From: Cyanobacteria bacterium RM1_2_2
Lineage (GTDB): Bacteria > Cyanobacteriota > Cyanobacteriia > Elainellales > Elainellaceae
DNA length: 64,000 nucleotides
NCBI GenBank assembly: GCA_012033495.1
Contig: JAAUQT010000005.1
Coordinates: forward strand, 1-64,000
Direction of reading: 5' to 3'
Part shown: positions 1 through 64,000 of the stretch, one piece after another
Position numbering within the stretch: position 1 is the stretch's first letter
How the letters are laid out: every line of letters begins with the position of its first letter
Position numbers and translations under genes: made by a program
The notes under the pieces: generated by a model
Databases searched by the model: none
Seen by the model: the letters and a program-made list of their open reading frames with translations, nothing else
Told to the model about the DNA's origin: nothing

Positions 1-288
1 CGTCATTTTGGGCCACCTTCTAGAGAACTCGAGTGATCCCTTTGAAGATCATGAAGATTAACGTTGCAAAACGTTACTTTGTTTAACCTTGATGGCTAAT
101 TGCCCTCATTTAGCCAGGGGCTTAAGTCTTTTTTCTTTAAGCCCTTTTCCAACCCTTTGCGCTGCCTAATCAGTCCCTGCTCGACTACACGATAAGTTAC
201 TTGGAGTCGGCTCAAATTGTGGAGACGTTTTGGGGGTTAAGCAACTGGTCTGTCATGCTTCATGCGAGATGCGTTGTGTTGACATGCC
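1..288. other. Non-coding left edge
   Basis: No convincing gene is seen in this stretch, which lies beyond the 3' end of the minus-strand STAS gene. A short inverted repeat (AACGTTGCAAAACGTT) sits near base 62. No clear terminator with a T tract could be assigned. Confidence 0.4.
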
Positions 289-648
289 TTAAGTGGGGAT
301 GCCGCGTGGGACGCCTTCTAAAGCCTCTTCTTCAGTATCAAAAATTTCAAACACCGAGTCCATCATTGTGACTTCAAAAACTAGTTTGGCTTCTGGATGC
401 ACTTTACAAATGCGAAAACTGCCCCTCACCTTATCAGCATCTCGCATTCCTGCCACTAGGGAAGTTAAGCCTGAGCTATCAATAAAATTGACTTGTCCCA
501 AATTGACGACAATATGAGGGCTGGTCTTAGAAATACATTCCTGTAGTTTCAGACGAAACTGCCAAGCGGTTGTGATGTCAAGTCGTCCTGTAGGGGTGAG
601 AACAACGACAGTTCTTCCGTCTTGAGTCGTGCGGATGGTCTGCTCCAT
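289..648 (-). CDS. STAS-domain anti-sigma factor antagonist
   Basis: A 119-residue single STAS domain of the SpoIIAA/RsbV type. In this family the protein binds an anti-sigma kinase and frees a sigma factor or another partner; phosphorylation of a serine in the DSSG motif switches binding off. The motif FIDSSGLTSL lies at residues 55-64, with S58/S59 as candidate phospho-acceptors, and the flanking beta strands (VVVLTPTGRLD, HIVVNLGQ) match the fold. Length is typical for a stand-alone STAS protein. It is monocistronic as seen here. An RsbW-like ATP-binding gene lies far away at 36638-37090; any partnership is conjecture. Confidence 0.85.
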   Translation of the reverse strand: MEQTIRTTQDGRTVVVLTPTGRLDITTAWQFRLKLQECISKTSPHIVVNLGQVNFIDSSGLTSLVAGMRDADKVRGSFRICKVHPEAKLVFEVTMMDSVFEIFDTEEEALEGVPRGIPT

Positions 649-933
649 TAGATCTTGATCCTTCCTTAGGACATACGAGCAATTTGAACTAGCTCCTGCG
701 ATCCTAACCAGTTGCAGTCTAGATAACTTGTAGCAGTTAATCTGTAACTTGAGAAGCAGCGAATAACAAAAGCCTCATCGGAAGATGCCACCTCTCCTCG
801 GTTCTAGAAGTGACTAGTGCTACAAACTTGTTATCTTTCTAGCTGGCATATGATGCCTAATATAGTATCGCAGTATCTTCACTAGACACCTACTAGGTTG
901 CCCTAAGGAAGGAGAATTCTCACAAGTTTTTCA

Positions 934-2000
934 CTATTTGTTGAACTCTTTGAGTAGAGGGCTTTGGGCCTGCACAGAACCGCCAAGCCAGTCTTGTGGC
1001 TTGAGGAAGAGGTCATAAAGCTGGGCTTCAGGGGTGTTAGCTTCAGGGGAGTAGCTGTACTCCCAGCGCACCAGCGGCGGCAGAGACATCAAAACAGATT
1101 CGATTCGCCCTTTGGTCTGGAGTCCAAAAATTGTCCCTCGGTCATAAACCAAATTGAACTCAACATAGCGTCCACGGCGATAAAGCTGAAACTCGCGTTC
1201 TCGATCGCTCCATTCGGTGTTGCGTCGCCGTTCTGCAATAGGCACATAGGCTGGCAAAAAAGCATTGCCACAGTCTTGCACAAACGCGAAAAGATCTTCC
1301 CAACTGCGTTCGAGATCGCCGACTGCCTTACCGTAGCTGGCTGCAATGCCGTCATCGTCGGGCCCTTGATACAATTTGCCGCGATTGTCTTGGTAATCAA
1401 AGAAAATGCCGCCCACACCGCGCGTTTCCCGGCGGTGTTTGAGATAGAAGTATTCATCACACCAGCGTTTGAAGGTGGGATAGTATTCGCTGTGGTGTTT
1501 ATCGCAGGCGTCTTTTAAGGTTTGGTGAAAGTGCTGAACGTCTTCCAAAAAGGATAGTAGGGCGTCAGGTCGATGCCGCCGCCAAACCACCAAACGGGGC
1601 CAGCTTCAAAGTAGCGGTAGTTGAGGTGAACCGTCGGAATGTAGGGATTGTGGGGATGCAGCACCATTGAAGTCCCAGTGGCATAAAAGCCGTTGCCTGC
1701 GGCTTCAGGGCGCTGTACCAAAATGGAGGGTGGCAAATCCTTACCCCAAACCTCCGAGAAATTGACCCCGCCCTGCTCAAAAATGTCGCCTGCCTTCATC
1801 ACACGAGAGCGACCGCCGCCACCTTCTTCCCGCTCCCAGCTATCTTCATGAAAGGTGCCGCTGCCATCAAGTTGCTCTAAACCCTGGCAAATGCTGTCTT
1901 GTAATGTTTTGAGAAACTGCCCAACCCGCTGGCGTGAATCGGACGGTGGCAGGATATTGGTTGTAGAGGTGTTCGGAACGGACGTGTTCACCATAGTCAA
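934..2000 (-). pseudogene. hemF: Coproporphyrinogen III oxidase, oxygen-dependent, frameshifted
   Basis: HemF oxidatively decarboxylates coproporphyrinogen III to protoporphyrinogen IX in heme and chlorophyll synthesis. The N-terminal part (from 2000) carries GGGGRSRVM and [12 protein letters not shown]. The rest continues in another frame with [25 protein letters not shown]-like and RGVGGIFFD motifs and ends at 934. The two halves join without loss of conserved sequence if one base is added to the run of five A (plus strand) at 1547-1551, giving [11 protein letters not shown]. The restored protein of about 355 residues is the normal family length. As written, translation stops soon after residue 150. 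This is either a sequencing error or a recent inactivation; an oxygen-independent HemN elsewhere could compensate. Confidence 0.85.
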
Positions 2001-2253
2001 GGATTACTAAGATCTGAATGAAATGAGGGATTACAGTGAGTGAGCACTGGATCGACTGTACTCGCTTCGGATCTAGCCTATCCTGAATTGGATTTGACTT
2101 AACACTCTAGTCAATGAATGTAACGTAATGAAACCATTGCCTTGGTTCAGCAAAAAAGAGGCAACTGTCGTCGTAACCCATCTTCAAACGTCATGATCGC
2201 CCTAGCAAGCCATCCTCAGACTAAACCTGCCCGTACAGGTAGTTGTAGTTATA

Positions 2254-4629
2254 TTACTGGGATTCTGCCTGCTGCGAGTTTGTTTCACTGGCTTCTACTC
2301 TCGGTTGACAAAAACCTCTGGTTTCTTGGGTGCGGCCAAACATCTCGCGGTCTGAGTGGGTGAACTGATTGGTGTCAATGTAGTCATCTAGTTTTCGACA
2401 GCTTTCATTAATTAGATCATCTAACACTTCATTGCTGTATCCAATGGGTAAAGGGCGAAGCAAAACTTTCCGATCTTTGCTTGCTGAAGCCAGCGTCCTT
2501 CCATCAGGACTGAAGTTAACGCTAACTACTTCGCGTCGATGTTCACTGAAAGTTGTAATGACATCACCCTCTTTTTTCCACAGTTTCACCGTGCCATCTT
2601 GACTCGCGGAAGCCAACAAATAGCCCTCTGAACTGTTGTAATCAGCGCTGTATCGCAGCCGCAAGATCGGGGCGCTGTGTCCTCTCAGGGATTTAAAAGG
2701 CTGTAGCTTTAAGTTTTCGGTCTCTGGGTTTGCAATCCGCCAAAGCTTGACGCTGTTATCTCGGCTGTCGGCTGCGGCTAACCATTCACCATCGGGGCTA
2801 AAGCTGACGCTCTCAATGTCGCCCAACTGCTGATCTTTGAAATGGGTCACGGTTTGCAGTTGCTCTCCGTCTTGATTCCAGATGATAATTTCCCCTACCG
2901 AATTGGCGATGGAGGCTTCTTTACTGGCAGACACGAGTAGTCGTCCAGAGGGGCTGAAGTGAACGCTAGTCGGAATCCCTGTGTGCGCCTTCAAGGTAGT
3001 GCGGAGCTGACCATCTGAAGATTGCCACAACTTCACAGTATAGTCTTCCCCTGCTGTTGCCACCACTTGACCATCAGGGCTGAGACTCACGCTAGAGACT
3101 GGCTTCTGATGAGCTTTAGTGGTCTGCATCGATGGATCAAGCGTGGAGGGATCAAGCAATTCTTGCTCCTGAGATAAGAGTTGATCCTTCGACAAATCCA
3201 CTCGCCACAAAACAACTTTGCCGTCTTCGTCACCGGAAACCAAAAGATTGCGACGGTCATTCAGGCTGATACCCCGAATATTGGTTTGTGATACGTCTCT
3301 CGTGCCGATTCGGGTTCCATCGGGTCGCCAAAAGTTCAAGCTTTGCAAGCCGCTCGAAACCAGAAATTTACCAGTTTGACTAAAAATCACGTCAAAAATT
3401 TGGCGCTGATGCGGCAGGCGCACAATGGAATCATTGCTCGTTTGCCAGAGTCGAATTGAGCCATCGGCGCTCGCTGAAGCCAGCATTTGTCCATCTTGAG
3501 TGAAGTCAACGTCTAGAATTTCGTTGCGGTGTCCTTGCAGGTCATTCCACAGGGCATCGTTTTCTTGCTGCCAAAATTCAGCAGTATTGAGCAATCCAGA
3601 AGTTAATTGGCTGCTCGGCTGCCAGAGCTTCACCGTATCGTCTGCCCCCGCCGAGGCAATCATGCGGCTGTCTGGGCTGAACTGAACGCGATAAACCTCG
3701 TCTTGGTGTCCGCGTAAGGTGCGTAAGGGTTGACCCTCTGCGGCGTTCCACACTCGGATCGTATAGTCGGCACTGGCAGAGGCGAGCACCTGACTGTCGT
3801 GGCTAAACACCGTGCGATAGACGTTATCTTCGTGTCCTGCGAGGTTGGCAACCAGCGTTCCATCTGCCTTCCAGAGCCGAATTGTGCGCTCAAACCCGGA
3901 AGAGACGAGCCGTTGACCATCCGGGCTAAAGCTGACCCAAATATGGGAGTCGGTATTGGGTAAAGCTTTCACTTGGGCAAAGTTTTTTCCTGACCACAGC
4001 CGCACGCCGTTAAACCCAGCAGAAGCCAGCGTTTGACTATCAGGACTAAAACTCAGGCTATAAACTGGCTCACCAACTTGCAGGGTGGCAACCGGCTCAA
4101 CGGCTCGTCGTCCCAGTCTTGCCCAAATTTTGACCGTTCCATCTTGACTGGCAGAGGCAATCCAGCGACCGTTGGGGCTAAACCGCACATCAAACACTCG
4201 CTCAGTATGATTGGCTAGGGTTTTGATCAGCTTCCAAGTCGGGACGCCTGCGGGCGAACGGGCAATTTGCCAGAGTTTAATGTTGCCGTCATAGCTGGCG
4301 GAAACAAGCTGTTGGCGCTTGGCAAAGAAATCAATCGCCACCACATCTTCTTGATGCCCGACAAGAGGCTGGGCAACCGGAGTACCGTCGCTTTGCCAAA
4401 GCCGAATCGTGCCGTCTTGCCCGGAGGAAGCCAATAAGCCATCCTCACCGATAAAGCGGGCGCGATAGACTCGTCCTTGATGCATCTCCAGCCGATTGTG
4501 TTCATTCAGCCCGTAGATGGATTTATGCAAAGCCGTCACCACCTGCACTTGCGAACCTGGGTCGATTAAACCGAGTAGATCGCCCAACACTCGATTTTTC
4601 AGATCTCTGCCCGCTTTGAGGCTAACCAT
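2254..4629 (-). CDS. WD40-repeat protein (probable C-terminal half of TIR-WD40 protein)
   Basis: 791 residues holding about fifteen WD40 blades from residue ~45 to ~745, each with the pattern SPDG..LASAS.D.T.KLW. That is enough for two seven-bladed propellers, which in this family act as protein-binding or sensing platforms. Its ATG overlaps the TGA of the upstream TIR gene (TGATG at 4627-4631). Upstream of that ATG the same frame reads KQELDAL directly into MVSLKAGRDLK, a linker typical of cyanobacterial TIR/STAND-WD40 proteins just before the repeats. The real N-terminus is therefore probably in the TIR gene and the present start a by-product of a one-base deletion. Alternatively the two could be translationally coupled subunits. 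Confidence 0.85.
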   Translation of the reverse strand: MVSLKAGRDLKNRVLGDLLGLIDPGSQVQVVTALHKSIYGLNEHNRLEMHQGRVYRARFIGEDGLLASSGQDGTIRLWQSDGTPVAQPLVGHQEDVVAIDFFAKRQQLVSASYDGNIKLWQIARSPAGVPTWKLIKTLANHTERVFDVRFSPNGRWIASASQDGTVKIWARLGRRAVEPVATLQVGEPVYSLSFSPDSQTLASAGFNGVRLWSGKNFAQVKALPNTDSHIWVSFSPDGQRLVSSGFERTIRLWKADGTLVANLAGHEDNVYRTVFSHDSQVLASASADYTIRVWNAAEGQPLRTLRGHQDEVYRVQFSPDSRMIASAGADDTVKLWQPSSQLTSGLLNTAEFWQQENDALWNDLQGHRNEILDVDFTQDGQMLASASADGSIRLWQTSNDSIVRLPHQRQIFDVIFSQTGKFLVSSGLQSLNFWRPDGTRIGTRDVSQTNIRGISLNDRRNLLVSGDEDGKVVLWRVDLSKDQLLSQEQELLDPSTLDPSMQTTKAHQKPVSSVSLSPDGQVVATAGEDYTVKLWQSSDGQLRTTLKAHTGIPTSVHFSPSGRLLVSASKEASIANSVGEIIIWNQDGEQLQTVTHFKDQQLGDIESVSFSPDGEWLAAADSRDNSVKLWRIANPETENLKLQPFKSLRGHSAPILRLRYSADYNSSEGYLLASASQDGTVKLWKKEGDVITTFSEHRREVVSVNFSPDGRTLASASKDRKVLLRPLPIGYSNEVLDDLINESCRKLDDYIDTNQFTHSDREMFGRTQETRGFCQPRVEASETNSQQAESQ

Positions 4630-6029
4630 CAGCGCGTCGAGTTCTTGCTTCGTTCGAGCGAATTCACCAGCGCTTTGATTTCGCTAGTTGTCTTAATTTC
4701 GGTGACTAAGAAGGAGCCAACAATCCCAACGGTTGCCAAGCCACCTGCCAACCAACGCACCAGCCGCATCCGGTTGCGATTCTTTTTGGAAGCCTGGACA
4801 AATTCTCGTTGCAGTTGGGTAGGTTTCGGCTCTTTTTCCGCATCGTCGCCTTGCGCCAACCAAGCAATCGCATCCCTGAGCTTACTGCCTCGCAGCAAAA
4901 ACTCTTCGTTGCGCTTTTGTTCATCCCACTCAATCGCCTGCAAGAGTAAGTTCGTGTGGGCTTTGACGTACTTTTCATCTTTCTTGATTACATCGAGCAG
5001 ATTGGGCAACAGCGCATCAAAGCTGCGGTAATTATCAAAGTAAAGCCAGTTGCGCTCTTTTACGGCTTCGTGTACCTGTCTGCGATCGTAGTCGCGCCGC
5101 AGCACAATTGTAATCACCCGCTTTTTATGTTCGGCAGCTTGCCCGATCTCGTCGCGGCAATATTTCGAGCCAACCGACTCCGAACTCATGATGAAGAGAA
5201 AGTTATCGGAATTTTTGATGCCTTCTTTCAGTTCCTCGCGCCAAGGAGACGCCACCGGAATGTTTTCCCAATCAACCCAAAGGTTAACGTTGTTTCGTTT
5301 CAGGTCACGGCACAGATTTTCTACAAACGCCTTGTCGCGCCGGGAGTAGGAGACGAACACATCCGGGCGGCGCGGCAACAAATGCCGAATCTCAGCGGCA
5401 ACGCTGGCTTGGTAATATTCAGCTTGCAGCGGCGTCAGTTGCAGTTTCAGAGCGGTGTTGTTTTCAACCCATTCTTTCACCGACTCTAGATCGCTTTTGT
5501 AGAGTAAGAAGTTGACATCTCGACCGCTTTTTTCCCATTCGCTGGCTCTCGTGCGCAGTCGTTCGTAAATGTGGACATGGGTAACTCTGGCGGCAAGTGG
5601 CTCAAACGGATCTTGCGGATTAGCTAAATCAATCAGAATCCAGGCGTCTCGATCTTGAAGCCATTCCGGTACAGTGGCTTCCTCAACAGCCCGACAAACC
5701 ACCGGAATGATTGGCTTTTGGCACTGCGCGGCAAACTGTAGCTCTGCTAAATCTGATTCTGAAGCGAGCGAATCAGGACTGATCACAAACACAAACACAT
5801 CGGCTTCGTTGATCCCTTCTTCGATGTACTGCCACTCTTCAGCTTGAGTGCGAGCCATGCTGTAGGGCAAATCTTCTAGATCGATCCAAGGATTACGTCC
5901 CAAGCCTCGGATGGCTGTATCTAACTTTTTGACGAATTCAATATCTTCAAAAGCGTAGGCAATGAAGAGATCATTTTTTCGTGAATTGGAGGCAGATGCA
6001 AAGCTGGCAGTTGGAACAGCGTCAACCAT
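4629..6029 (-). CDS. Tandem TIR-domain membrane protein
   Basis: 466 residues. The first TIR domain spans about residues 17-150 (start KNDLFIAYAFEDIEFVKKL) and the second about 223-340 (PDVFVSYSRRDKAFVENL). The second keeps an S..S.YC.DE pattern, placing a glutamate where NAD-cleaving TIR domains have the catalytic one. A hydrophobic segment at about residues 426-445 (WLAGGLATVGIVGSFLV) should anchor it in the membrane. After it, the text reads EIKALVNSLERSKNSTR and stops, overlapping the WD40 gene start by one base of shared stop/start. Cyanobacterial homologues often continue through such a segment into WD40 repeats, so the stop probably reflects a one-base loss near 4655-4670. NADase activity is not shown here. 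Confidence 0.85.
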   Translation of the reverse strand: MVDAVPTASFASASNSRKNDLFIAYAFEDIEFVKKLDTAIRGLGRNPWIDLEDLPYSMARTQAEEWQYIEEGINEADVFVFVISPDSLASESDLAELQFAAQCQKPIIPVVCRAVEEATVPEWLQDRDAWILIDLANPQDPFEPLAARVTHVHIYERLRTRASEWEKSGRDVNFLLYKSDLESVKEWVENNTALKLQLTPLQAEYYQASVAAEIRHLLPRRPDVFVSYSRRDKAFVENLCRDLKRNNVNLWVDWENIPVASPWREELKEGIKNSDNFLFIMSSESVGSKYCRDEIGQAAEHKKRVITIVLRRDYDRRQVHEAVKERNWLYFDNYRSFDALLPNLLDVIKKDEKYVKAHTNLLLQAIEWDEQKRNEEFLLRGSKLRDAIAWLAQGDDAEKEPKPTQLQREFVQASKKNRNRMRLVRWLAGGLATVGIVGSFLVTEIKTTSEIKALVNSLERSKNSTR

Positions 6030-6157
6030 AGGTTAACAAGGGGGCAGGGAACAGAGAGCGTTCTTCTCAACACACGCTCCTCAAGAATAGGATATCGTCT
6101 CTCTGGGAATCAAAAAATGCTTATAGATTTAATCTCTTGAGGTCATCTCAAATTGTT

Positions 6158-6283
6158 ACAGGACTTACGCAACTCAAGCGACTTTGCCCCCCAAATCCCC
6201 TATTCTAGGGGACTTTGAGAAAAAACAGATCAGAGAAGTCCACCACAAGTGGGGAATTTAGGGGGCAGATGCGTAAGTCCTAT
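6158..6283. repeat. MITE-like element, family 1, copy 1
   Basis: Perfect terminal inverted repeats AGGACTTACGCA (6160-6171) and TGCGTAAGTCCT (6270-6281) enclose about 98 bp with no coding capacity. Inner parts also pair (CCCCCCAAATCCCC against GGGGAATTTAGGGGG), so the whole element can fold into a long hairpin. A second, diverged copy lies at 9350-9471. These are the marks of a non-autonomous miniature transposable element; no transposase is in the window. Confidence 0.75.
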
Positions 6284-6463
6284 GTTATTCAAATTGTTTG
6301 TTCAAATTTGGTATGGCGCCAATTTCTAAGCCGCAGCCAGACCCATAAGCAAGGTAGGATTGGAAAAACTCCAAGGGTTGTGTAAAAGGCTTGAGAAAGG
6401 TGCACATCCATTTGTTTCTAATCGATTTCCCACTCATCATCCTGCTTGACAATTGCTGACTAA

Positions 6464-6569
6464 GGATCGTGGATTGAATCAATCCGTCAACTGGACGGGC
6501 GGGTTGGGCAGATCAATGGGCATCCGGCAACCGATTTGACCGCAAAACCCACTTCTACCCACGATCGAA
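6464..6569. repeat. Dispersed repeat, family 2, copy 1
   Basis: A 106-bp sequence starting GGATCGTGGATTGAATCAAT and ending CCCACGATCGA. It recurs at 24003-24109 with about a dozen differences. The ends are inverted (ATCGTGG / CCCACGAT), the left part holds the palindrome GGATTGAATCAATCC, and CGGGCGGGTT can pair with AAAACCC near the other end. No reading frame is kept. The flanking stretch 6284-6646 holds nothing else recognisable. Confidence 0.7.
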
Positions 6570-6646
6570 CGGATTGAACTCCCATTCCTAACGCGAATTC
6601 ACATCATCAACACTCATTTTCAACCAACACTCATTTTATAGACAGC

Positions 6647-6859
6647 ATGGACAGCGAAGACCTTGCCCATTACATTGAAGCCACCAACGGGATCTCTAAA
6701 CCCTGGTTATTGACCCAACTGCGGCTCAAAAAACTGCAAGAACGTCGCCACCAGTTGCCCCCTGAGAAATATGAGCAAGAGTTGGCGGATCTGCACCAAA
6801 CTCTGATGAATTTAGGAGAGTGGTGGCTTGGCATTGAGGACGAAGTCTTTCGGGGGTAA
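6647..6859 (+). CDS. Small conserved hypothetical protein
   Basis: 70 residues, acidic and helical, rich in Leu, Glu and Gln, with no signal peptide or membrane segment. Features are an N-terminal YIEATNGISKPWLLTQLRLK stretch and a C-terminal NLGEWWLGIEDEVF. The composition and codon use resemble a real small soluble protein, and I believe similar proteins occur in other cyanobacteria, but I cannot assign a function. It lies alone, 217 bp upstream of ppk1 on the same strand. Confidence 0.6.
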   Translation: MDSEDLAHYIEATNGISKPWLLTQLRLKKLQERRHQLPPEKYEQELADLHQTLMNLGEWWLGIEDEVFRG

Positions 6860-6963
6860 GCCTCATGAAACTATCTCGTCAGATTTCCGTCGTTTGGCTT
6901 AATTCGTATCCGTAGAGTACCTCCTAGTATAGAAAAGAGTCTGCTCTAACGATTGCTTTGCTG

Positions 6964-7006
6964 ACGGTCTTGCTCAGAGACGGTCTTGCTCAGAGACGGT
7001 CTTGCT
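6964..7006. repeat. Short tandem repeat, 16-bp unit
   Basis: About 2.7 copies of ACGGTCTTGCTCAGAG in the gap upstream of ppk1. A very similar 17-bp unit (ACAGTTCTTGCTTAGAG) is repeated twice at 34978-35011. The unit sits between genes and is not translated. Confidence 0.75.
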
Positions 7007-7075
7007 GACTCATCCATTACGGGGCTCCCTTACCCTCTCCATTTGCTGTGAACCCATGCGCCTAACATCAAACCG

Positions 7076-9322
7076 ATGATCCTTACCGATTCCCTGTTTT
7101 CCGCCTCTGATCTGGATGTGCCCAGTCTGGATGTGCCCAGAGCTTCAAAACCTGCAACAAAAGCGATATCGTCGGTCAACCTCACGAATTCAGAATATTA
7201 TTTTAATCGAGAATTAAGCTGGATCGAATTTAATAACCGAGTTTTGCATGAGGCATTTGATCCGCGAATTCCCCTACTCGAACGCCTGCGCTTCATGGCG
7301 ATTTTTAGCTCCAACCTGGATGATTTTTTTATGGTGCGCGTTGCGGCGCTGAAACAGCAGATTGCCACCGAAACCCCGAAACAAACTCCCGATTGCCAGT
7401 CACCTGAAGCGCAGCTAGCGGCCATTGCAGAACGGCTTCACCCCATGATTGAACAGCAGCACCGCCACTTTGAACAAGCGCTGCGACCTCAGCTTGCTGC
7501 CAAAGGGATTTTTTTGCTCAACTACGCCGATTTGCAGCCAGAACAGCAGCACTACTTAGAGCACTACTTCAACGAATGGATTTTTCCCATCCTGACGCCC
7601 ATTGCCGTCGATCCGAGCCATCCGTCTCCTTACATTTCTAATCTCAGCCTCAATTTGGCGGTAGTGGTGCAAGATCCAGAAACGGGTAGACAGCGATTTG
7701 CTCGCGTCAAAGTGCCGAAACTTTTGCCGCGATTTGTGCCTCTGCCCGCCTCATTGCACCCGATCCGCAAAGGTCAGACAATTGCTTGGGCAGGCGTTCC
7801 AGTTGAGCAAATCATTGCCCATCACCTCTCCTCGCTGTTTCCCGGAATGCAAGTGAGAGAGCACTATCTGTTTCGGATTACCCGCAATGCCGATCTGGAT
7901 TTGGAAGAAGAAACCGAAGATTTGCTGCAAGCAATCGAACAAGAACTGCGGCGACGGCGGTTGGGAGCAACAGCGGCACGGCTGGAAATCCAATCCGGCG
8001 CGCCCCGCTACATTCGCTCCCGGCTGAAGCAAGAACTCGATATTGCCGAAAGCGACATTTATGAGGTGGCAGACTTGCTGTGTCTGCGAGATTTAACCAC
8101 TTTCACCTCCCTGCCGCTGCCCAAACTGAAACACCCGATCTGGACACCGACGATTCCGGCTAGCCTGCGGCGCATCAATCCGCACTACACCAACCCTGAT
8201 TTGGCTGACTCGGCTGATTCGGAAGATATTTTTGCCGCGATTCGGCGCAGTGACGTGTTGTTACATCATCCTTATCACTCTTTTGCGGCAACGATTCAGC
8301 TTTTTATTCATCAAGCAGCCCATGATCCGGCAGTGCTGGCGATTAAAATGACGCTGTACCGCACCTCAGCCGATTCGCCAATTTTGAATGCCCTGATTGC
8401 AGCCGCAGAAAATGGCAAGCAGGTATCTATTTTGGTGGAACTGAAGGCCCGCTTTGATGAAGAAAACAACATTCACTGGGCCCGCAAACTAGAGCAGGCA
8501 GGCGTGCATGTGGTGTATGGCTTGGTGGGGCTGAAAACCCACGCGAAAACGATTCTGGTGGTGCGTCAGGAAGGTGAAGAGATTCGGCGCTATGTCCACA
8601 TCGGCACGGGTGACTATAACCCTCGCACGTCCAAGCTTTATGCTGATATTGGACTATTGACTTGTCGAGAGGATTTGGGCAGCGATCTTTCAGAGTTGTT
8701 CAATTATTTGACGGGCTATTCGCGGCAACGCCACTATCGCAAACTTCTGGTGGCTCCGGTCAATTTGCGCGAGCAGTTTAACCGCCTGATCCACCGGGAA
8801 AGCCAACATTGCCGCCAGGGACGCCACGCCCGAATTGTGGCAAAAGTGGGAGCCTTAGTTGATCCGCAGTTGATCAGAACTCTCTATCAAGCTTCTCAAG
8901 CAGGCGTCAAAATCGATCTGATTGTGCAAGGTGTTTGCTGTCTGCGTCCGGGGGTGGCAGGCGTCAGCGACAATATTCGGGTCATTAGCGTGGTCGGGCG
9001 CTATTTGGAACACTCGCGGATCTTTTATTTCCACAATGCAGGGCAATCAGAAGTTTACATTGGCAGCCCTGACTGGATGACGCGCAACTTCGAGCGCCAA
9101 GTCGAAATTTTGACGCCAATCGACGAGCCAGCCCTCAGCCAAGATCTCCAGGAAATTTTGGGCACGCTGCTAGCTGACAACCGCCATACTTGGGAGCTTC
9201 AGGCAAACGGACGCTATGTGCAGCGACGTTTTCGCGCCAAAGCCGCAGAAATTAATGCTCAAGAAATCTTTGCTGACATGACGGTTGAGGCAGCAGAGTA
9301 TGAGCGAGGATTTGCTGGATGA
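7076..9322 (+). CDS. ppk1: Polyphosphate kinase 1
   Basis: 748 residues, full family length. Ppk1 reversibly polymerises the gamma phosphate of ATP into inorganic polyphosphate. The N domain starts near residue 40 (YFNRELSWIEFNNRVLHEA). The catalytic region carries HIGTGDYNPRTSKLYADIGL and the LKTHAK motif, whose histidine is the phospho-acceptor. A second conserved arginine/histidine region (SGVKIDLIVQGVCCLRPG-like, YIGSPDWMTRNFERQVE) lies near the C-terminus. The first ~38 residues, with a duplicated LDVPS, precede the conserved domain and may be partly untranslated. It is a stand-alone gene; a MITE copy follows 27 bp after the stop. Confidence 0.97.
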   Translation: MILTDSLFSASDLDVPSLDVPRASKPATKAISSVNLTNSEYYFNRELSWIEFNNRVLHEAFDPRIPLLERLRFMAIFSSNLDDFFMVRVAALKQQIATETPKQTPDCQSPEAQLAAIAERLHPMIEQQHRHFEQALRPQLAAKGIFLLNYADLQPEQQHYLEHYFNEWIFPILTPIAVDPSHPSPYISNLSLNLAVVVQDPETGRQRFARVKVPKLLPRFVPLPASLHPIRKGQTIAWAGVPVEQIIAHHLSSLFPGMQVREHYLFRITRNADLDLEEETEDLLQAIEQELRRRRLGATAARLEIQSGAPRYIRSRLKQELDIAESDIYEVADLLCLRDLTTFTSLPLPKLKHPIWTPTIPASLRRINPHYTNPDLADSADSEDIFAAIRRSDVLLHHPYHSFAATIQLFIHQAAHDPAVLAIKMTLYRTSADSPILNALIAAAENGKQVSILVELKARFDEENNIHWARKLEQAGVHVVYGLVGLKTHAKTILVVRQEGEEIRRYVHIGTGDYNPRTSKLYADIGLLTCREDLGSDLSELFNYLTGYSRQRHYRKLLVAPVNLREQFNRLIHRESQHCRQGRHARIVAKVGALVDPQLIRTLYQASQAGVKIDLIVQGVCCLRPGVAGVSDNIRVISVVGRYLEHSRIFYFHNAGQSEVYIGSPDWMTRNFERQVEILTPIDEPALSQDLQEILGTLLADNRHTWELQANGRYVQRRFRAKAAEINAQEIFADMTVEAAEYERGFAG

Positions 9323-9349
9323 AATCTATAGAAGCCAAGAATAATCAAC

Positions 9350-9471
9350 AGGACTCCCGCAATCGAAGCGATTTCGCCCCCCAAATCCCCCAGAATGGGG
9401 GACTTTGAGAGAAAACGGCTTGGAGCAGTCCCCAATTGGTGGGGGATTTGAGGGACAGATGGGTAAGTCCT
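9350..9471. repeat. MITE-like element, family 1, copy 2
   Basis: Homologous to 6158-6283: left end AGGACTCCCGCA, right end TGGGTAAGTCCT, with shared inner blocks GCCCCCCAAATCCCC, GGGGACTTTGAGA and GGGGGATTTGAGGG. The terminal repeats have diverged from each other more than in copy 1. It fills most of the gap between ppk1 and recQ. Confidence 0.7.
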
Positions 9472-9553
9472 AATCAATAATTTTTAGGAAATGATCCCAT
9501 TTCGGATTGGCTGGAAAGGGTAAAAATGGGGACAGTGGAATCCGATAGAACAT

Positions 9554-11407
9554 ATGACCTCTCAATTGCCGTCTGTTCAAGTTGAGGTAAACACTCCAGA
9601 ACAGGCATTAAAACACTACTTTGGCTACGACAGCTTCCGTCCGGGGCAACTGCAAATCGTCGAAGCAGCTTTGCAGAACCAAGACGGATTGGTGATCATG
9701 CCAACTGGAGGTGGAAAATCCCTGTGCTATCAACTGCCAGCTTTGCTGAAGCCGGGTTTAACGATTGTGATTTCGCCGTTAATTGCGCTGATGCAGGATC
9801 AGGTGCAGGCTTTGCAGGATAACGGCATTGGGGCAACCTTTCTCAACAGTACGCTGAACGGTTTGGAAGTGCGGCAGCGCGGGCAGCAAATTCTGAGTGG
9901 GCAAATTAAATTACTCTATGTGGCTCCAGAACGACTGCTGACTGAGCAATTTTTGCTGTTTCTCGATCAGGTGACGGCGCAAATCGGCATCGCAACGGTA
10001 GCCATTGACGAAGCCCACTGTGTTTCTGAATGGGGGCATGATTTCCGCCCAGAATATCGTCAGTTGCGTTCCTTGCGGCAGCGTTATCCAGACGTGCCGG
10101 TGTTGGCGCTCACAGCTACAGCCACGGCGCGGGTGCAGCAAGACATCATGGAGCAGTTGGGTTTGCAGCAGCCGTTTGTTCACATTGCCAGTTTTAATCG
10201 TCCGAATCTGCATTACGAAGTGCGCCCCAAGCCCAAACAACCCTATCGGGAACTGCTACGGCTGATTCAACAAACGCCCGGATCAGGAATTATTTACTGT
10301 CTGAGCCGCAAAAAAGTAGATGAAATTACCCAAAAGCTGCAAGCTGATGGCGTTGAGGCGTTACCCTACCATGCTGGACTCAACGATCAGGTGCGGCAAA
10401 AGAACCAAACTCGGTTTATTCGAGACGATGTGCGCGTCATGGTTGCCACGATTGCCTTTGGCATGGGCATCAACAAGCCCGACGTGCGGTTTGTGATTCA
10501 CTATGATTTGCCGCGCAATCTGGAAGGCTACTATCAAGAATCGGGTCGGGCCGGACGAGACGGAGAACCCGCCAAATGTTTGCTGTTGTTTAGCTATGGC
10601 GACATTCGCACCATCGAGTTTTTAATTGATCAAAAAGTTGATCCGCTAACCAGCGAACCGCTCGAAGCCGAACAGCAAATCGCCCGTCAGCAGCTACGCC
10701 AAGTCATCGACTATGCCGAAGGCATCGAATGTCGTCGCACGATTCAGTTAGGCTATTTTGGGGAACGGTTTCCCGGTAGCTGCGCCAACTGCGATAACTG
10801 CCTTAGCCCGCGAGCACCGCAAGATTGGACGATCGAAGCGCAGAAGTTTCTCTCTTGCGTGGCGCGTTGCCAAGAGCGGTTTGGCATGACCTACATTATC
10901 GACGTGCTGCGGGGTTCTAAAGAAAAGCGGATTTTGGCAAATCGTCACGATCAGCTTTCTACCCATGGCATCGGCAAAGATCACAGCGCCGAAGATTGGC
11001 GGATTCTGGGACGTTCTTTGATCCATCAAGGATTGCTCGACGAAACAACGGATGGCTACTCTGTGCTGAAACTAAACCCACTGAGTTGGGAGGTGTTGCG
11101 GAAACAGCGGTTGGTTCACATTGCGTTGCCCAATCGTCCGACTGCGGCGCGAACGGTTTCCACAGAAGCCAAAGCCAATGCCGAAATGCTGTTTGAACAG
11201 TTGCGGAAGCTGCGGAAACAAATTGCTGATGAACAGGCGGTTCCGCCTTACGTGGTGTTTGCCGACTCTAGCCTGCGGCTGATGTCTCAACTGCAACCCC
11301 AAACCATTGATGCTTTCTCAGAAATTTCTGGCGTGGGCAGCCACAAGCTGGCTCGCTATGGGCCGCGTTTTGTGGAAGAAATCCAGGCTTTTTGTCGAGC
11401 GCAATGA
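9554..11407 (+). CDS. recQ: ATP-dependent DNA helicase RecQ
   Basis: 617 residues with the full RecQ order. The helicase core at about residues 15-345 carries Walker A MPTGGGKSLCYQ, the DEAH box, ASFNRPNL and ESGRAGRDGEP. The zinc-binding RQC domain follows, with cysteines in IECRR and SCANCDNC, then a winged helix, and an HRDC domain fills the last ~80 residues (LRLMSQLQPQTIDAF). The enzyme unwinds forked and gapped DNA in recombinational repair. The ATG at 9554 follows an AT-rich leader without a strong ribosome site. The gene is complete and stands alone. Confidence 0.96.
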   Translation: MTSQLPSVQVEVNTPEQALKHYFGYDSFRPGQLQIVEAALQNQDGLVIMPTGGGKSLCYQLPALLKPGLTIVISPLIALMQDQVQALQDNGIGATFLNSTLNGLEVRQRGQQILSGQIKLLYVAPERLLTEQFLLFLDQVTAQIGIATVAIDEAHCVSEWGHDFRPEYRQLRSLRQRYPDVPVLALTATATARVQQDIMEQLGLQQPFVHIASFNRPNLHYEVRPKPKQPYRELLRLIQQTPGSGIIYCLSRKKVDEITQKLQADGVEALPYHAGLNDQVRQKNQTRFIRDDVRVMVATIAFGMGINKPDVRFVIHYDLPRNLEGYYQESGRAGRDGEPAKCLLLFSYGDIRTIEFLIDQKVDPLTSEPLEAEQQIARQQLRQVIDYAEGIECRRTIQLGYFGERFPGSCANCDNCLSPRAPQDWTIEAQKFLSCVARCQERFGMTYIIDVLRGSKEKRILANRHDQLSTHGIGKDHSAEDWRILGRSLIHQGLLDETTDGYSVLKLNPLSWEVLRKQRLVHIALPNRPTAARTVSTEAKANAEMLFEQLRKLRKQIADEQAVPPYVVFADSSLRLMSQLQPQTIDAFSEISGVGSHKLARYGPRFVEEIQAFCRAQ

Positions 11408-11461
11408 TTCGCACACTTCTGTGCACACTTTCGATTTGCACACTTTCGATTCACATACTTT

Positions 11462-12568
11462 CTACGGTTCTGTTGCTGGTAAAGTAACTTGAATGTTAGT
11501 TGTTCCGTTTAGCACGCTCGATACGGTTAATCTACCGCCATACAGTTCAACAATACGTCGAGTAATACTCAGCCCCAAGCCTGTTCCTTGCTGTTCATTT
11601 TGACGGCGGTTGAACTGAACGTATGCGCCAATTGCCGAAATTTGTTCTAAGGTTAATCCCTGACTTTGATTGACAATATTGATAATATAATATCTGGTTT
11701 CATTCATCGACTCGTTGACTACACCCGTTATTTGAATCAGTGTATCAGCATCAGAAAACTTACAAGCATTATCAACCAATTCCTCAACGACCCGAATCAA
11801 GCGCTCTTCAGGTAAAAAAATTTTTGCCCTTTCCAAACTGAATTGCAAATCTCTTTCTCGGTTATATCGACTCGCAATTCGCAATGCTGCACTTTGTAAG
11901 ACTTCCAGCGGATTCCAAGGACTAGACATCTGCAATTCCTGTAGTCGTTCAGAATCGCGTTTCATCATTTCAAGCTCTACATAAAGCAAAAACTTTTTGA
12001 CAAGACCATAGAGCCGTTCACCAGATTCTCGAATGGCGTTGGCAACTTCTAAAACCTCTCTCGGATTATTAGCCAGCACTCGCAACAGGTCTGCGCCAGT
12101 CAAAATGCCTGTCAGAGGTGTGCGAAACTCATGAGGCAAGGAGAAGGCAATACTGTTTCTCAGCGTTTCAAGCTGCTGTTGTGATTGAGCCTGAATTTGC
12201 GCCTGCCTATCCAAGCGACTGGTGACTGCGCTAATCAACTCTTTGGCAGTACAAGGCTTCGTCAAATAGTCGTCTGCACCCAACTCCATCCCATAGCGCA
12301 CATCTGCTTTGGTTCCTTTAACGCTCAAAAAAATAAATGGAATGGTCGCCGTGACTGGGTTCTGCCGTAAATCAGTCAGCACAGCATAGCCGTCAGTGCC
12401 GGGCATCAGAATATCACACAAGATCAGATCGGGAACCTGCTCTTGAGCCAAGCGAATGCCTAATGTGCCGTTAGAAGCTCCAACGGCTTGAAACCCCTCC
12501 TCTTCTAGCCAATCTTGAATCGCATCCCGGACAATTTCTTTATCCTCAATCACCAAAACCGTTTTCAT
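11462..12568 (-). CDS. Response regulator-histidine kinase hybrid
   Basis: 368 residues: an N-terminal receiver domain (residues 1-120) with phospho-acceptor aspartate in LILCDILMPGTDGY and lysine in LTKPC; a HisKA dimerisation helix with the phospho-histidine in SLPHEFRTPLTGI (about residue 150); then an ATPase domain with N box EELVDNACKFSD and G box GTGLGLSITRRIVELYGG. No membrane segment, so it is cytoplasmic. REC-first kinases of this kind usually receive phosphate from another kinase and relay it. The output partner is unknown. A run of CACACTTTCGATT repeats lies just beyond its 3' end (11410-11460). Confidence 0.93.
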   Translation of the reverse strand: MKTVLVIEDKEIVRDAIQDWLEEEGFQAVGASNGTLGIRLAQEQVPDLILCDILMPGTDGYAVLTDLRQNPVTATIPFIFLSVKGTKADVRYGMELGADDYLTKPCTAKELISAVTSRLDRQAQIQAQSQQQLETLRNSIAFSLPHEFRTPLTGILTGADLLRVLANNPREVLEVANAIRESGERLYGLVKKFLLYVELEMMKRDSERLQELQMSSPWNPLEVLQSAALRIASRYNRERDLQFSLERAKIFLPEERLIRVVEELVDNACKFSDADTLIQITGVVNESMNETRYYIINIVNQSQGLTLEQISAIGAYVQFNRRQNEQQGTGLGLSITRRIVELYGGRLTVSSVLNGTTNIQVTLPATEP

Positions 12569-13516
12569 AGGGCAACTGCAACTCTAACCCTCAGCGTATT
12601 TTTAGCTGAGCACTGATCAACAATCAAAACAAATCCCCAAAATGATCGCTAGCTGAATACAGTATGACAGTCAAAACTCAGTATTTTTAGCGGAACAAAA
12701 CTATGAATAAACTTTTTGCGCTGTGTGTAGAAATTGCGAATATACCCAAGGATAAATAATTGTACCTTTCGATTAATGAGTATTAACACACGAAGGGTAA
12801 AGAAAATCATATCGTAAGCAACTATTGGAACGCATTCGATGACAAAATTGCAAGTATTCTATCAGCTTTTCAGAAAAAAAACACAGCAATACCAATCAAT
12901 TCAAATGACCTGCCCAAACCAACACCTGACCTTTTGAACCCGCTCTTTAAGTATCTGTGGATTCAAGACGCTATTAGACATTAGATATTAGATAAGGTGG
13001 ATAGGGCATCTCGAACTATAAATCTTTTGGTGGTTTAAGCCAAAAAATATGAAGCTTTTACAAATTCACTGCCCAGTCATTCCACTTAATATCGGGACGA
13101 TGACAAAATTGCGAAATGCTGACCAGGGGCATTATGCCAGCCCTCAAAAAACGCTATTCTTAATAAAAAACCGGACTTCTGTACTGGAGAAGCTCCAGGC
13201 TGCTTACCGACTGTTTCCTCAGTTGCTTGACCACTCCTTCACCATAGGGGGAGATAGCCCTCTTCTTGTCTTGCTGCTCCAGCAATTTTCGATAGGTAGA
13301 TGACCATTACCCTGGGGATTTGGGATAACAGAATGGAAATGCTTGCGATTCAAGCTGGCAACTTCTGTCATCTTTAGAATCGGGGATGATCCAACGCTGG
13401 GTTGCTCAATTAAAAGCAGTCATTCGACTCAATTGCACCTGAGAGATCGCCTTTCCTGGCACTTCACTTCTACAAACCGTGTTCTCCTGAAACTGTGTTC
13501 TCCTGCGTTTGATACT
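12569..13516. other. Long AT-rich intergenic region
   Basis: Almost 950 bases between two divergent kinase genes without a convincing gene. An 84-codon plus-strand frame at 13049-13303 has no recognisable domain and unusual composition, and I do not accept it. The frame of the downstream kinase is open upstream of 13517 but unlike a receiver domain there. The region probably holds the promoters of both kinases; no element could be assigned. Confidence 0.4.
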
Positions 13517-14629
13517 ATGCCGGCCGCCAAAATTCTGGTTGTTGAAGACGAACGACTGATTGCTTACGACATCCAAGCAGTGCTAGAGGGGCTGGGATAT
13601 GTTGTTTTTGAACCCGTGTCCTCTGCTGAAATCGCCCTTACCCAGATGGCAACCCTTCAACCCGATCTGGTGCTGATGGACATTTATCTAGATGGCGAAA
13701 TGGACGGCGTGGAAGCCTCGGCTCAAATTCAAACCCAGTTTGATATTCCGGTGGTGTTTCTGACTGCGAATGCTGACCCCGAAACGTTAGACCGAATTAA
13801 AGCGATTCAGCCATTCGGCTATGTGCTAAAGCCCTACAACGAAAAAGAATTGAGTACCACAATTGCGATTGCGCTGAGTCGCCATCAAGCTGAGGTTGAG
13901 GTGCGTCAAGCGCTCATGACTGCTGAAACTCAGTGGGCTGAAACCAAAGCTTACCATCACCAGAAATCTAAATATTTAGCAATGACGGCCCATGAGTTGC
14001 GTAACCCATTGGTGGTGATTCAGTTTGCGGCTGAGATGCTGCAAGAGCGAGGTGAGCAATTGTCAAAAACGAAACAGCAGCGACATTTTCAGCGCATTCA
14101 AGTTGCGACGAACGACCTCAACGAAACGCTTGATAAACTGCTGCTGCTCGAACAAATTGAAGCTGACAAACTGCCTTACGAGCCTGCACCGCTAGAGGTC
14201 GTTGGTTTTTGTCGTGACTTTGTTGCTGCGCTACAGATCACGGTTGGCGACTTATACGCTCTGACTTTTGCCGCGCCGGTTGATCGCTGTGTTGTCAATC
14301 TTGACGCGAAGCTTGTGGCTCAACTGCTCAACAACTTGTTTGCAAATGCGATTAAATATTCTCCTGAAGGTAGCCTCATTGAGCTAGCGCTGGCGATCCA
14401 GTCTGAACAGATAACGCTGCAAATTCGAGATGCTGGCATTGGAATTCCGCCAGCCGATTGTCCCCAAGTTTTTCACGCCTTTTATCGAGCTTCTAACGTC
14501 AGCCAATTTTCTGGCAGCGGGTTGGGGTTGACGATTGCTAAGCAATGTGTGGATTTGCACCAGGGACAAATTTGGATTGAAAGCACCTTGGGAAAAGGCA
14601 CTGTCGTTTTTGTCTCTCTGCCTCGGTAG
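13517..14629 (+). CDS. Response regulator-histidine kinase hybrid
   Basis: 370 residues from the ATG at 13517; the frame is open from 13343, but the receiver domain begins at MPAAKILVVEDERLIAYDI. The receiver has its aspartate in LVLMDIYLDGEMDG and lysine in VLKPYNEKEL. HisKA follows with HELRNPLVVIQ, then an ATPase domain with NNLFANAIKYSPEGS, DAGIGIPP and GSGLGLTIAKQC. The layout matches the hybrid at 11462-12568, but sequence identity looks moderate, so these are not a recent duplication. It is soluble, with no sensor domain, and is probably fed by another kinase. Confidence 0.9.
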   Translation: MPAAKILVVEDERLIAYDIQAVLEGLGYVVFEPVSSAEIALTQMATLQPDLVLMDIYLDGEMDGVEASAQIQTQFDIPVVFLTANADPETLDRIKAIQPFGYVLKPYNEKELSTTIAIALSRHQAEVEVRQALMTAETQWAETKAYHHQKSKYLAMTAHELRNPLVVIQFAAEMLQERGEQLSKTKQQRHFQRIQVATNDLNETLDKLLLLEQIEADKLPYEPAPLEVVGFCRDFVAALQITVGDLYALTFAAPVDRCVVNLDAKLVAQLLNNLFANAIKYSPEGSLIELALAIQSEQITLQIRDAGIGIPPADCPQVFHAFYRASNVSQFSGSGLGLTIAKQCVDLHQGQIWIESTLGKGTVVFVSLPR

Positions 14630-14701
14630 GCTGTCATGAACTGGTATGGTGGAGAAGTAGGTTGAGTGAGCATCAAGCTAAGACTAGGGTTTGATGCAGT
14701 G

Positions 14702-15222
14702 ATGAATATGAATTATGTAATTGCCGTACTCGCCGATCGCATTCAAGCAGAAGCTGCTTACTCTGAGTTAGAAAAAGAGGGCTTTCCGATGCCGCAAGTT
14801 AGCATTCTCGGCAAAGGCTACAAATCTGCTGATGAATTCGGTTTCATTGATCCCAAACAGCCTGCTCGTAAGCAAGCCAAGCTGATGGCGTTTTGGTTGG
14901 TTCCTTTCGGGTTTCTAGGCGGCTGGCTGTTTAATGTCGCAACCCAATATCAAGTCATCCCGGCGGCTGGCAGTCTCGGCAACCACCTGATCGGCGGGCT
15001 GCTAGGGGCGATCGGGGGGCAATGGGCAGCTTTTTTGTCGGCGGCGGGGTCGGGCTGGTCATGGGCGGTGGCGATGCGCTTCCTTACCGTAACCGACTGA
15101 ACGAAGGAAAATATATTGTGGTGGTCAGTGGTGCCCCAAACGTGACGAATCGCGCTACTCGCGTTTTGCGCCAGTTTGATCCTGAAACTCTACAGAGCTA
15201 TATTGACCCTACGACGGTGTAA
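14702..15222 (+). pseudogene. Glycine-rich membrane stress-type protein, frameshifted
   Basis: The start at ATG 14702 gives MNMNYVIAVLADRIQAEAAY, resembling the flexible N-terminal domain of cyanobacterial general-stress-type membrane proteins. A hydrophobic glycine-rich segment follows (FWLVPFGFLGGWLF, GGLLGAIGG). The frame then breaks at six G (15014-15019). One added G gives GGLLGAIGGAMGSFFVGGG and continues through VIVV-type strand EGKYIVVVSG to the stop at 15222, a protein of about 173 residues. Unrestored, the upstream frame ends at about 15100. Function is unknown; the pattern suggests two membrane hairpins between soluble ends. Confidence 0.75.
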
Positions 15223-15369
15223 GGGCAGCCACTGGAAAGTCAGATTTTCATATCAGCACTCTAAAATCCACGGATTTATAAATCTATAGATTTAGCTATC
15301 CAAAATCAGCCCCAGGGCAATTTAACACCGAGCCTTTTAACGTCAAGCCTTTTAACGTCAAGCCTTGTC

Positions 15370-16089
15370 ATGACTCAACTTCCCAAAACGATTGAAGAAG
15401 CAATTGAACAAGCCAAACTCGCCACGAAAGCAGCCCTAGCCGATGGGTACGGTCGCTTGCAGGTGGAGTTACAGTTCCAAGAACTGAAAATGCTGCCTGT
15501 TGCCGAACAGTTTATTCCTGCCTTTGAGGATTGGGGCAGTCAGCTTCGCGTCTACTTCCCGGATGCTGGCTCAGCGGCTCTGGCTCGACGCGACTGGGGA
15601 GAGAAGCCTTACACCATGCGCGGCATCCGCGACCTCAACGCCGAAATTCAGCCAGAAGATCAGCTCATTTTATTTGTTGAGCCGTCTTCGGTTGAAGTTC
15701 CTGAAGTGGAACGGCTGTGTCAGGTGGCGCTGGATCGTCCGGTGGTGCTCCTCAATCCCCGGATGGAAGACATCGTTACGATCGGCATCGGCTTAGCTGG
15801 ACGACAGCTTCGGGAGCGGTTCCTCAATTTGTTTCTGTCCTGCTATTATCTTCAGCCCCTCCAAAGCGCGGTTGTTTTTCGAGCCTATCCGAGCGGTTGG
15901 CAAGTTTGGGTCGAGCAAACGCCTGAAGCCGACTTCACGCTGGTTTCAGAAACGCCTGAAAAGCCAGTTGGTGATGCCCTTGATCGAATTTTAGCCGCAG
16001 CAGGAGATGCGCCTGACTCAGAAATTCTGCCTCGCAAAAAAGGTTTCCTCGCTTCAATGCAGGAGTTTTTACGAGCGCTCAGCCAGTAA
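15370..16089 (+). CDS. DUF1995 family protein
   Basis: 239 residues matching the cyanobacterial/plastid DUF1995 family. Diagnostic parts are LPKTIEEAIEQAKLATKAAL at the N-terminus, YFPDAGSAALARRDWG, and VVLLNPRMEDIVTIGIGLAGRQLRER-like text in the second half. The plant relative LPA3 aids photosystem II assembly; the role in cyanobacteria is not established. It is soluble, with no signal peptide. The tandem GTCAAGCCTTTTAAC repeats just upstream (15340-15364) lie in its leader. Confidence 0.85.
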   Translation: MTQLPKTIEEAIEQAKLATKAALADGYGRLQVELQFQELKMLPVAEQFIPAFEDWGSQLRVYFPDAGSAALARRDWGEKPYTMRGIRDLNAEIQPEDQLILFVEPSSVEVPEVERLCQVALDRPVVLLNPRMEDIVTIGIGLAGRQLRERFLNLFLSCYYLQPLQSAVVFRAYPSGWQVWVEQTPEADFTLVSETPEKPVGDALDRILAAAGDAPDSEILPRKKGFLASMQEFLRALSQ

Positions 16090-16539
16090 GCCAGTAGCTT
16101 AGCTGCTTTAGAAACTGTAGGCATAAATTCAGCAGCTAGAGCAACGAGTTTGGCAACAAATTAACAACCAATTCAAGGATAAGCTGCCTATCTTCTGCGT
16201 TAAGTTGTAATATATTTAACACATCTGAACGCTCTTCAAAACCAGTGGAGATTTTTGAGGCTTTTGGGGGAATCCTCAGTGAAGTAGACTAGGGTTGCCC
16301 AGAATGCCCTCAATGTTCCGGTTACGTCCAATTGTTGAGGATTGCTGCAATTCTAGAAACAGTTGTAAGGCTGGAAAGGTAATTTGAGTCCTAGGCTTCG
16401 CTCAAGCTCAAGCCATTTCCAGACAAGGTTATCCAGCATTAGAAGTCAGGGCTTTTTGATTGACAGTGACTCGTTTTTACGAATCATTTTTACGAATCAA
16501 CCTATATCAAGTTCGTCTTAGCAAAAGGATAGGATTAGC
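16090..16539. other. Intergenic region without recognised features
   Basis: About 450 AT-rich bases between two plus-strand genes. No open frame, repeat copy or convincing terminator was found. Confidence 0.4.
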
Positions 16540-17292
16540 GTGTCTAGCGGTCGTCGCATTTTCATCGGTGATGTGCACGGTCATTACGACGGTTTGATGA
16601 AGCTGTTAGAGGCAATCATCCCTGGTTCTGATGATCAAGTCTATTTTGTGGGAGATTTGATCGATCGAGGCCCCAAAAGTGCTCAAGTCGTCCAATTTGT
16701 GCGGGAAAGCGGGTATGGCTGTGTTCTAGGCAACCACGAGCAGCTTTTACTAGAAGCATTTCCCGGTAGCAAAGTGTCTCATTTGGCGTTGCAAGCTTGG
16801 CTGCAAAGTGGCGGACAGTCCACAGTGGCAAGCTACAGCAAGCCCGAAACGCTGTTAGAAAGTTTGAACTGGATGCGAACTTTACCTACTCATCTCGATC
16901 TAGGAGATATTTGGCTCGCTCATGCAGGGTTGCACCCCAAACTCCTAGTTCATCAACAAACAGCCCATGAATATTGCTGGATTCGGGAAGAATTTCACAG
17001 CACGCCCAAACCCTACTTTCCTGACAAGCTGATTATTACAGGACATACCATCACCTTCACTTTGCCAGGTGTCGCTCCTGGAGGGTTGGCTCAAGGGCAA
17101 GGATGGTTAGATATTGACACGGGAGCCTATCACCCCAAAAGCGGCTGGCTGACGGGTGTTGACATGACGCATCAGCAGGTTTATCAGGTGAATGTATTCC
17201 ACCGCAAAATCCGCAGACTTCCCCTAATGGAAGCTGTTGTGCAGATTGAGCCTGCCCGCGTGATGCCGCGCCGTCAACTGCTACATTCCTAA
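16540..17292 (+). CDS. Metallophosphoesterase (PPP-type Ser/Thr phosphatase family)
   Basis: 250 residues with the three metal-binding signatures of the family: GDVHGHYDGL near residue 10, GDLIDRGPKS near 43, and GNHEQLLLEAF near 70, plus histidine motifs AHAGLHP and ITGHT. This is the layout of PrpA/PrpE/ApaH-like enzymes that remove phosphate from proteins or cleave dinucleoside polyphosphates. The substrate cannot be told. Translation starts at a GTG (16540) preceded by AAAAGGATAGGA, a good ribosome site. It is transcribed alone; the next gene is convergent. Confidence 0.9.
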   Translation: MSSGRRIFIGDVHGHYDGLMKLLEAIIPGSDDQVYFVGDLIDRGPKSAQVVQFVRESGYGCVLGNHEQLLLEAFPGSKVSHLALQAWLQSGGQSTVASYSKPETLLESLNWMRTLPTHLDLGDIWLAHAGLHPKLLVHQQTAHEYCWIREEFHSTPKPYFPDKLIITGHTITFTLPGVAPGGLAQGQGWLDIDTGAYHPKSGWLTGVDMTHQQVYQVNVFHRKIRRLPLMEAVVQIEPARVMPRRQLLHS

Positions 17293-17356
17293 AGCTTTGG
17301 GTAAAGGATTGTGACTATCTAATCTGCTGCCCCTATCTAACCAAGTAAACGCTGAA

Positions 17357-17653
17357 TTAGGATTGCGGCGAATTGTCGTCTTCAGGCAAATCAGGGGGTG
17401 GCGGCTTAGGCGTATCCAACAATTCAGATTTAGAGCGCTTAAATTGCTTCCACAGTTGCCGAATCTCCTGGTAGGCTTCCTCAGAAGTAATTCGTCCTCC
17501 TGTTTCTAGGCCACAGATGTAAGCAACTCGTTGGGCAAATTCTTGTAAATTGGCGTTGAATGCTAAATTCTCCGGCTTAAAGTCGCCATAGTAACGGGAG
17601 CGCGGGTAAAAAAATTGATCTTTTTGATCTCGGTTTTGATCTTGATTGGTCAC
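17357..17653 (-). CDS. Conserved cyanobacterial hypothetical protein (possibly DUF7219)
   Basis: 98 residues, charged and soluble. The core FYPRSRYYGDFKPENLAFNA followed by LQEFAQRVAYICGLETGG and a helical IRQLWKQFKRSK is a pattern I recognise from small cyanobacterial proteins of unknown function; the DUF number is from memory and uncertain. A proline-rich acidic tail (PKPPPPDLPEDD) ends the protein. Convergent with the phosphoesterase gene, 64 bp apart. Confidence 0.7.
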   Translation of the reverse strand: MTNQDQNRDQKDQFFYPRSRYYGDFKPENLAFNANLQEFAQRVAYICGLETGGRITSEEAYQEIRQLWKQFKRSKSELLDTPKPPPPDLPEDDNSPQS

Positions 17654-17996
17654 AACTCAAGCCAGAGGTAGGGTGAACACCAAAACAAAAATTTTGCGTC
17701 AACTATACTGAAAATTCGCTGATTTTGCTTTTATAAAAAGATATGCTTTCAAATTGCGGCATCTAACGAGCTTCGATCTCATTTTAGAGCCTAATGCTGC
17801 TTTTCTTTGAGCAAGACAGCGACCAGTCATGCAGCCCCTACACTCACTGACTTCGGCTGCGTAACAAGTTTTGTTCATGGCGATAGGACATAATGTGCCT
17901 TCAGCCGAGATCCCCAGTTCAACTTTGCCCGTATTGAGTAAAGTTCAGATAAAGCTTGCTATAAGGTTTTACTAAAATCTGCTGCTTTTATCCTGC

Positions 17997-18129
17997 TAGG
18001 GCGCGGCATCCATTCAGGGTCAAACGCTGGCCACATCAGCCGGATCGCGCCCGTTCCCCAAAACACACTAGGGGCCGTCGCCTTGCCATGGCTCACAGGG
18101 TTTTAGCTGGAATGGATCACAGCCCCTAG
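17997..18129. repeat. YTAR-bounded dispersed repeat, family 3, copy 1
   Basis: About 133 bp between CTAG sites (17997 and 18126). Left end GCGCGGCATCCATTCAGGGT, right end GGAATGGATCACAGCCC. The ends form an imperfect inverted repeat, and the middle holds GCCGGATCGCGCCCG. The element overlaps the 3' end of the next gene and supplies its last eight codons and stop. The rest of the gap 17654-17996 shows nothing else. Confidence 0.85.
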
Positions 18130-18603
18130 CAATGTTTGGGCTTGTTCAATCGCTGCCTCTACGTTCTGAGCCACTCTGACATCGCCAGAAAGTGATTGAA
18201 AAAACGCCTGACTGGTTGGGCTAGCATTCAGTAAAACCACAGGTTTACCCGTTTTCAGTGCCAAAGCGACTTCTGAGGCAGTGCCGCTACCCATGCCGCA
18301 AGCCACAATTACATGACTCGCCAAAATATTGATCACATTGCGAGCATTACCCATTCCGGTTGGGATCACGATATCAATTGCATCAGAAACATCAACGGCA
18401 TCTGGAGTCGGCAAGATCCCAATGGTTAGCCCGTTTGCCTGCTTTGCGCCTCGACTCGCTGCATCCATGACGCCAACATTCCGCCCGCCCGTTAGTAAAA
18501 GCCAACCCTGCTGCGCAATCAGTGTTCCTAACTGGTAGGCAATTTGCCGATCGAGGTCAGTTGCCTGCTCGCCGGGCCCCATAACGCCAATAATATATTT
18601 CAT
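18103..18603 (-). CDS. LOG-like (TIGR00725 type) nucleotide-binding protein
   Basis: 166 residues with a Rossmann-like fold of the LOG/SLOG superfamily: IIGVMGPGEQAT at the N-terminus, LLLTGGRNVGVMDAASRGAK, and VIVACGMGSGTASEVALAL in place of the PGGxGT motif of cytokinin-activating LOG proteins. Relatives bind or cleave nucleotide-like ligands; the substrate here is unknown. The last residues (LGAVIHSS) and the TAA stop are encoded inside a dispersed repeat that ends at 18129, so the original C-terminus was replaced. The core domain is intact, so activity may be kept. Confidence 0.85.
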   Translation of the reverse strand: MKYIIGVMGPGEQATDLDRQIAYQLGTLIAQQGWLLLTGGRNVGVMDAASRGAKQANGLTIGILPTPDAVDVSDAIDIVIPTGMGNARNVINILASHVIVACGMGSGTASEVALALKTGKPVVLLNASPTSQAFFQSLSGDVRVAQNVEAAIEQAQTLLGAVIHSS

Positions 18604-18775
18604 CTGCCTGCCGTGCGGTTTGAGTCACTTTTACTTTTAAGTCACTTTTACTATAGACAGACAACTGCTCTGAACTTTTGTCATCCTGATCGGTGTTTAC
18701 AAAGACTGGGAAAACTGAAATAGACTGATTTGACTCAAATCCTCAGCTTCTAATGAGCCTGAAAAGCCCTTAACC

Positions 18776-18898
18776 CTAGGGCGTGTCATCCATTCAGGGT
18801 CAAGCGCAGCATCAGCCGGATCGCGCCCTCAAAAACAGGCAAGGGGCTGTCGCCTTGCCATCGTCAGGGTTCTCGCTGGAATGGATCACAGCCCCTAG
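18776..18898. repeat. YTAR-bounded dispersed repeat, family 3, copy 2
   Basis: 123 bp bounded by CTAG at 18776 and 18895. It shares GTCATCCATTCAGGGTCAA, CAGCCGGATCGCGCCC, GGGGCTGTCGCCTTGCCAT and GGAATGGATCACAGCCC with copy 1, and has a deletion near its centre. It lies 58 bp upstream of the glycosyltransferase start, within the leader or promoter; the rest of 18604-18775 has no visible gene. Confidence 0.85.
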
Positions 18899-18955
18899 GT
18901 AAGAATGGGTCAAACTTAGCCAAGATACGGTCAAAACTTCTGACGCTGGATCACC

Positions 18956-19990
18956 ATGACCAACTTAGCCGCTGTCCCAACTGTCTCTGCTGTGGAACCT
19001 GCTCTCCAAGTTGCCGTTATCATCCCAATTTATAACGGTGCGGCAGATTTACCAGATTTGCTGTCCTGTCTTGAGCAACAAACTGTCCCGCAAGCGCAAG
19101 TCGAGTATTGGCTCGTTGACAACAACAGCACCGACTCCACTGCCGAAGTGCTGCAAGCTTTTACGGCTAATGCAGCCCGAACCAACTTTCACTGGTTGCG
19201 CGAAACCAACATTCAAAGCGCTTATGCAGCTCGCAATACCGGAATCAAAGCCACTCAAGCCGATATTTTAGTGTTTACCGACGCAGACTGCCGCCCGCAA
19301 CCCGACTGGCTCTGCCACCTGCTGCAACCCTTCACCGACCCCAAAGTCGGCATTGTGGCTGGAGAAGTCGCGGCTCTGCCAGGTCATACCTTACTAGAAC
19401 GATATGCCGACCGCCACGCTACCCTTTCACAAAAGCATACCCTTGCCCATCCTTTTTACCCCTACGGACAGACGGCTAACTTGGCAGTGCGGCGGCACAG
19501 TCTTATACAGGTAGGGCTGTTTCGTCCTTACCTCACAACGGGTGGAGATGCTGATCTGTGCTGGCGGATCTTGCAGCAGAGCGATTGGCAAATTCACTTT
19601 GCGGAACAAGCCATCGTTCAACATCGTCATCGATCTACTTTAGGCGATCTGCGCAGTCAGTGGCGGCGCTATGGACGCTCTAATCGATACCTGCATGAAT
19701 TGCATGGTGTTAGTCTTGCGAAAGAACTGACCTGGATGGATTGGATTTATCGATGGAGTCGCTGGCTACTGAAAGAACTGCCGAGCGCTGTTACAAAAGT
19801 TAATACTCGGGGGACTGGCATTTCAGGTTGGATTGATGCGATGTTAGATACACCGCTTAATTTAATTTGCCAGCAGGCTCGTGCTCAGGGACAGCGGCAA
19901 GCCAAATTGCCTTTAGCCGCCCAGGAAATCGATCAGGATTTCCATCCGGTGGACTCAGTTTCTATGGCTCCGCCGCAATCCGTCCAGTAA
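18956..19990 (+). CDS. Family 2 glycosyltransferase
   Basis: 344 residues. The GT-A domain starts near residue 18 with VAVIIPIYNGAADLPDLLSC, followed by WLVDNNSTDST (nucleotide-sugar site) and the metal-binding VFTDADCRPQPDWL. Further on, the GGDADLCWRILQ stretch matches the acceptor-side ED motif region. It is an inverting enzyme that adds a sugar from a nucleotide donor to a cell-surface or lipid acceptor, probably at the cytoplasmic membrane face. There is no signal peptide or clear membrane segment. The acceptor is unknown. It is followed by a secreted hydrolase gene 99 bp on. Confidence 0.92.
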   Translation: MTNLAAVPTVSAVEPALQVAVIIPIYNGAADLPDLLSCLEQQTVPQAQVEYWLVDNNSTDSTAEVLQAFTANAARTNFHWLRETNIQSAYAARNTGIKATQADILVFTDADCRPQPDWLCHLLQPFTDPKVGIVAGEVAALPGHTLLERYADRHATLSQKHTLAHPFYPYGQTANLAVRRHSLIQVGLFRPYLTTGGDADLCWRILQQSDWQIHFAEQAIVQHRHRSTLGDLRSQWRRYGRSNRYLHELHGVSLAKELTWMDWIYRWSRWLLKELPSAVTKVNTRGTGISGWIDAMLDTPLNLICQQARAQGQRQAKLPLAAQEIDQDFHPVDSVSMAPPQSVQ

Positions 19991-20089
19991 CTCCAGGGCT
20001 GCACGGTTGATTGGTGTATTCTCCAGTTTTTTGATTACTTTTTAGTTACTCATTATTTCTGTCAGCACCCTGAATTGATCGCCAGTGCA

Positions 20090-22045
20090 ATGCCAGTGAA
20101 TACCTTCCCTTGGTTTCGGTTTAGACGCCCCCTTCAGACCCTGCACCAGCTTCATCCTTTGCGTAAGCGAGCGGTGATCCCGCGACTGCGATTTCTCAAG
20201 CATCTGTCAGTGAGTGGGGCTTTGTGTAGCCTGACGCTGCTTGGCTCTAGCTTTACCCTTACGGCTGAGGCGGCTGAACGAGTTGCAATTCGCTTGGGGC
20301 CGTTCAAGCAATCTGTGGCCATTGCTGATTTGGAAAAATTTGCCCACACTGGCAAAGTTCCTGACCAGTTGCAGCTATATGCACCACTGTTGAGTGCAGA
20401 AGTGCGGACAACCCTGCGCACTCAACTCCAGCTTGATCCCAGCATTGGCGATAAATTGATCGAAGATTTGCTGCATTCGTCTGCGGGCGAAAGGTTTTTG
20501 AACACGCTGCAAGTTGCTATTCCTGATGCAAGTCCGACGCAGCTACAGGTGGCGTTGATGCAGGCCGCCAAACAGCCCGATGGCATGAGCGTGTTAGGGC
20601 TATTGCGAGCTTTTCCCAGCCCAACGGTGACAATTGACGCCACTTCTGCTATTGCCCTAGCATCTCAACTTAACCTCCCTTACTGGCAGAGCCAAGCGCT
20701 AAGCTCGTTTCTTGAGCGAGAGCTAACGGTTGAAAGTCCGCTGATTCACACCGCAATTGACCCGACAGAAACTGGAGCATCTTGGGTCTGGAAGCAGACA
20801 ATGGTGCTGAAAGACTATCAGCGAGAACGCACTATTCCCGTAGATCTCTATTGGAGCCGCCAGTCGCAAGGGCCAATGGTTGTGATCTCTCATGGCTTTG
20901 GGGCGGATCGACGTTTTTTGAGCTACCTAGCTTATCATTTGGCATCTCATGGGCTGACAGTGGTGGCGTTAGAGCATCCGGCTAGTAATGTGACATGGTT
21001 AACTAGCAATCATATTACCCCTTCTCGCAGTGTTCCGAAGAGCAATATTCTTCCAGCCAAAGAGTTTCTAGATCGCCCCAAGGATGTTAGTTTTGTCCTC
21101 GATCGGCTTAGCCGCCTCAACCAGTTCTCTAGTACGCTGAAGGGCAAGTTTAATACTGAGCAAGTCACCGTTATTGGGCATTCTCTCGGAGGCTACACGG
21201 CGCTAGCGCTGGCGGGAGCAAGCCTCAGTTTGGAGCATTTGCGCCAGTTTTGTAATGACCCTAACCCGGTTGTCTTTTCACCTGCCGATTTGTTGCAGTG
21301 CAACGCAGCAGATTTACCCAATTCTCAGTTAAAACTGCAAGATCCTCGCATTGTCCAAGCGATCATTCTCAACCCTGTGATGGGGCGATTATTTGATCAA
21401 AAAAGCTTAGCGCAGGTTAAAGTTCCAACCCTCATGTTGGCAGGAACCGACGACACCATTACCCCTGCCGTGAGCCAGCAGTTTCTGCCGTTCACCCAGC
21501 TAGAAAGCTCAAAATCGAAGTTTTTGCTAACTGCCATTGGTGGTACGCATCTCAGTGCAGGTGATCCCGCAAATTTGAATCATGGTTTTACAAAAAGTAT
21601 TTTCGTGAGAGAGCGCTCAGAGGCAGAAACGGAATCGCTCCGTCAATTGTTGCGTGGCGTTAGTTTGGCTTTTATTAAACAACTCACCCCAGACGCTAAG
21701 CATTACACTCCGTTCCTCACGTCTGCCTATGCTCAATCTTTTTCAACTGAAGATCTGAAGTTACGTCTCAACGCTCAACTGCCGCCTAACTTCCCCAAGC
21801 GGTTGAAAATGGCCGCTTTACCGATGGAGCAACTCATTTCCAGCACCCTTGCTAAGGGTAAGGCAGAATCTCAGAAAAACGGAATTTGTCATACTCAACC
21901 CGAATGCTGGTTGGGCAGTTTGCCATTAGTGATGTTTATTTTACCGGGCAGTTTGCCACTAGCAGCAAACCAGTTTTTTAAATTGCGACGGCGCTCTAGG
22001 CGAAGCAAAAATCAGTTATCTGATGCTAGCCAAGGTCAAGATTAG
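20090..22045 (+). CDS. Secreted alpha/beta hydrolase with DUF1400 domain
   Basis: 651 residues from ATG 20090 (an in-frame TTG lies at 20075). An N-terminal arginine-rich region and hydrophobic stretch (HLSVSGALCSLTLLGSSF) end at an AEAAER site, a probable signal peptide. The cyanobacterial DUF1400 domain follows (AIRLGPFKQSVAIADLEKFA). The hydrolase domain has the oxyanion strand VVISHGFGADRRF, nucleophile elbow VIGHSLGGYTAL, a candidate acid in AGTDDTITP and histidine in GGTHLS. The family resembles PAF acetylhydrolase/lipases; the substrate is unknown. A late hydrophobic stretch (LPLVMFILPGSLPLAA) followed by arginines could anchor the C-terminus. Confidence 0.9.
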   Translation: MPVNTFPWFRFRRPLQTLHQLHPLRKRAVIPRLRFLKHLSVSGALCSLTLLGSSFTLTAEAAERVAIRLGPFKQSVAIADLEKFAHTGKVPDQLQLYAPLLSAEVRTTLRTQLQLDPSIGDKLIEDLLHSSAGERFLNTLQVAIPDASPTQLQVALMQAAKQPDGMSVLGLLRAFPSPTVTIDATSAIALASQLNLPYWQSQALSSFLERELTVESPLIHTAIDPTETGASWVWKQTMVLKDYQRERTIPVDLYWSRQSQGPMVVISHGFGADRRFLSYLAYHLASHGLTVVALEHPASNVTWLTSNHITPSRSVPKSNILPAKEFLDRPKDVSFVLDRLSRLNQFSSTLKGKFNTEQVTVIGHSLGGYTALALAGASLSLEHLRQFCNDPNPVVFSPADLLQCNAADLPNSQLKLQDPRIVQAIILNPVMGRLFDQKSLAQVKVPTLMLAGTDDTITPAVSQQFLPFTQLESSKSKFLLTAIGGTHLSAGDPANLNHGFTKSIFVRERSEAETESLRQLLRGVSLAFIKQLTPDAKHYTPFLTSAYAQSFSTEDLKLRLNAQLPPNFPKRLKMAALPMEQLISSTLAKGKAESQKNGICHTQPECWLGSLPLVMFILPGSLPLAANQFFKLRRRSRRSKNQLSDASQGQD

Positions 22046-22154
22046 CCAAAGCTGCTCGGTTAGCGCTGTTCTCTTGTCGCTCTTCTCGCAACGATGAAAC
22101 TCCCAAGTAGAATCGAGGGGAGCAAGCTATTGCTTAAGATTCTTCGTCCCGGCT

Positions 22155-22285
22155 CTAGGGCGCGTCATCCATAAATGGTTAAACGCTTGCCGAATCAGCA
22201 GGATCGCGCCCGCCCTCCAAAACAGGCTAGGGGCTGTCGTGCTGCCATCGTCAGGGTTCTCGCCGGAAGGGATGACAGCCCCTAG
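22155..22285. repeat. YTAR-bounded dispersed repeat, family 3, copy 3
   Basis: 131 bp between CTAG sites at 22155 and 22282. It shares GGGCGCGTCATCCAT, AGGATCGCGCCCG, CAAAACAGGCTAGGGGCTGT and GGGATGACAGCCC with the other copies. It lies in the gap between the hydrolase and NfeD genes, about 110 bp beyond the hydrolase stop. A 60-codon frame at 22239-22421 runs through it and is not accepted as a gene. Confidence 0.85.
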
Positions 22286-22433
22286 GGAAATTCAGATTGG
22301 AGGCAGAAAAGCTATAAACCGCCGCCCCATGAGTTTTGCGAATTGCAATTGCAGAAGCAGATTGTTGGCTTCTTTCGCTAAATTTGAAACAGAGGCTTCT
22401 ATTGAGACTTCAGTGATTTAACGATAGCCAAGG

Positions 22434-22922
22434 GTGGGTGCCGTGAACTTGCTACAACTTACTGCAAATGCTTCCAGTCCCCCTGGTTTCACAGCCTGGA
22501 TTATTCTTGGATTCATCTTCCTGCTGTTAGGGTTAACCGTTGGAGAACCCACGGCTGCTTCTCTAGGAATTGCCGCCATTATTACGGCAATTGCTGCTCT
22601 GAGTGTTTCTTCTGTAGCCCTTCAAATTGTGCTTTGGGGCGTACTTTCAATTGCCCTTACCGTTTTACTGCGCGGCATGGTGCCAACAGCGACTCGTAAC
22701 GGACAGCCAGACACGCAGGCGACTGTCTCTGAGGCAATTCCTAAAGGAGGGATCGGTTGGGTGTCCTATGAGGGAGGATTGTGGAAAGCTCGGTGTCAAA
22801 TTTCTGACATCACAATTAAGTCGGGGCAGACAGTGCATGTGGTGGGTCGGCAAGGGCTGACGCTGATTGTTTTACCCATGGATTTTCCAGAGGAAGAAGA
22901 GGAATATGATACGGTTAGCTGA
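22434..22922 (+). CDS. NfeD-family membrane protein
   Basis: 162 residues. Two or three hydrophobic segments (WIILGFIFLLLGLTVG, ASLGIAAIITAIAALSV, IVLWGVLSIALTVLL) are followed by a soluble OB-fold-like domain (GGIGWVSYEGGLWKARC, GQTVHVVGRQGLTLIV). This is the short NfeD type that partners stomatin-like proteins in membrane microdomains; such a gene follows 128 bp on. Two GTG starts are possible, 22434 and 22443; an AAGGGTGG sequence could serve the second. Confidence 0.9.
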   Translation: MGAVNLLQLTANASSPPGFTAWIILGFIFLLLGLTVGEPTAASLGIAAIITAIAALSVSSVALQIVLWGVLSIALTVLLRGMVPTATRNGQPDTQATVSEAIPKGGIGWVSYEGGLWKARCQISDITIKSGQTVHVVGRQGLTLIVLPMDFPEEEEEYDTVS

Positions 22923-23050
22923 TTTCTTCATCAACCCATCGTCTGGATGCGTTTCACAAGCCAGTCAAAAGTTGGTCACAATGCGTTGTGGTGTTCAGCA
23001 GATTCCTCCTGTAACGACTTTTCCTTATGCTTAATTATTAAAATGACTCT

Positions 23051-23971
23051 ATGAATACACTCATTTGGGTTTTTGCAGTCGTTTTGACTGTTGTAGGCGC
23101 TACAGTTGGTTCAGTGCGACGAGTCAACGAAGGGAGAGAAGCTTTGGTTGAGCGTTTGGGACGCTATCATCGCAAACTCTCGCCTGGCTTAAATTTTGGA
23201 GTTCTGCCAATTCTTGATGAGGTGGTGGCAGAGGCGAATACCCGCGAGCAATCACTGGAAATTGACCCTAGCCCAATGATTACCAGAGATAACGTTTCTG
23301 TAGATGTGGATGCCGTCATCTTCTGGAAAATTATGGATCTCTACTTCGCTTACTACGCTATCGATGATGTAAAGGACGCACTCAGAAATTTAGTCGTCAC
23401 GACCCTACGAGCCAAAATTGGTGAGATGGACTTGCAGAAGACAAACTCTTCCCGTGAAGAAATCAACAAAACCTTACTGGAAGATTTGGACGAAGCGACT
23501 GAACCGTGGGGCGTGAAAGTAACACGGGTAGAAATTCAAAATATCAAGCTGCCAGAAGACTTGCGCAAGTCTTTGGAGAAAGAGCGGGCAGCCGAGAGTG
23601 AGAAGAAAGCCGCGATTGCCAAAGCTGAGGGTGCAAAACAAGCCGTCATCGCAGCCGCAGAGGGTCAACGCCAGGCCTCCATTGAGCAGGCACAAGCCAT
23701 TGCTGAATCGATCAAGCGAATTTCTGAATCAATGCCGAATGGAGTGAAGCCGGAAGAGATCATGCGCTATCTGGTCATGCAGCGCTATGTAGATGCCAAT
23801 TTGAAATTGGGTGAAAGCGGCAACTCTAAAGTTATCTTTATGAACCCACGCGACCTAACGGAAAATATTGACGCCTTACTGCGCGATCCTTATAGCGTTC
23901 AGATTACTCAACCCAATCCTGCACCCAACCCCAATTCAGGAGCTTCTGAAGGTTCAACCAACCCGTCCTGA
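23051..23971 (+). CDS. SPFH/stomatin-like protein (paraslipin type)
   Basis: 306 residues. An N-terminal membrane anchor (LIWVFAVVLTVVGATVG) precedes the SPFH domain: RRVNEGREALVERLGRYHRK, LEIDPSPMITRDNVSVDVDA and TTLRAKIGEMDLQ are diagnostic. A long helical coiled-coil region rich in Ala, Glu and Lys follows (KAEGAKQAVIAAAEGQRQ), and the tail is low in complexity. Proteins of this family oligomerise at the membrane and regulate proteolysis or membrane order, working with NfeD, encoded just upstream. A second, distinct SPFH gene lies at 59533-60357. Confidence 0.95.
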   Translation: MNTLIWVFAVVLTVVGATVGSVRRVNEGREALVERLGRYHRKLSPGLNFGVLPILDEVVAEANTREQSLEIDPSPMITRDNVSVDVDAVIFWKIMDLYFAYYAIDDVKDALRNLVVTTLRAKIGEMDLQKTNSSREEINKTLLEDLDEATEPWGVKVTRVEIQNIKLPEDLRKSLEKERAAESEKKAAIAKAEGAKQAVIAAAEGQRQASIEQAQAIAESIKRISESMPNGVKPEEIMRYLVMQRYVDANLKLGESGNSKVIFMNPRDLTENIDALLRDPYSVQITQPNPAPNPNSGASEGSTNPS

Positions 23972-24002
23972 TAATGAGCCTCTCGCAGCTTGGCAAGATC
24001 TT

Positions 24003-24109
24003 AGGATCGTGGATTGAATCAATCCGTAAACTGGACGGGCGAGTTGAGCAGATCAATGGGCATCCGGCAATCGATGTAACCGCAAAACCCGCCCCTACCC
24101 ACGATCGAA
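24003..24109. repeat. Dispersed repeat, family 2, copy 2
   Basis: 107 bp closely matching 6464-6569: GGATCGTGGATTGAATCAAT at the left, GCAGATCAATGGGCATCCGG in the middle, CCCACGATCGA at the right. It begins 31 bp after the stomatin gene stop and has the same orientation as copy 1. Confidence 0.7.
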
Positions 24110-24588
24110 TTTAATTCCTATTCCTTACGAATCCTGACTATAGGTAAGCAAAACTCAGGCAAGCTTGTCTCTCAACAACTATGGCAGCGTTGCCTTGTCA
24201 CTAGAATGAGAAACCTGATAACTCAAAAGCTAGGCAGATTCATACCATTTTGGATTTGCGGTTTTGGGTTTGCGTTCGCGCAGCGTTGCGCTAGCAACTT
24301 TTGGATTGGGGAAACTTCGCGCAGCCATGGTTTCAGTCTGCGAACTGCCGTGGCCTCTGTTTAAATCGGTATCACTATCCCGGCTCTGGAACTTTCAATC
24401 TTTGAATGAAGAATATAGCGTTTGCCGAATATAGTGTTTTATAGCGTGTTCTTTATTAAATGATTCAAATGAAATACAGAGAAGAATGGGGTGTAGGGTG
24501 GTGCCTCTCGGTAAAGGCATTTGCACAGCGTTACGATAGCATTGTCCTTTAGTCTTCCTGTAGTTCATGGAGTGGGAGCCGGCGGGTT
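24110..24588. other. Non-coding stretch upstream of candidate RNA
   Basis: No gene is visible. GTTCGCGCAGCGTTGCGCTAGC near 24274 is an imperfect palindrome of the kind often repeated in cyanobacterial genomes, and CTTCGCGCAGCC recurs about 50 bases later. From 24490 the sequence GTGCCT..AGGCAT..GCAC can form a hairpin that may belong to the RNA proposed next. Confidence 0.35.
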
Positions 24589-24712
24589 AGGAGATTTCTA
24601 GGAAAAAGTTGTTGCCACGTTGGGGCCGGTTTGGACTCAGTCTCGCGTCGCCCAGAGGATTGATCTGCAAAACCTGCCCGTACCGGGGTAGAGGGTTTCC
24701 CAGAAATCTCCT
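24589..24712 (+). ncRNA. Candidate structured RNA
   Basis: AGGAGATTTCT (24589-24599) is perfectly complementary to AGAAATCTCCT (24702-24712), giving an 11-bp closing helix around 102 GC-rich bases. Inside, GGCCGGTTT can pair with AAACCTGCC (one mismatch), and small hairpins CAGA..TCTG and CCCG..CGGG fit within. There is no open frame and the composition contrasts with the AT-rich surroundings. The rod with open centre resembles 6S RNA in outline, but I see no sequence signature that proves this. Strand is assumed; the fold is symmetric. It could also be a leader of the response-regulator gene 246 bp on. Confidence 0.35.
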
Positions 24713-24957
24713 TGGGTCTTAATGAAAGGTTAGATAATAATTGCGGAGAGTCGGACCGTTATGGGAATACTGCAAAAAGCAGAATTTAAGCAAAGCAGCC
24801 TAAATTATTTTCTTTTAGCGCTGTTGCGCATTGCCCAGTTTTCCATAACTGCCGCGATGTGTAGCCAAGCCGCCTCATATCCATCTTCCAGCTTGAAAAC
24901 TGTCTTGCTCAATTAGTGAGTTCTCCACACCAGCAATCTTGAGATTTCAAAAGCCCT

Positions 24958-25326
24958 ATGAGTACAGTTCTGGTCGTCGATGATAGTCAAACGGTGCGGC
25001 AAATGCTCTCAGAACTTCTGGAGAAAGGCGGAATGACCGTCATCGAAGCCGCCAACGGCTTAGAAGCCAAGGCAAAAATTCAAAGCAAGAAGCCTGATCT
25101 GGTCATTACTGATCTGATCATGCCTGAAATGAACGGGTATGAACTCTGCCGCTGGATTAAAAATGATCCCGCTGGACAAGGAGTTCCTGTGTTGGTGTGC
25201 TCAACCAAAGATCAAGAATTTGATCGCTATTGGGGAATGAAGCAGGGAGCAGATGCTTATATCACCAAACCTTTTCAGCCTGGAGAAATGCTGAAAACAG
25301 TCAAGCAGCTATTGCGCGAGCGGTAA
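24958..25326 (+). CDS. Single-domain response regulator (CheY/PilH-like)
   Basis: 122 residues, only a receiver domain. The acidic pair is in LVVDDSQTVRQML, the phospho-acceptor aspartate in LVITDLIMPEMNGYEL, the switch Ser/Thr in VLVCSTKDQ and the lysine in ITKPFQPGEM. The GMKQGADAYITKPF form resembles PilG/PilH regulators of type IV pilus motility in cyanobacteria, but no pil/chemotaxis genes are beside it, so the role is open. It lacks an output domain and must act by protein contact. It converges on metK, 110 bp away. Confidence 0.9.
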   Translation: MSTVLVVDDSQTVRQMLSELLEKGGMTVIEAANGLEAKAKIQSKKPDLVITDLIMPEMNGYELCRWIKNDPAGQGVPVLVCSTKDQEFDRYWGMKQGADAYITKPFQPGEMLKTVKQLLRER

Positions 25327-25436
25327 AAGCTGTTTGACTGGGAACTGAGATTGCAAGGGCAGACATTGATTGTCTAGATTTCTACGATTGTCTACCCTAA
25401 TTGCGCTATAGCTGTTGAGGGACCATACCCCCAAGG

Positions 25437-26696
25437 CTATACCACGCCAGATAAGAGTTGAGAAATCGACTGCTTCAACAATTCGACTTTGTCGGTCTGC
25501 TCCCAAGGCAGGTCAAGGTCTTCTCGTCCTAAATGACCGTAAGCCGCTACCTCCTGATAGAAGCGTCCGCCGCGCTCAGCAGGCAGATGGTTGAGGTTGA
25601 AGGTTCTGATAATTCCGGCTGGGCGTAGCTCAAAGTGTTGCTTCACCAGTTCGAGCAAGCGTTCGTCATCCACTTTGCCAGTTCCGAAGGTTTCAACCAT
25701 AATACTCACCGGACGGGCAACCCCAATCGCGTAGCTGAGTTGAACCTCACATTTTTCTGCCAATCCTGCTGCCACGATATTCTTAGCGGCATAGCGGCAG
25801 GCATAAGCAGCGCTGCGGTCTACTTTGGTGGGGTCTTTGCCAGAGAAAGCGCCGCCACCATGACGCGAATAGCCGCCATAGGTATCTACAATGATTTTGC
25901 GTCCTGTCAAACCGGAGTCGCCCTGAGGTCCGCCAATCACAAATTTGCCTGTTGGGTTGACCAAGTAGCGAGTTTCAGCATCAGGTTTGACTGCGATGCC
26001 ATCAAAACTGGGCAGAATCACTGCTGTCCACAAATCTTCTTTGATCTTTGCTTGCACCGCCGCCACATCAGTAATGTCGCCAATTGCTGGGGTGTGCTGG
26101 GTAGAAACGAGAATTGTATCGATTCCAACGGGGCGCCCATCTTCATAAACGACCGTCACCTGAGTTTTGCCATCAGGACGCAAGTAGGGAAGTTGTCCGG
26201 TTTTGCGTACCGCCGCCAGCTTTCGGGAAATGCGATGCGCCAAAGAAATAGGCAATGGCATCAGTTCGGGCGTTTCGTTGCAAGCAAACCCAAACATCAA
26301 GCCTTGGTCTCCTGCACCGATGGCGTCTAATTCTTCATCGCTAGCCTGCTCACGAGTTTCATGGGCCTGATCTACACCTTGAGCAATGTCCGCAGACTGC
26401 TCATCTAGGGCAACCAGCACAGCGCAACTACTTGCAGAGAAACCATTGTCTGCATCGACATAACCAATTTCGGCGATTTTTTTACGCGCTAAATCAACAT
26501 AATTGACCTGCGCTTTGGAAGTAATTTCTCCAGTAATCAGCACCAGTCCCGTATTGACAACCACTTCTGCTGCCACACGGCTGCCAGGATCTTGGGCTAA
26601 TAAAGCGTCCAAAATAGTGTCTGAGATTTGGTCGCAAATCTTGTCAGGATGACCTTCTGTAACAGATTCCGATGTGAAGAGGTAACGGCGAGTCAA
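25437..26696 (-). CDS. metK: S-adenosylmethionine synthase
   Basis: 419 residues, full length. The enzyme makes S-adenosylmethionine from methionine and ATP. Seen are [19 protein letters not shown] (ATP and metal site), [15 protein letters not shown] (hallmark GYATDET-like region), [20 protein letters not shown] and the P-loop-like [19 protein letters not shown], where Lys and Asp contact phosphate and potassium. It acts as a cytoplasmic tetramer. The gene stands alone; a homocysteine-cycle neighbour is not visible and no SAM riboswitch was recognised in its 5' region. Confidence 0.98.
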
Positions 26697-26884
26697 GCAA
26701 ATAATCCTCTCTAATTAAGCGAAATGACCAAGTTAAGCCAGATGACTAAGCAACGCAAAATCGTGCTTGATTAGTCTTGGAGAATACCATACTCTGTTTT
26801 TCTTTATGTAAACTTAACAGAGTGACAGCAAGCGAATTACAAAGCTTTAGTAAAGTTTACAAATCTCCATCAGGGGCTTCACAA

Positions 26885-27628
26885 TCAGAGTGTGAGTTCA
26901 ATTTGACTGAACTGTTCTGCCAAAACAGTTGCTCCGGCGATGGGTGGCGCGGTCGTCCATCCACCTGTAAAGCCAATGCAGCCCGCCAAACCAGCATCTT
27001 TGGCAACTTGAACATCGACTTGAGAGTCTCCAACGACTAAGACCTGCGGCGGCGGAACTGCCAGAGCCAACAATAGCTGCTGGAGCAACTGAGCATCCGT
27101 CTTCGTCGGAAATTTTGCATCCACTCCATATGCCGCCTCAAAATAGGGCTGCAATGCGTGAACCTCCAAGAATTCTCTAACATTGGCAGCACTATCAGAA
27201 GAAAGCATCGCCAGCCGAATCCCTGCTTGAGAAAGACACTGAATCAAGTCGAGTGCTCCCAACATCAGCGGAGTTTGTTCGGCTTTGGGCGATAGTGATC
27301 GATCGGCTTCTGTAAAAGCAGACTGCACGATTTGCAAGGATTCCACCCAACCTCGCCCCGTTTCTGCCACATAAGCAGCAGCAGCAATTTCGTTCTCCAA
27401 CCTTGTGCCGATTGCCATGAGTCCAGATGGATCAATGCGATCGCCATTCACGCCAAATGCCATCAACAGAGGGTCTTGCACGCCAGGAATTTGAGCGTCA
27501 ATCAGGCGCGAACGCCGTTGAGCCAAACTGCGCAAAGCAACCTCAGAATTTGCTAAGGTCCCATCTTTATCAAAAATGATGGCGCGAATGTTCTCGAAGG
27601 TGTAGGATTGGCAGCGAATTGTAGACAA
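26885..27628 (-). CDS. HAD-family hydrolase
   Basis: 247 residues with the HAD motifs in order: motif I IIFDKDGTLANSE (nucleophile Asp at about residue 20), motif II LAMLSSDSAANVREF, the lysine in FPTKTDAQLL, and motif IV VVGDSQVDVQVAKDAG. An inserted helical cap (residues ~30-110) marks a phosphoglycolate-phosphatase-like subclass; the natural substrate cannot be told. No in-frame ATG precedes motif I, so a TTG at 27628 with GGGAGAG eight bases upstream is the best start. Lies between metK and rpsA on the same strand but separated by a terminator-like hairpin from rpsA. Confidence 0.9.
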   Translation of the reverse strand: MSTIRCQSYTFENIRAIIFDKDGTLANSEVALRSLAQRRSRLIDAQIPGVQDPLLMAFGVNGDRIDPSGLMAIGTRLENEIAAAAYVAETGRGWVESLQIVQSAFTEADRSLSPKAEQTPLMLGALDLIQCLSQAGIRLAMLSSDSAANVREFLEVHALQPYFEAAYGVDAKFPTKTDAQLLQQLLLALAVPPPQVLVVGDSQVDVQVAKDAGLAGCIGFTGGWTTAPPIAGATVLAEQFSQIELTL

Positions 27629-27798
27629 GATGCATCTCTCCCAATCTATTCATTCTTGTTGGCAGCACGAGCCAATACACATAGCCCTAAATGTCAGGGT
27701 TTCGACAGGGTTCAAGATAGTCCAACCCTTGGCTAGGGCTGCACCTCTCCTCCACTTGTCCTGAATTTTTGCCTAAGCGCTATCAATCAATCTAAAAG

Positions 27799-27825
27799 CA
27801 AGGAGGGGCAAAATACCCCTCCTTA
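27799..27825 (-). terminator. Probable rpsA terminator
   Basis: On the minus strand a nine-pair GC-rich stem (AAGGAGGGG / CCCCTCCTT) with a seven-base loop is followed by GCTTTTAG. It starts about 40 bases after the rpsA stop. The T tract is short, so strength is uncertain. Confidence 0.7.
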
Positions 27826-27863
27826 CGGAATTTATTATCTCACTTAATCGAAGACGCTATAAG

Positions 27864-28829
27864 CTATTCCTCTTCAGTTGCTGGGGGGAGATCCTCTTCC
27901 AGCAATTCTTCTACTACTGCGGGCTGATCTGGCTGAGCAGGTTGCAACATCTTTTCACGATATTTTGCAGCCATTTCTTCGGCTTTGTCATAAACAACCT
28001 GCGGGTTCTTGACCATATCTCCTGGTTCTGGCTCAAGCTGCTTGGTAGACAGTGAAATCCGCCCTCGCTCAGCATCAAGGTCAATAATCATCACCTTCAC
28101 TTCATCGTTGACGTTAAACACGCTATGAGGAGTATCGATATGATCATGCGAAATTTCTGAGATGTGCAACAGACCACTTACACCACCGATATCAATGAAT
28201 GCGCCGTAGGGTTTCAAGCCACGTACAGTTCCAATCACCACCTCGCCAACTTCCAAACGGTTCATCTTCCGTTCAACGAGCGCTCGTCGATGGCTCAGCA
28301 CCAGACGGTTTCGATCTTCGTCCACTTCCAGGAATTTCAGCGGCAGTTCTTCCCCAACCAAATCTTCTTTGGGCTTGCGAGTGCTGATGTGAGAACCTGG
28401 AATGAAACCACGCAACCCTTCGATTCGCACCAGTGCTCCACCTCGGTTCGTGGCAAACACCGCGGAGCGCACCGTGGCATCTTCAGCCTGTAGCTGGCGG
28501 ACTCGCTCCCAAGCTCGCATGTACTCAATGCGGCGAATGGAGAGGGTGAGTTGCCCGTCCTCATTTTCGTCAGTTAAAATGAAAAACTCGCGAGTTTCGT
28601 TAGATTGCAGCACCTCTTCAGGGCTATCAATCCGGTTAATCGACATTTCCTGAATTGGAATATAAGCCGCCGTCTTAGCGCCAATGTCAATCAGAGCACC
28701 TCTCGGCTCAATGCTAAATACAGTGCCAGCCACAATATCACCGGGGCTGAAGTGGTAGTCATATTGATCGAGAAGAGCGGCAAAATCTTCATGAGTAAAG
28801 CCGATAGTTGTTACTTGCTGATTGACCAT
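27864..28829 (-). CDS. rpsA: 30S ribosomal protein S1
   Basis: 321 residues, the length usual in cyanobacteria and plastids. Three S1 RNA-binding domains follow each other: the first with GDIVAGTVFSIEPRGALIDIG, truncated here to GTVFSIEPRGALIDIG for reference, the second around GGALVRIEGLRGFIPGSHIS, the third with GEVVIGTVRGLKPYGAFIDI. The tail is acidic (EELLEEDLPPATEEE). S1 brings mRNA to the small ribosomal subunit. It lies downstream of nrdR on the same strand, an order common in cyanobacteria after psbB-psbT, with a 337-bp gap that holds an inverted repeat. Confidence 0.97.
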   Translation of the reverse strand: MVNQQVTTIGFTHEDFAALLDQYDYHFSPGDIVAGTVFSIEPRGALIDIGAKTAAYIPIQEMSINRIDSPEEVLQSNETREFFILTDENEDGQLTLSIRRIEYMRAWERVRQLQAEDATVRSAVFATNRGGALVRIEGLRGFIPGSHISTRKPKEDLVGEELPLKFLEVDEDRNRLVLSHRRALVERKMNRLEVGEVVIGTVRGLKPYGAFIDIGGVSGLLHISEISHDHIDTPHSVFNVNDEVKVMIIDLDAERGRISLSTKQLEPEPGDMVKNPQVVYDKAEEMAAKYREKMLQPAQPDQPAVVEELLEEDLPPATEEE

Positions 28830-29055
28830 GCGATATGTTTCCTAGTGGGTATCTCCGTAATTAATAAGGGTGGTCTAGGGATGAAAGCACTTGGGTCAAT
28901 AGATTAAATCATGTTCAACCTGCTCAAACCCGCAAGAGAAAATCTTTAGCAGCAGCGTAAATTGCACGCGGGGTAAAGTCTCAATATCTTAGACCATAGA
29001 CAAACCATGATAACTTACTCCTGGCAATTAGTGCATCTACCGACAAAAACAAACC

Positions 29056-29125
29056 GTAAGGGCAAAGCATTCGGCAGATAGTTCCTATAAATAGCGAAAA
29101 TTTCTACCAAACGCTTTTGCCTTAC
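29056..29125. repeat. Imperfect inverted repeat (MITE-like)
   Basis: GTAAGGGCAAAGCATT at the left is the imperfect reverse complement of AACGCTTTTGCCTTAC at the right, about 70 bp in all, within the rpsA-nrdR gap (28830-29166). The ends resemble a repeat common in cyanobacterial genomes (GTAAGGGCGAAGCATTCGG type). Only one copy is in the window, so mobility is inferred. Confidence 0.5.
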
Positions 29126-29166
29126 CCCTCCCATTTCAGATTCCCCTTTCCTGGAAATTACCTAAA

Positions 29167-29754
29167 TCAGGTATGGCTCATTGATGGCAAATTGCTTTCT
29201 TGCGAAGGGGATGCAGTGGTTTCAGTGGCGGTTTCAGTGGTGGTTTCAGTGGCGGCAGTTTCTTCAGCCTGCTCAGTCGGCGAGGAGGACTCCGGCTCGT
29301 CAGCAGGGTGCTGTAGATGGTCTAAGGTTTCGATAAAGTCTCGAATTCCCTTAAATTGCCGATGCACTGAGGCAAAGCGAATGTAGGCAACCTCGTTCAA
29401 ATGCTTCAAATGATCGAGGACAAAATCTCCAATTTCACTGCTAGAAACCTCTCGGATAGAGCGCTGCTGAAGTTCTGCTTCAATTTCATCCACCATATTC
29501 TCTAGCTGTGCATGGGGAATGCCTGTCTTTTCGCAAGCTGTAACAATTCCTTGCAGCAACTTAGAGCGATCAAACGACTCACGCTCTCCGCTTTTCTTGA
29601 GCACCACAACCGGAACGAATTCAATCCGTTCGTAGGTGGTAAACCGCCGACTACAGCGCAGACATTCTCTACGTCGTCTCACACTATGCCCGGATTCCGC
29701 TGACCGCGACTCTAAAACCCGATTGTCCGGAAACTGACAAAATGGGCATCGCAT
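29167..29754 (-). CDS. nrdR: Transcriptional repressor NrdR
   Basis: 195 residues. An N-terminal zinc ribbon ([20 protein letters not shown], with [13 protein letters not shown]) is followed by an ATP-cone ([20 protein letters not shown]). NrdR senses the ATP/dATP balance and represses ribonucleotide reductase genes. After the conserved ~155 residues comes a Ser/Thr/Glu/Ala-rich tail ([19 protein letters not shown]) encoded by short repeats (TTTCAGTGGCGG units at 29220-29260), variable and probably disordered. The order psbB-psbT-nrdR-rpsA is common in cyanobacteria. Confidence 0.96.
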
Positions 29755-29861
29755 AGCAAATGTCCTCCGGGAAAACTAAACTTGCCTGAGGCAAGACGGA
29801 TGTGAATAGTATTGAATACTTTAAAAGTCTTTCATTGTCATCATACTGCAATTAAACATGC

Positions 29862-29933
29862 AAAAACCTGAGCAGTCTCATGAATTTCATCTGATTAAGG
29901 GAATTAATCAGTATTCAAGAAATCGCTCAGGTC
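29862..29933 (-). terminator. Two-part hairpin after psbT
   Basis: On the minus strand an outer stem ACCTGAGC / GCTCAGGT encloses an inner stem CTGATTAA / TTAATCAG and ends in TTTTTG. It begins about 80 bases after the psbT stop, so it should end the psbB-psbT transcript before nrdR. The large distance between outer arms makes it an unusual terminator. Confidence 0.6.
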
Positions 29934-30013
29934 TTAAGGCTTGAAATCAGGTTGTAACCCTAATCTCAAGCTGAGATAGCGTTACATCTCATCTAGTTTA
30001 GGGCTGCCCCTTC

Positions 30014-30112
30014 CTAGTCTTTGGTGATGCGAGGGGGTTCACGGAATGCGATGGCGAAGAACAATACCCCAATTGCTAAGGCCAAGATCAAAATATAGGC
30101 AACGGCTTCCAT
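30014..30112 (-). CDS. psbT: Photosystem II reaction center protein T
   Basis: A 32-residue single-span thylakoid protein: [20 protein letters not shown], then [12 protein letters not shown]. The match to PsbT is nearly complete over the whole length. PsbT sits at the PSII dimer interface next to D1 and CP47. It lies 128 bp downstream of psbB, as usual, and is presumably cotranscribed with it. psbN and psbH are not found beside it here. Confidence 0.97.
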
Positions 30113-30240
30113 GTCTCGAATTCCTCCGGCTTGCTAACCTAACACGATTCTATGGATCAACATCAAGTTATGTACGTTGAGAGAAGATCTAATCAACCTA
30201 ACTAGATTCGTTAGACCCTCTCTACATTTTAAATCCACTT

Positions 30241-31776
30241 CTAAGCAGTTGGCTGTTTGCGGCGAGTGGTTTTGTCTCCCAGCTTTTGGAAGTAGCCCCA
30301 CTCAACCTGCTCCTCGGATAAGTCAGGATCAATCCCTGCAAATACATCTCGGAACAGCGTTCTGGAGCCATGCCAGATGTGCCCAAAGAAGAACAGAAGC
30401 GCAAAACAAGCATGACCAAATGTGAACCAACCGCGAGGGCTAGTCCGGAACACCCCGTCAGAGTTGAGCGTTTCCTGATCAAACTCAAACACTTCGCCTA
30501 ACTGAGCTTTACGGGCATAGCGCTTCACTACAGCCGGGTCGTCAAAAGTTAGACCATCCAGCGAACCGCCGTAGAAGCTAGCCGTTACGCCTACTTGCTC
30601 AAAGCTGTACCTCGATTCCGCTCGGCGGAAAGGAATGTCAGCCCGCACCACACCGTCTTTATCGGTCAAGATGACGGGGAAGGTTTCAAAGAAGTTTGGC
30701 ATTCGGCGAACCGTTAGCTCACGCCCTTCAGCGTCTTTGAAAACCACGTGACCCAACCATTCTTGAGCAATTCCGTCTCCTTTCACCATTGGCCCAGTCC
30801 GGAACAGACCCCCTTTGGCAGGGTTGTTGCCAATGTAATCATAGAATGCCAGCTTTTCAGGAATGGCTTCCCATGCCTCAGCCTCAGTTGCACCTGCGTT
30901 GAGGTCAGCCTGAACACGACGCTGAATTTCCTGCTGATAGTAGCCGCTATCCCATTGATAGCGAGTCGGACCAAACAACTCAACAGGAGTAGTTGCGTTG
31001 CCATACCACATGGTTCCAGCCACAACAAACGCTGCGAAGAAGACAGCCGCAATACTGCTGGAGAGAACGGTTTCAATGTTCCCCATCCGCAGGGCGCGGT
31101 AGAGTCGCTCTGGTGGGCGTACCGTTAGGTGGAATAGTCCGGCGATGATGCCCACGATTCCGGCAGCGATATGGTGTGCCACAACGCCGCCTGGATTAAA
31201 TGGATCGAATCCTTCAGGCCCCCAAGAAGGGGAAACGGGCTGGATGCTGCCTGTCAATCCATAGGGATCAGAAACCCACATTCCTGGGCCAAACAGCCCT
31301 GTGAGATGGAAGGCTCCAAAACCGAAGCAAAGCAATCCTGATAAAAATAAATGAATCCCGAACATTTTAGGCAGATCCAGTGCTGGTTCGCCTGTCCGAG
31401 GATCTCTAAAGAGTTCTAAATCCCAGTAAACCCAGTGCCAGCAAGCTGCTAAGAACAGCAAGCCAGACAGAATAATGTGAGCAGCAGCGACGCCTTCAAA
31501 AGACCAGAATCCAGGATCGACCCCTGTTTCGCCTGTCACGCTCCAGCCGCCCCAAGACCCCGTCACACCGAGACGAGCCATGAAGGGGAGAACGAACATG
31601 CCCTGACGCCACATCGGGTTCAAGACCGGATCACTTGGATCGAAAATTGCTAGCTCGTACAATGCCATTGAGCCAGCCCAACCTGCTACAAGAGCAGTAT
31701 GCATGAGGTGTACAGCAATCAGTCTTCCCGGATCATTGAGAACGACTGTGTGCACTCGATACCAGGGTAGTCCCAT
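30241..31776 (-). CDS. psbB: Photosystem II CP47 chlorophyll apoprotein
   Basis: 511 residues, full length. CP47 is the inner antenna of PSII, with six membrane helices and many chlorophyll-binding histidines. The N-terminus [40 protein letters not shown] and the large lumenal loop between helices five and six are all present, as is [19 protein letters not shown] near the end. It is transcribed away from the ferredoxin gene through a 245-bp shared leader (31777-32021), which must hold both promoters; no clear light-responsive box was identified. psbT follows. Confidence 0.99.
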
Positions 31777-32021
31777 CGACTACGCTCCTCCTATATGTTT
31801 CAACGCTTCCTTCAGTTTTTTATTAAGGTGCTTAATACTGGTAGCCTACCAGATTAGGGGACACCATTCAGCAGCAACCGCTTACTGTCACCCGCATCAC
31901 CCTGAGCTTTTTAAACTCAAACGCATCGGGTCAACCTAACCTTGGACAGTTTGACAATAAGCTTGTAAAAATGACAGTGTATAAAGAAGTGTAACCAGAG
32001 TGAGAGGGGATTGCAAGCATT

Positions 32022-32447
32022 ATGCAGACAGGCTCTGAAGAACAATCAACTATGGCTACCAGTGACCCGAACAATGCCGATACGCCAGTCAATGAAACCA
32101 GTGCAGCCGATCGTGAGATGACTGCAAAGAAGCCAACGTTTATGTCAGGAAATATTAAGTTTGTTAAAGAAGATCGTGAAGTTGTCGCTGCTAGTGGGGC
32201 TAATCTAAGATTCAAAGCCCTAGAGAACGGCATCGACATTTATACGCTCATGGGCAAGATGATGAACTGCGGCGGCTATGGTCAATGCGGTACTTGCGTT
32301 GTAGAAATTGCCGAGGGGATGGAAAACCTCTCACCTCGCACAGAAGTAGAGGAGCGAAAACTGAAGAAACGCCCTGCAAACTGTCGCCTAGCCTGTCAAA
32401 CGCTGGTGTATGGACCTGTTAGTGTCGTTACCAAACCGAGCAAGTAG
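32022..32447 (+). CDS. 2Fe-2S ferredoxin encoded beside psbB
   Basis: 141 residues. A plant-type ferredoxin fold with the cluster cysteines in [12 protein letters not shown] (C-x5-C-x2-C) and RLACQTL. Unlike photosynthetic PetF it has [16 protein letters not shown] before the cluster, a form that cyanobacteria keep next to psbB. The role, probably electron delivery in PSII assembly or repair, is not established. The first 40 residues are polar and low in complexity; [11 protein letters not shown] at 32142 is an alternative start closer to family length, but a GAGAGGGG site precedes 32022. psbM follows 85 bp downstream. Confidence 0.92.
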
Positions 32448-32532
32448 GCTGGATCACTCGTTTTGTTTAGCGGGCGGTGTATGCTTAGTCCTATAGTCTT
32501 TTAAATGCTGTAGTTGTAGAGGCAGACCCGCA

Positions 32533-32640
32533 ATGCAAGTTAATGATCTAGGTTTTGTAGCTACCATTCTTTTTGTGCTCGTTCCATCCGTTTTTCTGCT
32601 CATTCTTTACATTCAAACAGCTAGCCGCGAAGCAAAATAG
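32533..32640 (+). CDS. psbM: Photosystem II reaction center protein M
   Basis: 35 residues: [20 protein letters not shown], then [15 protein letters not shown]. The match to PsbM is almost complete. It is a single-span thylakoid protein at the PSII dimer interface. It lies downstream of the ferredoxin gene on the same strand and is followed by a strong terminator, so ferredoxin and psbM are probably one transcript. Confidence 0.97.
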
Positions 32641-32679
32641 CAGCCTGCACTTTGAATGTGAGTCATTATTATGAATAGT

Positions 32680-32722
32680 AAAAAAGCGTCGATGTTTCTT
32701 AGGTGTGACTCGACGCTTTTGC
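32680..32722 (+). terminator. Rho-independent terminator after psbM
   Basis: AAAAGCGTCGA and TCGACGCTTTT form an eleven-pair stem with a loop of about 17 bases, followed by TTTTG. Flanking A and T tracts on both sides mean it could also stop the convergent stress-protein transcript. Confidence 0.88.
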
Positions 32723-32775
32723 TTTAGGCTAAAGTGCAGTTGAGAGGGCAATCGGAATTCTCTCAATCTCCTGTT

Positions 32776-33615
32776 TCAACGCACCAGTAAAACAGGACAG
32801 TTAGCGTATACCCGCACATAATCTGAGAGCGATTGCCCTAACAGTCGATCAAGGTCAGGCAGCCCTTTAGCGATTGAAGGACGACGATCGGGAGAGCCTA
32901 GGATCAGCAAATCAACGTTTAGTTCCTCTGCCGTTTGGCAAATCCGTTCTCCGGCCTTCCCTTCAGGCGCAACACACTTGTAATTGATGCCCATTTTTTT
33001 AGCTTCGTTAATTGCCGGAATCAGCACCGGATCTTCGTTGGGGTTGGCGGCAATTTCTCCAGGTTTCAGCTTTAGGTCAGGATTAGTGTGCACCAAAATA
33101 AGCTGTCCGTTTTTGATATCGCGGATTAAGGAAAGCGCCAATTTCAAACATTGCTGAGCCGATTCGGATTTATCAAGCGCAACCATGATTCGATTAATTT
33201 TTTTGACATAGATGTCATCTTTCACCAGCAGCATTGGGCGCGAGGAAAGCTGAAAAACATACTGGCTTACCGAGTTTTCGAGAATGGATTGAAGGCGCTT
33301 CAACCCCCGCGATCCCATAATGATCAAGTCGGCATTGAGATCTTCAGCAACGCGACAAACAATATCTTTTGGATCGCCCTGCTGCAAAATCGGATTGATG
33401 CGACTCGGCTCTAGATTCAAATCTTGAACCGCTTGAGCCAACATTTTGCCTCCCTCTTCGAGTTTTTGAGTCATACCCTCGGCGGTTACTTGAGGCGAAA
33501 CAACGTGAAGAACTGTTACTGAAGCACGCTGGAACAGCGGGATATCCATCAGCATTTTCAGCATGTCTCTCGTTTGCCCAGTACCAGAGAGCGCCAGTAA
33601 AATTTTTTCTATCAT
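32776..33615 (-). CDS. Tandem universal stress protein
   Basis: 279 residues made of two Usp domains. The first (1-140) has the nucleotide-loop pattern IIMGSRGLKRLQSILENSVS; the second (145-279) has LILGSPDRRPSIAKGL followed by LLGQSLSDYVRVYANCPVLL. Usp proteins bind ATP or other nucleotides and act in stress survival. The first domain keeps the G-2x-G-type loop less strictly than the canonical family, so ATP binding is uncertain. Cytoplasmic, stand-alone gene, convergent with psbM. Confidence 0.93.
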   Translation of the reverse strand: MIEKILLALSGTGQTRDMLKMLMDIPLFQRASVTVLHVVSPQVTAEGMTQKLEEGGKMLAQAVQDLNLEPSRINPILQQGDPKDIVCRVAEDLNADLIIMGSRGLKRLQSILENSVSQYVFQLSSRPMLLVKDDIYVKKINRIMVALDKSESAQQCLKLALSLIRDIKNGQLILVHTNPDLKLKPGEIAANPNEDPVLIPAINEAKKMGINYKCVAPEGKAGERICQTAEELNVDLLILGSPDRRPSIAKGLPDLDRLLGQSLSDYVRVYANCPVLLVR

Positions 33616-33806
33616 ACCTACTCCTAAAAGCTCAGTTTTTCGTGGCTGTGGTGGGTAAAAGCCAGCCCCATTTTCCGATCGAAAATCAATTTGGCTGCTG
33701 CCTATAAACGCCCCAAGACCCAGTGTATGACGGACGAAATACTAGAAAAGCAGTTGCAAAATGAATTGTTTCAATTAGGGGGGTGAATTGCACGAAGCTT
33801 AACCTA

Positions 33807-34598
33807 TCAGCGTTGCACCGTTGCCAGCAACTTATTCAAGCGTTTCGGTTTATATTGGGCGGCAGGATACTGATCTACATGGCGATAGATGCCTACTCCC
33901 CCACTGACTCGGCAGGTAAAGAACTCTACAAGCGCTTGTCCATCGGGCATCACTTTTGTTTTAGGAGCTAAATCCTTAGGCTGTTCGGTTTGCCATTGCC
34001 ACTTCACTTGGGCTGGCACAGAATCGATGAGGCGATGATGCGTCCAGTTGCGAAAATGCCCGTTCGCTCCAAATTCTCGCAGTTCTCGGTCAAAGATAGA
34101 AGCAACCAGAAACGAAACGGTTGAGCGATCACCGTCGATTGCTTCCATCACATCTGCCAAAGCACCTGCTGGAGCCGGAGGCTGCTTAAAGCTTTCACTG
34201 GTTCCCAGACTCTCTGCCAGCTGCGCCGTTGTTGCCAGTTCTGCTGGCAGGGCAAAGACTAATCCTGCTCGACTCTCTCCATCGCGATAGAGATAACTCA
34301 CCAGACGCCAATCTGGTTTTAACCGAAGTCCAGGTAATTTCAGCAGAGCAGCAGCAGGATTCACGGTACTAATTGACCAATGAGCACGAGTTTGGGGAGC
34401 CGCAATTTCTTCAGGCGATAACCCTCCGAAGGTAAACACGCCGCTGAGATCGTCAAGCGATTCAGGTTCAGGAACGTCATCTACATCATCTAACCCTACC
34501 CAAACTTGAGATTGCTTATCAGCATCAACGATAAGTGCATGTTGAATGTACTGTCTAACTTGCTGAATTGCTGCTAATGGAAACCGTTGGATTGACAT
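33807..34598 (-). CDS. Conserved hypothetical protein
   Basis: 263 residues from ATG 34598 (MSIQRFPLAAIQQVRQYIQH); an in-frame start at 34655 would add 19 residues of poor character. No signal peptide, membrane segment or familiar motif is seen. An acidic patch (LDDVDDVPEPESLDDLSG) lies near residue 40, and LVSYLYRDGESRAGLVFALP near the middle. Composition suggests a soluble enzyme or binding protein. I do not recognise the family beyond a cyanobacterial look, and the neighbours do not suggest a role. Confidence 0.7.
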   Translation of the reverse strand: MSIQRFPLAAIQQVRQYIQHALIVDADKQSQVWVGLDDVDDVPEPESLDDLSGVFTFGGLSPEEIAAPQTRAHWSISTVNPAAALLKLPGLRLKPDWRLVSYLYRDGESRAGLVFALPAELATTAQLAESLGTSESFKQPPAPAGALADVMEAIDGDRSTVSFLVASIFDRELREFGANGHFRNWTHHRLIDSVPAQVKWQWQTEQPKDLAPKTKVMPDGQALVEFFTCRVSGGVGIYRHVDQYPAAQYKPKRLNKLLATVQR

Positions 34599-35077
34599 GT
34601 ATGACGTAGAATCTTGTAGGCTGGCAACCCGACAAACGGGTAGCATGGACTTCACTTAGGATCAAGACAAGAATGAGGATAAGATTATTGAACCAGCAAA
34701 GAGATTCACTGAAATGGTCTTTCTAAGGTGACGTTGCATGTGCTCGAAACCCAGGTAATCCCAAAGCAGCCGCAACTGACTCAACTGGCGACTTAATCTG
34801 TGATCACTCCACACCCTATCAGTGTTAGGATTCCCTCATTCTTTGAGCCAGCCATCAAATAGCCCCAAATGATGAAATCAATCAGGGCTGATTGTAATCT
34901 ATTCTTCTATGAATCTTCTAAGAAATAGCTCAACGCTACAACAAATTTAGTCACCGCAGCACTGCCGGCTTTTCTAAACAGTTCTTGCTTAGAGACAGTT
35001 CTTGCTTAGAGGTTGAGCAGAGATTGGTAAGGCTGTTGACCGAATGATTTGGCTGAATGTTTGACTGAATGGCTTGG
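34599..35077. other. Intergenic region with a 17-bp tandem repeat
   Basis: No gene is seen. Two exact copies of ACAGTTCTTGCTTAGAG occupy 34978-35011; the unit resembles the 16-bp repeat at 6964-7006. A run of TGGCTGAATG-like words follows (35040-35080). Confidence 0.45.
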
Positions 35078-35878
35078 CTAAATCGTCACACTGTCACATT
35101 CCGATGGATTGGCTGACTTCTGTTCAGTTCTAGCAAATGGCTCTACATACAAGCCCACGATTTGAAGGAGGGTGTACCAGAAGAAGGTAGGCCCTTCAAC
35201 TAGATATCGCTTCCACAAACGGCGAGGTTCTGAGAGAAGACGGTGCAACCACTCTAAGCCCATCTCGCTAATCCACTTGGGTGCGCGTGTGACATTACCA
35301 GCTTCAAAGTCAATCGTTGCCCCAATTGCCAGAAAGATCTTGACTTTCTTGAAATGTTCTTGATATTTGTGGATGAATTTTTCTTGTTTAGGAGAACCCA
35401 CTCCGACCGCCAGCACCGTTGCATCAGAACGATTAACTAAGTCAATGATGTGTTGGCATTCTGCTTCGCTTTTTTCAAACCCATAGGATGGAGAATGCGC
35501 CCCAACAATAATTTCGCGACCCACTCTTTTATTAATCCGCTTTTGAGCTTCGGCTGCAACTCCTTCGGCGGCTCCAAGCAGAAAAATTCTTACATCTTCG
35601 TTACTTCTGTGATACCAGTAGAAAGCCGGAAACAGGTCAGACCCAGACACTTTTTCACAAATGGGAGACCCCAGCAGCCGAGAAATATAATACAAAATCT
35701 TGCTATCGCAGGTAATGTAGTCGGCAGTTTGGTAAGCGTCAAAAAACTCTCGATCCTTTTGTAGCCTCACCATGTGATCTACATTTGGAGTAAACACAAC
35801 TCCTTCCGTAAGCTTACTCAGCAGATCTGTCATGCTTAAGTTATCAATGGCGGCATTCAATAGTTTGACGCTGCTCAT
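35078..35878 (-). CDS. WecG/TagA/CpsF-family glycosyltransferase
   Basis: 266 residues. Family marks are FTPNVDHMVRLQKDREF (an early N-V-D-H substrate site), YITCDSKILYYISRLLG, the KVSGSDLFPAFY stretch, IFLLGAAEGVAAEAQKR and VGVGSPKQEKFIHKY. The enzymes transfer N-acetylmannosamine (or a related sugar) from UDP to a lipid-linked acceptor in polysaccharide synthesis, at the membrane surface. The acceptor is unknown. C-terminal EWLHRLLSEPRRLWKRYL is typical and may bind membrane. Stand-alone; no export genes are near. Confidence 0.93.
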   Translation of the reverse strand: MSSVKLLNAAIDNLSMTDLLSKLTEGVVFTPNVDHMVRLQKDREFFDAYQTADYITCDSKILYYISRLLGSPICEKVSGSDLFPAFYWYHRSNEDVRIFLLGAAEGVAAEAQKRINKRVGREIIVGAHSPSYGFEKSEAECQHIIDLVNRSDATVLAVGVGSPKQEKFIHKYQEHFKKVKIFLAIGATIDFEAGNVTRAPKWISEMGLEWLHRLLSEPRRLWKRYLVEGPTFFWYTLLQIVGLYVEPFARTEQKSANPSECDSVTI

Positions 35879-36637
35879 TTAAAACACTCCTTCCCAAACG
35901 ATTCTCAAGCACTCAATTCCATCTTTGCTGACTAATCAGCAGACCCAACAGGAGGAACCCATCCTAATTGAACCGACGCGACTCAAACTCGCCTCCTTGA
36001 ACCCGCTCACTGACGCTTATTTAACAAGGGAATACACGAAGCAACTGTGGCTTAACTGAAACTGGGACAAGGTAGAAGGAGTCTACGTTCCACGTCATAA
36101 CAGACTGACATTTTCGATATAAAAATGCCACACCCCAACCGCGAGTTCACTGAAACATTACAACTTTTTTAGTGTGATGCTTCCACTTCAGCTTTTCACA
36201 ACTCAAGCCACCCGATTGAGCTTTACAGAAAATTTATATTAAGGGTCGTTAAAGTCGCATTTGTACGGAACTCATAGTAGTGACGATCTGACTTGTCATT
36301 AGTTTCATCTCGACCCATGACCCATTTCTCTAGTTGAGTTCTTCAGCCCAAACCCCTGCAAGTTTAAACGGAATGCTATTAAACAGACAGTATCTATGGG
36401 GTGAGCTACCCTCTAACGATGGGAGGTGGTGAAAGTGAATTTAGCGATATGTTACTATGGAAGAAACAGAATAAGCAGATTTTCAAGTCTAAGGACGGAA
36501 TACTCGGTTTAGAGTCCGTGCTTCAGGCTATTTAGATGAGGCGTAATGGTGAGTCTAAATCTCTTAGATGAGCAAGAGCAGTTGAGCTTCTCTTGCTGGC
36601 GACTACTAAACCACTTGAAGGCTTTGAGGTTTTCTGA
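35879..36637. other. Long intergenic region with hairpin-rich 3' part
   Basis: About 760 bases between divergent genes. The first 500 show nothing clear. Bases 36430-36600 hold several hairpins: ACGG-AAT-ACTC with GAGTCCGT near 36495, and AGCAAGAG / CTCTTGCT near 36570-36596. These could form a structured leader of the anti-sigma gene. A minus-strand frame at 36532-36882 shadows that gene and is rejected. Confidence 0.35.
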
Positions 36638-37090
36638 GTGATTGCTATCTCGCTACGCCCAACCAACCGAAAATGGGGCACTGTCAGCTTTGCATCCACA
36701 CTGCATTTATGCCCAATTTTGGATCTGCTGATTGCAGATGTTCCCTTGAAGTGGCAGCCAGATGTCCGACTTGGCTTACAAGAGGCCCTCGTCAATGCGG
36801 CAAAGCACGGCAATAATCTTGATCCCAGTAAGACAATTTTGGTGGAATTTTTTGTTCTGGAAGACCAATACTGGTGGGTCATTTCTGATCAAGGAACCGG
36901 ATTTGTGCCTTCTTGCTGCTGTAACCTCAAAGATGAGTCGAAAACCAACATTCTGGATATTGATGAATGCGGGCGTGGGCTATACATCTTACATCAGATT
37001 TTTGATCAGGTGCATTGGAATCCGGAAGGTACAGAACTACGCCTTTGCAAGCAAATGCGGAATTGGGGCAAGCTGGCTTTAGGGCGATAG
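36638..37090 (+). CDS. RsbW-like anti-sigma regulatory ATPase
   Basis: 150 residues, a GHKL ATPase domain of the serine-kinase type. N box [15 protein letters not shown] binds Mg-[12 protein letters not shown] is the G1 box, and GRGLYILHQ the G2-type segment. Such proteins bind a sigma factor or partner switch and phosphorylate a STAS protein. A GTG start at 36638 is used, since no ATG precedes the conserved part. The end overlaps the convergent larC by 12 bp. A STAS gene at 289-648 is a possible partner only by family. Confidence 0.85.
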
Positions 37091-38536
37091 TTTCTGATCT
37101 GTAGTTACTTGAGGCAACCCCGATCCTGACTGGAGATACCAAGTTTGCAGCGCCAGTCGATGCACTTCCTGCCAAGGGATTTGCTGTTGCCGTGCTAAGC
37201 GCGCGCAGTCTTCATACTCTGGCTGAACGTTCGTGATCTGGTGTTGCATATCACGGGCGACCTTGACCCGCACCTGCCCGTGAGAGGTTTCAATCGTTTC
37301 AATCGAACGCTGCAACACTGAACGTGACTGATCAGAATGACGAATTCCTAGCGTTGTTGTTTCTCGAAACAGAATAGCTTCACAGAGCGTAACTTGTTCT
37401 GGACGGCAAACTACCGTCAGAAGAATGCCGGGTCGTGACTTCTTCATGCCAATGGCTTGGGTGAATACATCCAATGCTCCCGCTGACAGTAATTCTTGCA
37501 TCACATATCCAATGGCTTGCGGATTCAGATCATCGATTTGAGTTTCCAGTACTGAAATGGTTTCTTGCGTTTCTTTCGGAAGCTCAGAGGTTGGTCTGCT
37601 TGTCTGCAACACCGGACGCTTTTTCCCGCTTGCCTCGCCACCTAACCCCTCTGCTGTTAATTCTCCAAGCCAGAGCCGCAGAATGTTTGGGATCGGTAAA
37701 TCTTGAGACCCTGCTCCTAAACCTATTTTTTGCAGAGTCATGGGCGGCGGTGAGCCAAACTCGCTGGCTAAGGTCGTGACGATGGCGGCTCCGGTTGGTG
37801 TCACTAGCTCTTTGTGAATGCCATTGCTATAGAGGGGAACCTGACGCATTTCCCATAGTTTGAGGACGGCAGGAGGGGGAACCGGCAAGCGTCCGTGAGC
37901 AGCCCAAACTGTGCCTCCGCCAACAGGGAGAGCAGCACAGTAGAGGCGTTCAATTCCAAGCCAATCTAAACCAATGCAAGTCCCGACAATGTCTACAATG
38001 GCGTCGGTGGCTCCCACTTCATGAAAATGAACTTGCTCTGGAGCAATGCCATGGACGGCTCCTTCTGCTTCAGCCAAGCGCCGGAAAATCCCTAGGCTCC
38101 AACGAGTTACTTGCTCAGGTAGATGAGCCGCCAAAATCAGCCGTTCAATTTCAGGTAAGTGCCGACCGGATGGGGGATGGCTATGAGGGTGGGGATGATG
38201 AGAATGCCCAGTATGCTCGGTGTGAGCATGTTCAGAGTGAGCGTGAGCGGGTTCAACGTAAGCGGGGGTAGGGTGGGCGGCGGGTTCGATGATGGCATCC
38301 TTCACCAGATTCTCAGCAGCACTGATGAGTTCACCGGTGAGTTCAACATCAACTTTCGTAGCCTGCTGACCGTTTCGATGCACGAGTTCAGATCGCAAGT
38401 GATATTCTTGCCCGATTCCCAGGCATCTGAGTTGTGCAGTCAAATATTCCAAAGGAACCCCTGCATGAACCAGTGCACCGAGGCACATATCACCCGAAAT
38501 TCCAGTCGGGCAGTCTAGATAGGCTACTTTTGTCAT
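37079..38536 (-). CDS. larC: Nickel-pincer cofactor protein LarC
   Basis: 485 residues, one continuous frame. LarC inserts nickel into the pyridinium cofactor of lactate racemase-type enzymes, using CTP. The N-terminal [40 protein letters not shown] and [15 protein letters not shown] are characteristic, and the [12 protein letters not shown]-like stretch ([20 protein letters not shown]) starts the C-terminal part. In lactobacilli larC is read through a ribosomal frameshift; here it is not needed. A histidine-rich insertion at about residues 100-130 ([20 protein letters not shown]) is likely a metal store. larA, larB and larE are not in the window. Confidence 0.93.
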
Positions 38537-38581
38537 AGTGCAGGTGTCATTTGTTCAGGCAGTGTGAGGTTGATCAGCATT

Positions 38582-39235
38582 ATGTCGATTATTTATGAGC
38601 TTCATCCTGAAACTCCTCAAGCTTATCAAGTTGCGAAAATTCGAGAGGCGTTAAAGGATGGGGCCGTGATTTTATATCCAACCGACACCGTTTACGCGAT
38701 CGGCTGCGATCTTAATGTTAAATCGGCAGTGGAGCGGGTACGCCAAATCAAACAAATGTCTAGCGACAAGCCGCTGACTTTTCTCTGCCCTTCTCTGTCT
38801 AATATTGCCGCTTATGCCCAGGTCAGCGATGCGGCCTATCGATTAATCAAACGCCTGATTCCTGGCCCATACACCTTTTTGCTGCCAGCCACCAAGCTGG
38901 TGCCGAAGCTGGTGATGAATCCTAAACGAAAAACTACGGGCATCCGCGTTCCCGATCATGCGATTTGTCAAGCGTTGCTGGGTGCTTTGGGGAATCCAAT
39001 TATTTCAACTTCAGCGCCAAGTGCCATTCATGTAGGAGATGCTCAAATTCCAGCAGTAGAGCTATTTGACCGCCTCGATAAAACGGTTGATATTATCGTC
39101 GATGACCAGTCGCCAGTGGGTTTTCGGGTCTCTACCATTGTTGATTTAACCGAAAATGAACCCATGGTGCTCCGCAAAGGGTTGGGCTGGGAAGCCGTGG
39201 CAGATTTGGAACTGGCAGAGTCCGATTTGGTCTAG
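38582..39235 (+). CDS. Sua5/YciO/YrdC family protein (threonylcarbamoyl-AMP synthase-like)
   Basis: 217 residues from ATG 38582 (an in-frame GTG at 38564 adds six residues). Family marks: VILYPTDTVYAIGCDLN, IKQMSSDKPLTFLCPS, LIPGPYTFLLPATK and TTGIRVPDH. Enzymes of this group make threonylcarbamoyl-AMP for tRNA t6A37; the YciO subgroup has a distinct, less known role, and this protein's short form without the Sua5 C domain fits either. The TAG stop (39233-39235) coincides with the CTAG boundary of a dispersed repeat. Divergent from larC. Confidence 0.88.
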   Translation: MSIIYELHPETPQAYQVAKIREALKDGAVILYPTDTVYAIGCDLNVKSAVERVRQIKQMSSDKPLTFLCPSLSNIAAYAQVSDAAYRLIKRLIPGPYTFLLPATKLVPKLVMNPKRKTTGIRVPDHAICQALLGALGNPIISTSAPSAIHVGDAQIPAVELFDRLDKTVDIIVDDQSPVGFRVSTIVDLTENEPMVLRKGLGWEAVADLELAESDLV

Positions 39236-39361
39236 GGACTGTCATCCATTCCAGCTAAAACCTGACAGTGGCAAGGCGACAGCCCTTAGCCTGTTTTTGG
39301 GAACGGGCGTGATCCGGCGGATGCGGCCAGCGTTTGACTATGAATCGATGACGCGCCTTAG
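39232..39361. repeat. YTAR-bounded dispersed repeat, family 3, copy 4 (inverted)
   Basis: 130 bp from CTAG 39232 to TTAG 39358, in the opposite orientation to copies 1-3: GTCATCCATTCCAGCTAAAA at the left, GACTATGAATCGATGACGCG at the right. The left CTAG provides the stop of the Sua5/YrdC gene. The rest of the gap to 39703 holds no accepted gene. Confidence 0.85.
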
Positions 39362-39724
39362 GGTTAGGATGGCGGAAAAAAATCAGTTGCTCAACTGTCA
39401 CACAAATCAATTCGTATGCTCTGACCAACAATTTTTTCTGCTGATGCCAAAATCTTTTCAAGTTAAGGGGATTTGCTGCAAAAACAGGCTGCCAACCGTA
39501 ACCGAATTGAGCCACACTAGATGATCAGGAAACCAGTTAAAAAATTGACATCATTTTTTCTGGAAAATTCGCAGTTTTCCTAACTTGTGTTGTAGACACA
39601 AAGAGCACCGCAGAAACAAGTCGGTATGTTTTGGGTTCATGTCTACTAGAGATGAACATCTGCCCAACGAGCCTATGTACTTGCTTTACTCTGCTTTGCT
39701 GTTGTGCATCACCGGAAACCAGCC

Positions 39725-41158
39725 ATGAATGTCGAACCCGTAAATCCCCCTAGTTCCCTTAACTCCAGCGACAGCACGCCTGATGTCTCAATTACCGGGA
39801 TGCCACCTGCTGCGCTATCACCGACCGTTACGAATAGCCCCATTCCTAACAGTCCTGCTTCTGACAATTCTTCTGATGATTCTGCTTACTCATCTCACTC
39901 AAATCCCTTTGAGTCTAGCAGTTCAGGTGCTGATGGTTTTGCTGATCGTTCTGTTGCTGACGGTGCTTTTGTGTCTTCTACTTCTTCTAACACCCCTCCT
40001 GCTCAACTTCCGGATGAATTTCAAGCTTCGCTGGTCGAGCGGCTTTTAACTGAATTTCAACCAGAATTGCCAGCTTCAGCCCCGGTTCGGGCAGTGGTAA
40101 CGCGAATTGTGGTGGAAGTTGAGCGCATCTGCAATAAAAGCGATCGGATTCAAAACTCTGGCGATGTGCAAATTTGGCAGATGACTCTGGCACGGCATCG
40201 GATGCAGAAGTGCCTGAATTACTACCGCAATGGCTCCAAACAAGGCAGAGTCGAGTTGCATAGCCACCTAAGCACTATGGTCTATCGGCATATTGCTCCT
40301 CAGCAAGCGCAGTTAGGCTTCTCGGCTCGTTACACCGCTATTGAGGATTTTTTGCAAGGCTTCTACATCGAAGTCTTAAAAGCCTTTCGCCGGGAAAATA
40401 GCCTTTCTGCTGATTATCAGCCGCGCACTCGAATTGAACTAGCCGAATATATGGCATTCACTGAACAATATGCCAAACGTCGGATTGCTCTACCGGGACA
40501 GCGAAGCCAGCAGTTGATTGTGCTGCGTGCTCAAGGCTTTGCCCATCGACAGCCGCCAGAAACCGCGCTAGATATGGAGCTAGCCATGGAATCTGCTAAA
40601 ACCGAAGAAGCCGAAATGCACAGCCGCTCGCCGATGATGCAGCAACTGCGAGAACAGATGGTCTCCGAGACGATTGACCCTGCCGACTCAGTGATTCGAG
40701 ATCGGGTGATCACCGAACTGATTGAGTATCTAGAAGAACAGAATCAATCTGCCTGCATCGATTATTTAGTGCTAAAGCTCAAAGATCTCTCTGCACCTGA
40801 AATTGATGATATTTTAGGGCTATCCCCTAGAGAGCGAGACTATTTGCAACAGCGGTTTAAGTACCACGTTGAGAAGTTTTCTCGCTCGCATCGCTGGCAG
40901 CTTGTGCATCAATGGCTTGGGGCTGATCTTGATCAAAACCTGGGCATGTCGCAAAGACAGTGGGAAACCTTTGTCAGCCAGCTTTCACTCGAACAACAGG
41001 AGTTGCTGCAACTGAAAAGCAGACGCTTAGAAGATCAAGAGATCGCTAAAGTGCTGAAATGTACGCCTAAACAGGTGCAAAAACGGTGGGTGCGTCTTTT
41101 AGAACTTGCCTGGCAAACCCGTAACAACGGTTCTACCATCACTCCAGTGGATGCGTAG
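39725..41158 (+). CDS. hetZ: HetZ-family transcriptional regulator
   Basis: 477 residues from ATG 39725 (an in-frame GTG at 39704 adds seven). The first ~100 residues are Ser/Thr/Pro/Asn-rich and probably disordered. The conserved body starts near FQASLVERLLTEFQPELPAS and includes RIVVEVERIC, the ARHRMQKCLNYYRNGSKQGR stretch, TAIEDFLQGFYIEVLKAFRR, RTRIELAEYMAFTEQYAKRR and PGQRSQQLIVLRAQGFA, all of which I recognise from HetZ. In Anabaena, HetZ promotes heterocyst differentiation; filamentous strains without heterocysts also keep it. A C-terminal helix-turn-helix-like LEDQEIAKVLKCTPKQVQ supports DNA binding. The gene sits upstream of a large Ser/Thr kinase. Confidence 0.85.
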   Translation: MNVEPVNPPSSLNSSDSTPDVSITGMPPAALSPTVTNSPIPNSPASDNSSDDSAYSSHSNPFESSSSGADGFADRSVADGAFVSSTSSNTPPAQLPDEFQASLVERLLTEFQPELPASAPVRAVVTRIVVEVERICNKSDRIQNSGDVQIWQMTLARHRMQKCLNYYRNGSKQGRVELHSHLSTMVYRHIAPQQAQLGFSARYTAIEDFLQGFYIEVLKAFRRENSLSADYQPRTRIELAEYMAFTEQYAKRRIALPGQRSQQLIVLRAQGFAHRQPPETALDMELAMESAKTEEAEMHSRSPMMQQLREQMVSETIDPADSVIRDRVITELIEYLEEQNQSACIDYLVLKLKDLSAPEIDDILGLSPRERDYLQQRFKYHVEKFSRSHRWQLVHQWLGADLDQNLGMSQRQWETFVSQLSLEQQELLQLKSRRLEDQEIAKVLKCTPKQVQKRWVRLLELAWQTRNNGSTITPVDA

Positions 41159-41240
41159 GTAGGTTGAAGTGAGTGGGCATCAAGCCAAATTGGGTAGAGC
41201 CAAAGCCCATTGCCCGATTCGATCATCAGGGAACATCTAA

Positions 41241-41286
41241 TCAGGAACCAGCCGTTCAGGAACCAGCCGTTCAGGAACCAGCCGTT
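41241..41286. repeat. Short tandem repeat, 15-bp unit
   Basis: Three exact copies of TCAGGAACCAGCCGT and the start of a fourth, in the 370-bp gap between hetZ and the kinase gene. A further TCAGGAAACATCTGAATCAG lies just after. No frame is kept; the rest of the gap shows nothing clear. Confidence 0.85.
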
Positions 41287-41528
41287 CAGGAAACATCTGA
41301 ATCAGGGAGCCGTTGAGCTTAACTTATGGGTTGAAAGCTCAAACACGATACCCAAATTTGAAAAGAGATGAGATGATGTCAGGGTTCTAAAATTTTGTCG
41401 TTGCTATTGATAGAATGACGCTGTTGTCAAATCAGGGTGTCTCATAACGTTCTCTACACCACGGCTGCAAGGTTAGGTGGAGTGAAATGATTTGGCTGCT
41501 AGAACAGCGTTGAGCGAGAAGGAGCCGC

Positions 41529-44183
41529 ATGGTGATAGCAGGATCGGAGTTAACACCTGGAACGTCAGTCGATCGACGCTACCGCATTCAGTGCACCTTG
41601 GGAAGGGGTGGATTTGGGCGTACCTACTTAGCTGCCGATGAATCTCGGTTTGGCGAATTGTGCGTTCTGAAAGAATTTGTGCCCAGCAGCGAGGCTGATC
41701 CAGTGGTTGCCCAAAAGCTGCGGGAACTGTTTCAGCGAGAAGCCGCTATTTTACATCAGCTTGATCATCCCCAAATTCCTAAATTCTTTGCCGGATTTGA
41801 GGAAAATAATCGGCTGTTTATCGCTCAAGAATACATCGACGGCAAAACCTACTGGCGGTTGCTGCAAGAGCGCCAGCGACGTGGAAAAGCCTTCAACCAA
41901 TTTGAAATTATTGAATGGCTGCGAGATTTGCTCAAGGTGCTGGATTATCTTCATGCTCAAAATATTGTGCATCGAGATATTTCTCCGGATAACATCATGC
42001 TGTCGAGAGGGCAGAAAGCACCTGTATTAATTGATTTTGGCGTGGTGAAGCAGATGTTGCCTCACTTGCCGGTTGCGAACCCAAACGATCCAGACGATTT
42101 AGTCCAAGCCTCTGTTTCAGTTGGTAAATTTGGCTATGCGCCCTACGAGCAAATTCGGATGGGGCAATGTTCTCCGCGCAGCGATCTGTATGCGCTGGCT
42201 GTAACAGCGGTAGTGCTGCTCACAGGAAAACCGCCCAACCTGCTAATCGATGCAAAATCTTTGGAATGGCAGTGGCAATCCTGGGTGAGACTTGATCCAC
42301 GCTTAGCTAAAGTGTTGGACATGATGATGGCAGAGAAGCCGCAGGATCGCTACGCTTCAGCGCAGATCGTACTTGAAGACCTACAACCGCTGACCCGCAT
42401 GTTAGACCGGCGAGTTGGGCGTCAAGTTGGCCAAGCTCTGAATCGTCGGGCAACTCAACTGAGCACCCTAGCAGCAGAGGCTGGGCTGCCGTCGATCAAG
42501 GCTGTTCCCATTGCTCAGTCCCAGGGGTGGCGAACGGATACAACCCCTTCAAAATCGGCAGATTTCCAGCCGCTCGTCGAAGTAGAAACTGAGGCATCGG
42601 TTTTGCCTTGGGTTCCCCCATCTCACGAGGTGACAGAACACAGCACTACCCAAATCGATCCATTCGATGCAGTGGAGTCAAGCTTTGCTGGGTTGCCGTC
42701 ATCGTCAGAGGCTTTTGATCAGAGCAGTGCTCTTTCAACTTCGCTCACCCAAATTGAATCAGGGATAATTCCGGCTGAGCAGTCGTTGACCTGGACATCA
42801 ACCACAGCAGCAGAGGTAGAACCGCGTCCGCTGTCGTTGAGCAGCTTATGCCGTTTAATTTGGGCTTCGATTCTGCAATTACCCCAAGACCAAAGGGGGA
42901 ATGCGAAACGACCGCTGCCCTTTTCGCTGAAGCGACTGGTGGTTCTAGGAATTTTGGCCTTACTGCCCATTGGCGGCGCAGTCGTCGGCGCTCGATCCCC
43001 TCACATTGCTTCGCTTTGCTGGGCATTAGACAACTGCACAGACGGGAAGCAAGCGACTCAGGAGCAGTATCGTCAGGTGGTAGAGCAAGCCAATAGTGCT
43101 GGCTTGCTGTCTAGCCGCGCCCGCAACCTAACCGATTTACAGCAGTCTCGACAGCAGCTTGCAAATGCTGTGGTTCAACTCGACGCTTTTTCAGGCACAC
43201 CCGTTCATGCAGAGGCTTATCGAGTTCTGCCCAAATATCAAGCCCTTTTGCAAACCTTAGAGCAAAAACTAGAGCAAGAGACCAGAGCCGCTCAACTGCT
43301 GAATCGAGCCGAAGCCGAAGCCCAGAAGGCGATTGAACAAACCGAAGTTGCAAAAACATTGCCCCAGTTCCAAGTGGCCCAAGTCGAATGGAAGCGGGCT
43401 TTGGCGACGTTGGCAGCCATTCCTAGCAAAACGTTTGTCGATAACCAAGTGACGGCGCGGTCGCAGGAATATAACGCCCGATTAGGAGCCATTAGCTTGA
43501 AGGTAGAAGCCCTGACGCCGAAAATAGCCCCCGACAATCAGATGGTTGCAGCTTTGCCAAAGCAGGCTCCGTCTACCACCAATCAGCAGCGTCCTAACCC
43601 GATTCCGGCTTCACCTTCAGCTTCTGTGGGTGCTGCGGCTCCGGTTCGCTCCAGTCCTGCCACCAGCGGTGCTGCCTCTCCCCCGAAAGTGGCGACTTCT
43701 GCTCGTCCCACACCCCGCCGAGCCAGTAGCCCTCCAGCCCGGAACCTAACCCGCCGAGCCGTTCCCTCCACCTCTCCGGCTCCCCAGCCGCCGCAGCCGT
43801 ACACCAGCCCGCTGGAGATTGACAGCCAGTGGGTTGCAGGAAGTGTGATTACGTCAGCCACTCAAACGCTGAGTGATGTCTCGATTTGGATTGAGGGTAC
43901 TCGCACTGAGGCAGATGGTCAGTTTGTTGCCACCTTAATGATTGCAAACCGCAGCGGACGTGGGTTTAGCTTTGTGCCGCTCTATGCCGAATCTCGTGAT
44001 CAGGGTGGCAACGTGGTTCGGTCGCGGGTGCTGTTTACGGGTACAGCGGACACCACCTTAGAACCAGGGGAACTGCTGAACGGGCAAATTTCCTTACTCG
44101 ATCGCCCCCCTACTTCCCAACGGCTGACGCTTGTGATTCAAGAGAGCACGAGTGGCAACCGCACATTTCGGATTCCATTCTGA
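41529..44183 (+). CDS. Membrane Ser/Thr protein kinase
   Basis: 884 residues. The kinase domain (about 14-295) has the glycine loop LGRGGFGRTYLA, the ATP lysine in CVLKEF, the catalytic loop IVHRDISPDNIML and the DFG motif (LIDFGVVKQM). The usual lysine of HRDLKPEN is replaced by Ser, as in some cyanobacterial kinases. A linker leads to one membrane span (RLVVLGILALLPIGGAVVG, about residue 475-495). Beyond it come coiled-coil/helical parts, a Pro/Ser/Arg-rich stretch and a C-terminal beta domain (SDVSIWIEGTRTEADGQF) like a periplasmic sensor. GGAG lies seven bases before ATG 41529. Substrate unknown. Confidence 0.93.
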   Translation: MVIAGSELTPGTSVDRRYRIQCTLGRGGFGRTYLAADESRFGELCVLKEFVPSSEADPVVAQKLRELFQREAAILHQLDHPQIPKFFAGFEENNRLFIAQEYIDGKTYWRLLQERQRRGKAFNQFEIIEWLRDLLKVLDYLHAQNIVHRDISPDNIMLSRGQKAPVLIDFGVVKQMLPHLPVANPNDPDDLVQASVSVGKFGYAPYEQIRMGQCSPRSDLYALAVTAVVLLTGKPPNLLIDAKSLEWQWQSWVRLDPRLAKVLDMMMAEKPQDRYASAQIVLEDLQPLTRMLDRRVGRQVGQALNRRATQLSTLAAEAGLPSIKAVPIAQSQGWRTDTTPSKSADFQPLVEVETEASVLPWVPPSHEVTEHSTTQIDPFDAVESSFAGLPSSSEAFDQSSALSTSLTQIESGIIPAEQSLTWTSTTAAEVEPRPLSLSSLCRLIWASILQLPQDQRGNAKRPLPFSLKRLVVLGILALLPIGGAVVGARSPHIASLCWALDNCTDGKQATQEQYRQVVEQANSAGLLSSRARNLTDLQQSRQQLANAVVQLDAFSGTPVHAEAYRVLPKYQALLQTLEQKLEQETRAAQLLNRAEAEAQKAIEQTEVAKTLPQFQVAQVEWKRALATLAAIPSKTFVDNQVTARSQEYNARLGAISLKVEALTPKIAPDNQMVAALPKQAPSTTNQQRPNPIPASPSASVGAAAPVRSSPATSGAASPPKVATSARPTPRRASSPPARNLTRRAVPSTSPAPQPPQPYTSPLEIDSQWVAGSVITSATQTLSDVSIWIEGTRTEADGQFVATLMIANRSGRGFSFVPLYAESRDQGGNVVRSRVLFTGTADTTLEPGELLNGQISLLDRPPTSQRLTLVIQESTSGNRTFRIPF

Positions 44184-44199
44184 AGTCTTGAAGCTTCAG
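44180..44199. terminator. Hairpin shared by two convergent stop codons
   Basis: CTGAAG (44180-44185) and CTTCAG (44194-44199) form a six-pair stem with an eight-base loop. The kinase TGA (44181-44183) and the amine oxidase stop (44196-44198 on the minus strand) lie within the two arms. There is no T tract, so function as a terminator is uncertain. Confidence 0.4.
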
Positions 44200-46133
44200 T
44201 GACAGGAGGGTTTAGGCGGACTGGGCGGCACATCTAGCGCAGGGTTGGCATCAAAGAAACCGACCGGTTTGAGTAGAAAACCTGCGTAGGCAGTCGGCAT
44301 AATCGGAAAGTCTTCTGGACGCGGGATGTGGTGATGCCCGAAGGTATACCAAACCACTAAGTCAGTATTTTCAATCGAGCGGTTCGCCTGCGTCCACTGC
44401 GGCAAGCCTTCCCCACCGGGGTGCTGATTTGGGTAGTCGCCCGCCGGATAGCGCTCTGAAGCCTCATAGGGCGTCACCCACAGATGTTTCGTCATAAAGC
44501 CTGCCCGTTGCAGAATTGGCGAGTCGGGGTGGGCAAACGGCAGCACATTTTCGCCCGGCGCCAGCTTGAAACCCACAGATTGCCCCAGACGATTCTGCAC
44601 GTTCGGGTTCACCACTTTCCAATAGCGCGCCGTAAACGGATCAACAATGCGCTGAGCTGCCTGCTCGCTGGGCAGTAGGGTTAATTCAGCATAAAACGCA
44701 TTGCCATAAGGGTTCTCTGCCCCCATGGGTTCGGCGGCTGTGTTGACTTCATAAATCGAATTTTTGGCTCCATCCAGGTCAAAATCGAGCCGCATACAGA
44801 AGAAATGCTGATGGTTCAAAGCGTTCAGTTCAGGAGCAACCACCGTCCCGTATTTAGGCGCGTCTCCCAGCGCTCCGCACAGCAAAATTCCAGTGAGCTT
44901 CACTTCATACTGGATCGTGCCATCTTGGTAAAAGTACCAGAAAAAGCCATATTCGTAGTTGTCTACCGTAGCAATGAAAGAGACAGCTAACCGCCGGGAA
45001 CGCCGCACTTCTGCCTCATCCAGCCGCCAGTCGGTGTGCTTCCAAAGAATGCCGTAATCTTCTTCATGCATACAGACGGCATTTTGGGTGACGGCAACTT
45101 CACCTCGGCTGTTGGTCAGCACGGCGTCAAAGTAGCGAATTTCGCCCAAACAATCGCATCCCAGCGTCAGCGAGTTGGCTAACATCCCGACCCCATGCTC
45201 GCCCAAGTCAAAGGCATTTTTGCGGAAGTGCTGCGGTCGCGGATCGCCATAGGGCACGACCATTTCCGCCATTGACGCCCGGTAGAGAATCGAGCGGACT
45301 CTGCCCTGATCCTCATAGCCGATGGTGTAGAGCACTAACCCTTCGCGGGGCGTGAAGCCAATCCGAAACTGCCACTTTTGCCAGCGCACAAAATGCCCGT
45401 CTACCTCAAAGCTGGGGCCTTCCGGTTGGGTGATGTGGAGCGGCTTGATGTCTTGACGCAGGCTGGGCATAAAGCGGGCAGCATATTCGCTTGGCTCTGG
45501 CGGCACCGCAACCACGCCTATGTCTTCGATGCGCAAAACCTGCATTTTGTTGAGATCCACAACAGGCACAACGCCATCGATGGGACGAGCATAGAAGTTG
45601 CCGTCGGCAGTCGCCCGCAGGTAGCACAAACAGCGCGACAGCCGCAGCCCCACTTCATCCTCAAAGCCAAAGTTGCCAATTGCCCACGGATCAACGACGA
45701 CTAGATCCAAATCGCTGATGCCGCGTTTTGCCATAGCCGCCTGAAATTCGGGATGTGCCTTCACTGCTGTCTCGCACTCTGCCAACTCATCCGCCATGAT
45801 GTTGGGCTGCATCTGTGGCATCTGTTTCCAGGATTTCACGGTTGCCCCACTCAGGGAGACAATTGCCTCGTAGGTTGCGCCCGTCGCGTTATCCAGCAGA
45901 ATCAAGAACGCCTCCCGCTCAACTGCATCCCCTGCCTGAAAGTTCAGTACGGTTGATTTAGGAGGTTCGTTTAACATCACGCAAGGAAACCGAAACGCAT
46001 CGCCAACTGCTTTTTCAGCACGCACGATTGCCACGGCTGCCTGCACTTCTGCCGCCGTCAATGGTTCCAGCGGATGCTGAACAGGCGCAATGTTGGTGGA
46101 TGCATTAGTAGAAAGGTCTTGAGTCAGAGTCAT
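44196..46133 (-). CDS. Copper-containing primary amine oxidase
   Basis: 645 residues, near the family's usual length. The enzyme oxidises primary amines to aldehydes with release of ammonia and peroxide. The topaquinone precursor tyrosine is in VDNYEYGFFW, the copper ligands are in NHQHFFCMRLDFDLDG and HHIPRPEDFP, and the catalytic base aspartate in IRYFDAVLTNSRGE. No signal peptide is visible at MTLTQDLSTNAS, so it is probably cytoplasmic, which is unusual for peroxide-forming amine oxidases. Its 3' end faces the kinase gene 12 bp away. Confidence 0.95.
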   Translation of the reverse strand: MTLTQDLSTNASTNIAPVQHPLEPLTAAEVQAAVAIVRAEKAVGDAFRFPCVMLNEPPKSTVLNFQAGDAVEREAFLILLDNATGATYEAIVSLSGATVKSWKQMPQMQPNIMADELAECETAVKAHPEFQAAMAKRGISDLDLVVVDPWAIGNFGFEDEVGLRLSRCLCYLRATADGNFYARPIDGVVPVVDLNKMQVLRIEDIGVVAVPPEPSEYAARFMPSLRQDIKPLHITQPEGPSFEVDGHFVRWQKWQFRIGFTPREGLVLYTIGYEDQGRVRSILYRASMAEMVVPYGDPRPQHFRKNAFDLGEHGVGMLANSLTLGCDCLGEIRYFDAVLTNSRGEVAVTQNAVCMHEEDYGILWKHTDWRLDEAEVRRSRRLAVSFIATVDNYEYGFFWYFYQDGTIQYEVKLTGILLCGALGDAPKYGTVVAPELNALNHQHFFCMRLDFDLDGAKNSIYEVNTAAEPMGAENPYGNAFYAELTLLPSEQAAQRIVDPFTARYWKVVNPNVQNRLGQSVGFKLAPGENVLPFAHPDSPILQRAGFMTKHLWVTPYEASERYPAGDYPNQHPGGEGLPQWTQANRSIENTDLVVWYTFGHHHIPRPEDFPIMPTAYAGFLLKPVGFFDANPALDVPPSPPKPSCH

Positions 46134-46266
46134 AGAAGGTTTTGAAGATCTTAAGGTTTGGGATCAAGTATCAATAATTTAGCGTATGCGCCATTTTGCC
46201 CAACTCAGGTTTGGATGGGCATCGTGCAATCGGGTGGCTAAACATCACGAGAGAGAGGTCAACCTT

Positions 46267-47058
46267 CTAGAGATCTGGATCAACTCCTAGCTGCCGCAAC
46301 TGTTCGGCTAGTCGTTCGGCTCGCTGCTGTGCCAGTTCTGCCTGTTGCTGGGCGGTTGCTGCCTGTTGTTGTGCCAGTTCTGCCTGTTGTTGGGCGGCTT
46401 CTTCAGGGAGAGGAACTAAGTTACCGTCAGGATCGTAAAACCGCAGCCAGTGACAGGTTCCAGTCGGAGGTTCGCGGTCAAGTGCGCCTTCCCAAGGGGC
46501 GAGCCAAAGTCCGAGGGCGTCGCTCCAGAGCCAGCCTCGATCGTTGGGGCTAAGCGGTTGATAGCCCTGTTCGAGGTTCAGTTGCCAGCCTTCCAGAGAA
46601 TCGGGCTTGAAGGGATCGTAGATAAAATAATTGCGGGTTTTGAAGGTGCGCGCGTAGAGGTCTTTTTTGATTTTGCGATCGACGGCTTCCGTAGAGGGAG
46701 AGAGAAACTCAACGATCACATCGGGATAGCGCCCGTCCTCTTCCCACACGACCCAGCCTTGGCGCTCCCGGTTGCCGTCGGTGTTGAGCGTGACAAAGAA
46801 ATCGGGGCCGCGAAAGTCTCGGTTGAAGACCTGTTTGTTGCTGAAGTAGATGAACATATTGCCGCCCGCGAAGTAATCGTTTCGACCGGCATAGGCTTGC
46901 ACCAGCGAGCGAATCAGCACCCCAATTGCCATGTAGTGACGTTTTGATTCCAAGGGTTCTCCATCATCAAAAATCAGATCCGTGGGCGGTGTGGGTTCAA
47001 GATAGGGTGGCTCTGGGAGCAGGGGAGACATCACAGAAGTTGACGGCAGTTCAACCAT
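46267..47058 (-). CDS. Uma2-family putative endonuclease
   Basis: 263 residues from the ATG at 47058, chosen because GGAGGT lies just upstream of it; an in-frame GTG at 47070 would remove that spacing. The DUF820/Uma2 PD-(D/E)xK nuclease fold shows in FDDGEPLESKRHYMAIGVL, DFFVTLNTDGNRERQGWVVW and YPDVIVEFLSPSTEAVDRKI (D, E and K expected at the active site). The C-terminus is a Gln/Ala-rich coiled coil (QQQAELAQQQAATAQQQAEL) encoded by short tandem repeats. Such genes are many in cyanobacteria and their role is poorly known. Confidence 0.9.
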   Translation of the reverse strand: MVELPSTSVMSPLLPEPPYLEPTPPTDLIFDDGEPLESKRHYMAIGVLIRSLVQAYAGRNDYFAGGNMFIYFSNKQVFNRDFRGPDFFVTLNTDGNRERQGWVVWEEDGRYPDVIVEFLSPSTEAVDRKIKKDLYARTFKTRNYFIYDPFKPDSLEGWQLNLEQGYQPLSPNDRGWLWSDALGLWLAPWEGALDREPPTGTCHWLRFYDPDGNLVPLPEEAAQQQAELAQQQAATAQQQAELAQQRAERLAEQLRQLGVDPDL

Positions 47059-47216
47059 ATTGACCTCCACAAACGGGGTGTTTTTTGTACTAATTCACAA
47101 TTTGGAACTCGCAATTCAAAACTCTGGAATCCCATCATCGCATACAATTTACAACGTTTGAATCGTTGCCGGTTTTTCGAGAATTGTACTACTGCTGACG
47201 CGATCTAGCCCAACTC

Positions 47217-49310
47217 TTAGCCTTCTGGCTTCATGTTCATCTTTTGCTGGCGTTCTCGTCCTTGCGTCCAGTCTGACTGAGGCTGACCGATGCCATAGGT
47301 GACGGCATAGCTTTGGGTCAGCAGCCACAGCCACAGCGCCGGATTCCGGGGTTCCAGCCAAGGTTGGATCATCTGCGTGAAGGCAGGCAGCCAGCGAAAC
47401 AGCCAGCCTATCAGGGCACTGATTGTAAAGTTTACATAGCTTCCTAACCAGCGCAGCAAATCTTTCGCGCCCGCCAGTTCCCAGATCCACAGCAGCAGCG
47501 CCGGATTTTGCCACGCCGCTTTGATCGCCATGCGGTTAAACGGAATCCAACCCGCCCGATCTTTAACAAACCGATCGGCAACGGCGGGAGATTCGCTAGC
47601 GAGAATGCCAAAAAACGTATTCAGCATCGAATTGACTCGCTCTGGAGCAATGAATCGACCCGTCGGAACCATCATGCCTTTGGAAAATAGCCAGGTGACG
47701 GCGATATTGCTCTGAAAGGCGCGAATTTGATTTAAATGGTTAGATTTCAGCAAATCATGCCGCAATGCCGTATCGAGCAGGTCGGTTAATCGGGGCAGAT
47801 TCCGCACCAGCGAGCCAAATCCTGTAAACACGAGCGGAGATTGCAAGGAAGCCGCATCGCCAATCGCAATGAGGCGATCAAACGCAATTTGCCGATCGCT
47901 AGCACGGACGCTGAAATGACCGGGAATGTAGCCAAAGGTGGCTTTTTTCCAGGTCAGCTTGTCGAGATCACAGCGACGATATTCCGGCAGGATCGTGAAA
48001 AAGTCTTCATACATTTCCAGCAGCGATCCAGGGTTGGTGGCATTGACCTGATGGTAGTGAAACAAGTAGAAAGTAAGCTCGTTGCCGCGACCGGGAAATA
48101 GTTCCCAGATAAGCTGCCGCCCCCGCGAAATGTCGCCATGACTGTTGAGCACATCGCCATATCGCGCATCCCAAACGCCTGGCTCGAAGCCGCCGTCAAT
48201 CACTGCGCCCACCGTGGGACAAACGCTATCAAACGCCCGCCCGCCATTGAGTTGCCACGCAATCGGAGAAGCCGTTCCCATCGCATCGACCAACAGCCGC
48301 CCCTGAGCCTGTCGTACCGTCTGATCAGCTAAATGCTTGGCTCGTACCGTCACCTGTTCGCTGCCAATCTCTGCCCGCAAGAACTCGGTTTCGTCCCAAA
48401 TTTCGCCGCCTGCCGCCCGCAACTTTTCGCCACACAGCTTCAGCAGTTTTTCCGCGTCGATAGCGATGTTCAGCACCGTTGGTGTATGCAGAATTGGCGC
48501 TTTCGACTGAGGAGGATTGTTGGCATCAAAAAACTTGTGAAACCCATCAATATATTCACAAGCAATCAGGCTCTCGAATTCAACCGCCGTGAATAGCCCC
48601 AGATCGATCAAACTTTGAAACTCAACCCGCGAAATATTCCACTCTCGATTCATGCGGCCAAACGGCAGCCGTTCTAGCAGCAAAACTCGATAGCCCAAGC
48701 GCGCCATCACCGCCGCATGGATTACGCCCAACGCACCACCTACATAGATCAAATCGTAAGTAGACAAGCTAGAACTTTTTGCAACCGATGCTGCTCCATT
48801 CTCAAAAATCACCTGCTTTGGTTGCTGAGGATTACGGACGCCTTCGCGCCAGCGTTGCTCCCACCAATAAACGCGAGTCAGGTCATATTCACCATTGGGG
48901 ATGCGGCGGAAATAGTGAACGGTCTTGGGATAATAGGGTGCAAGGGCGTCAAAGATGGGCTGCTGAGGATCAATGACAGGCGGCTCCGGATAGTGCTGGG
49001 GAAATTGCAAGCGAACCGCTTGAGTCAGAGCCGCTAGAATTTGACTTTCTTGAGGCGCTGCCTGATCTGCCCAACGAAAAACTTTCAAATAGGTAGTGCG
49101 TTGCAGCGACCAAGTAAAAATCGAAAGCTCATCAGGCAACGCTTGAGCAGAACTTGTAGAAGCATCGCTAAAAACTAGTCGAAATCCGTCAGGAGTGGTA
49201 TACTTCGTAGCCAAATTTGTCTGAATTGAGGGCAGAAATTGCTGCTGCAACCAGTCACGCACAGCGACACTTTCAGGGGTGGGAATTTCGAGGTAAAGCA
49301 GTTCTTTCAT
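47217..49310 (-). CDS. CruA/CruP-type lycopene cyclase-like FAD protein
   Basis: 697 residues from ATG 49310 (a TTG at 49316 adds two). An FAD-binding Rossmann fold begins with DLIYVGGALGVIHAAVMARL near residue 190 and continues to RVLLLERLPFGRMNREWNIS. IAIGDAASLQSPLVFTGFGS is the second FAD motif. CruA/CruP proteins cyclise lycopene to carotenes or act on related carotenoids; which is meant here cannot be told. The N-terminal ~180 residues and the C-terminal hydrophobic region (NPALLLWIWELAG, ISALIGWLFRWLP) are typical of the longer CruA-like form. Divergent from the small gene at 49474. Confidence 0.85.
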   Translation of the reverse strand: MKELLYLEIPTPESVAVRDWLQQQFLPSIQTNLATKYTTPDGFRLVFSDASTSSAQALPDELSIFTWSLQRTTYLKVFRWADQAAPQESQILAALTQAVRLQFPQHYPEPPVIDPQQPIFDALAPYYPKTVHYFRRIPNGEYDLTRVYWWEQRWREGVRNPQQPKQVIFENGAASVAKSSSLSTYDLIYVGGALGVIHAAVMARLGYRVLLLERLPFGRMNREWNISRVEFQSLIDLGLFTAVEFESLIACEYIDGFHKFFDANNPPQSKAPILHTPTVLNIAIDAEKLLKLCGEKLRAAGGEIWDETEFLRAEIGSEQVTVRAKHLADQTVRQAQGRLLVDAMGTASPIAWQLNGGRAFDSVCPTVGAVIDGGFEPGVWDARYGDVLNSHGDISRGRQLIWELFPGRGNELTFYLFHYHQVNATNPGSLLEMYEDFFTILPEYRRCDLDKLTWKKATFGYIPGHFSVRASDRQIAFDRLIAIGDAASLQSPLVFTGFGSLVRNLPRLTDLLDTALRHDLLKSNHLNQIRAFQSNIAVTWLFSKGMMVPTGRFIAPERVNSMLNTFFGILASESPAVADRFVKDRAGWIPFNRMAIKAAWQNPALLLWIWELAGAKDLLRWLGSYVNFTISALIGWLFRWLPAFTQMIQPWLEPRNPALWLWLLTQSYAVTYGIGQPQSDWTQGRERQQKMNMKPEG

Positions 49311-49473
49311 TCTCAAATTCTAAAACTCAGATAAATTTTTGAGGTAAAGCGTAAATTTCCTGTAAAAGCAGGGTTGACAACAGCGAGTTGTGCGCTACAC
49401 TTCCGGTTACGCAGTTTGCTTAACAAACTTTACACGCTTCTCATCTTTGACATGTTTTTTCTCACAATTAGCA

Positions 49474-49707
49474 ATGTATTATCCCATCCCAGTTAGCCCT
49501 CAAGAAATAGTTGAACTGAAGCAAAAGCCCATCAATGAAGAGTTGATCGCAGCGGCAATTGCTGGCGTTGTGAAAATTGCGCGATTAAAAGGTCAAAGCT
49601 TAGACGACCTGACTGCGGAAGTGTTGGCGGATGATAGCCTGCTAGATCGAGATGCTCGCCGTTGGCTGAGCGACATTGTGGCCCAAGCTTGGCGAACGTT
49701 GCCCTAG
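49474..49707 (+). CDS. Small conserved hypothetical protein
   Basis: 77 residues from ATG 49474: YYPIPVSPQEIVELKQKPIN, then helical ELIAAAIAGVVKIARLKGQS and LTAEVLADDSLLDRDARRWL. The frame is open from 49390 but the N-terminal part there is unlike protein. The mostly helical soluble fold has a cyanobacterial look; no function is known to me. Its TAG stop (49705-49707) is the boundary CTAG of a dispersed repeat. Confidence 0.7.
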   Translation: MYYPIPVSPQEIVELKQKPINEELIAAAIAGVVKIARLKGQSLDDLTAEVLADDSLLDRDARRWLSDIVAQAWRTLP

Positions 49708-49835
49708 GGCGCGTCATCCATGAATGGTCAAACGTTTGCCGCATCAGCCGGATCGCGCCCGTTTCCAGAAAACAAGTTAGGGGCTGTAGCCTCGCCATGG
49801 TCAGGGTTTTAGCCGGAATGAATGGCAACTCCTAG
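49704..49835. repeat. YTAR-bounded dispersed repeat, family 3, copy 5
   Basis: 132 bp from CTAG 49704 to CTAG 49832: GGGCGCGTCATCCATGAATG, CATCAGCCGGATCGCGCCCG, AGGGGCTGTAGCCTCGCCAT, then GGTTTTAGCCGGAATGAATG. The left CTAG supplies the stop of the upstream gene. The rest of the gap to the dps start (49836-50184) holds only a weak 30-codon frame. Confidence 0.85.
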
Positions 49836-50184
49836 GTAAGGGGCAGGGCTTGCCAAAGTCCTTGCAGTAGTCAACCATCTCATCACTCTCATCACTTAAA
49901 TCTGCCCTTACAGAGATTTAGATGGGTTTTACTGTTTTACTAAAGTCTTTGCGATAAGCAAGTATCATGGCTGCCAAACTTGCCCGTAAGAAGCAAGTAC
50001 GCAAGTATCGAGTGAGCAAAACTAATCTCTTGCCTTGTGCTCAACTCATCACTATCTGACAAGCCAAGAAGGCAAAATTATTACAGTATTCTTACAAAAC
50101 TGCGCTTACTTGTGTCATCCTGACCGTTTTCAATTATGGTGGGGACTAAAATTACTGTTAGTTTTTACACAGGATGTAAGGTAT

Positions 50185-50817
50185 ATGGGCAGCAACGGTT
50201 ATGGTCAATTGTACTCTACTCGCATTGATATGCCTGCTGAGACTCGATCGCAGGTGATCGCGACTTTAAACCAAACCCTTGCTTCTACCCTTGATCTAAA
50301 AACACAGGTGAAGCAAGCTCACTGGAATGTTAAGGGAATGGATTTCTACCAGCTTCATGAGCTATTTGACGAAATGGCTTCTGAGCTAGAAGAGTACGTC
50401 GATATGGTGGCTGAACGGGTGACGGCGCTCGGTGGTTTGGCGCTTGGCACGGCTCGCATCGCCGCAACTCAATCTGAATTGCCAGAATATTTGTTCGACA
50501 TCTTGGACGGCAAGGATCACATCACAGCGCTGGCTGACCGTTACGCAATTTATGCCAAGTCATTACGGGAGAACATTGACAAAACTGATGATTTGGGTGA
50601 TGCCGACACGGCTGACCTCTACACCGAAATTTCTCGCGCTATTGACAAGCGGCTGTGGTTCCTAGAAGCGCATTTACAAACCGAGGTCGAGATTGTGCCT
50701 GTCAACGGCAGCACTCGCAAAACGGCGGCTAAAACGGTAGCCAAAGCTGCCAAAACAGACACTAAAACAACCACTAAAACAACGGCGGACAAAGCCAAAA
50801 AGCCAAAAGCCAAGTGA
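50185..50817 (+). CDS. dps: Dps-family DNA-binding ferritin
   Basis: 210 residues from ATG 50185, preceded by AGGATGTAAGGT; the frame is open from 50035 but unlike a protein there. The ferritin-like core has the intersubunit ferroxidase residues in VKQAHWNVKGMDFYQLHELF (His) and EMASELEEYVDMVAERV (Asp, Glu). Dps cages oxidise and store iron and shield DNA from peroxide. The last ~35 residues are a Lys/Ala/Thr-rich tail (KTAAKTVAKAAKTDTKTTTK) resembling histone H1 or AlgP tails and likely bind DNA. This is longer than in typical Dps. Confidence 0.95.
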   Translation: MGSNGYGQLYSTRIDMPAETRSQVIATLNQTLASTLDLKTQVKQAHWNVKGMDFYQLHELFDEMASELEEYVDMVAERVTALGGLALGTARIAATQSELPEYLFDILDGKDHITALADRYAIYAKSLRENIDKTDDLGDADTADLYTEISRAIDKRLWFLEAHLQTEVEIVPVNGSTRKTAAKTVAKAAKTDTKTTTKTTADKAKKPKAK

Positions 50818-50894
50818 TAGCCAGTCCAGCTTGCCAGCAAAGCTTGATAGACTAGACGAAAGCTCAGTTTTTCCGATTTGGAATTCATTAATTT

Positions 50895-51122
50895 ATGCTC
50901 AAGCGTACCAATCCAGATACTAGCCAACTGATGCGTCGGGCAGAAGACCTGATCAGTGCTGCCTCAAACCGGTATCGAATTACCGTACAAGTAGCAAACC
51001 GAGCGCAGCGGCGGCGGTTCGAGGAGTTTGACAGCCTAGATGATCCAAAAATGAAACCTGTGATTCGGGCGATTATTGAAATGTCGGATGAACTAACCCA
51101 ACCCGAAATTATTGGTGAATAG
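50895..51122 (+). CDS. rpoZ: RNA polymerase omega subunit
   Basis: 75 residues: [20 protein letters not shown] with [20 protein letters not shown], the cyanobacterial omega form. Omega helps assemble RNA polymerase and, in cyanobacteria, favours the housekeeping sigma factor. It heads an apparent operon; the next gene starts 13 bp after it and DUF1818 follows. Confidence 0.95.
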
Positions 51123-51135
51123 ACCTGATTGATTT

Positions 51136-51777
51136 ATGCCATCACCAGTTCTGCGCCAATCTCGCCTGCTGTGTGCCGCCCTGACGATGGGGCTGGTGAT
51201 GGCTTTAGCTGCTCTACCCACCGCATTGCCCAATTCCAGTCATCCATGGGCGAGATCGATTCATTTGCCAGCAGCAACGGCGCAAAGATTTCAGATTGAT
51301 GAGATTTGGCAACAAATTTACGAAGAGGTTCCCGGTATTCCTCTGGAAAACGAGTATGTCAACAAAGACACAGGCGATGTCTCCACCGATAACACGCTGA
51401 TCAATCGATTGATTCGCTATCACATTTACGTGAAAGGGCGACCGACGGCCTATCGGCTAGATTGGAAGCTGACTTTGGCAGATTACTTGGGCGTGAACGA
51501 ACGAATGGATGCAGAGACCTATCCTAGCGGTACGAGTATGCGAACGAATCCGTTAGATGGCGATATCGTAGCAATTAAAGGCTTGAATCGTGCTCAGCGG
51601 GATGCTTTGGTGAATGCTTTAGTGAGTTTATTTAACCCCAGTTCCCAAACCTCCTCAGAACCTGCTCCGGCAACTCCTAGCCCTCCTAGCCCAACAGTGG
51701 CTCCGTCTCCAACGAGTACGCCTTCCCGGTTTCCACGCCAACCGCAGCCCGGAGACGCCCAATTGTTACAGCCTTAA
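51136..51777 (+). CDS. Secreted hypothetical protein in rpoZ operon
   Basis: 213 residues. A signal peptide is likely (LLCAALTMGLVMALAALPTA with arginines before it), and a cleavage site could be near ATAQRFQ. The middle part, from EIWQQIYEEVPGIPLENEYV to DALVNALVSLFN, is conserved-looking and unrecognised. A Pro/Ser/Thr-rich tail (residues ~175-213) ends the protein. It starts 13 bp after rpoZ and ends 19 bp before DUF1818, so it is probably cotranscribed with both. Function unknown. Confidence 0.8.
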   Translation: MPSPVLRQSRLLCAALTMGLVMALAALPTALPNSSHPWARSIHLPAATAQRFQIDEIWQQIYEEVPGIPLENEYVNKDTGDVSTDNTLINRLIRYHIYVKGRPTAYRLDWKLTLADYLGVNERMDAETYPSGTSMRTNPLDGDIVAIKGLNRAQRDALVNALVSLFNPSSQTSSEPAPATPSPPSPTVAPSPTSTPSRFPRQPQPGDAQLLQP

Positions 51778-51796
51778 GTTGGATCAGAAAAATTAG

Positions 51797-52162
51797 ATGG
51801 TGCGTCAACTCAAATCAGGGATGGGCTGGCGTTTAGGATGGAATCCAGATGCTGAGATCTTCCAAGGCTTGGTAGGTACAGATAGCTGGGCAGTTGAACT
51901 GACCAAAGCAGAACTCGCAGATTTCTGTCGTTTGGTGCTTCAGCTTGCGGAAACCATGCACGCGATGCAGCCAGAGCTAATGGAGGAAGAGCGGATGGGC
52001 TGCGAGACAGAAAGCGATCTGGTTTGGCTAGAGGTGGAAGGTTTTCCTCACGCTTATCGACTTCGCCTCATCTTGTTGACCGGAAGACGCACCGAAGCCG
52101 AATGGACAGAAACTGCTGTCCCTGGTTTACTTCAAGCCATCCAAACGTTGCAGGTTTTTTAG
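51797..52162 (+). CDS. DUF1818 family protein
   Basis: 121 residues: GMGWRLGWNPDAEIFQGLVG, WAVELTKAELADFCRLVLQL and DLVWLEVEGFPHAYRLRLIL match the cyanobacterial DUF1818 family, a small soluble alpha/beta fold of unknown function. It starts 19 bp after the previous gene and is convergent with the D-glutamate cyclase-like gene. Linkage to rpoZ is common in cyanobacteria, from memory. Confidence 0.88.
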   Translation: MVRQLKSGMGWRLGWNPDAEIFQGLVGTDSWAVELTKAELADFCRLVLQLAETMHAMQPELMEEERMGCETESDLVWLEVEGFPHAYRLRLILLTGRRTEAEWTETAVPGLLQAIQTLQVF

Positions 52163-52181
52163 TAGCTACTAGAACAGCAGG

Positions 52182-52979
52182 CTAGAGCGTTAAGTCCTCG
52201 TCTCTCAAATCACTGATAAACATATGTCCGGGTGCATGGGTGATAGCGAATTCGGGCTGAGCTTGCAGAATTGCCGTTTGAGTTGTGACGCCACAGGCCC
52301 AAAATACAGGAACCTCACCCGGATGCAGCGGAACCGCATCTCCATAATCAGGGTTTTCGAGTGTCTGGATTCCAATGGCGCTAGGATCACCGATGTGCAC
52401 AGGCGACCCGTGAGCTTTGTGATAGCGCTGAGTCACTTCGACGGCGCGTACAACTTGGTGGGCTGGTAACGGACGCATCGAGACGACCAGCGGCCCAGAA
52501 AATCTCTGAGTTGGGATGCAGTTGATATTGGTTTTGTACATGGGCACATTTTTTCCGGTTTCGATATGTCGTACAGGCAGCCCGACGGCGATCATGGCGT
52601 TTTCAAACGAGAAGGAACAGCCAATCAGAAAAGCAACCAAATTTTGGTGCCAAAAAGCTCGAATGTCGGTGGTTTCTTCCCAAAACTGTCCTTGCCGAAA
52701 AATCTTGTAGCGAGGTAAATCTGTCCGTAGGTCAGATCCTGGCGCAATGAGTTTTGGTTCAGGGCTGCCAATTTCGGTTACGTCGAGGATAGGGCAGGCT
52801 TTAGGATTGCGTTGGCAAAAGAGCAGAAACTCAAACGCCCAATCATCAGGCAAGATCACTAGATTGGCTTGCACAAATCCTGGCGCGAGTCCGGGAGTAG
52901 GGGCTGTGAATTTGGACTCTCGGCAAAGTTGGCGAATTTCAGCAGAGGTATGCAGATAGGACGCCGCAGCATTCAACAT
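52182..52979 (-). CDS. D-glutamate cyclase-like putative hydro-lyase (DUF1445)
   Basis: 265 residues: FTAPTPGLAPGFVQANLVIL, WAFEFLLFCQRNPKACPILD, the AFLIGCSFSFENAM segment and PVFWACGVTTQTAILQAQPE are characteristic of the DUF1445 family. Its mammalian relative DGLUCY turns D-glutamate into 5-oxo-D-proline. The bacterial proteins are often annotated as hydro-lyases without proof. The cysteine in CGVTTQ is conserved. The nearby oxoprolinase genes (53437-57121, same strand) would open the 5-oxoproline ring, which supports such a role but does not prove it. Confidence 0.9.
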   Translation of the reverse strand: MLNAAASYLHTSAEIRQLCRESKFTAPTPGLAPGFVQANLVILPDDWAFEFLLFCQRNPKACPILDVTEIGSPEPKLIAPGSDLRTDLPRYKIFRQGQFWEETTDIRAFWHQNLVAFLIGCSFSFENAMIAVGLPVRHIETGKNVPMYKTNINCIPTQRFSGPLVVSMRPLPAHQVVRAVEVTQRYHKAHGSPVHIGDPSAIGIQTLENPDYGDAVPLHPGEVPVFWACGVTTQTAILQAQPEFAITHAPGHMFISDLRDEDLTL

Positions 52980-53063
52980 TTTAGGTTCCTGTGAAGTAAG
53001 TTCGAGTTATGGCAGTGGTTTGTAGGGTCTGTGCTTTAGTCGGAATTAGGCAAGCTAAGGATG

Positions 53064-53411
53064 CTAACGCAGCAACTGAGCAAGGTTCTGTAGTTCTACT
53101 AAAATTTGCTGTGGCGTAGTATTGTTGTTCTTGTTCTGTAGATGGGCAATTCTCTGTAATTGTTCAAAGGTCGGAGGCGGACATTGACCAAAATATTTTC
53201 GACAGCGTAGCTGAATCAAGTCTCGACGGTAGACTTGATGGTAAGCAGAGATAAGCTCACAAGCCGCTTGAATCTCTGCTGGTTTGTATGCTGGATGTTT
53301 TGTTAGCATACGCCTTAACCGAATTGAACTGATGCTGTTTAGAATTCCCCAATCTGTAATTGTTAGAGGGCAATCAATAACTAAAATTGTGTTCTCAATC
53401 AAGTTAGACAT
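53064..53411 (-). CDS. Hypothetical protein downstream of oxoprolinase
   Basis: 115 residues from ATG 53411 (MSNLIENTILVIDCPLTITD); an upstream frame to 53477 overlaps the oxoprolinase end. It is soluble, basic and asparagine-rich at the end. No family is recognised. It starts 25 bp after the oxoprolinase B stop, so cotranscription is likely. Confidence 0.55.
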   Translation of the reverse strand: MSNLIENTILVIDCPLTITDWGILNSISSIRLRRMLTKHPAYKPAEIQAACELISAYHQVYRRDLIQLRCRKYFGQCPPPTFEQLQRIAHLQNKNNNTTPQQILVELQNLAQLLR

Positions 53412-53436
53412 TATTTCACTCCTATCGATCGAGTAT

Positions 53437-55110
53437 TTAATCCAAAGCGCCAAATCCGCCTCCGCCAGGCGTTTCAATCACAAACACATCACCAGGCTGT
53501 ATCTGAACTTCGGCTCTGCTGCTCAAAAGCTCGACAGTTCCATCACGCCGCTCGACCGCATTCCTCCCGACTAAACCTGGTTCACCTCCTTGCAGGCCAA
53601 ACGGTGGAATGACTCGATGTCCTGACAGAATTGCGGCTGTCATGGCTTCTCGAAAGCGAATTCGCCGAATCACGCCATTGCCGCCAGAGTGTGCTCCCTT
53701 GCCACCACTCTGGGGACGAATCGCAAATTTTTCGACCAGCACCGGAAACCGCCACTCCAACACCTCTGGGTCAGTCAGGCGAGAGTTGGTCATGTGGGTT
53801 TGAACAGCGTCTGTGCCGTTAAAAGTGGCTCCGGCCCCAGAACCGCCACAAATCGTCTCGTAATATTGATGGCGTTCGTTGCCAAAGGTGAAGTTGTTCA
53901 TCGTGCCTTGAGCCGCTGCCATCACGCCGAGCGCTCCGTATAGTGCGTTGGCAATGGCTTGAGAGGTTTCCACGTTTCCAGCAACCACAGCCGCCGGATA
54001 GCGCGGGTTTAAAAAACACCCTTCTGGAATAATCATTTTGAGTGGTTTTAAGCAGCCTGCATTCAGCGGAATGTCGTCTTCAACTAACGTGCGAAACACA
54101 TACAGCACAACGGCTTTACAAATTGCTAGCGGAGCATTTAAATTGGTTGCCTGTTGCGGAGAAGTGCCTGTGAAATCAATCTGTGCCGTTCGGTTAGCAT
54201 GATTAATCGTGATTGCAACTCTGATCTCACTACCGTTATCCATCACGTAATGGAAATTTCCGTCTCTTAAAACCTCAATAACTCGCCGTACCGATTCTTC
54301 AGCATTCTCTTGAACGTATTGCATATATTGCTGAACTGTTTCTAAGCCATAGTGCTCGACCATACGGTGAAGCTCTTGCACGCCTCGCTCGTTTGCGGCG
54401 ATCTGAGCCTGAAGGTCGGCTAAATTCTGGGTTGGGTTGCGGACGGGATAAGCGCCGGATGTTAACACTTGCAGCAATTCAGCTTCTCTGAACTGCCCCT
54501 GATGGACAAGCTGGAAATTATTGAGGAGCACCCCTTCTTGCTCAACTGTGACGCTGTAGGGCGGCATTGAACCGGGCGTAATTCCACCAATGTCGGCATG
54601 ATGCCCGCGAGAAGCGACATAAAAGAGAGGTTGCGATTGATCTGGTTGTCCTTGCCAGAACACAGGTGTGATCACTGTAATATCAGGCAAGTGAGTGCCA
54701 CCGTTGTAGGGATTATTAGACACATAAACATCGCCAGATTTCAACGTGTTGCCATGGGCGTGAATCAAACTACGAACACTTTCACTCATGGAACCGAGAT
54801 GAACAGGAATATGGGGTGCATTGGCCACAAGCTGTCCCTGCTGATCGAAAATGGCACAGGAGAAATCTAGTCGTTCTTTGATGTTGACGGAGTAGCTGGT
54901 GTTTTGCAGCGTAATGCCCATCTGTTCGGCGATGGCTCGGACGAGGTTGTTGAAGATTTCTAGCAGGACGGGGTCAGGGGAGTGGGGAGGTGGGGAGGTG
55001 GGGAGTGGGGAAGTAGGGAGGTGGGGAGTGGGGGGAGACTGGAGGCTGTTGGGTTTGCTTGAGGATGAGGTGGCTGCGTGAGGTGAGGTAGGCTGTCCAG
55101 CCGGGTTCAA
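53437..55110 (-). CDS. Hydantoinase B/5-oxoprolinase, beta part
   Basis: 557 residues. The HyuB domain begins at DPVLLEIFNNLVRAIAEQMG and has FSCAIFDQQGQLVANAPHIP, SNNPYNGGTHLPDITVITPV, GGITPGSMPP and the closing GGGGFGALD. Together with HyuA it cleaves 5-oxoproline (or hydantoin) using ATP. Before the domain the frame is Pro/Ser/Thr-rich, encoded by tandem repeats, and starts only at TTG 55110. No ATG precedes the domain. In many cyanobacteria HyuA and HyuB are one polypeptide, so this is probably the second half of a fused gene whose frame changes in the repeats. Confidence 0.9.
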   Translation of the reverse strand: MNPAGQPTSPHAATSSSSKPNSLQSPPTPHLPTSPLPTSPPPHSPDPVLLEIFNNLVRAIAEQMGITLQNTSYSVNIKERLDFSCAIFDQQGQLVANAPHIPVHLGSMSESVRSLIHAHGNTLKSGDVYVSNNPYNGGTHLPDITVITPVFWQGQPDQSQPLFYVASRGHHADIGGITPGSMPPYSVTVEQEGVLLNNFQLVHQGQFREAELLQVLTSGAYPVRNPTQNLADLQAQIAANERGVQELHRMVEHYGLETVQQYMQYVQENAEESVRRVIEVLRDGNFHYVMDNGSEIRVAITINHANRTAQIDFTGTSPQQATNLNAPLAICKAVVLYVFRTLVEDDIPLNAGCLKPLKMIIPEGCFLNPRYPAAVVAGNVETSQAIANALYGALGVMAAAQGTMNNFTFGNERHQYYETICGGSGAGATFNGTDAVQTHMTNSRLTDPEVLEWRFPVLVEKFAIRPQSGGKGAHSGGNGVIRRIRFREAMTAAILSGHRVIPPFGLQGGEPGLVGRNAVERRDGTVELLSSRAEVQIQPGDVFVIETPGGGGFGALD

Positions 55111-57121
55111 CCACGTTTGTGCCAGTGGGTTCGATGATTAGCGCGGCTCCGATAATCTGATCCCCAGATTGGAGGTCAGAACGCTGGTAGATTGGGGTTT
55201 CGTGCCAGTTGCCTTTGGTGTAGATTTGGACAGCGCCGACAGGTTTGAGAGGCGTTAAGCGGGTGACGGGCAGGAGAGGTTCTGCGGGCGCAGGGGTTTG
55301 CCCAATGGCTTCAACCGAAACGGCTTCGACGATTAAGGTTTTGTGAGCCATCACGAAGCCATAGCGCTGCTGGTATGCCTGCTCGAACTCGGTTCGCATT
55401 GCGGCAGGGTTGCCAAACGTCACAATTAGGGCAGAATCCGTGCCCTCGTAACGCAGATGAGATTTGAGCAAAACCTGCATCTGATCGGGGGCAACGCCTT
55501 GAGCGCTTAACTCCGATTGGGCCTCATTGGCTAGCGCTTCTAGGGTTTTGTGAAGGAGCGGCATGGCAGCTTCGGTGAGGGGCGTTTCGACGGCTTTTTC
55601 TTTCAGGGAACGCAGATCGGCTAGCCCAATTCCGTAGGCAGACAGCACGCCTGCATAGGGATGCAGAAAAATCTGAGTCATGCCCAAGGCTTCAGCAATC
55701 AGGCAGGCATGTTGTCCACCCGCACCGCCAAAGCAGCAGAGCGTGTATTCGGTTACGTCATAGCCGCGCTGGATCGAGATTTTTTTAATCGCATTGGCCA
55801 TTTTGTCGATTGCAATTGCCAAGAAGCCGGCGGCCACCTGCTCTGGCGTAGTTTGGCTTTCGGTGATTTGGCTGATTTCAGCCGCTAATTCGGCAAACTG
55901 TTGGCGCACGATCGCCCCATCCAGCGGCAGGTTGCCCTCTGAGCCAAACACGCTAGGGAAAAAGTCTGCCTGAAGCTTGCCGAGCATCACATTACAGTCG
56001 GTCACGGTCAGCGGGCCGCCGCCACGGTAGCAGGCCGGGCCAGGATAGGCTCCCGCAGAAGCCGGCCCGACTCGATAGCGCGATCCATCGAATCTGAGAA
56101 TTGAGCCGCCGCCTGCCGCTACCGTGTGGATCGCCATCATGGGTGCTCGCAGCCGCACACCCGCCACTTCGGTTTCAAAGGTGCGCTCGTAAGTGCCGTT
56201 GAAGTGGGAAACATCGGTAGATGTGCCGCCCATATCGAAACCAATCATTTTGTTGAATCCGGCAAGGGCGCTGGTTTTGACGGCTCCGACAATGCCGCCT
56301 GCTGGCCCTGATAGAATGCTGTCTTTGCCTTGAAACAACGCTGCATCGGTCAATCCACCATTCGACTGCATAAACATCAGTTTGGGGGAAGTGCCCGTTC
56401 CGCAACTTAATTCTGCTGCGACTCGATCGACATACCGACGCAGAATCGGTGAAAGATAGGCATCGACAATGGTAGTATCGCCTCGGCTCACTAGCTTCAT
56501 CAACGGGCTGACTGTATGCGATACCGAGACCTGAGTGAAGCCAATTTCCCGCACGATTGCCGCCATGTGCTGCTCGTGATCAGAGTAGCGGTAGCCGTGC
56601 ATCAACACAATCGCACAAGCTCGAATCCCGGCTGCATACGCCGATTGCAGTGACTCGATCAGCGAATTGTCGAGCTGAAGCGGAGTCAGCACTTCACCAT
56701 CGGCTGTGTAGCGCTCCTCAACTTCAATCACCTGCTCATACAGCATTTCTGGCAGAACAATGTGGCGAGCAAAAATGTTGGGACGGTTCTGATAGCCAAT
56801 CCGCAGCGCATCCCGGAAGCCTTTAGTAATCAACAAGAGGGTGCGATCACCTTTGCGTTCCAATAAAGCGTTTGTAGCAACCGTGGTTCCCATTTTCACG
56901 GCTTCAATTTGCTCAGAGGGAATCGGCACATCAGCCGGAATCCCCAAAACATCGCGGATGCCCTGAATCGGCGCATCACTATAGCGAGCGGGGTTTTCAG
57001 ACAGCAACTTGTGGACAATGATTTCACCATTCGGGCAACGGGCAACTACATCGGTAAAAGTGCCGCCGCGATCGATCCAAAACTGCCAGCGTCCGGTTTC
57101 AGAGGGGTTGGAGTGCGCCAT
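54974..57121 (-). CDS. Hydantoinase A/5-oxoprolinase, alpha part
   Basis: 715 residues. The actin/hexokinase-like ATPase fold shows in FWIDRGGTFTDVVARCPNGE, VKMGTTVATNALLERKGDRT, IGFDMGGTSTDVSHF and GPACYRGGGPLTVTDCNVML. It ends in a Pro/Ser/His/Thr-rich stretch (PPVSPHSPPPYFPTPHLPTS) read from 7/8-bp repeats, overlapping HyuB by about 137 bp. The catalytic metal and nucleotide residues are present. The ragged, low-complexity C-terminus suggests that frame was lost here in a former HyuA-HyuB fusion. Substrate probably 5-oxoproline given the D-glutamate cyclase-like neighbour. Confidence 0.92.
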   Translation of the reverse strand: MAHSNPSETGRWQFWIDRGGTFTDVVARCPNGEIIVHKLLSENPARYSDAPIQGIRDVLGIPADVPIPSEQIEAVKMGTTVATNALLERKGDRTLLLITKGFRDALRIGYQNRPNIFARHIVLPEMLYEQVIEVEERYTADGEVLTPLQLDNSLIESLQSAYAAGIRACAIVLMHGYRYSDHEQHMAAIVREIGFTQVSVSHTVSPLMKLVSRGDTTIVDAYLSPILRRYVDRVAAELSCGTGTSPKLMFMQSNGGLTDAALFQGKDSILSGPAGGIVGAVKTSALAGFNKMIGFDMGGTSTDVSHFNGTYERTFETEVAGVRLRAPMMAIHTVAAGGGSILRFDGSRYRVGPASAGAYPGPACYRGGGPLTVTDCNVMLGKLQADFFPSVFGSEGNLPLDGAIVRQQFAELAAEISQITESQTTPEQVAAGFLAIAIDKMANAIKKISIQRGYDVTEYTLCCFGGAGGQHACLIAEALGMTQIFLHPYAGVLSAYGIGLADLRSLKEKAVETPLTEAAMPLLHKTLEALANEAQSELSAQGVAPDQMQVLLKSHLRYEGTDSALIVTFGNPAAMRTEFEQAYQQRYGFVMAHKTLIVEAVSVEAIGQTPAPAEPLLPVTRLTPLKPVGAVQIYTKGNWHETPIYQRSDLQSGDQIIGAALIIEPTGTNVVEPGWTAYLTSRSHLILKQTQQPPVSPHSPPPYFPTPHLPTSPLP
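54977..55035. repeat. Tandem 7/8-bp repeats at the oxoprolinase junction
   Basis: On the minus strand, seven units alternating ACTCCCC and ACCTCCCC (with one ACTTCCCC and one ACCTCCCT). This is the short tandem repeat type known from cyanobacteria. Both oxoprolinase frames cross it. Units of seven and eight bases change reading frame when a copy is gained or lost. Confidence 0.85.
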
Positions 57122-57366
57122 TCATCAATTTCCTTATTAGGGATCTTTGGGGAGGTAGGAGGTTTCGGAGAAAAGATAAACTTTTGGATTGGGAAAGGTT
57201 TTGCTAAACTTGCCCTTACAGGTATTTTGTTTTTTGGAAATCTTCTAGACGTAGCCTAACAGCCAGTTCAAGGATGTTTCCACTTCAGGTGTGGCTACTT
57301 TTTCCGACAGATGTGGAGAGTTTGAGTTTAGCGACTTGCAGCTAAACTTACAGCTAAACTAAACAT

Positions 57367-58203
57367 TTAAGTTAAGCATTGCCATCGCCATCGTTTTTGC
57401 TGCGGCTCCCATGTTACAGTTACTATCTCAGAAGGTGGATCAACTCGATCACCATTTTGCTCAAATTGTATGATTCCAGTTACGCCTTTAATTTGTTTTT
57501 TCTGTTCCTTAAAATAACGATTCATATTTGCCAATACCGATTGGCCAGTTTGATTTGAATTTATCTCTAATGTTCTCAAAATCACTAACCCTGCATCAAA
57601 AGCTGTGGCACTGCGCCAGGTTAGATTACCTTCACCCCAAAGTTGAGCGCCGATTTGACAAAAGGATTGAGCTACGGCATTTGCGCTTCTAGAACCGTTG
57701 CGCTGACTTTGCCAATGCCAAGGAATGCAAGCGATCATTTGACTGTAACTTGAATGATCATTTAGGCGATAATGTGGCTCAATCTGATACTGGCATTGCT
57801 CATCAATCCAGTGCAACACATTTTCTTGATAAAGCGTTGCTGAGCCAACAATCAGGCAATTTTTCAAATTCAAGCGACTAATCAAACCGACATTATTGAG
57901 CGAATTTGGCTCAATTCCGCCGTCTGGAATCAGGATAATAATGTCGGCATTTTGTCGCTTAATCTCTTCTAAATAAGGCTGAATTCGGTAGTAGGATTCG
58001 CTAATCCAATAGCATTCTTCTAAAAAGAGAAATCGATCTGGATGCTGCTCTAAACGATGCCGCACCGCAGTTCGATAGGAATTGCTATAGCTGCTGTTTT
58101 TGTTGTAAATAATGGCAACTTTCTTTTGCTGATCTGAAGCGAGTTGAATTAAATAACTGGCTAGGCTAGCAGCACTAATACTGTCTTGAGTTGTTAACCT
58201 CAA
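57367..58203 (-). CDS. Periplasmic-binding-like sensor, C-terminal half (frameshift fragment)
   Basis: 278 residues starting at a TTG in its frame. This is the C-terminal half of a type-1 periplasmic binding fold (Leu/Ile/Val-binding type): QKKVAIIYNKNSSYSNSYRT, ADIIILIPDGG and LTWRSATAFDAGLVILRTLE. It overlaps the previous gene's TGA by a few bases. Adding one T to TTTT at about 58199-58202 gives SGGERLSFLRLTTQDSISAA, the expected continuation in this family. The start here is therefore artificial. With its other half the protein would be about 619 residues. Confidence 0.8.
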   Translation of the reverse strand: MRLTTQDSISAASLASYLIQLASDQQKKVAIIYNKNSSYSNSYRTAVRHRLEQHPDRFLFLEECYWISESYYRIQPYLEEIKRQNADIIILIPDGGIEPNSLNNVGLISRLNLKNCLIVGSATLYQENVLHWIDEQCQYQIEPHYRLNDHSSYSQMIACIPWHWQSQRNGSRSANAVAQSFCQIGAQLWGEGNLTWRSATAFDAGLVILRTLEINSNQTGQSVLANMNRYFKEQKKQIKGVTGIIQFEQNGDRVDPPSEIVTVTWEPQQKRWRWQCLT

Positions 58204-59225
58204 AATGATAGACGCTCGCCGCCTGAAAGACTGGAAAGTTGATCAGAAGTGCTGCTTGAATTGACTAACATCAGCCCATTTTTTGCATAGAAACTTAGGG
58301 CTTTTTGAGTCATTTCACTAGAGTAATGTCCAATTACTGCAACAAGGTTAATTTGAGCCGCCAAGTTAGACAGCATCTCTGCTGTTTGGTTATAAGGCGT
58401 GTACAGATTGTTCGGATCATTCACCACCAATATCTTGAGTGCAAATTGTTTAGCGGTGCGGTTAAGGTTGAAAAAGGTACTCGGTCGAATAATCTCTAAG
58501 TTGATTTCTTGGTTGAGTTGAATTGCATCAAAAATTGGTAGATTAACTTGAGTTTGAAGTTGGGCCACACCTCGTAAAATTTCGGCGGCGATTTGACCTT
58601 GATTATGGTGAAAAGGCACTACAACTGCAATTGTATAAACCTGTATCTCCTGCGCTCTTAAGCATGAAATTTTGTAATCAACCAAACAGTTATTAAGATA
58701 GATTAAAACTTCTGGATTGCCCATTTCATAGGTTTGTTTCTCCTGCTCCCATGCCCACAAAAAGCATTTTGCCGCCTGATAGAAAAGCCCTTGCTGATAG
58801 AACTGAGTGCCATCAATTTGCAGTCGAACAATTGCCTGATCAGGCGGAGAAAGAAAAATTTGCCGCCCGAAGCTGCCTTGAAAGTTATCGCTATTTAACT
58901 GAGGCGCAGGATTGAGTTTATAGCAATGTTTTGGATTCAGCAAAAAGTTGAGAATGATGACCCATTTGCCAGCAATCTGCTCTTGCTCAACCTGCATCAA
59001 AGTTGCCAGGCTAGGGTAAATACTGTCGCTTAATCGATCTCTAATTTTTTGACGCGGCAGTGCCAGCAGACTAGAAATTTCTTGAGGAGAATATCCGAGT
59101 AATGACTGACAAACAACAGTTTGATCAAGTTCGTTAAAGGTAGTTGAGCTAGCTTTTAAATGCTCAAACAATAGGTCAACATTAATATTAAGCTGCTCTA
59201 CAACTTGGTGGATATCTTGCACCAT
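58200..59225 (-). CDS. Periplasmic-binding-like sensor with N-terminal HTH-like domain (frameshift fragment)
   Basis: 341 residues. The first ~100 hold a helix-turn-helix-like stretch (LGYSPQEISSLLALPRQKIR) and NFLLNPKHCYKLNPAPQLNS, an N-terminal domain that cyanobacteria attach to various effector or sensor domains. From about residue 190 a periplasmic-binding fold begins (YTIAVVVPFHHNQGQIAAEI, GVAQLQTQVNLPIFDAIQLN), running into AQINLVAVIGHYSSEMTQKA and NSSSTSDQLSSLSGG. It stops at TGA 58200-58202 by loss of a base. There is no signal peptide, so the ligand-binding fold should act in the cytoplasm. Confidence 0.8.
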   Translation of the reverse strand: MVQDIHQVVEQLNINVDLLFEHLKASSTTFNELDQTVVCQSLLGYSPQEISSLLALPRQKIRDRLSDSIYPSLATLMQVEQEQIAGKWVIILNFLLNPKHCYKLNPAPQLNSDNFQGSFGRQIFLSPPDQAIVRLQIDGTQFYQQGLFYQAAKCFLWAWEQEKQTYEMGNPEVLIYLNNCLVDYKISCLRAQEIQVYTIAVVVPFHHNQGQIAAEILRGVAQLQTQVNLPIFDAIQLNQEINLEIIRPSTFFNLNRTAKQFALKILVVNDPNNLYTPYNQTAEMLSNLAAQINLVAVIGHYSSEMTQKALSFYAKNGLMLVNSSSTSDQLSSLSGGERLSF

Positions 59226-59406
59226 CAGTCACTCTTGCCCGCTGCCATCACTGCTCAACATCATAATCTGCTGGCTGGAAACAAGTCTGCGATTCCTGTA
59301 GTCCAGCAGGCGACAGATGTGGAAACTGGAGTGCGCCAAAACTTGGGTGAACTCACCCCCAACCCCTGCTTTGAAAAGCCGAGGCTGAGGGCACGCATCA
59401 GTGGCA

Positions 59407-59536
59407 CTAAGGGCTGTCTATCCATTCCAGCTAAAACCCGACAGTGGCAAGGCGACAGCCTCTAGCCTATTTTGGGGAACGGGAGCGATCCGGCGAATGC
59501 GGCCAGCGTTTGACTATGAATCGATGACGCGCCTAG
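59407..59536. repeat. YTAR-bounded dispersed repeat, family 3, copy 6 (inverted)
   Basis: 130 bp from CTAA 59407 to CTAG 59533, inverted relative to copies 1-3: GGGCTGTCTATCCATTCCAG, then CGACAGCCTCTAGCC, and GACTATGAATCGATGACGCG at the end. CTAG at 59533-59536 provides the TAG stop of the minus-strand prohibitin gene. The short stretch 59226-59406 carries no gene. Confidence 0.85.
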
Positions 59537-60357
59537 GGCTTAATCGTTGGAGCCGTCACCTTTCCCGTATCTAGGTTGAGGAAGGGCACAGCACCGTTGC
59601 CTCCCAACACCTGTGGAAACTTGCCGTCCCATTTTTCGATTGCCTGTTTTTGCAGCAGTTCCGATGTTAGCGTTTCTCGCAATAGCCGTTGGGCCTCGGC
59701 TTGTCCTTTGGCACGATTGATCGTTGCTTCAGCCTCCTGTTCAGCTTCTCGTGCAACATAAACTGCCCGCTGGGCTCGCTGTTCGGCAATTTGCTTTTCC
59801 TCAACGGCTTTCGAGAACTCGGTCGAAAACGCTAGATCAACCACGCTCGTATCGAGCACAATAATGCCGTACTTTTGCAGTCTTTCTCCGAGTGCTTCAT
59901 CAAAATCTTGCTTCAGTTCGTTTCGTTTCGTAATCGCTTCTTCTACGGTGCGTCGAGCAGCCGCAATTTTGAAGGATTCCTGTGTTTGGGGAGCAATAAT
60001 TTTGGCGACAATATTTTGAAGTGTTCCTTGGGTGCGTCGAATGGTGACAACCTGAATAGGATCAAGTCGAAAGTTGATCGCAAAGCTAGCCGAAAGTTGC
60101 TGCAAATCCTTGGTCGAGCTTTGAGCCGGAACTTCAAATTTTTGCACCGTCACGTCATAAATATCGACTTTTGAAACTAAGGGCGGCTTAAAGTGAACGC
60201 CCTCTAGTAGAACGCCGTCTTTGGCTTTTCCGAGAATGCTTAATACGCCTGCCTCTCCTGGATTAATAATCACATAGGAACTTAGCCCGATCACAGCCAG
60301 AAGTGCCACCAGCGTTAGGAATAGGGGGATCTGCCAGCTTGATGATTGACTTTTCAC
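59533..60357 (-). CDS. Prohibitin-type SPFH protein
   Basis: 274 residues. An N-terminal membrane anchor (IPLFLTLVALLAVIGLSSYV) is followed by the SPFH domain: INPGEAGVLSILGKAKDGVL, EGVHFKPPLVSKVDIYDV and VQKFEVPAQSSTKDLQQL. A coiled coil (AEQEAEATINRAKGQAEAQR) leads to the end. Prohibitins form membrane rings and, in bacteria and organelles, regulate FtsH-type proteolysis. In cyanobacteria their role is not settled. The TAG stop is within a dispersed repeat. Divergent from the GH3 gene 211 bp away. Confidence 0.94.
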   Translation of the reverse strand: MKSQSSSWQIPLFLTLVALLAVIGLSSYVIINPGEAGVLSILGKAKDGVLLEGVHFKPPLVSKVDIYDVTVQKFEVPAQSSTKDLQQLSASFAINFRLDPIQVVTIRRTQGTLQNIVAKIIAPQTQESFKIAAARRTVEEAITKRNELKQDFDEALGERLQKYGIIVLDTSVVDLAFSTEFSKAVEEKQIAEQRAQRAVYVAREAEQEAEATINRAKGQAEAQRLLRETLTSELLQKQAIEKWDGKFPQVLGGNGAVPFLNLDTGKVTAPTIKP

Positions 60358-60568
60358 AGTTGCTGCCTCAAAAAATTTGCTCTGCGCCTTACTTTAGCAA
60401 CTCAAACCTAATCTGGTGAGAAGGAATGGGGTTCGGACTGTTGGCTTGTGTTCAACTCGACAGGGCACAAAGACACATTCACTGAAGATAGATTTTAGAG
60501 AAGCAGAGATGAAACTCTGTCACCGCGTTCTAACTGTTAGGATTGATCTGCTTTTCAATGTGCACCTC

Positions 60569-62239
60569 ATGAGCAATTTAACGCTATCCCTTGTCTCAGC
60601 GGTGGCGAAGCAGATCAAGGCAGATTATGTTCGCAACACCCGACGAGTTACGGCAACTCAAGAAAAATTTTTGCTGTCATTGTTGCGATCCGCTCAACAT
60701 ACGGAGTTTGGACAGCACTACAAGCTGACGAGCATCACATCAGTGGCACAGTTCCGCGAACAAGTGCCTGTTTTGTCTTACCGCGATTATGAACCCTACA
60801 CTAACCGGATCGCCAGCGGAGAACAAAACATTCTTACACCCGAACGTGTCATTTATTTGAACATTACTAGCGGTTCGACGGGAAAACAAAAGCTGATTCC
60901 GGTGACAAAACGCTCGCGTCAAGTTCGCAGTTGGCTCAACCTGGCCAGCATCGGTTTTTTGATTGAGGCATTACAGCGACGCAACCTGCCGATTGGCAAA
61001 ATGCTGGCTCCAGTTTCTTCGAGGATTATCGGTCACACCGAAGGCGGCATTGACTATGGATTTGTGAGCGCTGGCGATTTGCGGCTAAACCGACGGCTCT
61101 ATCGCCAAATTTCCGCCCATCCGCTAGAAGCGCTTCAAGTTTCAGATAGCCTGACCCGCCACTATCTTTGCCTACTGTTTGCCTTGCGCGATCGAGAAAC
61201 TCGCGGCATTGGCGCAACTTTCCCCATTTTGGGCTTGCAGTTAGGTAATTATTTAGAAACCTACGCCGAAGATTTAATTCATGATCTCAAAACGGGCGAA
61301 ATCGCAGCTTGGCTGAAGCTGGAGCCAGAACTGCGCGCCAAGTTAGAACGCATGTGGTCGGCTGATCCGCAGCGAGCCATTGAACTCCGCCAGACTTTGA
61401 GCCGCGAGGGACGACTCACTCCCGGAACCGCTTGGAATCTGTCTGCCATCGTGACAGCGCTGGGCGGCACGTCTGATTTTTATTTAGAACGATTTCCTAG
61501 CTATTTTGGTGATACGCCTCTATTTGGCAGCCTTTATGCATCCTCAGAAACCATTTTCGGCACTTGCTACGAGTTCAACAACGAAGGGGCAATTTTAGCA
61601 ACCAACGGCGCTTTTTTCGAGTTCATTCCGCAGGATCAGTGGCAAGCTGAGCAGCCTAAAACCCTCTTGCCGCAAGAACTGACGCCCGGATCGCTCTATC
61701 GAGTTTTGGTGACAAACTACAGCGGGCTATACCGCTATGACATTAAAGACATCGTGGAAGTGTTGGGCTTCTATCACCAAACGCCAATTATTGTGTTTCG
61801 GCATCGGCAAGGCGGCGTGATTTCATCTACTACCGAAAAAACGAGTGAATTTCACGCGATTCAGGTGATGCAGCGGCTTCAGCAAGACTTTAATTTAAGG
61901 CTAGAAAACTTTTGCGTCACGCTGTCTGAACACGAGATTCCACCCCATTATTTGGTGAATATTGAGTTAGGGGCAGGAGATGTGCTATCTGATCCGCAGG
62001 CATTTATTCAACGGTTTGATCGCTACTTGCAGGAAATTCAGCCTTCCTATGCGGTCAAGCGTCCCGACCCGATTCCGGCTCCCCGGCTGCGAATTTTAGC
62101 GCCCGGTAGTTTTGCCCTGCTGAGGCAGCGATCTTTGCAGGCGGGCGTACCAGAAGCGCAGTTTAAGTTTTCGCATATCAGCGACAATCGCCATTTACTC
62201 TCAGCACTGCCCGTAGAGCAGGAGATCTTAATGGAATAG
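60569..62239 (+). CDS. GH3-family acyl-adenylating enzyme
   Basis: 556 residues from ATG 60569; the frame is open from 60416 but unlike protein there. GH3 marks: VPVLSYRDYEPYTNRIASGE, ITSGSTGKQKLIPVTKRSRQ (ATP-binding, TSGST type), YASSETIFGTCYEF and NYSGLYRYDIKDIVEVLGFY. Plant GH3 enzymes conjugate amino acids to auxin or jasmonate; the bacterial substrates are unknown. The fold is the ANL adenylating type. Cytoplasmic. Nothing in the neighbourhood suggests a substrate. Confidence 0.93.
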   Translation: MSNLTLSLVSAVAKQIKADYVRNTRRVTATQEKFLLSLLRSAQHTEFGQHYKLTSITSVAQFREQVPVLSYRDYEPYTNRIASGEQNILTPERVIYLNITSGSTGKQKLIPVTKRSRQVRSWLNLASIGFLIEALQRRNLPIGKMLAPVSSRIIGHTEGGIDYGFVSAGDLRLNRRLYRQISAHPLEALQVSDSLTRHYLCLLFALRDRETRGIGATFPILGLQLGNYLETYAEDLIHDLKTGEIAAWLKLEPELRAKLERMWSADPQRAIELRQTLSREGRLTPGTAWNLSAIVTALGGTSDFYLERFPSYFGDTPLFGSLYASSETIFGTCYEFNNEGAILATNGAFFEFIPQDQWQAEQPKTLLPQELTPGSLYRVLVTNYSGLYRYDIKDIVEVLGFYHQTPIIVFRHRQGGVISSTTEKTSEFHAIQVMQRLQQDFNLRLENFCVTLSEHEIPPHYLVNIELGAGDVLSDPQAFIQRFDRYLQEIQPSYAVKRPDPIPAPRLRILAPGSFALLRQRSLQAGVPEAQFKFSHISDNRHLLSALPVEQEILME

Positions 62240-62377
62240 GCAATGGAATAGGCGCAAATGCTGATGGGTCTGAACGCTTGACGAGGGTGTTTTGGCGCAA
62301 GCGTTAGGCAGTGCTTTAAAGGCGGTGGCTAGCATAATCAACGTTAATTTTGAAGTGGTGACTTTTGAGGATAACGG

Positions 62378-62818
62378 ATGGAAGTTTTTCAGGCTCATTC
62401 TGAGCATCTTGAAGCAGTGTCGAAGTTGTTTGACCAATATCGTATTTTCTACAAGGCATCGTCAGACCTTAAAGCTGCTAGGGAATTTATCCAAGAGCGT
62501 CTCCACAAAGGTGACTCGGTTCTATTTGTAGCCAGTGATGACGGGCACATCATGGGATTCACGCAGCTATATCCCAGTTTTTCCTCAGTGTCGATGAAAC
62601 CTGTTTGGATTTTGAACGATTTATTTGTGGAGCAAGCCTATCGAAAGCAGGGGGTTGCGAAGTTGTTAATGCGTGCAGCCGAGAACTTGGCAAGAGAAAC
62701 AGAAGCCGTCCGAATTATTTTAGCAACGCAAATTTCTAACACAACTGCCCAATCTCTTTATGAATCGCGTGGGTACTGCAAAGATGAAGCGTTCTATCAC
62801 TATTCGTTACGAATGTAG
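62378..62818 (+). CDS. GNAT-family N-acetyltransferase
   Basis: 146 residues. The acetyl-CoA site is in YRKQGVAKLLMRAAENLARE (Q/RxxGxG/A type) with IILATQISNTTAQSLYESRG behind it and LFVASDDGHIMGFTQLYPSF before. Single GNAT domain, cytoplasmic, substrate unknown. It starts at ATG 62378, 138 bp after the GH3 stop, on the same strand; a shared transcript is possible. Confidence 0.93.
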   Translation: MEVFQAHSEHLEAVSKLFDQYRIFYKASSDLKAAREFIQERLHKGDSVLFVASDDGHIMGFTQLYPSFSSVSMKPVWILNDLFVEQAYRKQGVAKLLMRAAENLARETEAVRIILATQISNTTAQSLYESRGYCKDEAFYHYSLRM

Positions 62819-62901
62819 TGGCGGCCTATCGTTCACGCCACCGCACGCAGGCAATAGCAACTCCACTCACCCGATTGCCATGCTCCGGTACGGCTCAGCG
62901 G

Positions 62902-63900
62902 TTAGGTTTTGTTGTAATGCTCTACGGTGTTGTGATGCTCCACAGTGAGGACGACATTTCCCTTCTTGTGTCCTTGTTCGACATACCGGTGAGCCTCGAC
63001 AGCCTGTTCCAACGGATAGCACCTATCGACGACCGATTTCATCTTCCCTGCTTCAATCAGTTCTTTGAGAAAAATCAGATCTTCTTTGCGCTCGATTGCA
63101 ACCCCGCCGATGACTTTCTTGCTGCTTGTGATGGAAGTCCATAGCCCCCGAAGGATCAAGAACAGATCTAGGTGGACAGCCCTGAGATAGATTCCGTTTT
63201 GCTTGAGTGAGCTTAGACACCCTGAAAACGGACTTTTACCAACCGTGTCAAAAATAATATCGTAGGTCTGACCGTTTTTGGTGAAGTCTTCTTGGGTGTA
63301 ATCAATTACCTCGTCGGCTCCCAGAGATTTCACCAAGTCCAAATTCGCCGTACTACATAACCCAGTCACTTCTGCCCCAAAGTATTTAGCAAGCTGCACC
63401 GCAGTCGTTCCTAACGCTCCAGAAGCCCCGTAGATCAGAACCTTTTGTCCGCTCTGAATGTTTCCCTTATCTCTCAAGAAAATCAAGGAGGCTGTTGCCC
63501 CAAAAGGAACGGCGGCGGCTTCCTCATAAGTGATGTTGACAGGCTTGATGGCGATCGCTCCTGCTTCAGACAGGCACATGTACTGAGCGTTAGCGCCAAT
63601 TTTCATGCCTGCTCCGGCAAACACCTGATCGCCTGCTTTGAAGCGGGTTACATTTTTGCCGACTGCTTCAATTTCCCCGGCTAGCTCACAGCCCAAGATC
63701 GTGTTTTTTCGGGGTCTTGTGAAACCATAGAAAAACCTGACGGGAAACGGGTCAGCTTTGCGGATGTGTAAGTCTCCTGACGTGACTGTTGTGGCATGTA
63801 TTCTAATCAGCACCTCATTTTCTTTAGGGGTAGGTTTTTCTACCTCCTTGAGCTGCATAACTTCCGGTGAGCCGTACTCTGTGCATACAACCGCTTTCAT
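62902..63900 (-). CDS. Zinc-independent MDR-family dehydrogenase/quinone reductase
   Basis: 332 residues. Medium-chain dehydrogenase fold: [51 protein letters not shown], and the NAD(P) motif [20 protein letters not shown]. The catalytic-zinc cysteine and histidine pattern is absent, so it is a quinone oxidoreductase or enoyl reductase-like member. It acts on reactive carbonyls or quinones, by family. The C-terminus repeats [11 protein letters not shown], likely from a small tandem duplication in the DNA (62906-62948). Convergent with the acetyltransferase. Confidence 0.92.
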
Positions 63901-64000
63901 GAATGCTCCTCAAAAATAGCTCTAGTGTAGTTCACCACTATCTTCCATCGAGTGAATCAGAATTTACGCAAAGATCCCCGGCTTCTAAAGCAGGACAAGC

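What the first reader, a model, noticed from the sequence alone, without database searches (positions are those of the whole stretch)
2254..6029. TIR-TIR-membrane-WD40 protein split into two overlapping genes
Two TIR domains, one membrane span and fifteen WD40 blades (about 1,260 residues together) are in frame except for one base. The TGATG overlap also allows coupled translation. The second TIR keeps the glutamate of NAD-cleaving TIRs. A membrane-fixed TIR pair with a sensing propeller could be a conflict or death-type system or a signalling hub.
Basis: partly seen in the sequence, partly recalled or inferred. Interest (0 to 1): 0.6.

Follow-up and report, generated by a model that had tools for sequence, protein, structure and literature searches.

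The report
Frame-broken cyanobacterial TIR–membrane–WD40 receptor gene
The two "overlapping genes" are one gene broken by a single missing base, probably an assembly error; the intact protein seems to be a one-pass membrane receptor with two NAD-cleaving-type TIR domains inside the cell and a large WD40 sensor outside it, a layout shared by many cyanobacteria and some Chloroflexi.

Summary
ORFs 4629-6029(-) (TIR-TIR-TM, 466 aa) and 2254-4629(-) (WD40, 791 aa) abut at TGATG. All nine full-length orthologues are one ORF (1,241-1,301 aa), and their conserved motif ALVSSLExxQELDAL runs through the window's junction with exactly one base missing. Other genes in the same 335-contig draft are frame-broken: the only hemF (about 250 nt away), carB, and probably an nSTAND1 gene. 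So the "split" is most likely a sequencing or assembly indel. Split genes with coupled translation are not supported.

The protein is a duplicated TIR+helical-linker unit, a single membrane span and about 15 WD40 repeats. The NADase-type glutamate E294 of TIR2 is kept in 54 of 55 membrane-proximal TIR units. A new inference: the WD40 part probably lies outside the cytoplasm. Positive charge sits on the TIR side, cysteine is depleted after the span (0.16% vs 0.96% before), and a Cys pair is kept at the C-terminus. I propose a TIR receptor whose outer propeller controls cytosolic NAD cleavage. Function is inferred, not shown. The locus looks vertically inherited next to housekeeping genes, with no known defence partner nearby.

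The parts
4629..6029 (-). 5' part of the broken gene: TIR1 - linker1 - TIR2 - linker2 - membrane span (466 aa as read)
5550..5975 (-). TIR1 domain (about residues 19-160); keeps a Glu at the catalytic position (AEL) but not the adjacent YC; Gln in two orthologues
5000..5363 (-). TIR2 domain (about residues 223-343) with NADase-type Glu294 in SKYCRDEI
4755..4985 (-). helical linker 2 (EWxxxxRxxxFLLRGxxLxxAxxWL...PTxLQREFxxAS); copy of linker 1 and shared with nSTAND1 proteins
4695..4751 (-). single membrane span LAGGLATVGIVGSFLVTEI, positive charges on the TIR side (6 K/R vs 3)
4627..4680 (-). frame break: conserved ALVSSLExxQELDALM runs through it in all orthologues; one base short here; creates TGATG by chance
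2254..4629 (-). 3' part of the same gene: membrane-proximal helices, about 15 WD40 repeats, C-terminal helical tail with a conserved Cys pair
934..2000 (-). neighbouring hemF, only copy in the genome, also frame-broken (1515-1593): evidence for indel errors in the assembly

Best explanation
This is one gene for a single-pass membrane receptor, TIR-linker-TIR-linker-TM-WD40, interrupted in this assembly by a one-base deletion that is most likely a sequencing or assembly error. In the intact protein the TIR pair faces the cytoplasm and the WD40 propellers face the periplasm (or a lumen), closed by a C-terminal disulfide. The proposed mechanism is inferred: the propeller binds a ligand or damaged envelope component, receptors cluster, and the membrane-proximal TIR2 (Glu294) forms composite active sites that cleave NAD+, either draining NAD or making an ADP-ribose-type signal; TIR1 acts mainly as an assembly scaffold. 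Shown here: single-ORF orthologues, domain order, unit duplication, conserved TIR2 glutamate. Supported statistically: the topology. Not shown: NADase activity, ligand, physiological role.
For: Nine of nine full-length orthologues are one ORF, with a one-base slip at the junction. The only hemF and carB of the same genome are frame-broken while rpoC2 is intact. E294 aligns with the AbTir catalytic-motif Glu; the equivalent Glu is in 54 of 55 membrane-proximal units. Fold matches include NADase TIRs: SARM1 TIR TMt 0.82, AbTir 0.75, SPARTA. Unit duplication: blastp E 1e-20, hhalign E 4e-39. Topology: K/R before vs after the span 4.3 vs 2.5 over 47 proteins (36 vs 6); Cys 0.96% before vs 0.16% after; 41 of 47 have exactly two Cys in the C-terminal tail. 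WD40 proteins without a predicted span mostly carry 8-17 Cys per 300-580 aa.
Against: No reads are available, so a real mutation in this strain cannot be excluded; the junction is not a long homopolymer. WD40 Cys content may partly follow blade lineage rather than location. No signal for defence from the neighbourhood, which is housekeeping. No NADase assay. TIR1 keeps a Glu in 8 of 10 orthologues (window included), so it may not be purely structural.
Confidence: 0.68

Rival explanations
1. The frame break is a genuine mutation in this strain: the receptor is a recent pseudogene or a phase-variable off state.
For: No other lesion in either half; receptor genes of this kind are dispensable (no match in 15 of 36 genomes of the order at the cut-off used).
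Against: hemF (sole copy) and carB cannot plausibly be dead in a living aerobic phototroph, yet both are broken in the same assembly, so indel errors are the simpler common cause. Both halves remain otherwise open.
Confidence: 0.2
2. A true two-gene system: TIR-TM and WD40 proteins made by coupled translation at TGATG (or one protein by programmed frameshifting).
For: TGATG overlap and both frames open.
Against: No orthologue is split; the TGATG arises from the conserved Leu-Met codons CTG ATG read one base off; no slippery site seen; the second ORF's start lies inside the conserved motif.
Confidence: 0.05
3. The TIR pair is a non-enzymatic adaptor or scaffold (signalling hub) and does not cleave NAD.
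For: TIR1 loses the Glu in two orthologues and lacks the Cys/aromatic next to it; many TIRs are adaptors (established knowledge).
Against: TIR2 Glu conserved in 54 of 55 units; many of the structural matches are NADase TIRs.
Confidence: 0.25
4. It is a ThsB-type Thoeris component.
For: PADLOC ThsB models hit TIR2 (E 1.5e-17).
Against: The hit is to the generic TIR fold. The tested near neighbours include no ThsA, the orthologous loci are housekeeping, and the TM-WD40 fusion is unlike ThsB.
Confidence: 0.03

Closest known systems
Cyanobacterial and Chloroflexi TIR(n)-TM-WD40 proteins (Elainella saxicola, Pegethrix, Leptolyngbya, Anaerolineae)
   Same: Same order: 1-3 (once up to 5) TIR+linker units, one span and, in most, WD40 and a C-terminal Cys pair
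   Different: This clade has exactly two units, the first with a divergent catalytic motif; only this assembly has the frame break
nSTAND1-type NTPases
   Same: Share the EWxxxxRxxxLLRGxxLxxAxxWL helical linker after the effector/NTPase part
   Different: TIR units replace the nSTAND1 NTPase; no P-loop NTPase here
SARM1 / AbTir / SPARTA TIR NADases
   Same: TIR fold and glutamate motif
   Different: Those use cytosolic sensors or partners (ARM domain, Argonaute) instead of a membrane span and propeller
Animal Toll-like receptors
   Same: Works-like: outer sensor, one span, cytosolic TIR (topology inferred)
   Different: Reversed chain order, WD40 instead of LRR, TIR likely enzymatic; no homology claimed outside the TIR
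APAF-1 / TEP1-type WD40 sensors (PMC13174449 discusses the parallel)
   Same: WD40 propellers control an effector domain
   Different: No NTPase here; membrane-bound; propellers probably extracytoplasmic

Membership tests
TIR_2 (PF13676) NADase-type TIR | TIR fold and Pfam match above cut-off | tested here: met
   141.6 bits vs cut-off 28; fold matches to SARM1 and AbTir TIRs
TIR_2 (PF13676) NADase-type TIR | Catalytic glutamate in the S-x-x-C-x-x-E motif | tested here: met
   E294 in TIR2, equivalent in 54 of 55 membrane-proximal units; TIR1 has Glu without YC
TIR_2 (PF13676) NADase-type TIR | NAD cleavage | not testable with these tools
   needs an enzyme assay
Cyanobacterial TIR-TM-WD40 protein family | TIR+linker, one span, WD40 in one polypeptide | tested here: met
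   9 of 9 full-length orthologues and most wider homologues; in the window itself only across the one-base break
Cyanobacterial TIR-TM-WD40 protein family | N-in/C-out topology (proposed here) | tested here: inconclusive
   statistical support only; no experiment
Thoeris (ThsB) | Linked ThsA (SIR2/NAD-binding effector) | tested here: not met
   PADLOC scan of seven neighbouring ORFs shows none
nSTAND / STAND NTPase | P-loop NTPase domain | tested here: not met
   No NTPase domain in the N-terminal half by Pfam

The most novel reading that the evidence does not exclude
A bacterial receptor class with Toll-like logic: an extracytoplasmic WD40 double propeller, one span, and cytosolic tandem TIRs of which the membrane-proximal one cleaves NAD, giving cyanobacteria and Chloroflexi envelope- or phage-sensing control of NAD.
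Probability: 0.4. Interest if true: 0.62.

Novelty: new member of a known kind. Interest (0 to 1): 0.33.

Why it matters
The split itself is ordinary and most likely an assembly error. The useful point is that a large family of bacterial TIR-membrane-WD40 proteins probably places its propeller outside the cytoplasm. If so, bacteria have one-pass receptors that link an outer signal directly to NAD cleavage, and this is easy to test with topology reporters and an NAD assay.

Tried and rejected
The first genome-contig scan with the window's TIR half found nothing. I first took the Glu of W-R-E-E as catalytic and corrected this to E294 from the AbTir alignment (notes). Thoeris membership was rejected. 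Coupled translation was rejected because the TGATG comes from conserved Leu-Met codons one base off. Programmed frameshifting: no slippery site seen, and intact single ORFs elsewhere. The PADLOC DpdF hit of the neighbour at 9554-11407 was judged generic RecQ-type helicase similarity. The literature searches found no paper on this family.

Full report
Observation. On the minus strand, 4629-6029 encodes 466 aa and 2254-4629 encodes 791 aa; stop and start share a base in TGATG. Pfam finds two TIR_2 domains in the first and 14 WD40 stretches in the second.

The split. In the 36 genomes of the order that are held (the window's own included), nine further full-length orthologues were found (38-65% identity in the TIR half); all are single ORFs, 1,241-1,301 aa. 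They share a motif after the membrane span, ALVSSLExxQELDAL, which the window has in two frames with one base missing. The ATG of the second ORF is the conserved Met just after this motif in most orthologues, and TGATG is CTG ATG read one base off. The genome is a 335-contig draft. Its only hemF (1515-1593, its start about 250 nt from the WD40 end) is broken within a T run, while six relatives are intact. carB, present over the cut-off in all 14 control genomes, lies in two overlapping frames on contig 174, whereas rpoC2 is whole. An nSTAND1 gene on contig 296 also appears to change frame. Two housekeeping enzymes broken in one phototroph point to indel errors. I therefore read the split as an artefact (about 75%), with a real strain-specific mutation next (about 20%).

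Anatomy. TIR1+linker1 and TIR2+linker2 are duplicates (29% identity, E 1e-20; hhalign E 4e-39; linkers alone align too). AlphaFold gives a confident model (pLDDT 84), and Foldseek finds SARM1, AbTir, SPARTA and animal TIRs. By alignment to AbTir (the numbering of the AbTir catalytic residue is from general knowledge) the catalytic-motif Glu is E294 of TIR2, invariant in 30 aligned sequences and present in 54 of 55 membrane-proximal units of a wider set. TIR1 has Glu in 8 of 10 (Gln in two) without the neighbouring YC. Tandem units vary from one to three, once five, in relatives. The linker also occurs after nSTAND1 domains (best E 6e-10). The WD40 half models as propellers (pLDDT 78, pTM 0.55) and matches repetitive propellers and two-propeller proteins, including Apaf-1.

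Topology. In 47 TIR-TM-WD40 proteins, K+R in the 15 residues before the span average 4.3 and after it 2.5 (36 proteins favour the TIR side, 6 the other). Cysteine is 0.96% before the span and 0.16% in the WD40 body, yet 41 of 47 have exactly two Cys in the last 65 residues. In two genomes, most WD40 proteins without a predicted span had 8-17 Cys per 300-580 aa. This fits an extracytoplasmic, disulfide-closed propeller and cytosolic TIRs. The caveat is that Cys content may follow blade lineage.

Context. Orthologues sit among housekeeping genes: ppk in G010, G011 and G023, and a small conserved divergent gene with fmt-like genes in several. The window has ppk upstream as well. PADLOC finds no partner. 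So the gene looks vertically kept, not a mobile defence cassette. TIR1-like matches occur in 101 of 390 genomes of the class, and related proteins occur in Anaerolineae.

Mechanism. The most likely reading is a membrane receptor in which an outer propeller signal clusters cytosolic TIRs and TIR2 cleaves NAD. Activity, ligand and role are unproven. The literature searched held no study of this family.

Noticed in passing
window 934-2000: hemF, the only copy in the genome, is frame-broken within a T run at 1515-1593; intact in six relatives.
   Followed up: yes
G000 contig C174 30961-34181; C296 11577-13303: carB and an nSTAND1 gene are also frame-broken in this assembly; gene splits in this genome should be treated with caution.
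   Followed up: partly
window 6160-6281 and 9348-9472: About 122-bp MITE-like element with 15-nt inverted ends (AGGACTTACGCAACT) upstream of the TIR gene; five further near-full-length copies at 89-90% and weaker ones elsewhere in the genome.
   Followed up: partly
window 53437-57121: Hydantoinase B and A genes overlap by about 137 nt in a Pro/Ser-rich repeat stretch; may be another frame break or a natural overlap.
   Followed up: no
L034, L038, L039, L041, L042: A small conserved gene (M..ESLPTE(V/I)ILSHPRQTIG...) lies divergently upstream of the orthologue in five genomes, absent at this place in the window.
   Followed up: no
L130, L133: Homologues with five and three TIR units whose C-terminal part has few or no WD40 repeats but two extra spans near the C-terminus.
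   Followed up: no
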